The translations under genes and the position numbers were made by a program. The notes under the pieces are model-generated. The model had not been told where the DNA came from. It did not search any database and saw only the letters and a program-made list of their open reading frames with translations. DNA of 42,415 bases from an uncultured Mediterraneibacter sp. (lineage in GTDB: Bacteria; Bacillota; Clostridia; Lachnospirales; Lachnospiraceae): positions 1-42,415 of the forward strand of contig CALWTQ010000029.1 in assembly GCA_944384505.1 (NCBI GenBank). The letters are read 5' to 3'. Shown one piece after another: positions 1 to 42,415 of this stretch (the first letter of the stretch is position 1; each line of letters begins with the position of its first letter).

Positions 1-43
1 CCGCAGAATACGTTTTTGAAATAGTCTCTGTTTTCGGACGTTT
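1..43. repeat. Left copy of a 43-bp inverted repeat
   Basis: The first 43 bases, beginning CCGCAGAATACGTTTT and ending CTCTGTTTTCGGACGTTT, recur in reverse complement at 42198-42240. By eye 39 of 43 positions match, with differences at positions 17, 18, 23 and 25. No gene overlaps it. It may be an interspersed intergenic repeat or the edge of a larger unit; the window does not decide between these. Confidence 0.8.
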
Positions 44-81
44 TACACGGGAAGGTTAGTGAACTTTATAGCTGTATCACC

Positions 82-130
82 TTGACTTAAGTCTGATATC
101 GGACTATAATCATTAGTACGAAATCGGACT
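82..130 (+). promoter_or_regulatory. MarR gene promoter with operator-like dyad
   Basis: A near-consensus vegetative promoter is present: -35 TTGACT (82-87), 17-bp spacer, -10 TATAAT (105-110). The spacer holds an imperfect dyad, AGTCTGATATCGGACT (90-105). Its right half ATCGGACT is repeated at 123-130, just before the ribosome binding site. This placement would suit autorepression by the MarR protein encoded immediately downstream (inference). Confidence 0.75.
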
Positions 131-144
131 TTGGAGGGATTGTA

Positions 145-600
145 ATGGAGAAATACCAGGAAAGTGAAGTGCAGGAGTTTAACCGTCTCTATAAAGAACT
201 GGATGAGCTGTACCATGAAACTGCCTTGAAAATGGGGATGTCAGACAGTGGATTTGCCATTATGTATGTAGTCTGTGTGCTTGGGGACGGCTGCATGCAG
301 AGGGATATCTGCCGTGAGGCGTATGTGAGCAAGCAGACTGTGAATTCTTCTATAAGAAATCTGGAAAAGAACGGATATTTATATCTGGAGCAGGGCAGCG
401 GCCGGGATAAGCATATACGGCTGACGGAGAAAGGAAATAGCTTTGTAGAGGAAAGGGTACGCCCTGTAGTGGAAGCAGAGGATCATGCTTTTCAGGATAT
501 GATTCCGGAAGAGAGAAAGGAGTTTATCCGTCTGTCGGGAAAATATGTGGAAAATTTCCGGCGCATTCTGAAAGAAGAACATTTGGTGGAGGAACGGTAA
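145..600 (+). CDS. MarR family transcriptional regulator
   Basis: This 151-residue protein has the length and layout of MarR regulators: an N-terminal dimerisation helix, a winged helix-turn-helix around residues 48-85 (with the segment SKQTVNSSIRNLEKNGYL) and a C-terminal helix pair. The wing carries GSGRDKHIRLTEKG, the typical MarR strand-wing-strand pattern. It probably represses its own promoter and the two ABC exporter genes behind it. Its stop codon overlaps the next start by one base (TAATG), so the three genes form one translationally coupled operon. The inducing ligand cannot be read from the sequence. A GGAGG site precedes the ATG. Confidence 0.9.
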   Translation: MEKYQESEVQEFNRLYKELDELYHETALKMGMSDSGFAIMYVVCVLGDGCMQRDICREAYVSKQTVNSSIRNLEKNGYLYLEQGSGRDKHIRLTEKGNSFVEERVRPVVEAEDHAFQDMIPEERKEFIRLSGKYVENFRRILKEEHLVEER

Positions 601-2369
601 TGAAGATGATATTCCGGTTTTTAAAACCTTACAGGTGGCTGTGCTTTTTTACAATACTTGTTATGCTCCTGGACGTGGCGGGAGGACTGCTTGTCCCACG
701 GCTGACTGCGGATATGATTAATATCGGGGTGGAGAGTAAAAACCTGGATTATATTATAGGAAAGGGAATCGCCATGCTGGCTGTCACAGTTTTTTCAGGG
801 GCAGGAGCGCTGCTTGGAAGCTGGCTGTGCGCGGACTTGTCCGCAAAAATAGGAAGAGACATGCGCAATGCAGTATATGACAAGTCTCTGACGCTGTCCG
901 CCCATGATTTTGCTCAGTTTGGCACGGGTTCTATGATTACCCGGACTCTGAATGACATCAATATCATCCAGCAGTCTGTAGTCTGGTGCATTCAGATGGT
1001 GCTGCCCGTGCCGGCAGTTTGTGTAATGGGCGTTGGCATGGCTTTTGCCATTGATACGGTGATGGGGTTTCTGCTGATCGCGGTGACAGTACTGATTATT
1101 GTTCTGGCAGTGCTGGTGACACGGAGGGCGTCCGAGATTTTTGGGCGTCTTCAGAAACTTCTTGACCGGATGAATGTGGTACTGAGGGAAAATATGACGG
1201 GAGTACGTGTCATCCGGGCTTTCTGCAAGGAGAGAGCAGAGGAGCAGAGGATGAGAAAAGCTTTTGAAGATTATGCGGATACTTCTATCAGCGCGAATCT
1301 GCTGTTCGCAGGACTTGAAAGCGCGGCCTTTTTTGTGATTAATATTTGCATTGTCTCCATTCTTTGGATAGGCGGGGATCGGATAGGCGCAGGATACATG
1401 GAGATTGGAGACATTACGGCTCTGACAGAATATTCAATCATGATTCTGTTTTATATTATTATGGCGCAGATGGTGATTATTCTTCTCCCCAGGGCGCGGG
1501 TATGCATCTGCCGTATTCGTGAAGTGCTGGAAAAAGAACCTGAGATTACAGACGGTCCGGGAATGATGCGTGGAGGAACGACAGATGCGCAAAGTGGATC
1601 AGAGCGTGCAGAGAAGGCGGTGGGGAAGGAAACAGTATGTTTTCAGAACGTATCCTTCCGCTTCCCTGATGCGGATGAGTACGCGCTGTCAGGTCTGGAC
1701 TTTGTGTGCAGGCAGGGGCAGACAACGGCAGTGATCGGCGGAACCGGAAGCGGAAAATCAACGATTGCGAAGCTGATCCTGCGCTTTTATGATGTGACAG
1801 AGGGGGCGGTAAGAGTAAATGGAACTGATGTAAGGGACATTTCTCAAAAAGAGCTGCGCAGTCACATTGCTTATGTGCCGCAGAAAGCATGGCTGTTCTC
1901 CGGTACAATCGCGGAAAATCTGCGCCAGGGGAACGAGCAGGCCGGGGAGGACGAGATGCGCCGGGTCCTGAAAACAGCTCAGGCGGACTTTGTGAGCGGA
2001 CTGTCCAATGGGCTGGACGCCCATGTATCCCAGGGAGGGACTAATTTCTCCGGCGGACAGAAGCAGCGGCTGTCTATCGCAAGAGCTCTTATGAAGAAAG
2101 CTGACTTATATATCTTTGACGACAGTTTTTCCGCTCTTGATTTTAAAACGGATGCGGCTCTGAGGAGAGCTTTGAAAAAGGAAGTGGCGGACGCGGCTGT
2201 TTTGATCATTGCGCAGCGGATTAATACGATACTTGACGCGGATCAGATCCTTGTTCTGGATGAAGGCAGGATTGTGGGATGCGGCACCCATGGGGAACTT
2301 ATGGCAAACTGTCCGGTGTACCGGGAGATCGCGCAGTCCCAGATGAAGGGAGGGAAAGCAAATGTCTGA
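600..2369 (+). CDS. ABC exporter half-transporter, degenerate-site subunit
   Basis: This 589-residue type IV ABC exporter subunit has an N-terminal six-helix membrane domain (about residues 15-310) and a C-terminal ATPase domain. Walker A is GGTGSGKST near residue 380 and the signature FSGGQKQR near 483. The Walker B region reads YIFDDSFSALD, with Asp where the catalytic Glu normally sits. An Asp there, paired with a partner that has a normal Glu, is typical of heterodimeric exporters such as TM287/288 and LmrCD. The stop overlaps the start of the next gene by 8 bases. The MarR context suggests drug or toxic-compound efflux, but the substrate is unknown. Confidence 0.93.
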   Translation: MKMIFRFLKPYRWLCFFTILVMLLDVAGGLLVPRLTADMINIGVESKNLDYIIGKGIAMLAVTVFSGAGALLGSWLCADLSAKIGRDMRNAVYDKSLTLSAHDFAQFGTGSMITRTLNDINIIQQSVVWCIQMVLPVPAVCVMGVGMAFAIDTVMGFLLIAVTVLIIVLAVLVTRRASEIFGRLQKLLDRMNVVLRENMTGVRVIRAFCKERAEEQRMRKAFEDYADTSISANLLFAGLESAAFFVINICIVSILWIGGDRIGAGYMEIGDITALTEYSIMILFYIIMAQMVIILLPRARVCICRIREVLEKEPEITDGPGMMRGGTTDAQSGSERAEKAVGKETVCFQNVSFRFPDADEYALSGLDFVCRQGQTTAVIGGTGSGKSTIAKLILRFYDVTEGAVRVNGTDVRDISQKELRSHIAYVPQKAWLFSGTIAENLRQGNEQAGEDEMRRVLKTAQADFVSGLSNGLDAHVSQGGTNFSGGQKQRLSIARALMKKADLYIFDDSFSALDFKTDAALRRALKKEVADAAVLIIAQRINTILDADQILVLDEGRIVGCGTHGELMANCPVYREIAQSQMKGGKANV

Positions 2370-4179
2370 AAATGAAAGTGCAGTATATGAAGGTGCAGAA
2401 GAATTTTCCGTGCCGATGAATCCGGTGAAAGCGATCCTGCGCCTGTGGAGAATTATGGGGCGGGAACGTATCCGACTGGTGATCGTGTTTGTATCGGTTA
2501 TTTTCTATACGATTCTTTCTGTGGCGGCGCCTGTGTACAGCGCTCAGATCGTTGATCTGCTGTGGCGCAGGATCCGGGAAGCTGTGGAAAACGGCGCTCA
2601 ATTTCACGTCACATGGGAGCAGGGAGGAGAGCAGATTATGGTGCTGCTTCTTATCTATACAGTTACTGGGATTCTGTATACGTTCCAGAGCTTCCTGATG
2701 GCCGGATTTGCGGAACGTCTGAGCCTGGAGCTGAGAAGCCGGATTGGCAGGAAGTTAAACCGGCTGCCGCTTTCCTATTTTGACAGCCATAAAACCGGTG
2801 AGGTATTAAGCCGTGCTACAAATGATCTGGATAAAATGTCAGAGGTGCTGCAGACAGGGCTTTTGAAGCTGTTTACCGCAGTGGGAATGGTAATCGGATC
2901 TTTGATTATGATGTTCCGGTTTCATGCGGGGCTTACACTGATTTTTCTGGCTTTTACTATGTTGTCTCTTGTGTCTACAAGGCTGTTTGCGGCAAAGACG
3001 CTCCAGTATGCCATGCGCAGGCAGCAGGCGGCAAGCCGTGTGACAGCGCAGGTGGAAGAGTCCTACAGCGGCCGGACCGTGATCAAAGCATTCAACCAGG
3101 AGGAGAACAGCAGAAAGGATATGAGGGAGGCAGTGGAAGAACTGGCAGAAACTTCCCGGAAAGCGGACTTTTTGATGAATGCGGTCAATCCGTTTATCCG
3201 CCTTGTAAACCGTCTGGGCCAGGCTGTGATCGCGGTGGCGGCCGGGAAGCTGCTTCTGGACGGAGTGCTGAGCGTGGGTGTATTCCAGGCGTTTTTCCAG
3301 TATGTATATCAGGCGTCGGAACCGCTGACAGAGGCGGCATATATGATAAACTCGCTTCAGTCGTCCATCGCTTCTGTGGAGAGAATCTTTGAACTGCTGG
3401 ATGAAAAGGAGATCAGAAAAGATCCGGAGAGTCCGGCTGTTGTAGAGCGTACTGAGGGACAGGTTGAGTTTAAAAATGTATGCTTTGGGTATACGCCGGA
3501 GAAAATCCTCATGGAAAATATCAGCTTTTCTGTAAAACCGGGCGAAAAGATTGCTGTTGTGGGCAGTACCGGAGCAGGCAAGACAACGCTGATTAATCTC
3601 CTGATGCGTTTCTATGAGGTGAACGGCGGACAGATCCGGCTGGACGGCGCGGATACATCTGCTATGACCTATGGCGGACTCAGGGAAAACTTTGGAATGG
3701 TGCTGCAGGATACCTGGCTTTTTGACGGAACGGTTGCTGAGAATATCGCATACGGAAGGCCGGACGCTTCCAGAGAAGAGATCATTGCGGCGGCAAAGGC
3801 GGCCCGGGCGGATTTCTTTATCCGTACTCTTCCGAAAGGATATGATACAAGGCTCAGCGGCGATGCAGAAACGATCTCCGCAGGGCAGAGACAGCTCCTG
3901 ACGATTGCCAGAGTGATGCTCTGCGATCCGGCTGTACTAATACTGGATGAGGCCACATCGAGCGTGGACACCCGTACAGAGATGGAGATCAGCAGGGCTA
4001 TGAACGCGCTGATGAAGAATCGGACCAGTTTTGTGATTGCCCACCGGCTGTCCACGATTGTGGACGCGGATCTGATTCTGGTGATGCAGGACGGAAATAT
4101 CATTGAGAAAGGGAATCACCGGGACCTCCTTCGGATGAACGGAGCATATGCGGATCTGTATAACAGTCAGTTCGCGTAA
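2362..4179 (+). CDS. ABC exporter half-transporter, catalytic-Glu subunit
   Basis: This 605-residue ABC exporter subunit is the partner of the preceding gene. It has six membrane helices (about residues 30-330) and an ATPase domain with Walker A GSTGAGKTT, Walker B VLILDEATSSVD (normal catalytic Glu) and an H-loop in VIAHRLSTI. The signature reads ISAGQRQLL instead of LSGGQ. Combined with the Asp in the partner's Walker B, one composite ATP site has both defects and the other is fully canonical, so the pair most likely works as an asymmetric heterodimer. A hairpin follows 21 bases after the stop. Confidence 0.93.
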   Translation: MSENESAVYEGAEEFSVPMNPVKAILRLWRIMGRERIRLVIVFVSVIFYTILSVAAPVYSAQIVDLLWRRIREAVENGAQFHVTWEQGGEQIMVLLLIYTVTGILYTFQSFLMAGFAERLSLELRSRIGRKLNRLPLSYFDSHKTGEVLSRATNDLDKMSEVLQTGLLKLFTAVGMVIGSLIMMFRFHAGLTLIFLAFTMLSLVSTRLFAAKTLQYAMRRQQAASRVTAQVEESYSGRTVIKAFNQEENSRKDMREAVEELAETSRKADFLMNAVNPFIRLVNRLGQAVIAVAAGKLLLDGVLSVGVFQAFFQYVYQASEPLTEAAYMINSLQSSIASVERIFELLDEKEIRKDPESPAVVERTEGQVEFKNVCFGYTPEKILMENISFSVKPGEKIAVVGSTGAGKTTLINLLMRFYEVNGGQIRLDGADTSAMTYGGLRENFGMVLQDTWLFDGTVAENIAYGRPDASREEIIAAAKAARADFFIRTLPKGYDTRLSGDAETISAGQRQLLTIARVMLCDPAVLILDEATSSVDTRTEMEISRAMNALMKNRTSFVIAHRLSTIVDADLILVMQDGNIIEKGNHRDLLRMNGAYADLYNSQFA

Positions 4180-4200
4180 ATACGAAAGGAATGACATAAA

Positions 4201-4235
4201 CCCCCATGGAGAGGCATAGGCTTTCTGCATGGGGG
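4201..4235 (+). promoter_or_regulatory. Hairpin ending in the ribosome binding site of the GH18 gene
   Basis: CCCCCATG (4201-4208) pairs perfectly with CATGGGGG (4228-4235). The 3' arm GGGGG runs into GTGA and is also the only ribosome-binding-like stretch for the TTG start at 4243. No U-tract follows, so it is not a convincing intrinsic terminator. It could sequester the ribosome binding site or partly terminate the exporter transcript. Confidence 0.6.
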
Positions 4236-4242
4236 TGATTAT

Positions 4243-5220
4243 TTGGGGCATATTGGAAAGGGAAATAGAAAACGAGAACTTTCAGCAGGGATGCACGTTG
4301 GAGGGTATGCTTATCCATGGATTGAACCGGTTGTCCTGGAACAGGCTCTTCCGGCGCTGACAGAACTGCTTATTTTATCATATGGTTTCAATTTCGAAGG
4401 GGATCTGATCCCGCCGATTCAGGATGAAGTATGGATGGTTGAGACGGCCCGGAGATATGGTGTACAGTCTGTTATGGTGCTGACACCATTTTCAGGCGGA
4501 GCGTTTAACGGCCAGCTCGTAAAAGCTGTGACAGAAAACCGAGTAATCCAGGATAAAATTATTATACAGGTGACAGATATGGTGGAAAAGCAAGGATACG
4601 CAGGAGTAAATATTAATTTTGAATACATTCCTCCGGGAAACCGGGGACAGTATGCGGAGTTTGCGGGGCACATGAGAAGAAAGCTGAATGAAAGAGGCTG
4701 CAGAGTGTCTGCCTCCGCGGCTGCGAAGAATTCTGAGCGGCAGAAAGGGCTGCTTGTCGAGGGAATTGATTACAGGATGCTGGGAGAAAATACAGATTAT
4801 GTGTTCCTTATGACATATGACTGGGGCTACACTTATAGTCCGCCAATGGCAGTCGCACCTCTTGACAAGGTTCGTCAGGTGATAGAATATGCGGTAACTG
4901 CCATCCCACCGGAGAAAATCATACTGGGAATTCCAAATTACGGGTACGACTGGACACTGCCATATGAGAAGGGAATCACCCGGGCAAGAACGATAGGAAA
5001 CCCGGAAGCCGTGGCTCTTGCCGCCCAGAACGGCGCGGACGTTCAGTATGCCGGGCGATCCCAGGCTCCATGGTTCACCTACAGAAAAAATGGGATGGAG
5101 CATGCGGTGTGGTTTGAGGACAGCCGGAGCATTACGGCAAAGTGGGAGCTCATACGGGAGTATAGTCTGGCAGGGGGATGGTACTGGGATCTGATGCGGC
5201 CGCTTCCGTACACATTTTGA
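4243..5220 (+). CDS. GH18 family hydrolase, SleL/YaaH-like without LysM
   Basis: This 325-residue protein has the glycoside hydrolase family 18 barrel of the spore-cortex/peptidoglycan N-acetylglucosaminidase group (SleL, YaaH, YdhD). Visible features are the opening GMHVGGYAYPW, the active-site strand GYAGVNINFEYIPP with catalytic Glu127, the strand FLMTYDWG, LGIPNYGYDW, and a final W in GGWYWDL. Unlike SleL it has no LysM repeats and no signal peptide, so it may act inside the cell or be packaged in spores. The residue two before the Glu is Asn125 rather than the usual Asp of the DxE motif, which could lower activity. The start is TTG with GGGGGTGA upstream; an internal ATG at 4291 is possible. 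Confidence 0.82.
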   Translation: MGHIGKGNRKRELSAGMHVGGYAYPWIEPVVLEQALPALTELLILSYGFNFEGDLIPPIQDEVWMVETARRYGVQSVMVLTPFSGGAFNGQLVKAVTENRVIQDKIIIQVTDMVEKQGYAGVNINFEYIPPGNRGQYAEFAGHMRRKLNERGCRVSASAAAKNSERQKGLLVEGIDYRMLGENTDYVFLMTYDWGYTYSPPMAVAPLDKVRQVIEYAVTAIPPEKIILGIPNYGYDWTLPYEKGITRARTIGNPEAVALAAQNGADVQYAGRSQAPWFTYRKNGMEHAVWFEDSRSITAKWELIREYSLAGGWYWDLMRPLPYTF

Positions 5221-5292
5221 CGGAAAGAGTTATTATCTAAATATCTGTTGAACTTAATGGGAAACCGTTCTAGGGAAAACTATACAAAAAAG

Positions 5293-5439
5293 AAAAAATT
5301 TTTTATATATAAATAACAAAAAAGAAAAATTTTTCTAAAAAGTATTGAATTTTAGATTCAGGATGATATGATGAAATCAACAGGAATAACAGAAAAGAAA
5401 AAGGTAACAGTTCAGCCCACGGTGCATCTGAACTGTTAC
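5293..5439 (+). promoter_or_regulatory. Promoter, A/T tracts and leader hairpin of the catabolic operon
   Basis: A promoter reads TTGAAT (5345-5350), 16-bp spacer, TATGAT (5367-5372). Two palindromic A/T tracts (5293-5304 and 5323-5336) lie just upstream and resemble UP elements. Within the predicted leader, GTAACAGTTCAG (5404-5415) and CTGAACTGTTAC (5428-5439) form a perfect 12-bp stem with a 12-base loop. It ends only seven bases before AGGAGG (5446-5451). This could be an operator or an RNA element controlling translation. Confidence 0.65.
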
Positions 5440-5461
5440 AAAAAAAGGAGGAATGCTTAAA

Positions 5462-6403
5462 ATGATGAAACCAGAAGAACTGCGGGAACATTTGAAGGGA
5501 ATTACCATAATCAGCATTACGCCATTTAAAGAGAACGGGGAATTTGATGCGGCCGGCTATGAGAAGAACCTTAAATTCCTGCTGGAAGGCGGATTGAATC
5601 ATACGAATTCCGTGATTGTAATTTGCGGAAGCACCGGGGAATGTGGCGCTATGGCAACGGAAGAGCGGAAAATGATTTTGGAGATGGTTGCAGATACCAT
5701 TGGGGATGCCATTCCGATTATTCAGGGATGTAACAGTACGAATGTAAATGAATCCATCGAACTGGCTCAGCATGCACAGGATCACGGCGCATCGGGAGTT
5801 ATGGCCCTTTCACCCTATTACTATCCGCCTAAGGATGAAAACTGCATTTATTCATTTTATAAAAAGCTTTCTGAGAATACAGATCTCGGGATTTTGTTAT
5901 ACAACAACTTTGAAGTCATGAATGTTGACTGCCCGGTTTCCGTATTGAAAAGATTAAAAGAACTGCCCAATATTGTGGGAATGAAGGAATGTACTCCGGC
6001 ATTCTATAAGATGACCCGCGTTGTGCAGGAAATCGGAGACAAGGTGTCAGTAGTGAATGGGCACGGGGAATTCCTGGAGCCCTTTGCAGCATTGGCTGGT
6101 ACTGCAGGATTTATCTCAAGTATGTCGAATATTGTTCCGGACAGGAGTGTAGCGATTTGGAATGCCCGTTCTTCCGGAGACTATGCAGAGGCTAAGAGAA
6201 TAAGAGATACAATGATTCCATATATGGATCTGGCAGTGAAGTATTCCGGTATGGGAGGAGAGTATAAGGTAATCGCTCTGCTGAAATATATGGCAGATCT
6301 GGCAGGATCATGCGGCGGATACGCAAGGATACCGGTTGTTCCGCTGACAGAGGATGAAAAAGCAGAGGCAAGAGAAGTCGCGAAACAGATTGGCGTTATC
6401 TGA
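5462..6403 (+). CDS. Dihydrodipicolinate synthase/N-acetylneuraminate lyase superfamily protein
   Basis: This 313-residue class I aldolase-type TIM barrel belongs to the DapA/NanA superfamily. It carries the GSTGE motif, the catalytic Tyr of LLYNN (Tyr147) and the Schiff-base Lys of GMKEC (Lys175). NanE, a ROK kinase, an RpiR regulator and a sugar importer follow, so a 2-keto sugar-acid lyase such as an N-acetylneuraminate lyase is likely. The surrounding residues (MKEC, NGHGEF) differ from textbook NanA (LKQTS, NGYDE), so the substrate is uncertain. The ATG at 5453 lies one base from AGGAGG. The ATG at 5462, ten bases away, is chosen; 5465 is also possible. Confidence 0.85.
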   Translation: MMKPEELREHLKGITIISITPFKENGEFDAAGYEKNLKFLLEGGLNHTNSVIVICGSTGECGAMATEERKMILEMVADTIGDAIPIIQGCNSTNVNESIELAQHAQDHGASGVMALSPYYYPPKDENCIYSFYKKLSENTDLGILLYNNFEVMNVDCPVSVLKRLKELPNIVGMKECTPAFYKMTRVVQEIGDKVSVVNGHGEFLEPFAALAGTAGFISSMSNIVPDRSVAIWNARSSGDYAEAKRIRDTMIPYMDLAVKYSGMGGEYKVIALLKYMADLAGSCGGYARIPVVPLTEDEKAEAREVAKQIGVI

Positions 6404-6426
6404 TTTTACGGAAGGAGAAAATGTAT

Positions 6427-7731
6427 ATGAAAAAGATAAGCTGGAGAAAGATGTTGAGCTGTCTGCTGGCAGCAGGTATGGTAACGGTAATGGCAGCGGC
6501 GTGTGGATCAGACAGCGGTGATTCTGGAGCAGATCAGGCTTCATCTGCAGAAGAAGAAACCGTTACAATCACATTTATGAGAACAGGAACACCGGAAGTG
6601 CTTCATGAGATTTTTGATCCTATTATCGAGTCTTTTGAAGAGGAATATCCTAATATTAAGGTTGATATGCAGGATCTGGGATGGTCTGATGCTGAGACGA
6701 CACTCCAGGTAATGGCTTCATCGCAGACTCTTCCGGATGTTATGTATCATCTGCCGGTATCAATTTTTGATATGGCGGATAAGGGGCTTATAGAAGACCT
6801 TACTTCATATATGGATGATGAACTGAAGGAGGATATTTACCCTTCACTGCTGGAAGCGGGGCAGTATGACGGCAAACAGTATATGATCCCCTGCGGAGCG
6901 CTGACACTTTTATACTGGTACAACACAGAGCTGTTTGAACAGGCGGGACTAGACCCGGATAATCCGCCGGCTACCTGGGACGAGTTCCTTGCGGCTGCGA
7001 AGGCGATCAGTGAGAATACAGATGCGGCAGGGATTGCAATGTATGGTATGCCGAGCGGCGGCGAGACATCCTTCTTCTTTGAATCACTGTTCGCAAGCGA
7101 AATCGGCGGCGAGACATGGGATGGCGAGAGATATACATATGAATATGATGAAAACAGACAGGCTGCAATTGATACATTGGAATTTATCCAGGAACTGACG
7201 CAGTATTCACAGGGAGCGGTGGAAGAAACTTCAAGATTTGACATCAGGACAATGCTCAGGGACGGAACAGTAGGCATGGCCCTGGATGCGGTGAACATGG
7301 CGAATCAGATTCAGGATGGCCTGGACAGCGGGCAGTTCAGAGTAGCACAGATTCCGGCGGGAGCAAGCGGAAAGCAGATGTCAGCAGTTAATGTAGGAGG
7401 ATTTTTCATCCCGACAAATTCTGAGCACAAGGAAGAAGCATGGACATTCCTGCGGTATCTGATGAATACAGACAATCAGAAGGCACACAGCACTTATGGC
7501 TCTATTCCGATCCTTAAATCAGAGGCGGAGACGTATGATACAAGTGACCCTTACTGGGGGACAATCATTAAATCTGTAGAAGACAGTGTGCCGGAAGGAG
7601 TATGCCCGAAGACGAATTCGTTGTGGAACTTAACAGGAGAGCAGCTTCAGCTTCTGATGATGAATAACCAGGATGCGGAAACTACACTGGACAACATTAT
7701 AGCAGGGCACGAAGAAATCTATAACGAATAA
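6427..7731 (+). CDS. Sugar ABC transporter substrate-binding lipoprotein (family 1)
   Basis: This 434-residue extracellular solute-binding protein belongs to the maltose/N-acetyl-sugar group. It starts with a lipoprotein signal: charged N-terminus, hydrophobic core and lipobox MAAAC with Cys26. A Ser/Gly/Asp-rich linker follows, then the fold opening VTITFMRTGTPE. Other family marks are PDVMYHLP, GLDPDNPPATWDEFLAAA and the NVGGFFIPTNS segment. It would capture the sugar outside the membrane and hand it to the two permeases behind it. No ATPase is encoded in the cluster, so a shared MsmK-type ATPase elsewhere is expected. The start at 6427 is chosen over 6421 because it lies nine bases from AAGGAG instead of three. 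Confidence 0.93.
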   Translation: MKKISWRKMLSCLLAAGMVTVMAAACGSDSGDSGADQASSAEEETVTITFMRTGTPEVLHEIFDPIIESFEEEYPNIKVDMQDLGWSDAETTLQVMASSQTLPDVMYHLPVSIFDMADKGLIEDLTSYMDDELKEDIYPSLLEAGQYDGKQYMIPCGALTLLYWYNTELFEQAGLDPDNPPATWDEFLAAAKAISENTDAAGIAMYGMPSGGETSFFFESLFASEIGGETWDGERYTYEYDENRQAAIDTLEFIQELTQYSQGAVEETSRFDIRTMLRDGTVGMALDAVNMANQIQDGLDSGQFRVAQIPAGASGKQMSAVNVGGFFIPTNSEHKEEAWTFLRYLMNTDNQKAHSTYGSIPILKSEAETYDTSDPYWGTIIKSVEDSVPEGVCPKTNSLWNLTGEQLQLLMMNNQDAETTLDNIIAGHEEIYNE

Positions 7732-7744
7732 AAGAAACAGGCAG

Positions 7745-7783
7745 GATGGCGCCGGTATACAAAGCACGTACATCGGCGCCATC
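7745..7783 (+). promoter_or_regulatory. Intercistronic hairpin between binding protein and permease
   Basis: GATGGCGCCG (7745-7754) and CGGCGCCATC (7774-7783) form a perfect 10-bp GC-rich stem with a 19-base loop. No U-tract follows. Hairpins at this point in ABC sugar operons commonly protect the upstream mRNA, giving more binding protein than permease; that role is inferred here. Confidence 0.7.
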
Positions 7784-7820
7784 CCCGGCTATGTGACGTA
7801 TGCGGGAAAGAAGGTGGAAC

Positions 7821-8696
7821 ATGAAACAGAAAGGAAGCCGCAGAATAGAGCCGTATCTATTTATTTTACCGACTATAATCCTGTTTATCTTTGTATTGGC
7901 AGTGCCCCTTTTTAATGTTTTTAAGTTTTCACTGGGGGATTCTAATATTATTGAAGGTTTTAAGGAATGGAATTCATTTGAAAATTTTGAGTATCTGACA
8001 ACACCCAGATTTCTGAAATCTTTAGGTGTGACCGCCGTTTATGTGGTGTGCGGCGTGACAGGTATTGTAGTGTGTGGGATGCTTGTTGCGCTGGCATTGA
8101 ATAAACCGATGCCGCTGAGAGGGCTTTTCCGTTCGATTGTAATTATTCCATGGATTGTCCCACATGCATTCGCCGCATCCATGTGGAGCTGGGTGCTGAA
8201 TTCACAGTTTGGATTCATCAATCAGCTTTTAACAAAGTTAAATCTGATCTCTTCACCGATCAGTTTCCTGTCAGACGGAACAGCGCTTCCGACGGTTATT
8301 ATGGTGCGAATCTGGCAGGGGACGCCATTTATGATTATATCATTAATGGCAGTGCTCCAGACGATTCCCTCTGATATTGAGGAGGCAATCGAACTGGACG
8401 GTGCATCGGCCATCCAGAAGTCCCGCTATATTACTCTTCCTTACTTAAGGCCGGTGCTGATGACGGCTACTCTGATCATTACTGCCTGGACGATACAGAT
8501 TTTTGACACGGTATATATCATGACTGCAGGAGGCCCGGCACGGCAGACGCAGCTTGTGGCAATTGAGATATACAATAAGGCGTTTATTGACTATGATCTC
8601 GGGACGTCCTGCGCAATTGCAATACTGGTATTTATAATCGTGGGAATTATAGGATTTATTAAGTTCAAAAACGAAAGGATGGTAGAGGACGCGTGA
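7821..8696 (+). CDS. Sugar ABC transporter permease (MalF-type)
   Basis: This 291-residue membrane permease of the carbohydrate uptake-1 (MalF/UgpA) family has about six helices. The EAA loop reads EEAIELDGASAIQKSRYITLPYL, which contacts the ATPase. It forms the membrane channel with the next gene product. The ATG at 7821 follows AAGGTGG and starts KQKGSRRIEPYLFILP, the usual beginning of this family; the in-frame ATG at 7800 lacks a ribosome binding site. It overlaps the next reading frame at GCGTGAGTATG. Confidence 0.93.
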   Translation: MKQKGSRRIEPYLFILPTIILFIFVLAVPLFNVFKFSLGDSNIIEGFKEWNSFENFEYLTTPRFLKSLGVTAVYVVCGVTGIVVCGMLVALALNKPMPLRGLFRSIVIIPWIVPHAFAASMWSWVLNSQFGFINQLLTKLNLISSPISFLSDGTALPTVIMVRIWQGTPFMIISLMAVLQTIPSDIEEAIELDGASAIQKSRYITLPYLRPVLMTATLIITAWTIQIFDTVYIMTAGGPARQTQLVAIEIYNKAFIDYDLGTSCAIAILVFIIVGIIGFIKFKNERMVEDA

Positions 8697-9520
8697 GTAT
8701 GAAAAAGAAAAAAAGGCTTGTGCTTACCGGACGGATGATATTTGTGATCATATGGTGCGTGTTCACTCTGATCCCTATTTACACAGCATTTGTGGCTTCT
8801 CTTACAAAATATGAGAATCTTGGAAAAACTTTTCTCTGGCCTGTAGATATGTACTATCAGAATTATATTGATATCTGGTCGAGAGTGAACCTGACGGGAT
8901 ATTTTAAGGCAACGGTCATTTATGCTGTCGGAACATCACTGATAAATGTACTGCTTGCGACATTTGCCGCATATGCTCTTTCGCGGTATGCGTTTAAAGG
9001 GAAGACGTTCTATTCTTTTATCATATTCATTACACAGGTAATTCCGCAGGTTGTTATCGCGATTCCGATTTTCATGACGCTGAACAGGATCGGGCTTTAT
9101 GATACATATATCGGAGTGATTATCGCCGTACTGGCTACATCAATGGCGTTTCCGATTTTGCTGCTGAGAAGCTTCTTTGACGGGATTCCGGTTGCGCTGG
9201 AAGAAGCGGCGGCAATTGACGGATGCTCCAGGGTGGGGATCTTATTCAGGATTATTGTGCCGCTTTCCACTCCCGGGATTGCGACGACATTTGCCCTTTC
9301 ATTTTTCACGGGATGGGGACAGTATCTCTATCCCTTAATTCTCACCAGGGATCCGTCGAAGACCCCTCTTACAGTAGGTATTTCGCGTATGATAGATAAT
9401 CAGACGCCGTGGGAAATGGTGATGACGGGAACACTGCTCGCAATCATTCCGGCTATCGTTATTTACCTCTGTGCACAGAAATACCTGGTGCAGGGATTGA
9501 CAGCCGGCTCGGTAAAATAA
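8693..9520 (+). CDS. Sugar ABC transporter permease (MalG-type)
   Basis: This 275-residue partner permease belongs to the MalG/UgpE group, with about six membrane helices. Its EAA loop reads EEAAAIDGCSRVGILFRIIVPL, followed by PGIATTFALSFFTGW. Translation is coupled to the preceding permease: the GTG at 8693 overlaps its stop. The ATG at 8699 is an equally good start, since AGAGG lies 4 and 10 bases upstream of the two. The importer lacks its own ATPase gene. Confidence 0.93.
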   Translation: MSMKKKKRLVLTGRMIFVIIWCVFTLIPIYTAFVASLTKYENLGKTFLWPVDMYYQNYIDIWSRVNLTGYFKATVIYAVGTSLINVLLATFAAYALSRYAFKGKTFYSFIIFITQVIPQVVIAIPIFMTLNRIGLYDTYIGVIIAVLATSMAFPILLLRSFFDGIPVALEEAAAIDGCSRVGILFRIIVPLSTPGIATTFALSFFTGWGQYLYPLILTRDPSKTPLTVGISRMIDNQTPWEMVMTGTLLAIIPAIVIYLCAQKYLVQGLTAGSVK

Positions 9521-9542
9521 TAAAGAAAAAGAGGTGATATAC

Positions 9543-10589
9543 ATGGCAGATGAATTAAAGGTCGGTACAGGCAGATTTATTGTAGGTGAGAACGTAATCG
9601 GACAGCTCAGAGAGGAGATGCGTTATTTTGGCGCAAAAGCGCTGATTATCGGAGGTCCTTCTTCAATTGACAGAGTAAATGCCCTGACAGATCTGGAGTC
9701 ATTAGGGCCTGTGTTCAGACATACAGGAGCATGCTCAAAAAACTGGGCAAGAAAGTATGCGGATATATTCAAAGAAGAGCATTGTGACCTTGTGATCGGC
9801 GTCGGCGGAGGGAAATGCATTGATCTGGCCAAGTGTACCGCTGCATTTGCGGACTGTCCGATTATAACTGTGCCTACATCAGTCGCGACATGTGTTGCAA
9901 GTTCGGCAGTTTGCATTATGTATACGGATGAAGGAAGGGCGGACGGTTCGGTCCCGATGCACCGTGAAGTAGACGTTGTGCTCGCTGATACAGAAATTAT
10001 CCGCCATGCTCCAAAAAGGCTGTGGGCAGCCGGGATGGTTGACTCTCTGGCAAAGCTTCCGGAAGTGATACATAATCTGGATATACACGATTATAGAGAC
10101 TGTGGACTGGATAAATACATCTGTTATGAAAATTCAAAAATAATATGGGATTTTATCATGGGAGAAGGATTAGAGATGGCAGATCATCTTGAAAGCTCAT
10201 CCAGAGTAAGGGATATGATTGTAACGAATCTTATTCACACATCGATTGTGAGCGGGTTTTCTTCCGGAAGCGGCCAGCTGGCTCTGGCACACGGACTATA
10301 TGATTTTGTCAGAAGAGAGTTCCCGGCTGAATCCAAAGATATCCTGCATGGGGAGATTGTAGGAGTGGGCCTGATTATGCAGATGCATTACAACGGAGAT
10401 GATCCGCATGAAATCGGAAAACTGACAGATTTTATGGAACACTTTGAGATGCCTGTGAACTTAAAGGATATTCATTTTGAGTGTAATGAATCCGGTTATG
10501 ACAAACTTATCTCATATTTGAAAGAAAATACGGAGGTGACAGATACAGAACGCCTGAAGAGTGCCTTAGATAAGATCAAATACAATTGA
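9543..10589 (+). CDS. Iron-containing alcohol dehydrogenase family (glycerol dehydrogenase-like)
   Basis: This 348-residue protein resembles the glycerol dehydrogenase/iron-ADH family. An N-terminal NAD-binding half carries GVGGGKCIDLAKCTA, followed by PTSVATCVASS. The C-terminal helical half carries the metal-site His in LAHGLYDF and ILHGEIVGVGL. An oxidoreductase of this type is not a standard member of nan operons, where related gut bacteria instead may carry a Gfo/Idh/MocA-type oxidoreductase. It may oxidise or reduce a sugar or polyol before the lyase acts, but the substrate is unknown. The ATG at 9543 follows AGAGGTGA; the upstream in-frame GTG at 9534 lies inside that site. Confidence 0.85.
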   Translation: MADELKVGTGRFIVGENVIGQLREEMRYFGAKALIIGGPSSIDRVNALTDLESLGPVFRHTGACSKNWARKYADIFKEEHCDLVIGVGGGKCIDLAKCTAAFADCPIITVPTSVATCVASSAVCIMYTDEGRADGSVPMHREVDVVLADTEIIRHAPKRLWAAGMVDSLAKLPEVIHNLDIHDYRDCGLDKYICYENSKIIWDFIMGEGLEMADHLESSSRVRDMIVTNLIHTSIVSGFSSGSGQLALAHGLYDFVRREFPAESKDILHGEIVGVGLIMQMHYNGDDPHEIGKLTDFMEHFEMPVNLKDIHFECNESGYDKLISYLKENTEVTDTERLKSALDKIKYN

Positions 10590-10618
10590 AATTTTGCGTA
10601 AATGAAAGGAGGACTCGA

Positions 10619-11305
10619 ATGGGAAATGAGACTTTATCCAGGATAAAAGGGAAACTGATCGTGTCCTGCCAGGCTTTGGAAGATGAACCGCTTCACAGCT
10701 CCTATATTATGCAGAGAATGGCTGTGGCTGCAATGCGCGGCGGGGCAGCCGGGATCAGAGCAAATTCGGTGTCCGATATTCTGAAAATACGGGAAGAAGT
10801 TAAGCTTCCGATTATCGGTATAATCAAGAGAAAATATACCGGATCCGATGTGATGATTACGCCGACAATGCAGGAAGTAGATGAACTGATGGCAATAAAA
10901 CCGGATATTCTGGCAATGGACGCAACAAACAGAAAACGGCCGGGAGGAAGGGAACTAAAGGATTTTTTTCAGGAGGTGAGAGACAAATATCCCAATCAGC
11001 TGTTTATGGCTGACTGCTCTACCCTGGAAGAAGGGCTGCGGGCGGACGAACTTGGATTTGACATTGTCGGAACTACGCTGAGTGGATATACTTCATATAC
11101 GAAAGATGTATCGCTTCCTAATATTGTATTGATGAAAGAGCTGGCAAAAAATGCTGAAAAACCTGTTATAGCGGAAGGAGGTATATGGACGCCCGAGCAG
11201 TTACGCCATGTGCTGGATGCAGGGGTGTGGGCGGCTGTTGTCGGGACTGCGATTACAAGACCGATGGATATTACAAAAAAATTCGTACAGGTACTTCAGA
11301 GTTAG
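10619..11305 (+). CDS. nanE: N-acetylmannosamine-6-phosphate 2-epimerase
   Basis: This 228-residue TIM-barrel protein matches NanE, which converts N-acetylmannosamine-6-phosphate to N-acetylglucosamine-6-phosphate. Recognisable segments are KGKLIVSCQALEDEPLHSS, GGAAGIRAN, GIIKRKY, ILAMDATNR, ADCSTLEEG, TTLSGYTSYT and the phosphate-binding end VIAEGGIWTPEQ with AVVVGTAIT-type residues (AAVVGTAITRP). The start at 10619 is chosen because AAAGGAGG lies six bases upstream; a longer frame from 10586 overlaps the previous stop and lacks a site. It is the strongest evidence that the operon handles ManNAc or sialic-acid-derived sugar. Confidence 0.93.
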   Translation: MGNETLSRIKGKLIVSCQALEDEPLHSSYIMQRMAVAAMRGGAAGIRANSVSDILKIREEVKLPIIGIIKRKYTGSDVMITPTMQEVDELMAIKPDILAMDATNRKRPGGRELKDFFQEVRDKYPNQLFMADCSTLEEGLRADELGFDIVGTTLSGYTSYTKDVSLPNIVLMKELAKNAEKPVIAEGGIWTPEQLRHVLDAGVWAAVVGTAITRPMDITKKFVQVLQS

Positions 11306-11362
11306 TGGAAAAATATACCAAAAAATGTTGTATTGCTTTCAGATTAGGAGTTAAAATAAAAT

Positions 11363-12262
11363 ATGAGGTTAACGGTACTGGATATCGGAGGTACTTCCAT
11401 TAAATCAGCGGTCTGGTGCGACGGTCATCTGGACGGGCTGGAAGAGTATGCTACTGAGGCCGGAAAGGGCGGACAGCACATTGTTTCAAATATATGCGGC
11501 ATCATTCAGTCAAAAGGGCAGTGTAACGGAATCGGGATCAGTACAGCCGGGCAGGTGGACACAGAGACGGGTACAATTATACACGCCAATGATAATCTGC
11601 CCGGCTATACAGGAACACAGCTTGGAAAAATTATAAGTGAACGGTTTAAAGTGCCGGCAGCCGTTGAAAATGATGTGAATGCAGCAGCTCTGGGTGAGGG
11701 CCATTTTGGCGCAGGCCGGGAGGAGACGGATTATCTGTGTCTTACATATGGTACAGGTATAGGCGGGGCGATTGTACTCGGCGGGAAATTGTACAGAGGC
11801 TTTTCCGGGTCAGCCGGTGAATTCGGGAGTATGATTATCCATGGAGAACAGGTGGAGGCCGGACGCAGAATAAGCGGCTGCTATGAAAATTATGCTTCTA
11901 CAAAAGCTTTGGTCAGAAGGATACAGGAAGTGCGGCCGGATTTGACAGACGGACGTCAGATATTTCTCAGTTTTGACCAGGCAGAAGTACGCCGGATAAT
12001 TGATGAATGGATCAATGAGATCGTGCACGGGCTTGTAACGCTGATTCATATTTTTAATCCGAAGTGTGTTATTCTTGGCGGAGGGGTTATGAAGCAGCAG
12101 TATGTTGTTGAAACGGTCAGAGGGAAGGTTTTAAGCAGGATCATGCCAAGCTTTTCCAGTGTGCGGATCTGTCCTGCAGCCCTTGAAAACAGGGCCGGAT
12201 TGTGGGGCGCGGCTTATCTGGCTGAGAAAAAAGTGAAAGAAACTGCTTCCGATATTTTATAA
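11363..12262 (+). CDS. ROK family sugar kinase, probable N-acetylmannosamine kinase
   Basis: This 299-residue ROK kinase has the ATP-binding DIGGTSIKSA start, ENDVNAAALGEG with the catalytic Asp, and YGTGIGGAIVLGG. Next to nanE, phosphorylation of N-acetylmannosamine is the natural role (NanK). The ROK zinc site, normally CxCGxxGCxE, is mostly absent: only the final GCYE remains, in RISGCYENYAS. That suggests a zinc-independent subgroup or a different sugar. It is spaced 57 bases from nanE with a weaker TAGGAG ribosome binding site. Confidence 0.88.
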   Translation: MRLTVLDIGGTSIKSAVWCDGHLDGLEEYATEAGKGGQHIVSNICGIIQSKGQCNGIGISTAGQVDTETGTIIHANDNLPGYTGTQLGKIISERFKVPAAVENDVNAAALGEGHFGAGREETDYLCLTYGTGIGGAIVLGGKLYRGFSGSAGEFGSMIIHGEQVEAGRRISGCYENYASTKALVRRIQEVRPDLTDGRQIFLSFDQAEVRRIIDEWINEIVHGLVTLIHIFNPKCVILGGGVMKQQYVVETVRGKVLSRIMPSFSSVRICPAALENRAGLWGAAYLAEKKVKETASDIL

Positions 12263-12297
12263 GCAGATTCGATTTATATGCGGGGAGGACAGGTTTT

Positions 12298-13161
12298 ATG
12301 GGTCAGGACAATTTTATAATGCGGCTTCGTTCTGCGTATCCACATTTTACGAAAGCAGAAAAAAAAGTTGCGGATTTCATACTTGAACATGCGCAGGAAG
12401 TGCTGTTTATGTCAATTACTGACCTTGCTGACGCCTGCAGTGTAGGTGAAACCACAGTATTTCGTTTTTGCAAGAGTATGAAGCTCCAGGGATATCAGGA
12501 GTTTAAGATACAGCTGTCAATGAATATACAGAGCGAAGACAAAGAAAAAGGTCAGGATGTCATGACTAAAAATGTATCTATGGAGGATACATTTTCGGAT
12601 ATGGCGGATAAACTGCTTAATTCCAATATTAACGTGCTCAAGGAAACCAGGGTTCTGCTGGATTCAGATAAAGTGGAGCTTCTTGTGCAGAGGATGAGTG
12701 AAGCAGAACGGATTTTTTTCTTTGGAGTAGGTGCCAGCCAGATTATGGCTATGATGTGCGCGAATAAATTTCTGCGTATCGCGGATAAAATTTACTGCTA
12801 TACAGATTCGCATATGCAGACTATGGTTGCATCGACGCTCAGAGAAAGTGACGTGGCAATTGTACTCTCGTATTCGGGCTCTACAAAGGACTCTATACTG
12901 ATTGCGAAGACTGCAAAGCAGGTGGGCGCTTATGTGGCAGGGATTACCAGGTTCGCGAAATCCCCGCTGACAAACCATGCGGATGTTGTTCTCCTCTGCG
13001 GGGCCAATGAAGGCCCCCTCCAGGGCGGTTCAACGACAGCAGTCATCAGTCAGATGTACATTATGGAAGTGCTTTACATAGAGTATTATAGGAAAAATTA
13101 TGACGACAGCTACAAAAATAATCAAAAGACAGCCCAGTCCATTATTGACAAAATGTATTAA
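12298..13161 (+). CDS. RpiR family transcriptional regulator
   Basis: This 287-residue protein has an N-terminal RpiR helix-turn-helix (about residues 1-80, with LADACSVGETTVFRFCKSM) and a C-terminal SIS sugar-phosphate-binding domain (about 120-250, with FFFGVGASQ and VLSYSGSTKDS). Such regulators sense phosphosugars and often control nan and related operons. It is the last gene of the catabolic operon and follows GGGGAGG. It probably binds near the operon's leader at 5345-5439, possibly the 12-bp dyad there (inference). A terminator hairpin follows directly. Confidence 0.9.
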   Translation: MGQDNFIMRLRSAYPHFTKAEKKVADFILEHAQEVLFMSITDLADACSVGETTVFRFCKSMKLQGYQEFKIQLSMNIQSEDKEKGQDVMTKNVSMEDTFSDMADKLLNSNINVLKETRVLLDSDKVELLVQRMSEAERIFFFGVGASQIMAMMCANKFLRIADKIYCYTDSHMQTMVASTLRESDVAIVLSYSGSTKDSILIAKTAKQVGAYVAGITRFAKSPLTNHADVVLLCGANEGPLQGGSTTAVISQMYIMEVLYIEYYRKNYDDSYKNNQKTAQSIIDKMY

Positions 13162-13175
13162 AGAAATCAAGAATA

Positions 13176-13216
13176 AAAAACACCCCCGGCATCAGAAGAT
13201 GAGCGGAGGTGTTTTT
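13176..13216 (+). terminator. Intrinsic terminator abutting the etfB ribosome binding site
   Basis: AAAAACACC (13176-13184) pairs with GGTGTTTTT (13208-13216). The inner stem continues with CCG/CGG and CATC/GATG around an AGAA loop, and the T-run closes the 3' side. It ends four bases before AGGAGG (13221-13226) of etfB. It can therefore end the catabolic operon and also act as an attenuator in the etf leader. A TTGACA at 13145 with a weak AAGAAT 18 bases later could start transcription inside the hairpin. Confidence 0.8.
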
Positions 13217-13230
13217 CTATAGGAGGAAAA

Positions 13231-14019
13231 ATGAGGATATTGGTTTGCATAAAACAGGTACCCGGAACTGCGAAGGTAGATGTGGACGAAAAAACAGGAG
13301 TGCTGAAACGGGATACTGCTGAGACAAAAATGAATCCATTTGATTTGTTCGCGATTGAAGAGGGACTGAAAATAAGAGAAAAATATGGCGGAAATGTTGA
13401 TGTTCTTACCATGGGACCTTCCCAGGCTGAGGCCGTACTCGTAGAAGCGGTCTGGATGGGAGCTGACAGAGGAATTCTCCTCAGTGACCGTAATTTCGCA
13501 GGGGCGGATGTTGCGGCAACCAGCTATACAATTGTACAGGGAATCCGGAAAATGGGAGATTATGACTTGATTATATGCGGGAAACAGACTACAGATGGCG
13601 ACACAGCGCAGACAGGCCCGGAAGCCGCGGAGTTCCTTCAGATAGAACATATCAGTAATGTGCTGGAGATAGAAAGGAAAGAAGGCGGCAGACTTGTTGT
13701 ACTGGAAAATCAGGATGACTGTGTAAGAAAGCTGGAAATACCTCTGCCATGTCTGATTACAGTGGAGAAGAACGCGAATACACCAAGACTTCCCTCCCTG
13801 AAAAGAGCTTTAACTGAAAAGCAGATTGAAATTATAAAGCTGGAACTGCGGGACCTGCCGGATACGGATACAAATCATTATGGGCTTACAGGCTCACCTA
13901 CGCAGGTTGAAAGAATATTTCCGCCTGAAAAAAAGGAAACAAAGCAGATGTTTGAAGGAAATGCAGGACAGATAGCGGCCAAGTTTAAGGAAATACTGAC
14001 GGAACAAAAATTTGTGTAG
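13231..14019 (+). CDS. etfB: Electron transfer flavoprotein beta subunit (LctB-like)
   Basis: This 262-residue EtfB has the standard opening MRILVCIKQVPGT, DLFAIEEGLKI, LTMGP and the nucleotide/FAD-binding segment GKQTTDGDTAQTGPE. With the next two genes it matches the order lctB-lctC-lctD of the electron-confurcating lactate dehydrogenase of Acetobacterium woodii, which couples lactate oxidation by NAD to ferredoxin oxidation. It would bind the bifurcating FAD. It sits in the shadow of a terminator hairpin, so its expression may depend on readthrough or on a promoter at the end of the RpiR gene. Confidence 0.92.
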   Translation: MRILVCIKQVPGTAKVDVDEKTGVLKRDTAETKMNPFDLFAIEEGLKIREKYGGNVDVLTMGPSQAEAVLVEAVWMGADRGILLSDRNFAGADVAATSYTIVQGIRKMGDYDLIICGKQTTDGDTAQTGPEAAEFLQIEHISNVLEIERKEGGRLVVLENQDDCVRKLEIPLPCLITVEKNANTPRLPSLKRALTEKQIEIIKLELRDLPDTDTNHYGLTGSPTQVERIFPPEKKETKQMFEGNAGQIAAKFKEILTEQKFV

Positions 14020-14031
14020 GAGGATCTGATA

Positions 14032-15225
14032 ATGGGCAGATTAGAGATACACCAAGAATTAGTTACCAGAGAAATTGCAGAGAAAATGTGTGAAATATGT
14101 CCTTTTCATGCGATCTCTTATGATGGGAATGTCCTGGAAGTGGACGCCGGATGTAAAATGTGCAGACTATGTGTGAAAAAAGGAATCCCCGGTGTGATTA
14201 CCTGGGAGGAGACTGCAGAAAAAGAGATTGACAAAAGCAGCTGGAAAGGAATAGCAGTATTTGCGGAGCAGGAAGAGGGAGTGATACATCCTGTTGCATA
14301 TGAACTCCTGGGAAAGGCAAAAGAGCTGGCGGCAGTCGTATCGCAGCCGGTATATGCAGTTGTAATAGGAAATGCGATGGAGAAGGCAGTGAAAGAGCTT
14401 ATGCATTATGGGGCAGATGCGACTTACTATTATGAAAGTGAAAACCTGGAAGAATTTTCACCGGTTCCCTATACGGATGTATTAGAAGACTTTTTAGAAG
14501 AAGTCCGTCCTGCGGTAATAATGTTCGGCGCTACAATAAAAGGAAGATCTTTGGCTCCCAGAGCTGCGGCAAGATTCCGGACGGGACTTACTGCTGACTG
14601 CACCGCGCTTTTGATGAAGGAGAATTCAGACCTCGTACAGATCCGTCCTGCCTTTGGCGGCAATATAATGGCACAGATTGTAACTCCTAATGTAAGACCA
14701 CAGTGCTGCACTGTGCGGTATAAAGTTTTTCCGAAGGCATTAAGACATAGTAAACCATGTGGAAAATTTATACTGCGCAAGATACAAGATGAAAGAATCA
14801 GAACAGGCATCCGTCTTCTGCGCAAGACGAAAAAACCAGGTCAGATTGATATTAGCGAAGCAGAAGTAATCGTTGCGGCAGGGAGAGGAATACATGATAA
14901 GAAAGGGATGAATCTGGCGGAAGATCTGGCAGAAATTCTGCATGCGCAGATGGCCTGTACACGGCCTCTCGTTGAAGCAGGGCGGTTTGACGCCAGGAGG
15001 CAGATCGGACTGAGCGGGAGAACGGTGAAGCCGAAACTTATTATAACGCTGGGAATATCAGGAGCAGTACAGTTTGCGGCGGGCATGAAAGGAGCAGATT
15101 GCATTATAGCAGTAAATAAGGATAGAAATGCCGCGATATTCGATGTGGCTCATTACGGTTTTGTCGGTGACCTTTATGAAATTGTGCCCGAATTAATATC
15201 CCTGTTAGGAGGTGGTGGCAAATGA
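14032..15225 (+). CDS. etfA: Electron transfer flavoprotein alpha subunit with N-terminal iron-sulfur segment (LctC-like)
   Basis: This 397-residue EtfA is longer than the usual 320-340 because of an N-terminal ferredoxin-like extension. Cys20 and Cys23 (CEICP) and Cys41, Cys44 and Cys47 (CKMCRLC) could hold one [4Fe-4S] cluster; the fourth Cys of the second motif is replaced by KKGIPG. The C-terminal FAD domain has [37 protein letters not shown] and [21 protein letters not shown]. It pairs with EtfB. The stop overlaps the ATGATG of the dehydrogenase gene. Confidence 0.92.
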
Positions 15226-16628
15226 TGAGAAAACATATGGATGCAGGACATATCGAATACCTCAGAAGTCTGGTAGAGCCGGAAAGAATCCAGGTCGGCA
15301 ATGAGATTAGTGAAGACTATAGTCATGATGAACTGGGAGGCGTGAAAAGCAGTCCGGAGGTACTGATACAGGCTGCTTCAGAACAGGAAATCTCACGAAT
15401 TATGAAATATGCATACGTAGAGAAAATACCGGTGGTTGTACGAGGCGCCGGAACAGGACTTGTGGGAGCGTCTGTAGCGGTATGCGGTGGAATAATGCTG
15501 GAGACTACAGCGATGAATAGGATCCTGGAGCTGGATGAAGAAAACATGACGGTGACAGTGGAGCCTGGAGTGCTTCTTATGGAACTGTCTCAGTATGTAG
15601 AAGAACGTGGATTTTTTTATCCTCCGGATCCGGGAGAAAAGTCGGCTACAATCGGGGGAAATATCAGTACAAACGCAGGAGGTATGCGTGCAGTAAAGTA
15701 TGGCGTGACAAGAGATTTCGTGAGGGGGCTCACAGTTGTTCTGCCAAATGGAGAGATAGAAACAATGGGAGGGAAAATCGTCAAAAACAGTTCAGGTTAT
15801 GATCTGAAAGACTTAATCATAGGCTCGGAGGGAACTTTGGCTGTGATTACCAAAGCTGTGTTAAAACTTCTTCCGCTTCCTGAAAAAAGCGTCAGCCTGC
15901 TTATTCCATATAATTCTGTCGGTGAGGCGGTTCATGCAGTGCCGGAGATTTTAAAATTAAAAGGGAACCCTGCTGCTATAGAGTTTATGGAAAAAGAAGT
16001 GATTTCTTTTGCGGAGGATTATCTGGGAAAAAGGTTTCCGGATACTGCAAGCCCGGCGTATCTCCTGCTGACTTACGATGGGAATTCTAAGATCCAGATC
16101 GAGGAAGAATGTCGTAAAACAGCGGGATACTGCCTTGAGCATGGAGCAAGGGATGTCCTTCTTATAGATACGGATGAAAGAAAAGAGTCCGTGTGGTCTG
16201 CCAGAGGAGCCTTTCTGGAGGCAATCAAAGCATCTACGACAGAAATGGACGAATGTGATGTGGTTGTCCCGAGAGATAAAGTAGAGGAGTTTATTTTGCA
16301 TGTACATAAACTGGCTCATGAATTCCGGATAAGAATACCTGGTTTCGGACATGCGGGAGACGGAAACCTCCATATTTACATCTGCAGGGATGAATTAGGA
16401 GAAGAAGAATGGAACACAAAATGCAGCGGCATTTTCAAAAAGATGTATAAAAAAGCAGATGAACTCGGAGGCGCTGTATCAGGTGAGCATGGCATAGGAT
16501 ACGCCAAAAAAACATATTTTAAAGAACAGGCCGGAGAGAATATGATCCGTCTTATGCGGGGGATAAAGCGGGTATTTGACCCGGATGGGATTTTGAATCC
16601 GGGAAAAGTAATCGACGATGCACAATAG
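15222..16628 (+). CDS. lctD: FAD-linked 2-hydroxyacid (lactate) dehydrogenase, GlcD/LctD-like
   Basis: This 468-residue flavoprotein belongs to the vanillyl-alcohol oxidase/GlcD family. The N-terminal PCMH FAD-binding domain contains [15 protein letters not shown] and [20 protein letters not shown]. The C-terminal catalytic cap ends in [28 protein letters not shown] and [11 protein letters not shown]. Linked to bifurcating-type EtfAB, it should oxidise lactate or another 2-hydroxyacid. No lactate permease or racemase accompanies it, although these often do in lct clusters, so the true substrate could be a hydroxyacid from the upstream sugar pathway. The start is ATG 15222 or 15225, after GGAGGTGG. 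Confidence 0.85.
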
Positions 16629-16654
16629 GCTGCATATGTCTTTCGGGGATGTGG

Positions 16655-16681
16655 AAAAAGCAGGCTTCCCGCCTGCTTTTT
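16655..16681. terminator. Bidirectional intrinsic terminator between lctD and glnK
   Basis: AAAAAGCAGGC (16655-16665) and GCCTGCTTTTT (16671-16681) form an 11-bp perfect stem with a five-base loop. T-runs lie at the 3' end in both directions, so it can end lctD transcription and stop the convergent amtB-glnK transcript. A second stem, CAGTTCAG (16715-16722) with CTGAACTG (16747-16754), lies just after glnK without a T-run. Confidence 0.9.
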
Positions 16682-16758
16682 CTGGATGAGATATATCGAA
16701 TAGCTGCTTTGTATCAGTTCAGACCCGTCTGACTGATGACAGATAACTGAACTGTCAC

Positions 16759-17115
16759 TTAAAACTCAGACTGTATTGCATAATAACCAGTCTCTTTGGT
16801 GCGGATCCGAAGAGCGCTGCGGATCTCATAGCTGAAGATCTTTCCGTCTCCGACTTCGCCGGTGTAGGCGCTTTCCTGGATCGCGTCAATGACTTTTTTC
16901 TCCCACTCTTCCGATGAGACAACAATCTCAAACTTGATCTTGGGCTGCAGGAAGATATCCACTTCCGATCCGCGGATGATCTCTTTGTATCCGCGCTGTG
17001 TGCCGTAGCCCATGATCTGAGATACTGTAATTCCATTGACCTGGATTTTGCTGAGCGCTTCTTTTACTTCCTCGTATTTTTCTTCTCTGACGATTGCTTC
17101 TATTTTGATCAGCAT
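16759..17115 (-). CDS. glnK: PII nitrogen regulatory protein, GlnK type
   Basis: This 118-residue PII signal protein is encoded directly behind amtB, the standard pairing. It senses ATP/ADP and 2-oxoglutarate, and its T-loop plugs the ammonium channel when nitrogen is plentiful. The T-loop here reads GYKEIIRGSEVDIFLQPK: the Tyr that GlnD uridylylates in proteobacteria is replaced (Val52 by alignment), so control should come from ligand binding alone. The C-terminal RTKETG corresponds to the nucleotide-binding R-x-R-T-G-E region in altered form. It starts at ATG 17115 after an AGGAGG. Confidence 0.9.
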   Translation of the reverse strand: MLIKIEAIVREEKYEEVKEALSKIQVNGITVSQIMGYGTQRGYKEIIRGSEVDIFLQPKIKFEIVVSSEEWEKKVIDAIQESAYTGEVGDGKIFSYEIRSALRIRTKETGYYAIQSEF

Positions 17116-17136
17116 AAATTATATTCCTCCTTATAA

Positions 17137-18375
17137 TTAGTCAAAACCGTTGAAGGACGGATAAGCGTTCTCACCGTGCTGTGACAGGTCAAGTCCGGTT
17201 CTCTCATCCTTCTCCTCTACGCGGAGTTTTGTGAAGATCCGGATGATGCCGATACAGATCAGAGTACCGACAACAGCTACGGCGATTGTCACGATGATGC
17301 TGATGATCTGCGCTGTGAAGAGCCGCATTTCGCCGAACATCAGTCCATCCCACTGAGCAACGGAGTTGATGGAACTCTGAGCGAACAGTCCGGTTGCGAT
17401 TCCTCCCCAGATACCGCCGATTCCATGGCAGCCGAATGCGTCAAGGGCATCGTCTACTTTTAATTTATGTTTCAGCAGGTTCATCATAAAGTAGCAGATC
17501 GGGCTGACTAAGGCTCCGATGATGAAGGAGGACCAGATCGGAACAAAGCCGGCTCCCGGTGTGATCGCCACGAGTCCGACGACAAGGCCGGTGGAAGCGC
17601 CTACCAGCGTTGGCTTTCCGTCCTTGATTGTATCAATGAGCATCCAGGACAGGAGTGCGGTTGCCGCAGAGATAGAGGTAGTCATAAATGCGTGAGCTGC
17701 AAGGCCGTCTGCTGCGAGAGCGCTTCCTGCGTTGAATCCGTACCAGCCAAACCACAGAAGAGAGGCTCCGAGAACAACAAAAGGAATATTGTGAATGCGG
17801 TATGAGGTTTTCTCGTAGCCGCGTCTTCTGCCGAGATAGATTGCGAGGACAAGTCCGCTTACACCCGAGCTGATATGCACCACATTGCCGCCGGCAAAGT
17901 CAACGGAGCCGATGGACGCCAGGAAACCTCCCTGTCCCCATACCATGTGGGCCATCGGGTAATACACGATAACTGACCAGAGCGCGATAAAAGCGAAAAG
18001 TGCTTTAAACTTCATCCTTCCGACAACAGCTCCTGTGATCAGCGCCGGAGTAATCATTGCAAACATCATCTGAAATCCGGCGTAGACAAGATGCGGAATG
18101 CTGTCGGAATATGGGCCTGCCTCCCAGCCCACACCGTTTAACGCGAGCCAGTCAAAGCCGCCGATAATGCCGGCGTGGTCGCTTCCGAAGGCGAGAGAAT
18201 AGCCAAAGAGTGTCCACATAAATACTGAGAGTCCCATAATCGCCACACAGGCCATCATAGTATTGACAACATTTTTCCTTCTGACAAGGCCGCCGTAGAA
18301 AAAGGCCAGCCCGGGCGTCATAATAAATACGAGCGCCGCGCATATCATGATAAATCCAGTGTTTCCTGTATCCAT
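17137..18375 (-). CDS. amtB: Ammonium transporter
   Basis: This 412-residue protein has the 11-helix Amt layout. It shows the FYGGLVRRKNVVNTM segment, the two channel His residues in GGNVVHISSG and DAFGCHGIGG, and the GNA-like SLLWFGWYGFNAGSAL. The C-terminal cytoplasmic tail contains LRVEEKDERTGLDLSQHGE, the part that regulates gating with GlnK. No signal peptide extension is present. It is first in a two-gene operon with glnK, 21 bases apart, and has a GGGAGG ribosome binding site. An attenuator-like hairpin lies about 90 bases upstream of its start. Confidence 0.96.
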   Translation of the reverse strand: MDTGNTGFIMICAALVFIMTPGLAFFYGGLVRRKNVVNTMMACVAIMGLSVFMWTLFGYSLAFGSDHAGIIGGFDWLALNGVGWEAGPYSDSIPHLVYAGFQMMFAMITPALITGAVVGRMKFKALFAFIALWSVIVYYPMAHMVWGQGGFLASIGSVDFAGGNVVHISSGVSGLVLAIYLGRRRGYEKTSYRIHNIPFVVLGASLLWFGWYGFNAGSALAADGLAAHAFMTTSISAATALLSWMLIDTIKDGKPTLVGASTGLVVGLVAITPGAGFVPIWSSFIIGALVSPICYFMMNLLKHKLKVDDALDAFGCHGIGGIWGGIATGLFAQSSINSVAQWDGLMFGEMRLFTAQIISIIVTIAVAVVGTLICIGIIRIFTKLRVEEKDERTGLDLSQHGENAYPSFNGFD

Positions 18376-18464
18376 AAAAATACCTCCCGTTTCCTTTTAT
18401 TCTAATTTGAAATCCCCGGGGTATGTATCACAGGAAGGAAGGATGACCTTCCGGCGATAACAGA

Positions 18465-18550
18465 AAAGGCGCCTGATCAGAGAGGGGTTGCCTCAATGTC
18501 AGACGCCTTTGTCATGCCGATAGGATAGCAGAAAGGAATCTAAAAATCAA
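18465..18550 (-). promoter_or_regulatory. amtB promoter and leader attenuator hairpin
   Basis: On the minus strand a promoter reads TTGATT (plus coordinates 18545-18550), 17-bp spacer, TATCCT (18522-18527). About ten bases after the expected start, AAAGGCGTCTGA and TCAGGCGCCTTT form a 12-bp stem with one G-U pair (18465-18510). An inner GAGG/CCTC hairpin and the tail TTTTCTGTT follow. This is a terminator-like attenuator before amtB. The trigger is not visible. The rest of 18376-18690 is AT-rich and shows no gene. Confidence 0.65.
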
Positions 18551-18690
18551 GAACTAAATCAATAAAAAATAATATTTTAGTGAAATTTAGAGAAATTTTT
18601 TATAAAATCATAAAATAATCAGTAAAATTTAGCAACGGTTCGTTTCTGATGAGATGAGTGCCATGCGAAAAAGGCATAACAATAAATGAG

Positions 18691-18729
18691 GTCTAAGTAT
18701 TAGACAGGAGGCGCTGCAGGAACTATAAT
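18691..18729 (+). promoter_or_regulatory. Promoter with a perfect dyad before the flavodoxin remnant
   Basis: A promoter reads TTAGAC (18700-18705), 18-bp spacer, TATAAT (18724-18729). The perfect palindrome GTCTAAGTATTAGAC (18691-18705) covers the -35 box. This is a good place for a LysR-type or other dimeric regulator, and a LysR gene follows downstream. Confidence 0.65.
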
Positions 18730-18765
18730 CATAGTAATAACAAAAATGAAAAGGAGACGGTTATT

Positions 18766-18965
18766 ATGAGCAGGACACTGACAGCATATTTTTCGGCAAG
18801 CGGCACAACAAAGCGCGCAGCAGAGAAACTGGCGCAGGCAGCAGGAGCGGATCTCTATGAGATAAAGCCGGCCGTGCCATACACGAAGGCGGATTTGAAC
18901 TGGATGGATAAGAAGTCCAGAAGTTTTCGGCAGATGAGCTGAAAAGGCGGATTGACAGCCTGTAA
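18766..18965 (+). pseudogene. Flavodoxin gene remnant with internal deletion
   Basis: The frame from ATG 18766 (AAGGAG upstream) encodes a flavodoxin N-terminus: [20 protein letters not shown] with the FMN phosphate loop, then [18 protein letters not shown] and MDKKSR. It then shifts into SFRQMS and stops at 18942 after 58 residues. In another frame from about 18921 the bases encode [14 protein letters not shown] followed by TAA (18963-18965), which looks like a flavodoxin C-terminus. A normal flavodoxin of this family is about 160 residues, so roughly 100 middle codons appear to have been deleted with loss of frame. The promoter and ribosome binding site remain intact. Confidence 0.8.
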
Positions 18966-19000
18966 AAAGCATAACCAAAAGATCAGGAGACACAGGAAGT

Positions 19001-19924
19001 ATGACATTAAATCAGCTGAATTACATTATCACAATTGCAGAGACAGGCTCCATCAACAAGGCGGCGGAGCAGCTGTATATCTCTCAGCCTTCCCTGACCA
19101 GCGCGCTGCAAGAACTGGAGAAGGAACTGGGGATCACGCTGTTTCACCGCAGCGGGAGAGGCGTCACGCTGACCGGCGACGGGGCGGAGTTCCTCCCGTA
19201 TGCAAGACAGCTCTGCGGCCAGTATGAGGCGATCCTGGAGAAATATGGGAAGAACGGCTCGCTGAAGAAGAAGTTCGGCGTGTCAACCCAGCATTATTCT
19301 TTTGCGGTGAAAGCCTTCATTGATATGGCAAAAGAGTTCGACATGTCAAAGTATGAGTTCGCGATCCGGGAGACAAAGACAGCGGAGGTGATCCGTGATG
19401 TAAGCACGATGAAAAGTGAGATTGGAGTGTTGTACCTCAGCGACTTTAACCGCAAGAACCTGGAGAAGCTGCTCCGCGCGTCAGGGCTTACCTTTTATCA
19501 TCTGATTAACTGCCAGGCTTATGTATATCTCTGGAAGGGGCATCCTCTCGCGGGTGAGACTTCAATCAGTTTTTCCCAGCTGGAGGAGTACCCCTGTCTT
19601 GCCTTTGAGCAGGGCGATAACAGTTCCTTTTATCTTGCGGAGGAAATTCTGGGAGATAATGAATATCCCAGACTTATCCGCGCAAACGACAGGGCGACTA
19701 TGCTGAATCTGATGGTCGGGCTGAATGGCTATACGCTTTGTTCCGGGATTATCAGCGAGGACTTAAACGGAAACCGTTTTGTGGCGGTTCCGTTTAAGGA
19801 CGACGAAGAGAACAGGAACAGCACCATGGAGATCGGGTACATTGTGAGGAAGAACACATTCTTAAGCAGGATGGGAGAGATGTACGTACAGGCATTGAAG
19901 AGATGCCTGGGACTCCCGGAGTAA
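19001..19924 (+). CDS. LysR family transcriptional regulator
   Basis: This 307-residue LysR regulator opens with the DNA-binding helix-turn-helix MTLNQLNYIITIAETGSI and KAAEQLYISQPSLTSALQEL, then GITLFHRSGRGVTLTGDG. The C-terminal effector domain begins near residue 90. It lies 35 bases behind the flavodoxin remnant and probably shares its promoter with the dyad at 18691-18705. It may once have controlled the flavodoxin. The neighbouring siderophore importer has its own promoter. The effector is unknown. Confidence 0.92.
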   Translation: MTLNQLNYIITIAETGSINKAAEQLYISQPSLTSALQELEKELGITLFHRSGRGVTLTGDGAEFLPYARQLCGQYEAILEKYGKNGSLKKKFGVSTQHYSFAVKAFIDMAKEFDMSKYEFAIRETKTAEVIRDVSTMKSEIGVLYLSDFNRKNLEKLLRASGLTFYHLINCQAYVYLWKGHPLAGETSISFSQLEEYPCLAFEQGDNSSFYLAEEILGDNEYPRLIRANDRATMLNLMVGLNGYTLCSGIISEDLNGNRFVAVPFKDDEENRNSTMEIGYIVRKNTFLSRMGEMYVQALKRCLGLPE

Positions 19925-20016
19925 GGAGATTTCACAGATTAAGCAAATTTCACGGCTTAAGGAAATGCAGTTTTATAAAAATGAGAATTTCTCTCAAAAT
20001 GTATGAAAGAAAATGC

Positions 20017-20151
20017 TTGCATTTTTGAAAAGCAGCATGATATACTGACGCCGTGTTAGCGATGGCTAACGGACGCGCGTCGTTTTGCCACACATACTGT
20101 GTTATACCGTATGCGTGGCTTTTTTTTACACCTTGGTTAGATTTATCTAAC
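20017..20151 (+). promoter_or_regulatory. Siderophore operon promoter, two metal-repressor-like dyads and leader terminator
   Basis: The promoter reads TTGCAT (20017-20022), 18-bp spacer, TATACT (20041-20046). A dyad GTTAGC-gatg-GCTAAC (20055-20070) sits at the expected start site. GACGCGCGTC (20072-20081) is a perfect palindrome. GCCACACATAC (20087-20097) and GTATGCGTGGC (20109-20119), one mismatch, followed by eight T (20120-20127), make a strong intrinsic terminator. A second perfect dyad, GTTAGATTTATCTAAC (20136-20151), follows. The GTTAG/CTAAC halves resemble DtxR/IdeR-type iron-repressor sites. The terminator inside the leader implies attenuation or a short RNA. Confidence 0.7.
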
Positions 20152-20188
20152 TAAATGAAAGGAGGACATTTTCATAAAAGGAAGATTC

Positions 20189-21217
20189 TTGACACTGATC
20201 CTGGCAGTGTGTCTGTTTGTTTTATCAGGAGCATCGCTGTTTGTCGGTGTGATTGACATTGAACCGGCGTCTTTGATGACCGGAGATGCGCGGCAGTGGG
20301 AAATTTTTATTCTCTCAAGGCTGCCCCGGCTGCTCGCCATCCTGTGTACGGGAGTGGGAATGAGCGTCGCGGGACTGATCATGCAGCAGCTCTGCATGAA
20401 CAAGTTTGTCTCCCCGACGACAGGGGCGACGATCTCCTCCGCTCAGTTCGGCATCCTGCTGGCGCTTTTGTTCATGCCGGGATCTACGCTGTGGGGGAGG
20501 GCAGTATTCGCGTTTATTACGGCGATACTGGGAACGTGGATTTTCGTGTGGTTTATCCAGAGGATCCGGTTTAAAGATGTGGTCATGGTTCCCCTGGTGG
20601 GGATTATGTTCGGAAATGTCATCGGAGGAGTGACAAACTACCTCGCGTACAAGTACGAGATGACACAGGCGCTTTCCACCTGGCTGGTAGGGCATTTCTC
20701 CCTTGTAATAAAAGGCAGATACGAGATTGTGTGGCTGGTTGTGCCGCTGGTGATTCTTGCGTTTCTGTTCGCGAACCATTTTAACATCGTGGGGATGGGA
20801 AAGGATTTTTCGAAGAATCTGGGTGTGCATTACAACTTTGTGCTGATCATGGGACTGACCATCGCCGCGATGATTACGGCGTCGGTTGTGGTCGTCGTTG
20901 GATCGATCTCCTATATCGGGCTGATCGTGCCGAATGTGGTTGCCATGTTCAAGGGGGATAAGATCCGCGGCACGCTTGTGGACACCGCACTATTTGGAGC
21001 TATATTTGTCCTTGTGTGCGATATGATCGGCAGAGTGGTGATCATGCCTTATGAGCTGCCGATAGAGCTGATCATCGGAATTCTCGGCAGTATCATCTTT
21101 ATTGCGCTTCTCCTTTACCGGCTGCAGCACGGCAGGAAAGCAGTGCGTCTGGGCGGCGCCGGCACGTCCGGCTGCGCGGCGGCAGTCTCCCATGTGGGCG
21201 GAGGTGAAGAAAAATGA
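20189..21217 (+). CDS. Siderophore ABC transporter permease (YclN/CeuB-like)
   Basis: This FecCD-family permease of 342 residues from TTG 20189 has about nine to ten membrane helices. Its family segments include LSRLPRLLAILCTGVGMSVAGLIMQQL, NKFVSPTTGATISSAQFGILLAL and the loop SYIGLIVPNVVAMF. The order permease-permease-ATPase-binding protein matches yclNOPQ (petrobactin) and ceuBCDE (catecholate). The best ribosome binding site, AAAGGAGG (20158-20164), points to codon ATA at 20174, which would give IKGRFLTLIL, a natural family start. No ATG or GTG is in frame. Either AUA is used or TTG 20189 starts from the weaker AAAGGAAG. The stop overlaps the next ATG. Confidence 0.88.
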   Translation: MTLILAVCLFVLSGASLFVGVIDIEPASLMTGDARQWEIFILSRLPRLLAILCTGVGMSVAGLIMQQLCMNKFVSPTTGATISSAQFGILLALLFMPGSTLWGRAVFAFITAILGTWIFVWFIQRIRFKDVVMVPLVGIMFGNVIGGVTNYLAYKYEMTQALSTWLVGHFSLVIKGRYEIVWLVVPLVILAFLFANHFNIVGMGKDFSKNLGVHYNFVLIMGLTIAAMITASVVVVVGSISYIGLIVPNVVAMFKGDKIRGTLVDTALFGAIFVLVCDMIGRVVIMPYELPIELIIGILGSIIFIALLLYRLQHGRKAVRLGGAGTSGCAAAVSHVGGGEEK

Positions 21218-22209
21218 GCGTAAAAAGACGGCACACGGCCCGCGCATACCGCGCGAATATAAGAAAGCTCTGGATCATGGCCCTGATCGTGGTGATCGTG
21301 GCGGCCGCGTACATGCTTGTGGATGTGAAGTTTGAAAATCAAAAGCTCTTTGCATATGCGATGAAGATCCGCACGCCGAAGCTGATCGTTATGATGATTA
21401 CAGCTTTTGCGATCGGCGGGGCGTCCCTGGTGTTCCAGTCCATCATCAATAATACGATTGTGACGCCGTGTCTGCTGGGAATGAATTCTCTCTACACGCT
21501 GATCCATACTGCTGTGGTGTTCGTGGCGGGTTCTGCCAGTGTATTTGCGGTGAACGCCAATATTGCTTTTGCGCTGGATCTGGTGCTGATGGGGATTACG
21601 GCGACAGTGATCTACAGCTACCTGTTCAGAAAGACGAAGCACAACGTGCTCTATGTGCTGCTGATCGGAACTGTGCTGACCTCCTTTTTCTCCAGCATCC
21701 AGACAACGCTGACAAGAGTGATGGACCCAAATGAGTATGACAACCTGCTCAACACACTGGTGGCAAGTTTCAGCAATATTAACTCAGAGATCATCCTTTT
21801 TTCTGTGATCGTACTGGCGGCGCTGGTCGTTGTGCTCCGGCGGGATCTGGCGCTTCTGAATGTAATCACGCTGGGCAAAGAACAGGCCATCAATCTGGGA
21901 GTAGACTACGACAACTGCATCCGCCGGCTCCTTCTCGGAGTTACGCTGTGTATCGCAGTGGCGACGGCTATGGTCGGTCCGATCTCATTTCTGGGCCTGA
22001 TTATTGCGAACCTCTCACGCCAGCTTCTGAAAACATACCGGCACGGCCAGCTCATCCTTGGCTCGGCGCTGTTCGGGATGGCAGTACTGATCGGAGGGCA
22101 GCTTCTCGTGGAGCATGTGTTTGCCTACACGATCCCTGTCAGTGTGTTCATTACAGTGGGAGGCGGGATTTATTTCCTTTACCTTTTGCTGACAAACAGG
22201 AGAGTGTAA
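21214..22209 (+). CDS. Siderophore ABC transporter permease (YclO/CeuC-like)
   Basis: This 331-residue FecCD-family permease is the partner of the preceding one. Marks include the segment IRTPKLIVMMITAFAIGGAS, VFQSIINNTIVTPCLLGMNS and VGPISFLGLIIANLSRQLL, the cytoplasmic loop that meets the ATPase. Translation is coupled through an ATGA overlap with the upstream gene. Its N-terminus is basic (KRRHTARAYRANIRK) before the first helix. It should form the membrane heterodimer for ferric-siderophore import. Confidence 0.92.
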   Translation: MSVKRRHTARAYRANIRKLWIMALIVVIVAAAYMLVDVKFENQKLFAYAMKIRTPKLIVMMITAFAIGGASLVFQSIINNTIVTPCLLGMNSLYTLIHTAVVFVAGSASVFAVNANIAFALDLVLMGITATVIYSYLFRKTKHNVLYVLLIGTVLTSFFSSIQTTLTRVMDPNEYDNLLNTLVASFSNINSEIILFSVIVLAALVVVLRRDLALLNVITLGKEQAINLGVDYDNCIRRLLLGVTLCIAVATAMVGPISFLGLIIANLSRQLLKTYRHGQLILGSALFGMAVLIGGQLLVEHVFAYTIPVSVFITVGGGIYFLYLLLTNRRV

Positions 22210-22212
22210 CAG

Positions 22213-22965
22213 ATGATTATAGAGAAATTAACAAAGAAATATGACGGAAAGGCTGTTGTTGATTCCGTATCCTTTGAAATACCGAAAGGGAAAGTCCTCT
22301 CCCTGATCGGGCCGAACGGGGCCGGGAAATCCACGGTAATGGGGATGATATCCCGGCTGATTGCCCAGGACGCGGGGCTGGTGGCTTTCGACGGGAAAGA
22401 CATCGCGAAATGGAAGAGCAAAGAACTGGCAAAGCGGCTCGCGATCCTGACCCAGACGAATAATATCCAGATGAAGCTGACTGTACGGGAGCTGGTGGCT
22501 TTCGGAAGATTCCCCTACTCGGGAGGACGGCTGAACGAAGAGGATGAGGAGCTGATTGACAAAGCCATTGAGTATATGGAGCTGGAAGAGTTTGAGGACC
22601 GGTTTATCGACGAGCTGTCCGGCGGGCAGAGGCAGAGAGCGTATATTGCCATGGTCATTGCCCAGGACACGGAGTATGTGCTTCTGGATGAGCCGACGAA
22701 TAACCTGGACATCTATCACGCCACGAATATGATGAAGATCGTGCGGAGGCTGTGTGATGAGCTGGGAAAGACCGTGGTGCTTGTGCTCCACGAGATCAAC
22801 TATGCAGCGTTTTATTCAGACTATATCTGCGCGTTCGTGGACGGGAGGATCGCGAAGTTTGGAACCGTAGAGGAGGTTATGACAAAGGAAAATCTCTCGG
22901 AGATCTATCATGTGGACTTTGAGATACTGGAGATCGAAGGAAAACCATTGTCTATATATTATTAG
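22213..22965 (+). CDS. Siderophore ABC transporter ATP-binding protein (YclP/CeuD-like)
   Basis: This 250-residue ATPase of the FecE/FepC family has Walker A GPNGAGKST, Q-loop LTQTNN, signature LSGGQRQRAY, Walker B YVLLDEPTNNLD and the H-loop His in VLHEIN. It energises import through the two permeases. It begins four bases after the permease stop. A hairpin, CAGCACG (22970-22976) with CGTGCTG (22992-22998), lies between it and the binding-protein gene and may stabilise or balance the mRNA. Confidence 0.95.
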   Translation: MIIEKLTKKYDGKAVVDSVSFEIPKGKVLSLIGPNGAGKSTVMGMISRLIAQDAGLVAFDGKDIAKWKSKELAKRLAILTQTNNIQMKLTVRELVAFGRFPYSGGRLNEEDEELIDKAIEYMELEEFEDRFIDELSGGQRQRAYIAMVIAQDTEYVLLDEPTNNLDIYHATNMMKIVRRLCDELGKTVVLVLHEINYAAFYSDYICAFVDGRIAKFGTVEEVMTKENLSEIYHVDFEILEIEGKPLSIYY

Positions 22966-23035
22966 CATGCAGCACGGTTTTACGAATGGTGCGTGCTGAA
23001 CTGTTACTGATATTAATATACAGGAGGAAATTATT

Positions 23036-24052
23036 ATGAAGAAAAGGATTTTAACACTGATGCTGTCCGCAGCCATGGTATTCTCACTTGCCGCGTGCGG
23101 CAGTACGTCCGGAGACGCCTCGGATGGCGCTCAGACGGAGGCAGAGGGGAATACAGAGAATGATACGGAAGCGGAAACGCCTGACACTGTCACTATCCAG
23201 AGCAGAAACGCGGAGGGAGAACTGACAGATATGGAGGTGCCCTATGATCCGGAGCGTATCGCGATCCTTGATATGGCGTGCCTGGATATCCTGGATAATC
23301 TGGGATTGGGGGACAGGGTTGTAGGATCTGCGTCTACATCTTTAGATTACCTTCAGGATTATGTGACGAATGACGAGATTGTAAACCTGGGAACCATTAA
23401 AGAGGCTGACATGGAGGCTGTGATGGAGTGCGAGCCGGATATTATCTTTATCGGCGGACGGCTGTCCTCATCTTACGACGCGCTCAGTGAGATTGCGCCG
23501 GTTGTTTACCTCGCGACAGACACTGAGGCGGGCCTGGTGGAGAGTGTGCGCGCGAACGCGTCAACGATCGCGGCTATTTTCGGCCTTGAAGATCAGGTGG
23601 ACAGCCTGATGACGGACTTTGACAGCAGGATCGAGAAGCTGGCGGAGTTTGCCGAGGGGAAGACAGCGATTGTCGGAATGTGTACGAGCGGCAGCTTCAA
23701 TGTGCTGGGCAATGACGGACGCTGCTCTATCATCGGTAATGAGATCGGATTTGAGAATATCGGCGTGGATTCTGATATTGATACGGCAACACATGGAAAC
23801 GAGGCTTCTTTTGAATTCATTGTGGAGAAAAATCCGGATTACATTTTTGTTATGGACAGGGACGCGGCCATCGGGACAGACGGCGCGCAGCTCGCCCAGG
23901 AGATCATGGAGAATGAGCTGGTGATGGGAACAGACGCTTATAAAAACGGCAACATTGTTTACCTCGCGCATCCGGCGGTTTGGTATACAGCCGAGGGCGG
24001 CGTGACAGCGCTTGACGTGATGCTTCAGGATCTGGAGAGTGAGCTTCTGTAA
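23036..24052 (+). CDS. Siderophore-binding lipoprotein (YclQ/CeuE-like)
   Basis: This 338-residue class III periplasmic-type binding protein carries a lipoprotein signal with lipobox LAAC (Cys21) and an acidic, low-complexity linker. The binding fold reads MEVPYDPERIAILDMACLDILDNLGLGDRVVG, then EPDIIFIGGRLS and VMDRDAAIGT. It is closest in style to YclQ/CeuE, which bind catecholate ferric siderophores, and it captures the ligand at the membrane surface. It is last in the importer operon and has an AGGAGG site eight bases upstream. No siderophore biosynthesis genes are present, so it likely takes up foreign siderophores. Confidence 0.92.
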   Translation: MKKRILTLMLSAAMVFSLAACGSTSGDASDGAQTEAEGNTENDTEAETPDTVTIQSRNAEGELTDMEVPYDPERIAILDMACLDILDNLGLGDRVVGSASTSLDYLQDYVTNDEIVNLGTIKEADMEAVMECEPDIIFIGGRLSSSYDALSEIAPVVYLATDTEAGLVESVRANASTIAAIFGLEDQVDSLMTDFDSRIEKLAEFAEGKTAIVGMCTSGSFNVLGNDGRCSIIGNEIGFENIGVDSDIDTATHGNEASFEFIVEKNPDYIFVMDRDAAIGTDGAQLAQEIMENELVMGTDAYKNGNIVYLAHPAVWYTAEGGVTALDVMLQDLESELL

Positions 24053-24099
24053 ACGGCCTTGAGTATGCGTCCAGGTTATAGCTTTCTGATGAACCGGCA

Positions 24100-24129
24100 T
24101 TGTACATTCCGTGGAAAAAGTTCTAAAAT
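24100..24129 (+). promoter_or_regulatory. Possible promoter of the aldo/keto reductase gene
   Basis: TTGTAC (24100-24105), an 18-bp spacer and TAAAAT (24124-24129) lie about 50 bases before the reductase start. The fit to consensus is moderate, and readthrough from the siderophore operon is an alternative because no terminator was seen after 24052. Confidence 0.4.
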
Positions 24130-24181
24130 AAGACGTGGAAAGAAGAAAACAGGGAACTCAGTTTTTAAGGAGGAATTGGAC

Positions 24182-25033
24182 ATGGAATATGTAACATTAA
24201 ATAATGGTATCGAAATGCCGCTGGAAGGGTTCGGCGTCTTTCAGGTGCCGGATCCGGCTCAGTGCGAGCAGGCTGTTCTGGACGCGATTGAGAGCGGATA
24301 CCGTCTTATTGATACAGCGGCTGCATATATGAATGAAAAAGCAGTTGGAGAGGCCATCAGAAAGAGCGGCGTGCCTCGAGAGGATCTTTTCATTACAACA
24401 AAGCTCTGGGTGCAGGACGCAGATTACGAGTCGGCAAAAAAGGCGCTTCAGACGTCCCTTGACAATCAGGGACTTGATTACCTGGATCTGTATCTCATCC
24501 ATCAGCCTATGGGCGATTACATCGGCGCATACCGCGCAATGGAAGAGGCGTATAAAGCGGGGAAGATCCGCGCCATCGGCGTGTGCAACTTCTACCCGGC
24601 CCGTCTGGCAGATTTCTGCGAGAGCGTTGATGTAATTCCGGCGGTAAACCAGGTAGAGCTTCATCCATTCTTCCAGCAGGAGGATGCTCTGGCGCTTATG
24701 AAAGAGTACGGCGTAGTTCCGGAAGCGTGGGGACCGTTCGCAGAGGGAAATCACGGGATCTTTACCCATCCGGTTCTGACGAAGATCGGTGAGAAATACG
24801 GAAAGAGCGCGGCTCAGGCAGCTCTGAGGTGGAACGTCCAGAGAGGCGTTGTAGTGATCCCGAAGTCCGTTCACAAAGACCGCATAGAGCAGAATATGGA
24901 CATCTGGGATTTCAAACTCAGCGAGGAGGATATGGCAGAGATCGCGAAGCTGGACATCGGACACAGCGAGATTGTCAACCATGATGACCCGGGATTTGCA
25001 AAAATGCTGCACTCCATGAAGATCCATGAGTAA
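24182..25033 (+). CDS. Aldo/keto reductase
   Basis: This 283-residue (alpha/beta)8 NADPH-dependent oxidoreductase is of the AKR5-like bacterial group (2,5-diketogluconate reductase type). The catalytic tetrad is complete: Asp44 and Tyr49 in RLIDTAAAY, Lys74 in TTKLW and His107 in LIHQP. The cofactor-binding end reads VVIPKSVHKDRIEQN. The start at 24182 follows AAGGAGG; an in-frame extension upstream has no family similarity. It probably reduces small aldehydes or ketones in the cytoplasm; the substrate is unknown. It converges with the LysR gene, 28 bases between stops. Confidence 0.93.
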   Translation: MEYVTLNNGIEMPLEGFGVFQVPDPAQCEQAVLDAIESGYRLIDTAAAYMNEKAVGEAIRKSGVPREDLFITTKLWVQDADYESAKKALQTSLDNQGLDYLDLYLIHQPMGDYIGAYRAMEEAYKAGKIRAIGVCNFYPARLADFCESVDVIPAVNQVELHPFFQQEDALALMKEYGVVPEAWGPFAEGNHGIFTHPVLTKIGEKYGKSAAQAALRWNVQRGVVVIPKSVHKDRIEQNMDIWDFKLSEEDMAEIAKLDIGHSEIVNHDDPGFAKMLHSMKIHE

Positions 25034-25061
25034 TCCTGCGCTGATTTTATGCAGGCATTAA

Positions 25062-25937
25062 TCAGGCCTGCTCATTTCGGATGGCAGAACTGTTTTTGGA
25101 GAAGCTTTGAAATACGGGTCTGAACTTTGTTTTTTCGGATTTCAGGCAGGTACAGTAGTAGGTAACATTTGCCTCCTCGTCAAGAATAGGAATGGCAATT
25201 CGGTCTGAGCGGGACTGCGTCCGCTTCATGACATAGTCCGTAGTAAACGCCGGGAGAGCCGAATTTTCTATCAGTTCGCCAAGAACGTTCAGCTCCTGCT
25301 GGAGGAGGAAGCGTGCATTGGGCATTTCCCTCCGGCACAGCCCGTCCCAGAATCCGATCTGGGAATAGAGAAGAAAAGTCTGCCCGTCCAGGTCTTTCAA
25401 GTAAAGCCCGACGGCATCCGCAAGAGGATGCGCCGGAGGGAGAAATACATAGAGGTGTTCACTCTCAACAGGAAGAGAGAAGAACTCATTTTCATCCGGC
25501 TTGTCATGCAGAATGGCAAGCTGATATTTATTTTCTCTCAAACGCTGTACAAGGTCGATATCGTCCGTTACTTCCGTGGAAATCGTCATCCCCTCGTACA
25601 GGCCGGAGAGAAGGGACACAAAGTCCGGGATCAGCACAGGCGTACAGAATCCAAGGAAGATGGTACGCTTTTTGCGGTCAAGCTCCCGGATCTGCTCGAT
25701 CATGGAAGCTTCCTGCATGAGCAGGTTCCGGGCATGGCGCACGGTCAGTTCCCCGATTTCATTCAGGGTAATCCGGCTTTTCTGCCGGTCAAAGAGCTGT
25801 ACACCCAGCTCTTCTTCCAGGCGCTGCATGGAGCGGCTCAGAGCAGGCTGGGAGATGTGGAGCTCCTCAGCGGCAGCAGACAGGGTTCCGCAGGATGCGA
25901 ATGCGACAAGCTGTTCGAATAAGTGAATCTCTATCAT
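25062..25937 (-). CDS. LysR family transcriptional regulator, divergent from the STAS operon
   Basis: This 291-residue LysR regulator has the N-terminal helix-turn-helix FASCGTLSAAAEELHISQPALSRSMQRLEEELG, given here as two adjoining parts FASCGTLSAAAEELHIS and QPALSRSMQRL, and a substrate-binding-like effector domain. It is divergent from the large STAS/transporter operon, the usual arrangement for a LysR protein that controls its neighbour. Its own minus-strand promoter is TTGTCT (25996-26001), 17-bp spacer, TAAAAT (25973-25978). AAAGGAG precedes the ATG. The inducer is unknown. Confidence 0.92.
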   Translation of the reverse strand: MIEIHLFEQLVAFASCGTLSAAAEELHISQPALSRSMQRLEEELGVQLFDRQKSRITLNEIGELTVRHARNLLMQEASMIEQIRELDRKKRTIFLGFCTPVLIPDFVSLLSGLYEGMTISTEVTDDIDLVQRLRENKYQLAILHDKPDENEFFSLPVESEHLYVFLPPAHPLADAVGLYLKDLDGQTFLLYSQIGFWDGLCRREMPNARFLLQQELNVLGELIENSALPAFTTDYVMKRTQSRSDRIAIPILDEEANVTYYCTCLKSEKTKFRPVFQSFSKNSSAIRNEQA

Positions 25938-25972
25938 ATAAATATGCTCCTTTCAGTGCAGGATTTGTTATT

Positions 25973-26085
25973 ATTTTACAAGAATCCGTCCGGAGAGACA
26001 AGCCGGAAAACGGTATTATCTAAATAGCTGATTAGATGCTAAAATTAAATTATGAATTGAAATGTATGCCAACAACTTATATAAT
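25973..26085. promoter_or_regulatory. Divergent promoters with a LysR-type dyad
   Basis: The plus-strand promoter is near consensus: TTGAAA (26057-26062), 17-bp spacer, TATAAT (26080-26085). The minus-strand LysR promoter is TTGTCT/TAAAAT at 26001-25973. Between their -35 boxes lies the dyad ATCTAA (26018-26023), eight bases, TTAGAT (26032-26037). That is where a LysR activator would bind to control both directions. The 26092-26189 leader can pair GCCGCC (26101-26106) with GGCGGC (26152-26157), but I do not recognise a riboswitch there. Confidence 0.75.
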
Positions 26086-26189
26086 TGAGTTAAATGTCAC
26101 GCCGCCATTACATAGAACATCTGAACGTATCAGTACGCCGGATGGGGATAAGGCGGCAAAAAAGACAAAGGTTTTTAGGAGGTATTTAT

Positions 26190-26486
26190 ATGAATATCAA
26201 TAAGAAAGCAGAAGGATCAACACTGTATATTTCTCTGGAGGGACGTCTGGATACGACGACGGCGCCTCAGCTGGAAGCGGAGATTAATCAGTCGATAGGC
26301 GGAGTTACGCTGCTGGAGATGGACTTTGAGAAGCTGGAGTACCTGTCTTCCGCCGGCCTTCGTGTGCTTCTGTCTGCGCAGAAGACGATGAATAAGCAGG
26401 GAAAAATGGTGATCCGTCATGTGAATGAAACCATTATGGAAGTGTTTGAAGTTACCGGATTCATTGACATTCTTACTATAGAGTGA
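26190..26486 (+). CDS. STAS-domain anti-sigma factor antagonist-like protein
   Basis: This 98-residue protein is a single STAS domain of the SpoIIAA/RsbV type. It has SLEGRLDTTTAPQLEAEI, then LEMDFEKLEYLSSAGLRVLL. Ser54 in SSAGL aligns with the Ser that RsbW/SpoIIAB kinases phosphorylate. In known systems the unphosphorylated form captures the kinase and a PP2C phosphatase resets it. Here no sigma factor is encoded nearby, but several RsbW-like domains and a SpoIIE-like phosphatase follow in the same operon. It is first in the operon. The start at 26190 follows AGGAGG; a longer frame from 26094 runs through the leader and is not favoured. Confidence 0.9.
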   Translation: MNINKKAEGSTLYISLEGRLDTTTAPQLEAEINQSIGGVTLLEMDFEKLEYLSSAGLRVLLSAQKTMNKQGKMVIRHVNETIMEVFEVTGFIDILTIE

Positions 26487-26494
26487 GGCGGAAG

Positions 26495-27886
26495 ATGAAG
26501 CAGGGAATGAAAATGAAACTGCTGGAGCAGGCGGCCCGGGAGGCCCGGGGGGATAAGAAAGTGGAGGATGTCATTGTCCTGCATATTAATCACTGCATGG
26601 ACAATTCTTTTTACTTCAATGATGTGCTGAGAAGCCTGTTCAGCCATGTGACCCTTCTGACCCCTCCCTATAACAATGAGGATATACCAGAAGGATACAG
26701 CGGGCCGTGCTATCACGGCATGCGGCAGGGCGGTCTCTATCACCTGATGAAGAACAGGGAGCAGCTGGGCTTAAGCAGTACGGAGTTTCTTGAGGCTGTG
26801 CTGCTCCTGGTGGAGGAGGCTTTCCGCAGGGAACTGATCCCGCTGATGCGCCGGGGAAAAAAGCTGTTAATCATTGAGGACGGAGGGTATCATTTTGAAG
26901 CCTTGTCCCGGGTAAAGCAGTTGTTCCCTGAAGTGGAAAACCAGATTATCGGGGTGGTGGAGCAGACCACTTCCGGTACGCGCAGGAGTATGAGCAGACA
27001 GGGGTACCGATATCCCTATCCCTGCGCAAGCATTGCACGCTCGGACATTAAAATGAATTTAGAATCTATTTTCATCGGACAGCGGATTGTGGAGGAACTG
27101 GGGCTGATGCTCTATGCGGCCGACGCCTTTTATTCCTTCCACACTGTGCTGCTGGTGGGGTATGGTATTGTGGGACGCAGCTGCCGTATGGCTCTGGAGG
27201 GGCACTTCTGTGAGCCGGAGGCTTATGACACAGATCCGCGGATGCTGAAGGCAGCGGAGGATGACGGGATGAAGACCTTTTTAAGCCCGGATCCTGAGAT
27301 GTTTTACAGGGATACAATTGTGATTGGCTGTGTGGGAGAGCCTTCTTTTGGGGAAGAGATGTTCCGGGCCTATCTTGAGGGAGAGGGGACGAATGTCTAC
27401 CTGGCCAGCGGTTCCTCAAAGGATGTGGAGTTCTCCTATTTCCTGCGGTATGTGGCGGGAAAAGAGCAGGAGATACCAGGACTTGTGCCTGAGGGGCAGG
27501 ATACGGCAGAGTGGTACAGCTGCTACAGATTCCGCTATGAAGGCGCAGAAAAAAATGTGTACCTGATGGCTGGGGGGAAGCCGGTGAACTTTTACCGGGA
27601 GGGCGTGATCAGCCTGACCTATAGGGTGATCGACCTGATATTTACGGAGATGCTCAGTCTGGCTCTCTATTTGTGCCGCAATCGGAATACTTCTCCTCAG
27701 CTGTATGTGCTGGGAGAGGACAATCCGATCACCCGGGCTGTCTCTGAGAAGGAGATGCTGGAATCCTGGTTCCGGGAAAATCATTTTTGGCGCCGGGGGG
27801 ATCTGGAAACATTTCTGCAGCCCCATCCTCTGGCCGGTGAACTGCGGAAAATCGTATGGGAGAAAGATTGTGGAGAAAATTATTAA
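26495..27886 (+). CDS. S-adenosylhomocysteinase-like NAD-binding protein with altered active site
   Basis: This 463-residue protein resembles S-adenosylhomocysteine hydrolase (SAHH) across the middle. LLIIEDGGYHF matches the DDGGD region, VVEQTTSGTRR matches EETTTG, and LLVGYGIVGRSCRMALEG with YDTDPR matches the NAD fold. The SAHH stretch TKSKFDNLYG is IKMNLESIFIG here, so the catalytic Lys appears lost and the Asp is Glu. The C-terminal Lys-Tyr cofactor clamp was not found. It may bind NAD or a nucleoside as a sensor, or catalyse something else. The start at 26495 is nine bases behind the STAS stop; GTG 26483 is less likely. Its end overlaps the next gene. Confidence 0.7.
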   Translation: MKQGMKMKLLEQAAREARGDKKVEDVIVLHINHCMDNSFYFNDVLRSLFSHVTLLTPPYNNEDIPEGYSGPCYHGMRQGGLYHLMKNREQLGLSSTEFLEAVLLLVEEAFRRELIPLMRRGKKLLIIEDGGYHFEALSRVKQLFPEVENQIIGVVEQTTSGTRRSMSRQGYRYPYPCASIARSDIKMNLESIFIGQRIVEELGLMLYAADAFYSFHTVLLVGYGIVGRSCRMALEGHFCEPEAYDTDPRMLKAAEDDGMKTFLSPDPEMFYRDTIVIGCVGEPSFGEEMFRAYLEGEGTNVYLASGSSKDVEFSYFLRYVAGKEQEIPGLVPEGQDTAEWYSCYRFRYEGAEKNVYLMAGGKPVNFYREGVISLTYRVIDLIFTEMLSLALYLCRNRNTSPQLYVLGEDNPITRAVSEKEMLESWFRENHFWRRGDLETFLQPHPLAGELRKIVWEKDCGENY

Positions 27887-29639
27887 GCGGACGTTTTTTA
27901 AATTTTTCGGGCCTACACTGGTGGCGTCGCTGGCCCTGGCCATTGTGTCCATGACCGATCTGGTAGTGGCGGGCCAGCTGCTTGGCAGCAGCGCGTTTAC
28001 GGCCATCAGCCTGGCTCTTCCGGTGACGATCTTCGTGCAGATTGTCACCGCGATATTCGGCGGCGGTGCAGGGATTGTGCTGTCGAACCTTCTGGGACAG
28101 GGCGAAAGAGAGCGCTGTAACCGTGTGTTTACCGCCGCGCTGGTTTCGGCTGTGGGCGTGGGCGTGGCAGCTGCCGTGCTGGGGCTGCTTTTTTTGGATC
28201 CTTTGATCCGGCTGCTGGGAGGCCAGCCCGGTGAAAGTATGGAATATGCCCGCTGGTATATCGGTATCTTGCTTCTGGGGATGCCTTTTTTAATTCTGGC
28301 GCCGGTTCAGCTGACTTTCCTGCGCAATGACAGTAATCCGCGGTATTCTATGTTCTGTGTGCTGGCAGGCGGTGTGTGGAACCTGATTGCCAATATTTCC
28401 CTTGTGCTTCTTTGCGGCCTGGGAATTGCCGGGATTGCCATCGGTACTGTCACTTCTCAGATGCTCAGCTGCGTGCTTTCCGGGCGGAAGCTCTACAGAA
28501 AGGAGAGCAGCTTCCACCTGACCAGGAAATGCTGGTCTCTCCGGGTTGTTCTGGAGATGGCCCGGCCCGGACTGCCTGCCGCTATGATCTTTTTCTTCCA
28601 GGTGGTGCTCACAGTAGTGATTAACCATACCCTGGCCGTGACCGGCGGCGACAAAGCCGTGGCCGTATATGCGGTGGTGAAGTATCTGATTACTTTCCTC
28701 TACGCTTTTTACGATGGCGTCACCGGCTCCATGCAGCCTATGCTGGGGATCTACAGAGGGGAAGGAGAGCTCGACAACCTGCGGCGCACGGTCTCGGTGT
28801 CCTTTAAAATCATGCTGATCATGTCAGTAGCCATCACTCTGGCGCTGGAGCTGGGCGCCCCGCTGATCTGCATGATATTTGGCGTGGAGCAGGATATGAT
28901 GGATATTACCATGGCGGCAGTGCGCATCCAGGCGCTGTTCTGCATCACTGCGGGGATACTGGCGTTTCTGGGAGCCTTTTACCGGTGTACCGGACATGCG
29001 GGCGCCGCAATGGTGATCGCCGTGTGCAATAATCTGATCTTCCCGGTGTCGTTCATCCTGCTTCTGGCGAACTTCACTTCCCTGGGAAGCAACAGTGTTT
29101 ACTGGGGGCTGGTGCTCACAGACTATGCTACGCTGCTGACTCTGTTTGGCGCGCTGCGGGTGCTGCGCAGGCCGGGGGAGTCCCCGCTTCTGCTGATTCC
29201 CGCGCAGGACAGCCAGGATAAGGGACCTGTATATCAGGTGCTTATTCAGGATAAATATGAGGATATTCCCAGAATCTCTGAAGAAATAGAGAATTTCTGC
29301 GAGGAGCATGGCGTTTCCATGAAAAAGCAGTATTACATTTCCCTGTGTATGGAGGAAATTGTGGTCAATGTCATTCAGATGGGATTCAGCAAAGACCGGG
29401 ACAACTATATTGACATCCGGGTTTCCGTGCTGCCGGAACAGCAGGTGGCTCTGCGCATCCGGGATGACGCGGTGGAGTTTGACCCCACCCGGTCCCGGGA
29501 AGCCCCGCTGGGAGAACTGCTGGGTGATTCCCACCAGGAGGATTATAATGAGCTGGGGCTGTATCTGGTAAAAAAGGTGGCCAGCTCCTATTCTTATAAG
29601 CGGACTGTGGGATTTAACGATTTTATGGTGGTGCTGTAA
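27870..29639 (+). CDS. MATE-family transporter fused to an RsbW-like HATPase domain
   Basis: The first 450 or so residues of this 589-residue protein form a MATE-type transporter with about twelve helices (TLVASLALAIVSMTDLVV, QLLGSSAFTAISLALP, IAGIAIGTVTSQMLSCVL). From about residue 455 a GHKL/HATPase domain follows, with N-box MEEIVVNVIQMG (near 492), G1 box IRDDAVEFDP (near 529) and LGLYLVKKV (near 560), ending YSYKRTVGFNDFMVVL. Such domains are the RsbW/SpoIIAB anti-sigma kinases. The fusion suggests the kinase state controls transport, or the reverse. The GTG start at 27870 overlaps the previous gene by 17 bases; GGGAGAAAG lies upstream. The longer open frame from 27705 lies inside that gene and is rejected. 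Confidence 0.88.
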   Translation: MEKIIKRTFFKFFGPTLVASLALAIVSMTDLVVAGQLLGSSAFTAISLALPVTIFVQIVTAIFGGGAGIVLSNLLGQGERERCNRVFTAALVSAVGVGVAAAVLGLLFLDPLIRLLGGQPGESMEYARWYIGILLLGMPFLILAPVQLTFLRNDSNPRYSMFCVLAGGVWNLIANISLVLLCGLGIAGIAIGTVTSQMLSCVLSGRKLYRKESSFHLTRKCWSLRVVLEMARPGLPAAMIFFFQVVLTVVINHTLAVTGGDKAVAVYAVVKYLITFLYAFYDGVTGSMQPMLGIYRGEGELDNLRRTVSVSFKIMLIMSVAITLALELGAPLICMIFGVEQDMMDITMAAVRIQALFCITAGILAFLGAFYRCTGHAGAAMVIAVCNNLIFPVSFILLLANFTSLGSNSVYWGLVLTDYATLLTLFGALRVLRRPGESPLLLIPAQDSQDKGPVYQVLIQDKYEDIPRISEEIENFCEEHGVSMKKQYYISLCMEEIVVNVIQMGFSKDRDNYIDIRVSVLPEQQVALRIRDDAVEFDPTRSREAPLGELLGDSHQEDYNELGLYLVKKVASSYSYKRTVGFNDFMVVL

Positions 29640-29666
29640 CCTGGGCGCCAGAAAGGATGAAATATC

Positions 29667-32042
29667 ATGAAGGAAATATTTACTGTTTTCCGAAAGAAAA
29701 GCGCATGGGGGCATATGGTGCTCAGCGCTGTGGTGTTTTTTGCCATAGCCCTGCCGTTTCGAAGTTTGTTCACCCTCCTGCCGGGGGTGACGGAGATCCG
29801 CCCGGCCAATATGGTTCCGGTGGTGTTTGGCATTCAGTTCGGCCCTGCGGCCGCATGGGGAATTTCGATTGGTAATCTGATTTCGGACATTTTGTCGGGA
29901 TCAAGCGCATTTGTGTGCCTGACCGGGTTTGTGGTTAACTTTTTTTATACTTATATTCCATACAAACTGTGGTACACGCTGCGGCTGGGGAAGGAGCCGA
30001 TTTATCCGGTGCGGTTAAATACGGTGCTGGAGATTGTCAAGTATATTCTGGTCGTCCTGATTGATTCCCTTGTTACTACGGTATCGCTTTCCTTGATTTT
30101 TGAGGCGGCGGGATTTCAGTCGTTTTTCTCCTCATTTCCGCTGCTGTTTTTTAACAATTTTGACTTTGCGATTATTCTGGGTATTCCGGTGCTTTCCTTC
30201 TGGAACAAGATGCATCTGCACTCTGAGATTCCGGAATACCGGGAAAACGCTCAGTTCCGGCACGGCGTCTGCTGGCTGGATCTGCCTTTAGCCGTTATCG
30301 CAGTTATCGGTGCGGGGTACTTCATCTATTCTCTGCTCCTGGGCGGAAATGCGGTCAACCCTTCTCTTGCGATGGGATTTCTGTGTGTGGCAATTGCCGG
30401 GCTGGCGGTTTACGCCTTCCGGCCAGCCGGCAGGGTGGAGCCTCTTCCTCCCCGCCGGGAGGAAGTGAAGTTCTCCATTAAGGCGAAGGTGACAATCGGT
30501 GTTCTGCTGCTGACTTTGGTATTTCTGGTTCTGCTGACCATTGTGTCCTATAATGCTTTAAATGTGGGCGGAGAGCTGAACCGGCTTGAGGTATGGAATT
30601 ACATTTATCTGGTACTGGGCATTACAATCAACCTCCTTTACGGCATCGCCATACTGTTCCTGTGGTATGTAGAGCGGAATATCACCACACCTGTTGAGCG
30701 CCTTTCTGAATTGACGGAGCTGTACGCAAAGCAGGAGCATGAGCATGAAGAAGACGTTGCACTGCGTCTGCAGCAGCTGGCGGATACGATTCCCCAGGGG
30801 GACGAGATCGGAGCCCTGGCAGTTTCCTTCCAGAACATGATGAGCGAGCTGGACGACTATATGGTGAATCTGGCGGCGGTGACTGCGGATAAAGAGAGGA
30901 TCGCCACAGAGCTGAACGTGGCTACGCAGATACAGGCCAGTATGCTGCCCTGTATCTTCCCGGCATTTCCCGAGCGCAGGGAGTTTGACGTTTACGCGGC
31001 AATGACTCCGGCCAAGGAGGTAGGGGGCGACTTCTATGATTTCTTCCTGGTGGACGATGATCACCTGGCTCTGGTGATTGCGGACGTATCGGGGAAAGGA
31101 GTGCCGGCGGCTCTGTTTATGGTGATCGCCAAGACCCTGCTGAAAAATGCCGCGCAGACCGGCATGTCTCCCAAAGAAGTGCTTGAGAAAGTCAATAACC
31201 AGCTCTGTGAAAACAATGACGCGGAAATGTTTGTCACTGTCTGGCTGGGCATTTATGTGATTTCTACGGGGAAACTGACCGCGGCCAATGCGGGCCATGA
31301 ATATCCGGCGGTTGAACGCAAAGGTGGAAAATTCGAGCTGCTGAAAGATAAGCACGGGTTCGTGCTGGCCGGTATGGAGAACGCCCGTTACCGGGAGTAT
31401 GAATTGGAACTGGCGCCCGGGGACACGCTGTTTGTCTACACCGACGGCGTGGTGGAGGCCACCGATGCGGCGAACGAGCTGTACGGTACGGACCGGATGC
31501 TGGATGCGCTCAATCAGAAAGAAGATCCGGATCCTGACGAGCTTCTTAAAACTGTGAAAAGAGATATTGACAGCTTCGTGGGCAAAGCGCCCCAGTTTGA
31601 TGATATCACTATGCTGGCGCTAAAGATCAAGGAAGTCCGGACGGAGAATATGAAAAAGATCAGTGTATCCCCGCAGCTGGAAAGCATTGACCAGGTGACT
31701 GCCTTCTTCGAGGCGTGCCTTGAGGAGCAGGAGGCTCCTGTGAAAGTGGTTTCGCAGATCGGCATTGCCGTGGATGAGATCTTCTCCAATATCGCTCGGT
31801 ACAGCGGGGCAACCTCGGTCTCTGTAGGCTGCCGGGCGGAGAAGAACCATGCGGTGCTCCGCTTTGAGGACAATGGACGGCCTTATGATCCGACCCAGAA
31901 GGCGGATCCGGACGTTACGCTGTCAGCGGACGAACGGGACATCGGCGGGCTTGGAATCTTTATGGTGAAAAAGACGATGGATGAGCTCACCTATGAATAC
32001 GTGGACGGGCGCAATATCCTGACTATTCAAAAGAGCTGGTGA
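29667..32042 (+). CDS. Membrane SpoIIE-type phosphatase with ECF-S-like, HAMP and HATPase domains
   Basis: This 791-residue signalling protein has, in order: an N-terminal membrane region resembling ECF transporter S components (VVFGIQFGPAAAWGISIGNLISDI), a further helix pair and HAMP-like linker (about 280-400), a SpoIIE PP2C phosphatase (about 410-650; GGDFYDF near 453, IADVSGKG near 472, VYTDGVVEATD, FDDITML near 645), and a C-terminal RsbW-like HATPase (about 655-791; N-box VDEIFSNIARYSG, G1 FEDNGRPYDP, GGLGIFMVKK, EYVDGRNILTI). Phosphatase and kinase modules with opposite effects on a STAS protein are thus in one chain. The ECF-S-like part may sense a small molecule. It lies 28 bases behind the MATE fusion. 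Confidence 0.88.
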   Translation: MKEIFTVFRKKSAWGHMVLSAVVFFAIALPFRSLFTLLPGVTEIRPANMVPVVFGIQFGPAAAWGISIGNLISDILSGSSAFVCLTGFVVNFFYTYIPYKLWYTLRLGKEPIYPVRLNTVLEIVKYILVVLIDSLVTTVSLSLIFEAAGFQSFFSSFPLLFFNNFDFAIILGIPVLSFWNKMHLHSEIPEYRENAQFRHGVCWLDLPLAVIAVIGAGYFIYSLLLGGNAVNPSLAMGFLCVAIAGLAVYAFRPAGRVEPLPPRREEVKFSIKAKVTIGVLLLTLVFLVLLTIVSYNALNVGGELNRLEVWNYIYLVLGITINLLYGIAILFLWYVERNITTPVERLSELTELYAKQEHEHEEDVALRLQQLADTIPQGDEIGALAVSFQNMMSELDDYMVNLAAVTADKERIATELNVATQIQASMLPCIFPAFPERREFDVYAAMTPAKEVGGDFYDFFLVDDDHLALVIADVSGKGVPAALFMVIAKTLLKNAAQTGMSPKEVLEKVNNQLCENNDAEMFVTVWLGIYVISTGKLTAANAGHEYPAVERKGGKFELLKDKHGFVLAGMENARYREYELELAPGDTLFVYTDGVVEATDAANELYGTDRMLDALNQKEDPDPDELLKTVKRDIDSFVGKAPQFDDITMLALKIKEVRTENMKKISVSPQLESIDQVTAFFEACLEEQEAPVKVVSQIGIAVDEIFSNIARYSGATSVSVGCRAEKNHAVLRFEDNGRPYDPTQKADPDVTLSADERDIGGLGIFMVKKTMDELTYEYVDGRNILTIQKSW

Positions 32043-32085
32043 TGCACATGCGGGCGAGTCCTGAAAAGAAAAAGGAGATGAAACC

Positions 32086-32814
32086 ATGCTCTGCATGATA
32101 TGTGATGATCAGGAAAGTGAGATTGAAACAATAAAGCGAAGCGTCATGGAATATGCGCGGGAGCATCCGGAGCTTTCCCTTAAGCTCCGGTGCTTTTTGA
32201 GGCCGCTGGATATGCTTGCGGATATTAATAAAAGCGGCGCTCCCGACATCGCGCTGCTGGATATCTGTATGCCCGGCGTGCTCGGAACCGAAGTCGCGCG
32301 TGAAATTCAGAGTAAAAGTGAGGGCAGCGCCAATATTATTTTCCTGACCAACAGTTCTGATTTTGCAGTGGAGGCATTTGCCCTTCACGCTGATGACTAT
32401 CTGACGAAGCCTTATACGAAGGAGAGGCTGGCAGACACACTGGACCGGGTAATCAAAAAGCGGCGGCAGTGCGCCTACGTCCCTATCCGGTGCGGAAGTG
32501 AGATTCACCGGATTGATTTGTACTCTGTTGTGTACGCGGAAACAGAAAATCACAGCGTGGAGATCCATCTGCAGTCGGGAAAATGCTTGAAAACGCGCAT
32601 CACTCTCACCGGGCTGAGAGAGCTGTTCGGCGCTGTGGACGGCTTTATCACGGTCGGCGCTTCCTATCTTGTCAATCTGCGCTGTGTGCAAAGCGTGCTG
32701 TCCACGACGCTGCAAATGACAAATGGTGATATAGTACCTGTTCCCAGACGGCTTCGCAGCGAGGTGAAAAAGCAGTATTTTGATTTTTATACACAGGAGG
32801 CTACCGTTCGATGA
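32086..32814 (+). CDS. LytTR response regulator (AgrA/ComE type)
   Basis: This 242-residue protein has an N-terminal receiver domain (ICDDQESEIETIK, phospho-acceptor Asp in LLDICMPG near residue 58, TKPYTKERL) and a C-terminal LytTR DNA-binding domain (YVPIRCGSEIHRIDLYSVVYAE, FITVGASYLVNLRCVQSV). It pairs with the histidine kinase gene that overlaps its end by four bases. Together they resemble Agr-type peptide-sensing pairs. They sit inside the transporter/partner-switching run and may control it. No AgrD-like peptide gene was seen. Confidence 0.92.
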   Translation: MLCMICDDQESEIETIKRSVMEYAREHPELSLKLRCFLRPLDMLADINKSGAPDIALLDICMPGVLGTEVAREIQSKSEGSANIIFLTNSSDFAVEAFALHADDYLTKPYTKERLADTLDRVIKKRRQCAYVPIRCGSEIHRIDLYSVVYAETENHSVEIHLQSGKCLKTRITLTGLRELFGAVDGFITVGASYLVNLRCVQSVLSTTLQMTNGDIVPVPRRLRSEVKKQYFDFYTQEATVR

Positions 32815-34109
32815 TTCATCTGGCTTTGACTATGGGGCTGCTGGCTCTGACTCATGTCTTATGCCTTGCGGCAATATCCGAACGAAAATATTCTGTCAGA
32901 AAGACGATACTGGTTTATGCGGCGTTTTGCGCTGTTTTTATCGGGTGGACACAGGCTGTTTTCTTTTTTTTCGGCTCTGAGTCGCCTTATACGGCGTTCA
33001 CCAGTTTTTCTGTTATTATAATAGCCTTTTTTGTCTTTATTCTGACCTCGGCTGACGCATTCTGTAAAAAGGTTTTTCTGTTTATCAGCTATTCTAATTT
33101 CTTCTGCATCTTCTTCTGTATTGCTGCTCTGGCGGGAGATGCAATGTTCCCTGCGCTGTCCGAAACAGGGACGCTCTATATAAGGAACATAATCAGAACC
33201 CTGTTATATCTGCCCGCTGTCTTTGTATATCTGAAGTTTTTGCGCGTTCGTATCCGTGCGGTGCCGGGGACAAAGAAGCGGACATGGTATTCCATCTCTC
33301 TGGTCTCAGTGTTGTTTCTGACTGTTTTCACATCATTTGTAGTGCTTTTCTATCTGAGCCGCAGTCATACGGTTGAAAATGTTTTTTTGTTTGCGGCGGT
33401 CGTGCTGATCTACTGCTCGGTGCTGTGGATCATTTTTGGAACGATCCGGTATATGACCAACGAAAGTAAAATGGAGCAGGTCAGCAAAAATGCGGAATAT
33501 CTGCAAAGACAGCTTGCGTTTACAAAAGAGAATGAGCGGATGGCAAAAACTATCCGCCACGATATCCGGCACCATAACCAGAATATCGCCGCGCTGCTTC
33601 AAAAAGACGACATAAAGGAGGCTCTGCGTTATATCAGACAGTATGATGATAGCCTGGAGGCGTCAAAACCGAAGGAATTCTGCCCTCATGTTACGGTCAA
33701 CGCAATCCTGAGCCAGTTTTCTGCCAGGGCGGAAAAAGAGGGAATTCCGGTTTCTATATCTGTTGATACGCCCGAAAAGTCACCCATTGCTGACATGGAT
33801 TTTGTGGCGGTCCTTTCAAATCTTCTGGAAAATGCCTTAAACGGATGCCGGGAATGTGGCTCACACGGGGAAATCCGGGTGAATATCCGGGAAGTTGCAG
33901 GCAAGACCGTGATCGTGTGCAGCAATCCATGTAAGCCTGATCTGGCCGTTAAAAATGGCATGCTCCGGGAAAAAGGCACCGGGATCGACAGTGTGATTCT
34001 TGCTGTCAGAAAATACGACGGGGATATTCGCTATAAGTTGGAGAACGAATATCTGACCGTATGCGTAATTCTCAATGCTGACCAATTACGACAAAAAAGC
34101 AGCCAATAA
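32811..34109 (+). CDS. GHKL sensor histidine kinase (AgrC type)
   Basis: This 432-residue kinase has six or seven N-terminal membrane helices (to about residue 215), a coiled dimerisation stretch, the phosphorylation motif TIRHDIRHHNQNIAALL near residue 248, and a GHKL ATP-binding domain with N-box VAVLSNLLENALNGC and the late G-box EKGTGIDSV. It belongs to the AgrC/ComD-like family, which senses peptides or lipids. It is translationally coupled to the regulator gene. Its HATPase domain is a normal histidine-kinase type, distinct from the RsbW-like ones around it. Confidence 0.92.
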   Translation: MIHLALTMGLLALTHVLCLAAISERKYSVRKTILVYAAFCAVFIGWTQAVFFFFGSESPYTAFTSFSVIIIAFFVFILTSADAFCKKVFLFISYSNFFCIFFCIAALAGDAMFPALSETGTLYIRNIIRTLLYLPAVFVYLKFLRVRIRAVPGTKKRTWYSISLVSVLFLTVFTSFVVLFYLSRSHTVENVFLFAAVVLIYCSVLWIIFGTIRYMTNESKMEQVSKNAEYLQRQLAFTKENERMAKTIRHDIRHHNQNIAALLQKDDIKEALRYIRQYDDSLEASKPKEFCPHVTVNAILSQFSARAEKEGIPVSISVDTPEKSPIADMDFVAVLSNLLENALNGCRECGSHGEIRVNIREVAGKTVIVCSNPCKPDLAVKNGMLREKGTGIDSVILAVRKYDGDIRYKLENEYLTVCVILNADQLRQKSSQ

Positions 34110-34143
34110 TGACAAAGCCGTCCATGCAGGCGGCTTTGTCACT
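34108..34143 (+). promoter_or_regulatory. Hairpin after the histidine kinase gene
   Basis: GACAAAGCCG (34111-34120) pairs perfectly with CGGCTTTGTC (34131-34140). The stem can extend outward by six more bases with one mismatch. The sequence after it is ACTATTATAG, too poor in T for a confident intrinsic terminator. It may partly separate the two-component genes from the downstream genes. Confidence 0.6.
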
Positions 34144-34191
34144 ATTATAGAGGGACAGATAGCAGAAAAAGAGGAAGGAGGGGCAGCATTG

Positions 34192-34914
34192 ATGAGAAAA
34201 CTGCGGATAACAGCAGTGTTTTTTTCATTGCTCATGGCGGGAACAGTGACCGGATGCGGGGAGAGTCCCCCTGACAATGACACGCTGTGGAAGGCAGCTA
34301 TGACTGATGCGGTTTTCAGTGAAGATGAGGAAATCCAGGAACTGGTGACACTGACAAAGGAGGATGGCCGGGTCATATGGGATGAGGCAGGGAAGAGAGT
34401 GCTGCTTCTAACCTGGCATGACTACGCAGATCCTTGTGCGCCCGGCGGTTCTATTCTGACAGACTACGGGGATATCTGGGCAACGTCTGCCGGGGAGATG
34501 CAGGAGTGGTATGAGGGGAATCACGATGGAGTCGATGACTGGGAGCTGCGGTTTGCACAGCTTCTGGGCGTCCATGAGGACGAAGGCTATACCAGGTTCA
34601 CCGCGTTCTGGGTACCTGTGGAGAATGTGATACGTCCTGCCTATGTCACCGATGTGACCAGCCAGATGGAAAACGACTATGCCATTGTGACAGATGAGTC
34701 ATATAAGGAATGGTTTGACAACAATATCCTCTGGTCTTACTTTGAGAGCGACTATCCCTGGACTCGGCTCGGGTATACTTATGACTGGAGCGGCGGAGAA
34801 TCGGAATATGGACTCACCGAATTCCTGGTCCGGGACGGAAGCAAAACTGAAATTGCCTTTACATATACTACAGCGGAGTTTGTGGACTGGCTGGAAGAGC
34901 AGACTGAGGGATAA
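34192..34914 (+). CDS. Uncharacterised lipoprotein
   Basis: This 240-residue protein starts with a basic N-terminus, a hydrophobic core and a lipobox-like VTGC (Cys22), so it is probably anchored outside the membrane. The rest is acidic and rich in Trp and Tyr (WHDYADPCAPGG, EWYEGNHDGVDDWELRF, YDWSGGESEYGL). I do not recognise a family. It follows GGAAGGAGGGG; the longer frame from 34075 would run through the hairpin. Its position between the two-component pair and the transporter fusions suggests an extracellular sensing or inhibitory role, but nothing in the sequence proves it. Confidence 0.7.
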   Translation: MRKLRITAVFFSLLMAGTVTGCGESPPDNDTLWKAAMTDAVFSEDEEIQELVTLTKEDGRVIWDEAGKRVLLLTWHDYADPCAPGGSILTDYGDIWATSAGEMQEWYEGNHDGVDDWELRFAQLLGVHEDEGYTRFTAFWVPVENVIRPAYVTDVTSQMENDYAIVTDESYKEWFDNNILWSYFESDYPWTRLGYTYDWSGGESEYGLTEFLVRDGSKTEIAFTYTTAEFVDWLEEQTEG

Positions 34915-34935
34915 CTAAGAAGGGAGCAATCAGAT

Positions 34936-35133
34936 ATGAATATTAATTGTGACAATAAACGGGAATGTCCGTGCACCTATGACTGTCCGCGGCACGGAAA
35001 GTGCTGCGCCTGCGTGGCTCATCACCGGGACCACAACGAAGGGGTGCCGGGATGCTTCTTTTCTAAAGAGGCGGAAGCGACTTACGACCGGAGTATCGAA
35101 GCTCTTGCCAGAGATCACGGAATAATCAAATAG
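34936..35133 (+). CDS. Small cysteine-rich protein (DUF6485-like)
   Basis: This 65-residue protein is packed with Cys: NCDNKRECPCTYDCPRHGKC, then CAC, and later VPGCFFSKEAE. From memory the pattern matches a small conserved family annotated DUF6485 in gut Firmicutes, with the ending FSKEAEATYDRSIEAL. Eight Cys and several His could bind a metal. It has its own GGGAG site and is 14 bases from the next start. The function is unknown. Confidence 0.75.
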   Translation: MNINCDNKRECPCTYDCPRHGKCCACVAHHRDHNEGVPGCFFSKEAEATYDRSIEALARDHGIIK

Positions 35134-35147
35134 GAAGTTTATTAGAT

Positions 35148-36764
35148 ATGAAACGAAAAACAAAAAAACTTGCGGGCCGGGAGCATCTGGTGACGCTGAA
35201 TGCAGAAGGGATAGACAGTCTGTCCGCATTGGCAGTGGAAGCGCTGACTGAGGCGGGAACAGACCATAAGGATGTCGTCCGTCTGCGGCTGGCTGTGGAA
35301 GAGATCCTTATGGTGTGGCGCGACACGCTTGGGGAAGATGTGGACTGCGTCTTCCGGTGCGGTTCCCGCCTGGGCCGCATGTACATTGAAATCATAGTCC
35401 CCGGCATGCGGATGGATCCCGGTGAAACCGAGGACGAAACGGGGGGAATCCTCTATTCCAGTCTGCTGGCTCAGGCGGGGGTTTCACCGATATACAGCTA
35501 CAGAGACGGCCAGAATCATCTGGCACTGTATCCGCCAAATCCACAGCGTATGAATCCGCTGGTACAGCTCGTCCTGGCAATTGCGGCGGCTGCTCTGTGC
35601 GGTTTTCTCTGTCTGGCGCTGCCGAATCCGGTGAGGACGGCGGCAGAAGCGGCAGCTGAGCCGCTCTTTACTGCGCTGATGGGAATTATACAGACGCTGG
35701 CCGGGCCGATGGTCTTCCTAAGCGTGTGCTGGGGCATTGTATGTATTGGCGATGTGCAGGTGCTGGGCCGGATCGGACGGACGATTATATTGCGTTTTAT
35801 AGCGGCTATATATGTGACAGCAGGGATCTCCGCTCTTTGTCTGGTATGGCTGTTTCGGCCGGAAGACGGAATTGCTGCATCGGGAGAAAATGCTGCCGTG
35901 CAGATTTACAGCATGATCCTGGGGATTATCCCTGATAATATTCTCTCTCCGTTTCTGGAAGGAAATTCCCTGCAGATTATATTTATGGCGATCTGTGCTG
36001 GGCTGGTTTTGCTTTTACTCAAGGAAAAACTGCCGGTTCTCTGTGCCCTGGTCGAACAGCTTAATATCGCCGTACAGTTTATGATGGAGACAGTGAGCCG
36101 GTTCATACCGCTGTTTACGTTTGTAAGCCTTTTTACAATGATCTTGTCTGACAGCCTGACCGGGCTGGGCGGAGCGGCGAAGGGACTCATCCTTGCTGTG
36201 TCGGCCTGCGTGATATGGCCCTTGATCTACGCGCTTGCAGCGTCTCTGCGGCTGAAGGTATCTTATCCCATGCTGCTGCGAAAACTGCTTCCCACATACC
36301 TGACTGCACTGGCCACGGCGTCTTCATCTGCCGCACTGTCCCTGAATCTGGATACCTGTGAGAATAAGCTCGGCATCTCCGAGCGCATCAGCCGGTTTGC
36401 AGTCCCTCTTGGACAGGTGATCTTTAAAACCGGGGCAGGGACAGGATTTTTTGTATTGGCAATGGGACTTGCAGAGTATTACGGAGTGGCTATGCCTCTT
36501 TCATGGGTGGTTAAAGGAGTGCTTACATCCGGCCTGCTGGCCATTGCGGCGCCGCCGGTTCCCGGAGGCAGCCTGACCTGTTATACGGTACTGCTGGCCC
36601 AGCTGGGAATTCCTGAGCAGGCTGTGGCTCTGGCGATTGCGGGAAATGTAATACTGGACTTTTTTATGACATCCTGCGGAGTATCCTGTCTGCAGTCGGA
36701 ACTGCTGCTGTCAGCAAAACAGCTGGGACTTCTGGATGAAGGCATACTGAAAAAGGAGGAATAG
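35148..36764 (+). CDS. Dicarboxylate/amino acid:cation symporter with N-terminal HATPase-like domain
   Basis: Residues 1-125 of this 538-residue protein look like a degenerate RsbW-like HATPase. LRLAVEEILMVWRD stands for the N-box but lacks its Asn, IIVPGMRMDP stands for G1, and the domain ends IYSYRDGQNHLALYPP. From about residue 133 a DAACS (GltP/DctA) membrane domain follows, with the Ser-rich TASSSAALSLNL, LGISERISRFAVPLG and APPVPGGSLTCYTVLL. The cation motif NMDGT reads TGAGT here, and the Arg that binds substrate carboxylate is replaced (DFFMTSCGV). Transport of an unusual substrate or a sensor role is therefore possible. It begins 14 bases behind the Cys-rich gene. Confidence 0.85.
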   Translation: MKRKTKKLAGREHLVTLNAEGIDSLSALAVEALTEAGTDHKDVVRLRLAVEEILMVWRDTLGEDVDCVFRCGSRLGRMYIEIIVPGMRMDPGETEDETGGILYSSLLAQAGVSPIYSYRDGQNHLALYPPNPQRMNPLVQLVLAIAAAALCGFLCLALPNPVRTAAEAAAEPLFTALMGIIQTLAGPMVFLSVCWGIVCIGDVQVLGRIGRTIILRFIAAIYVTAGISALCLVWLFRPEDGIAASGENAAVQIYSMILGIIPDNILSPFLEGNSLQIIFMAICAGLVLLLLKEKLPVLCALVEQLNIAVQFMMETVSRFIPLFTFVSLFTMILSDSLTGLGGAAKGLILAVSACVIWPLIYALAASLRLKVSYPMLLRKLLPTYLTALATASSSAALSLNLDTCENKLGISERISRFAVPLGQVIFKTGAGTGFFVLAMGLAEYYGVAMPLSWVVKGVLTSGLLAIAAPPVPGGSLTCYTVLLAQLGIPEQAVALAIAGNVILDFFMTSCGVSCLQSELLLSAKQLGLLDEGILKKEE

Positions 36765-36766
36765 AT

Positions 36767-39469
36767 ATGAAGCGGGCCAGGATAACGGGACGGCTTCTCT
36801 GTATTGTCTGGATATTGAGCATTTTCTGCCTGATGCTCGGCGGATGCGGCGCATCTGCTCAGGGCTTTGCGGAAGAATCTGCGGAAGAACCTGTTACCGA
36901 TATCCGGCAGCTGGACGGAAAAGCGATTGGAGTGCTGACCGGTTCCAGCTTAGATGTCCATACTGACAATCTGATTCACAATGCGGACAAGCAGTATTAT
37001 GACCGCATTCCGGATCTGGCTCTTGCGGTGGAACAGGGAAAGATTTCCGGTTTCTTAATTGATGAGCCTATTGCACGCACCCTGTGTTTAGAGAACAAAG
37101 CTGTGACATACCTTCCCGAGATCCTGGTAGAGGAGAGCTATGCCGCCGCCTTTTCCAGGACGGAGCGCGGCGCTGCCCTGAGGGACGAATATAACGAGTA
37201 TCTGGCTAAGATCCGCTCGGACGGTACGCTGGAAGAAATAGACGGGATATGGCTGGGTGCTGACGAAAGCAAAAAAGAAGTGGAGAACTGGACGTCCTTC
37301 CCCGCGGATAACGGCGTCGTCCGGATGGCGGTTAAAACGGATGTGGAGCCTTTCTGCTATATCAAAGATGGCAATATCGTGGGATATGATGTTGACATAA
37401 TGGCCCGCTTCTGCAGAGAGTACGGTTATGGGCTGGAAGTGATCAGTACGGAGCTGTCTTCCATTTTTGCCGGCCTTTCTACCGGGGCATATGATGTATC
37501 GGCCACGGGACTGACTGTGACGGAAGAGCGGGCGGAAAGTGTGAACTTTTCGGATCCCAATTACATCGGCGGGATTGTAGCGGTTGTGGCGAATCCGGAT
37601 CAGACGCAGGTTCAGGAAGGCTTCTGGCAGGGGCTGTCCGACAGCTTTCGCAGGAATTTCATAGAAGAAGCCCGCTGGAAGATGATCTTATCCGGTTTGG
37701 GTGTAACTTTTGTCATTTCGATATGTTCTGCTCTGGCGGGGACGGTGCTGGGCTTCGGCCTGTGCCTTATGCGCCGCAGCAGAAAGAGGATCCTGTCGGG
37801 GATCACAGCTGCCTTTATACGCCTGATTCAGGGTATCCCTGTGCTGGTGCTCTTAATGGTGCTGTTTTACGTCGTATTTGCCAGCGCAAGGCTGGATGGA
37901 ATCGTTGTGTCAGTGATCGGCTTTTCTATTAATTTTGCCGTCTATGTTTCTGAAATGATCCGTACGGGCATTAATGCAGTGGACGCCGGACAATGGGAAG
38001 CGGCCGCTGCTATGGGTTTCGGCCGGGTCAGGACATTTACGAAAATTATCGCGCCGCAGGCGGCACGGCATATTTTGCCGGTGTACAAAGGCGAGTTTAT
38101 ATCCATGGTAAAGATGACGTCAGTGGTGGGATACATCGCGGTGCAGGATCTGACTAAGGTTACGGATATCATCCGCAGCCGGACCTATGAGGCGTTTTTC
38201 CCTTTGATTTTAACCGCCGTTCTCTATTTCCTGCTGGCCTGGAGTCTGACACTGCTGCTGGGACTTGTGGAAAAGAAGGTAGATCCCCGGCGGCGGAGCC
38301 GGGTGCCTAAGGGGATAGACATGAATTTAGTCCCGCAGGAAGAAACGTGGAAAGACGCGGACAGCGTACCCTATAAGGGGCCGGCGATCAGGATTATGCA
38401 TTTGAAAAAGGTATTTGACAGTGTAACTCCCTTAAAGGATGTCAATGCCTTGATCAGCAGAGGAGAGATTATCTCTATTATAGGCCCGTCAGGAACCGGG
38501 AAAAGTACCCTGCTGCGCTGCCTGAACCGGCTGGAGACGCCGACGGACGGGAAAATCGAAGTGTTCGGCCAGCCGGTAACCGGCGTAAAAGCGTCGCAGC
38601 TTAGCGCTGTCCGCCGGCGTATGGGAATGGTGTTCCAGAGCTTTAACCTGTTCGCCCACCTGACGGTGATAGAAAATATCATGCTGGGACCGGTAGAACT
38701 GCTTGGATGTACCCGTCAGCAGGCATACGAGCGGGGGATGCATCTGCTGGCACGTGTGGGGCTGGCAGAAAAGGCTCTGAATTATCCTGACGAACTCTCC
38801 GGCGGGCAGAAGCAGCGCGCCGCCATTGCGCGTACTCTGGGTATGCAGCCGGAGATCGTGCTTTTTGACGAGCCGACCAGCGCACTGGATCCGACGATGG
38901 TTGGAGAAGTGCTGTCAGTTATCCGGAGGCTGGCCGGACAGGGACTGACCATGCTCATAGTGACCCATGAGATGAAATTCGCCCGGGATGTGTCTACACG
39001 GGTGTTTTATATGGATGAAGGAGTCGTTTACGAAGAAGGTGTGCCGGAGCAGATATTTGAGCATCCCAGAACCGGCCGGTGCCGGGCGTTTGTCCGCCGG
39101 ATGAAGACCTTCCATCTCGATATTACTTCCAGGGCGTTTGACTTTATCGGCGCGGCGACTGACATTGAGCTCTTTGCCCACAGACAGCTGCTGAGCGCGC
39201 AGCAGTCACTCAAGTACCAACAGATCTTTGAAGAACTGTGCATGACATGCATTCTGCCGACTCTGCCGGACAATGACTGCCGCCTGAGTTTTGACGCTCT
39301 CTGCAGCGAGGACGGCAGCGAATGCGAGGCGGTCATCCAATGGCAGGGGGAACCGTTTGACCCGCTGACGCAGGGGGATGACCTGGGCGTAGTCCTGGCT
39401 GTGAGCCGGACGAAGAGCAGGAAGCACGAATATGCGGATGGAGTCAATACAGTGACAATTGAGTTTTAG
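36767..39469 (+). CDS. Single-chain polar amino acid ABC importer with permuted binding domain and C-terminal HATPase remnant
   Basis: This 900-residue lipoprotein-signal protein (lipobox LGGC, Cys27) contains a whole importer. Residues about 45-165 match the second half of an amino-acid binding protein (LDGKAIGVLTGSS, LIDEPIA, DGTLEEIDGIWLG). About 180-285 match the first half (VRMAVKTDVEPFCYIKDG, GYDVDIMARF, NFSDPNY). A GlnP-type permease follows (about 300-495), then a GlnQ-type ATPase (about 540-775; GPSGTGKST near 573, LSGGQKQR near 678, VLFDEPTSALD near 699). The tail (780-900) is HATPase-like: FEELCMTCILP, WQGEPFDPL, LGVVLAV, HEYADGVNTVTIEF. It starts two bases after the symporter stop. 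Confidence 0.88.
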   Translation: MKRARITGRLLCIVWILSIFCLMLGGCGASAQGFAEESAEEPVTDIRQLDGKAIGVLTGSSLDVHTDNLIHNADKQYYDRIPDLALAVEQGKISGFLIDEPIARTLCLENKAVTYLPEILVEESYAAAFSRTERGAALRDEYNEYLAKIRSDGTLEEIDGIWLGADESKKEVENWTSFPADNGVVRMAVKTDVEPFCYIKDGNIVGYDVDIMARFCREYGYGLEVISTELSSIFAGLSTGAYDVSATGLTVTEERAESVNFSDPNYIGGIVAVVANPDQTQVQEGFWQGLSDSFRRNFIEEARWKMILSGLGVTFVISICSALAGTVLGFGLCLMRRSRKRILSGITAAFIRLIQGIPVLVLLMVLFYVVFASARLDGIVVSVIGFSINFAVYVSEMIRTGINAVDAGQWEAAAAMGFGRVRTFTKIIAPQAARHILPVYKGEFISMVKMTSVVGYIAVQDLTKVTDIIRSRTYEAFFPLILTAVLYFLLAWSLTLLLGLVEKKVDPRRRSRVPKGIDMNLVPQEETWKDADSVPYKGPAIRIMHLKKVFDSVTPLKDVNALISRGEIISIIGPSGTGKSTLLRCLNRLETPTDGKIEVFGQPVTGVKASQLSAVRRRMGMVFQSFNLFAHLTVIENIMLGPVELLGCTRQQAYERGMHLLARVGLAEKALNYPDELSGGQKQRAAIARTLGMQPEIVLFDEPTSALDPTMVGEVLSVIRRLAGQGLTMLIVTHEMKFARDVSTRVFYMDEGVVYEEGVPEQIFEHPRTGRCRAFVRRMKTFHLDITSRAFDFIGAATDIELFAHRQLLSAQQSLKYQQIFEELCMTCILPTLPDNDCRLSFDALCSEDGSECEAVIQWQGEPFDPLTQGDDLGVVLAVSRTKSRKHEYADGVNTVTIEF

Positions 39470-39489
39470 AAGAAAGAAGGGAAACCGTT

Positions 39490-40665
39490 ATGAAATCGAA
39501 CGAAGTTGTATTATCTAACAGCCTGTCAAGCGCCGTAAACGCGCTGCAGGAAGTGGAAGAGGCGTCCGAACGGGCCGGGCTGGAGCGGGAACAGGTGAAT
39601 GTACTGCGGCTGCTGACCGAGGAAATGATCGCCATGACCACAGATATCCTGCAGAACTGCCGGGGAACTCTGTGGATGGAGTGGGAAGGCAGTGCCTGTG
39701 AGCTGCATCTGACCGCATCGGCGCCCATTGAGGAAAAGGCTAAGGCCGCGTTTATCGAGGCGTCCAGGGCCAAAGTGAACGCACCGGTTAAAGGGCTGAA
39801 AAATAAGATCAGTGCCCTGCTGGCGGGAATGCTCAGCAGTGGGGACTATCCTGAGCTGTATGCTTCTATGAGGGCCGGATTCATCGGCATGCCCTCTATG
39901 AGTATGGCGCCAACCTGGTCGCTGACTGCATATACAAAAGGGCAGGAGAAGGAAGAAAAGGACGCCGAGATGGAGGGGGTGGAGAAATCCATCCTGACCG
40001 GCCTGGCGGATGATGTTGTGGTATCCGTGAAAAGCCACTGGGTGGAGCTGGTGGTGAAAAAACATTTTGGGGGGCCGGCACAGGCAGCGAGGCCGCAGTT
40101 TACCGGCCTGTCCCATGTGTGTATTTTTGTGGACGATATGATGGAGGCAGTCTCCTATTATCAGAAACTTCTCGGGGCCATACCGGATCATTATCTGCCG
40201 CACTGGAAAAATAAGGGCTTCTTTAAAGCTGCCGGTTTTATTAAGGAAGCGGCGGACGGGGATGTTTCCATCGCGTTTCTTAATGTTCCCGGAACTAAGC
40301 TGACGCTGGAGCTCATGCAGTATCATTATCCGGAAGGCCGGAAAGAGCCTGTGTTTTTTGCAGCTAATGATGTCAGCGGCGCCCGCCATGTAGCGCTTAA
40401 AATCACAAATATTGATGAGGCGTTCGAGTATATTAAGTCCATGCCGGATACCAGGCTTATCAACGAGAGTGAGGACTACCGCGTCTTCCAGATCAGTGAA
40501 ACCACGCCGGAAGATGTGGTATTCTTCGATCAGGACTTAAGAGAACGGGACGAGAGAAATACGAATACAGCCAGAATCCTCAGCGGGGTAAAGTATTTCT
40601 ATTTCATAGATAAATACGGCCTTCAGTGGGAATTTGAGCAGGGGCACTCGGATATAGGGGACTGA
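39490..40665 (+). CDS. HATPase-like/VOC (glyoxalase-fold) fusion protein
   Basis: This 391-residue protein has two parts. Residues 1-195 resemble a degenerate RsbW-like ATPase: LRLLTEEMIAMTTDIL at the N-box position, a long insert with MPSMSMAPTW, and the closing LADDVVVSVKSHWVELVVKK. From about residue 208 a vicinal-oxygen-chelate (glyoxalase/dioxygenase) domain begins, LSHVCIFVDDMMEAVSYYQKLL, and runs to KYFYFIDKYGLQWEF. VOC domains bind metals or small ligands; His in SHVCIF and Glu in LQWEFEQ are candidate ligands. I infer a soluble sensor or decoy partner for the STAS protein. It is the last gene of the tight run and is followed by hairpins. Confidence 0.78.
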   Translation: MKSNEVVLSNSLSSAVNALQEVEEASERAGLEREQVNVLRLLTEEMIAMTTDILQNCRGTLWMEWEGSACELHLTASAPIEEKAKAAFIEASRAKVNAPVKGLKNKISALLAGMLSSGDYPELYASMRAGFIGMPSMSMAPTWSLTAYTKGQEKEEKDAEMEGVEKSILTGLADDVVVSVKSHWVELVVKKHFGGPAQAARPQFTGLSHVCIFVDDMMEAVSYYQKLLGAIPDHYLPHWKNKGFFKAAGFIKEAADGDVSIAFLNVPGTKLTLELMQYHYPEGRKEPVFFAANDVSGARHVALKITNIDEAFEYIKSMPDTRLINESEDYRVFQISETTPEDVVFFDQDLRERDERNTNTARILSGVKYFYFIDKYGLQWEFEQGHSDIGD

Positions 40666-40673
40666 GCTGAATC

Positions 40674-40724
40674 ATAGCATCGGCGTACAAGGGGCATATT
40701 ATACCCCTTGTACGCCGATGCTAT
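40674..40724. repeat. Perfect 21-bp inverted repeat, copy 1
   Basis: The arms 40674-40694 (ATAGCATCGGCGTACAAGGGG, 21 bases; first 16 shown again as ATAGCATCGGCGTACA) and 40704-40724 are perfect complements around a nine-base loop. No T-run follows. Its first 16 bases differ at only two positions from the arm of a second hairpin at 40751. Its right end touches the -35 box of the MATE promoter. Confidence 0.9.
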
Positions 40725-40752
40725 TGACGAAACAAAATGATCGGAGTAAGAT
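40724..40752 (+). promoter_or_regulatory. Promoter of the MATE gene between two dyads
   Basis: TTGACG (40724-40729), 17-bp spacer, TAAGAT (40747-40752). The -35 box abuts the right arm of hairpin 1 and the -10 box overlaps the first bases of hairpin 2. The two dyads are therefore placed like operators around the promoter. Confidence 0.65.
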
Positions 40753-40795
40753 AGCATTGGTGTACACGGGAGAGACTTCTTGTTGTACACCAATG
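40751..40795. repeat. Related inverted repeat, copy 2
   Basis: CATTGGTGTACA (40755-40766) pairs with TGTACACCAATG (40784-40795). Compared with copy 1, two C-to-T changes in the left arm are matched by two G-to-A changes in the right arm, so pairing is kept. The outer ATAGCAT (40751-40757) is shared with copy 1, while the distal right arm has diverged. Confidence 0.85.
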
Positions 40796-40817
40796 TTGCG
40801 TATGAGAAAAGAATTTT

Positions 40818-42185
40818 ATGAAGGGACCGGTCATTTTGAAAAGAAATAAATATGAGATTGATATGTGCAACGGCTCAATCATGGACAAGCTGATTTCCTT
40901 TTCACTTCCCCTGATGGTGTCCAGCATCTTGCAGCTGATGTTCAACGCTGTGGATATTATAGTCGTGGGGCATTTCAGCGGCAGCGACGCATTGGCGGCA
41001 GTGGGATCGACCACTGCCCTGATCAATATTTTCACCAACCTTTTCATCGGAATCTCTCTGGGAGCCAATGTCCTGGCGGCACGGTATTACGCGGCCGGGC
41101 GGGACAAGGAGATGTCAGAGGCGGTACATACGGCGATCGCGCTGGCCCTTGTCAGCGGCATTGTTATGGCGTTTGTGGGAGTGGGGCTGTCCAGACCCGC
41201 ACTTCTTCTGATGGATACGCCGTCAGAAGTAATTGACCTGTCTGTCACCTATATGAGAATCTATTTTATGGGAATGCCGTTTTTTATGCTGTACAACTAT
41301 GGAGCGGCAGTCTTGAGGGCGGTGGGAGATACAAAGCGGCCGCTGCTCTTCCTTTTCGCGGCGGGCATGGCCAATGTGGCGCTGGATCTTCTCCTTGTTA
41401 TTGTGATCCCTCTCGGGGTGGCAGGAGTGGCCATCGGCACAGTGACTTCCCAGTTTATTTCCTGTGTTCTCGTCCTCTGGTGCCTGCACAGAACAGAGAG
41501 CAGTTATCAGCTCAGGTTTTCAAAACTTAAGATCATGCGGGTGCATCTGGTGAGAATCTTTCAGGTGGGAATTCCGGCCGGAATCCAGAGCACAGTGATC
41601 AACTTCTCAAACGCCCTGCTCCAGTCATCCGTGAACTCTTTCGGAGCGACGGCAATGGCGGGCTATACTGCGGCCAACAATATACTGGGCTTCCTGTATG
41701 TGGCGGTCAATGCCATCACTCAGGCCTGCATGAGCTTCACCAGTCAGAACTACAGCGTGGGGAAGCAGAAGCGAATGGACCGGGTGCTGGCCGACTGCGT
41801 ACTCCTCTCTGTGATCGTCTCGGTTGTACTGGGCGTGGGAGCATGGATATTCGGTTCACAGGTTCTTGGAATCTATACATCAGATCCGGATGTAATCAGC
41901 TGCGGGCTTGAGATCCTCTCCATCACTACAGTTCCGTACTTCCTCTGCGGCATCATGGATCTGATCCCCGGAGCCCTGAGAGGAATGGGGCATTCCGCTG
42001 TTCCCATGATCCTGTCCGTGATCGGGACAGTGGGGACAAGAATCGTCTGGATCTACGGATTCTTCCCGCAGCACAGATCCCTGCATTTCCTCTTTATCTC
42101 CTATCCGGGGTCATGGATCGCGACTATTCTGATGCAGGCAGTGTGCTTCTACTTTGTGCGGAGAAGCAGCTATAAAGTTCAATAG
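40818..42185 (+). CDS. MATE family efflux transporter
   Basis: This 455-residue transporter is a complete MATE (NorM/DinF-like) protein with twelve expected helices. It opens DKLISFSLPLMVSSILQLMF, then NAVDIIVVGHFSGSDALAAVGS, with the second-half equivalents NALLQSSVNSFGATAMAGYT. It exports organic cations or drugs using Na+ or H+; its substrate is unknown. Unlike the MATE protein at 27870 it has no HATPase tail. ATG 40818 lacks a strong ribosome binding site; TTG 40836, with AAGGGA upstream, is an alternative. Its promoter lies between two related dyads, so it is probably a separate unit. Confidence 0.93.
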   Translation: MKGPVILKRNKYEIDMCNGSIMDKLISFSLPLMVSSILQLMFNAVDIIVVGHFSGSDALAAVGSTTALINIFTNLFIGISLGANVLAARYYAAGRDKEMSEAVHTAIALALVSGIVMAFVGVGLSRPALLLMDTPSEVIDLSVTYMRIYFMGMPFFMLYNYGAAVLRAVGDTKRPLLFLFAAGMANVALDLLLVIVIPLGVAGVAIGTVTSQFISCVLVLWCLHRTESSYQLRFSKLKIMRVHLVRIFQVGIPAGIQSTVINFSNALLQSSVNSFGATAMAGYTAANNILGFLYVAVNAITQACMSFTSQNYSVGKQKRMDRVLADCVLLSVIVSVVLGVGAWIFGSQVLGIYTSDPDVISCGLEILSITTVPYFLCGIMDLIPGALRGMGHSAVPMILSVIGTVGTRIVWIYGFFPQHRSLHFLFISYPGSWIATILMQAVCFYFVRRSSYKVQ

Positions 42186-42197
42186 CTTCCGGATGAG

Positions 42198-42240
42198 AAA
42201 CGTCCGAAAACAGAGTCGATTTTCAAAACGTATTCTGCGG
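42198..42240. repeat. Right copy of the 43-bp inverted repeat
   Basis: This segment is the reverse complement of bases 1-43 with 39 of 43 matches. It lies 13 bases after the MATE stop and directly before the long palindrome that ends the window. Confidence 0.8.
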
Positions 42241-42254
42241 GGATGGAGGATGGC

Positions 42255-42415
42255 TCGGGGCTTCGCTCCAGGGGATAAGGGAAACTAAAAGCTGCGGCGA
42301 CAGACTAAATGCAAGGGCTGACGGCGGACAACTCGCTTCGCTCAGACAATTCCACCGTCAGCCCTAACGTCTGTCACCGCAGCTTTAACTTTCCCTAATC
42401 CCCTTTCGAAGGCGC
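42255..42415. repeat. Long imperfect palindrome at the window end
   Basis: The sequence folds into one long interrupted stem. GGGGATAAGGGAAA pairs with TTTCCCTAATCCCC, AAAGCTGCGG with CCGCAGCTTT, GACAGAC with GTCTGTC, and AGGGCTGACGG with CCGTCAGCCCT. The tip contains ACTCGCTTCGCTCAG. CTTCG-containing flanks continue the symmetry to the last base, so the element may be cut by the window edge. No open frame is supported. It looks like an interspersed palindromic repeat; a terminator role for the MATE gene is possible. Confidence 0.85.

Follow-up and report, generated by a model that had tools for sequence, protein, structure and literature searches.

Partner switching is known above all for freeing sigma factors, and a few non-sigma outputs are also known. 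What, then, does a set of partner-switching genes control when it is encoded together with transporters? This question is raised by a window of 42,415 nucleotides (i.e., the whole stretch of DNA that was analysed) from an uncultured Mediterraneibacter sp. of the Lachnospiraceae family. A first-pass annotation had reported partner-switching parts and transporters in one plus-strand run of this window, and we confirm this observation. On balance we think it probable, if only just, that the ten genes of the run encode a partner-switching module that would have transporters and a VOC protein, rather than a sigma factor, as its outputs.

All genes of the run lie on the plus strand. The first one (26190-26486) encodes a STAS protein of 98 amino acids (Pfam STAS 6.5e-14; TIGR00377, the anti-sigma factor antagonist family, at 67.8 bits, for a cut-off of 53.45), which is a separate protein and not, as in SLC26/SulP, a domain fused to a transporter. 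Its candidate phosphorylated residue, Ser54 (26349-26351), is kept in 28/28 rows of a first alignment and in 58/58 of a second one. An adenosylhomocysteinase-like ORF follows (26483-27886; ahcY 2e-7, far below the cut-off; PDB adenosylhomocysteinases at ~1e-5), which was found elsewhere in only one (L042) of the 73 related loci compared. Next comes a MATE transporter (27870-29639, its start being read as a GTG at 27870) with an RsbW-like domain at its C-terminus (29253-29609; HATPase_c_2 3e-14). The gene at 29667-32042 encodes a QueT-like membrane domain (31.6 bits, below the cut-off of 33.7), a HAMP domain (20.9, below the cut-off of 25), a SpoIIE phosphatase domain (Pfam, 8.6e-53) and a HATPase domain (31668-32033) with intact ATP-site motifs. 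Judging from their motifs, the STAS protein with its conserved Ser and this multidomain protein would supply the parts of a partner switch, the latter contributing both a SpoIIE/RsbU-type PPM phosphatase and a putative RsbW/SpoIIAB-type kinase.

The second half of the run starts with a LytTR response regulator (32086-32814; Pfam) and its partner GHKL sensor histidine kinase (32811-34109), which matches HATPase_c_5, a GHKL family distinct from HATPase_c_2. A putative lipoprotein (34186-34914), recognised by its N-terminus and with 0 Pfam families above cut-off, has a homologue at 14/73 related loci and, in 9 of these 14, lies directly 5' of a DAACS gene with an RsbW-like domain. In the window, it precedes a DAACS symporter (35148-36764; SDF 2.3e-62) that carries a degenerate RsbW-like domain at its N-terminus (about 35199-35525). 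A one-piece amino-acid-type ABC transporter (36767-39469; Pfam and profile comparison) consists of SBP_bac_3 in two stretches, a permease, an ATPase and a degenerate RsbW-like domain at the C-terminus (about 39104-39460). The last gene (39490-40665) encodes a domain of predicted RsbW fold (about 39490-40068), N-terminal to a VOC (glyoxalase-superfamily) domain (Glyoxalase 1.9e-7).

The repeated attachment of RsbW-like domains to transporters and to the VOC protein is supported by a family match for MATE, by homology for DAACS and ABC, and by the predicted fold for VOC. The DAACS N-terminus and the ABC C-terminus both showed homology to RsbW-type domains, and the window's own two copies gave no match to Pfam HATPase_c_2. 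Among DAACS frames of at least 520 amino acids (25 matches, the window's own being excluded), all N-extended proteins examined had the domain (20/20), L125, L156 and L169 had it as well and 2 were left out; by comparison, ordinary DAACS gave 0/19 (L226, an ABC row, was left out of this control). A Foldseek search with the whole-DAACS model listed glutamate-transporter homologues among its best 50 matches, and the fold of the N-domain was neither supported nor excluded in this way. The predicted order of strands and helices in the modelled DAACS N-domain resembles that of the VOC N-domain.

For the VOC fusion, structure prediction had been proposed as a check, and the N-terminal domain was indeed predicted to adopt the RsbW fold, with middling model confidence. 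In structure this model best matched kinases of STAS proteins, SiaB being among the matches. It is by predicted fold only that the domain appears tied to the RsbW-like domains. Attempts to link it by sequence failed (0.5-9% in hhalign, not reached by homology search, 0/18 members). Some stand-alone relatives of the VOC N-domain that adjoin STAS genes gave weak scores (17-24 bits) with the HMM of the ABC, MATE or DAACS domains. VOC relatives were also seen in Photorhabdus and Edwardsiella, where the listed surrounding ORFs gave no clue to a substrate.

Are these five domains equivalent? Their attachment to several hosts stands, but their equivalence does not: residue counts differ by host, and the N-box and G1 counts in two sequence sets rule out five equal kinases. 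In the first set, SpoIIE-linked domains are intact at every residue checked (16/16), whereas the N-box Asn and the G1 Asp are both kept in 0/18 DAACS domains; the respective counts are 4/35 and 0/34 (one gap) for ABC domains, and 16/32 and 22/32 for MATE domains. The N-box Glu is present in 34/34 ABC and 32/32 MATE domains, and the 18 DAACS domains have 13 Glu and 5 Asp at this position. For the Asn, counts were also obtained in the second set (DAACS 1/23, ABC 2/17, MATE 3/8, SpoIIE-linked 4/4, stand-alone 21/25), the ABC rows of both sets (L010-L031 and L112-L130) being partly identical genes. The window's DAACS and ABC domains lack the pair of N-box Asn and G1 Asp that marks an active RsbW-type kinase. 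The window's MATE domain keeps the N-box Glu/Asn and the G1 Asp, with Ala in place of the G1 Gly, and may be a kinase. At the level of sequence, there is thus a division of labour: SpoIIE-linked and stand-alone domains are mostly intact, and nearly all DAACS and ABC domains, as well as about half of the MATE domains, have lost ATP-site residues. The first-pass annotation had proposed that STAS phosphorylation reports on, or gates, transport. Since the DAACS and ABC domains lack both Asn and Asp, gating fits them better than reporting, while the MATE domain of the window could be a kinase.

The degenerate domains are under purifying selection. Omega is 0.07-0.18 for the ABC domain, 0.26-0.35 for the DAACS domain and, for the VOC N-domain, 0.08-0.13; the hosts have lower values (0.04-0.06 in the ABC ATPase, 0.15-0.18 in DAACS), so that it is the dead domains that change more rapidly. 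In a quick tree, built on few columns and showing many open forks and long DAACS branches, the DAACS, ABC and MATE domains formed one-sided groups (support 97, 94 and a weak 72, respectively), and SpoIIE-linked, STAS-fused and 33/35 stand-alone domains grouped together (support 96). The tree suggests few attachments that were then kept.

The neighbourhood proved to be conserved in close kin. The expected linkage of STAS genes to transporters was seen in 7/40 STAS-centred stretches and is not universal, 33/40 having no linked transporter fusion. Moreover, 18/20 stretches with a domain-bearing DAACS have no STAS gene, most of these DAACS genes being far from one. The pairing therefore rests on genome-level co-occurrence, a check that had been suggested beforehand. 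Among 249 sampled genomes of the family, a STAS gene is present in 27/27 with a domain-bearing DAACS or ABC transporter (ABC among the matches listed) vs 65/222 others, the fusions thus occurring only where STAS is present and often unlinked to it; these counts can be inflated by shared ancestry. Taken separately, the values are 19/19 vs 18/49 genomes with other DAACS (p 5e-7) and, for ABC among the matches listed, 14/14 vs 78/235 others, where the number of positive genomes is at least 14. The whole ABC protein had been rejected as a census query by itself, as it matched 250/250 genomes and was uninformative. In other families of the order, STAS was found in 8/8 genomes with either fusion vs 3/38 without (p 6e-7), three of the eight belonging to one genus; among the 38, G415, whose DAACS frame of 515 aa lies at the end of a contig, has no detectable domain, and the other 37 were classed by frame length, those among the scanned loci giving no match.

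Physical linkage points in the same direction for the ABC transporters: STAS lies within ~10 kb of 5/17 loci with the domain vs 0/20 ABC loci without it (the 17 are those with an HMM match, L128 at 20 bits only, out of 20 examined for the domain, L127, L129 and L131 having none; the 52-bit STAS inside a 392-aa ORF of L124 was not scored as linked, and the 17-bit HATPase match of L187 was left uncounted). The order STAS, SpoIIE-HATPase, domain-bearing DAACS, domain-bearing ABC is repeated in four genomes of another family (L278-L281, the ABC gene of L279 being in two frames). Related gut bacteria thus share a conserved gene set in which the STAS switch goes together with transporters and a protein resembling an enzyme, each carrying a kinase-like, often dead, putative docking domain, and this switch may control transport directly.

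The mechanism that we infer would start from a signal sensed by the QueT/HAMP/SpoIIE/HATPase protein, which would set the phosphorylation of Ser54: its HATPase, as the writer, would phosphorylate the STAS protein with ATP, and its SpoIIE domain, as the eraser, would dephosphorylate it. The RsbW-like domains of the ABC, DAACS, MATE and VOC proteins would be docking sites for unphosphorylated STAS, which, once docked, would alter the activity of these proteins, upwards or downwards. Phosphorylated STAS would release them. The DAACS and ABC domains would be pseudokinases, having kept the fold and the N-box Glu; as they have lost the ATP-site Asn and Asp, they would read STAS and could not write on it.

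The flow of information could also be the reverse, HATPase kinases following substrate flux through the transporters and STAS phosphorylation reporting transport to a further, unseen target. The window's MATE domain, with its N-box Glu/Asn and G1 Asp, would suit such a sensor, the Asn is kept in half of the MATE domains, and the C-termini of MATE transporters are cytoplasmic. However, Asn and Asp are gone from almost all DAACS and ABC domains, and a Pfam scan of the ten proteins of the run brought up neither a sigma factor nor a GGDEF domain as a recognisable further target for a STAS switch, which makes this reading unlikely. We find it quite improbable that the domains serve oligomerisation or stability and are functionally unconnected with STAS, their common neighbourhood being a matter of operon convenience: the many DAACS stretches without a STAS gene and the loss of kinase residues would fit, but neither the presence of STAS in every family genome with a fusion (ABC among the matches listed), a pattern repeated outside the family, nor the fact that the VOC N-domain finds its best structural matches among kinases of STAS proteins would be expected.

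Control of a sigma factor deserves the same scrutiny. The SpoIIE-linked HATPase would then hold an unlinked sigma factor, the transporter domains titrating STAS as side branches. The genome has 22 sigma-70 region 2 matches; among the relatives, L172 and L288 have three adjacent genes for a sigma factor, a VOC-N-like RsbW protein and STAS, and in L156 a sigma gene lies 2.2 kb from STAS. Against this, 0/22 of the matches fall on the window's contig, in agreement with the initial claim that no sigma factor is encoded there, and the only other STAS match of the genome is accompanied by its own RsbW-like and sigma genes. Overall, a sigma gene lies within 2.5 kb of STAS in at least 3 of about 103 STAS-bearing stretches (the three loci just named); two of the 12 seeds of the sigma scans (L196, L201) had been taken from the wrong ORF, which makes these scans lower bounds, 1/15 matches of the first scan (L127) being an artefact of a wrong-ORF seed. 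We consider this explanation rather improbable, and retain direct control of the transporters and the VOC protein as the preferred one.

Compared with known systems, the window shares a conserved-Ser STAS, an RsbW-type GHKL kinase and a SpoIIE phosphatase with Bacillus RsbU/RsbV/RsbW and SpoIIE/SpoIIAA/SpoIIAB, where, according to PMC11418112, the kinase is bound by unphosphorylated STAS; it differs by its contig without sigma match and by its RsbW-like domains, often dead, on transporters and a VOC protein. Pseudomonas SiaABCD, as presented in PMC9239204, comprises a SpoIIE-family phosphatase, a STAS protein and an RsbW-like kinase with a non-sigma output, a c-di-GMP enzyme. Unlike it, the window would have several outputs, and no GGDEF domain was found by Pfam in its ten proteins. 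A portion of PMC8256260 describes other non-canonical STAS switches: Vibrio fischeri SypE, kinase and phosphatase in one, whose SypA has no known target, and Bordetella BtrU/V/W, where phosphorylation is said to promote binding by BtrV; that portion mentions no transporter or pseudokinase receivers of the kind seen here. In CapK/CapS, according to PMC13373217, Ser54 of the STAS is phosphorylated by an RsbW-like kinase with a conserved active-site Asn, and a repressor that binds DNA is the output; no wHTH is present in the STAS protein of the window. STAS and transport also meet in SLC26/SulP, where, according to PMC5703999, DauA contacts the dicarboxylate carrier DctA and the isolated STAS domain of DauA does not bind it. 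In the window, by contrast, STAS is free and the RsbW-like domains sit on the transporters. In the open-licence literature we found no description of such a system, as had been stated at the outset, nor of transporters that carry RsbW-like domains.

Three unrelated transporter families carry kinase-like domains, most of them dead in two of these families, and the domains look as if they were receivers of one switch protein. If this is true, uptake and efflux in gut-associated bacteria would be under fast post-translational control, pseudokinase GHKL domains would have a clear case as readers, and a partner would be predicted for many proteins annotated as plain transporters. A wider version, which we hold less firmly and stop just short of calling probable, is a multi-output post-translational network in which a STAS hub, controlled by a sensor kinase-phosphatase, would act genome-wide on transporters and small-molecule enzymes through pseudokinase RsbW receptors. 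Related wiring was also observed, in the form of STAS-APH, STAS-APH-HATPase and STAS-AMP-binding fusions and of links to NRPS and GH3 genes.

The window, contig C29 of a 3.95-Mb genome assembled in 141 contigs and probably, to judge by near relatives such as L042, of the Lachnospiraceae, carries one plus-strand run of ten ORFs from 26190 to 40665. The run opens at 26190 with a gene for a STAS protein, whose end is overlapped by an NAD-binding, adenosylhomocysteinase-like ORF (26483-27886) for which every Pfam and NCBIfam family searched fell below its cut-off. Then follow, on the same strand, genes for a MATE transporter with a C-terminal HATPase_c_2 domain and for a protein combining a QueT-like membrane domain, HAMP, SpoIIE and HATPase_c_2. 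A response regulator of the LytTR type and a GHKL sensor kinase are encoded next, and after them a lipoprotein. The last three genes, up to 40665, encode a DAACS symporter, an ABC transporter made as one chain together with its solute-binding domains, and a VOC protein. Spacing is mostly short or overlapping, with a maximum of 233 bases upstream of the DAACS gene. This gene set is real and conserved. Hereafter, h denotes an RsbW-like HATPase domain carried by a transporter, N-terminally (h-DAACS) or C-terminally (ABC-h, MATE-h).

Using the VOC protein as query, we obtained 73 loci, picked by similarity to the window and with many contigs ending inside the locus, the counts of which describe close kin: STAS was present in 42, with SpoIIE in 29 of these. 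One or more domain-bearing transporters occur in 39 of these 42 loci (22 with MATE-h, 19 with ABC-h and 16 with h-DAACS), as against none of the 31 loci that lack STAS. The neighbourhood described in the first-pass annotation is conserved in close kin. The linkage does not extend in the same way to the first of three less biased views, centred on STAS: by row count, its 40 stretches (40 genomes) include an RsbW-like gene or domain in 32 and SpoIIE in 22, but a domain-bearing transporter in only 7 (L154, L155, L156, L161, L169, L176, L177). In the ABC-centred view, STAS lies within about 10 kb of 5 of 17 ABC-h loci, versus 0 of 20 domain-free ABC loci. The DAACS-centred view showed the domain in 20/20 fetched N-extended DAACS versus 0/19 ordinary ones, only 2 of the 20 being near STAS in the fetched stretches. 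The window's genome has a second ABC-h transporter (contig C24, L117:8906-11529); the 17-kb stretch retrieved for it shows no STAS gene.

At the genome level, this STAS (E <= 1e-5) was called in 93 of 250 sampled genomes of the family, the window's own counted. It occurs in all 19 h-DAACS genomes (own excluded), versus 18 of 49 having only ordinary DAACS (p 5e-7, inflated by shared ancestry). Among the matches listed, ABC-h genomes number at least 14, and 14/14 carry STAS; with ABC-h so counted, STAS is found in 27/27 genomes having h-DAACS or ABC-h versus 65/222 others. Outside the family, among genomes sampled across the order, STAS (E <= 1e-25) occurs in 8/8 h-DAACS genomes versus 3/38 with other DAACS (p 6e-7, likewise inflated, five of the eight belonging to one family and three of those to one genus). 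Four of the eight (L278-L281) carry the compact set STAS, SpoIIE-HATPase, h-DAACS and ABC-h.

The most economical model is a scheme of sensor, eraser, writer and receiver. The sensor-SpoIIE-HATPase protein, whose sensor part varies by locus (QueT-like in the window, dCache-HAMP in stretch L153), would both phosphorylate and dephosphorylate STAS. The domain-bearing side of the transporters is cytoplasmic, and the RsbW-like domains would be placed there. Those of DAACS and ABC would be receivers, since they are apparently unable to use ATP. Unphosphorylated STAS would bind the RsbW-like domains, as in canonical switches (excerpted text of PMC11418112); BtrV is described as the opposite (passages of PMC8256260). 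Support is good for the parts and for the division into writers and readers; the putative gating of transport by STAS is a good inference. Non-sigma outputs are already known for SiaABCD (PMC9239204), Syp and Btr (PMC8256260) and CapK/CapS (PMC13373217). In DauA/DctA, a STAS-bearing transporter meets a DAACS carrier, yet the isolated STAS domain of DauA does not bind DctA (PMC5703999, in part). A description of RsbW-like domains on transporters was not found in the literature searched.

The split into writers and readers rests on the state of the ATP sites; a rival reading takes the transporter domains as flux-sensing kinases. The N-box Asn and G1 Asp expected of an active RsbW-type kinase are intact in all SpoIIE-linked domains (16/16 in a first set, 4/4 in a second), and the Asn is present in 21 of 25 stand-alone domains (second set). 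It is found in 0/18 and 1/23 h-DAACS and in 4/35 and 2/17 ABC-h (first and second sets), while MATE-h is split (16/32 and 3/8); the N-box Glu is retained nearly throughout. The extra domains could also be inert modules. Purifying selection acts on the dead domains, with omega values, rough because of high dS, of 0.07-0.18 for ABC-h, 0.08-0.13 for the RsbW-fold domain N-terminal to VOC (VOC-N) and 0.26-0.35 for h-DAACS; their hosts are more constrained (ABC ATPase 0.04-0.06, DAACS proper 0.15-0.18). A quick tree of 168 domains places each transporter class on one side of a branch (support 97 for DAACS, 94 for ABC, only 72 for MATE) and brings the SpoIIE-linked and the STAS-fused domains together with 33 of the 35 stand-alone ones (96), a pattern that reads as a single kinase lineage with separate, putative receiver lineages.

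A further rival places the output in an unlinked sigma factor. None of the genome's 22 sigma-70 region 2 matches lies on C29, in agreement with the first-pass annotation, which had noted no sigma factor in the run. The genome's other STAS match is accompanied by genes for an RsbW-like protein and a sigma factor, in the order expected for SpoIIAA/SpoIIAB/SigF. Elsewhere, a sigma gene lies within 2.5 kb of STAS in at least 3 of about 103 STAS-bearing stretches (42 + 40 + 5 + 2 + 14), a lower bound as some seeds of the scan were faulty; those of L156 and L288 were confirmed by Pfam, that of L172 is based on phmmer. Sigma, VOC-N-like RsbW and STAS genes stand in a row in L172:8740-10217 and L288:7274-9360, that is, in 2 of 13 examined members of the VOC-N-like family without VOC. 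Some VOC-N relatives may therefore be true anti-sigma factors, and these sets represent a candidate new anti-sigma family.

Several other genes were observed around these loci. VOC domains of Photorhabdus, Arsenophonus and Edwardsiella (L099, L101, L105) share 43-50% identity with the window's, the match excluding the N-terminal domain. An RsbW-like 140-aa gene of the window's genome (L246:8508-8927) adjoins an ORF with ferredoxin-like cysteines, with no STAS match across its 17-kb contig, C80. Near stand-alone STAS genes, STAS is also fused to APH-type kinase domains or to an AMP-binding enzyme (L190:8327-9928 and L177:8226-9803, both STAS-APH fusions with an additional HATPase; L169:14043-15230; L183:10363-11541; L172:10287-12191). 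One member of each of the following clusters was domain-scanned: two proteins encoded near STAS, one of PAS plus Rce1-like (CAAX protease) type in 7 loci, the other a TMEM164-like membrane protein, in 5 loci (jointly, L044:6884-7939 and L045:7028-7861); a GH3-family gene (L072:12735-14420) in 8 of the 42 STAS loci; and an NRPS of 2,600 aa that ends in a reductase-like domain (L084:4-7830), adjoining MATE-h, VOC, STAS and SpoIIE, in 12 of these 42 (L084 and 11 more, the window being among the 42). We take the L084 NRPS to resemble the gut dipeptide-aldehyde/pyrazinone type.
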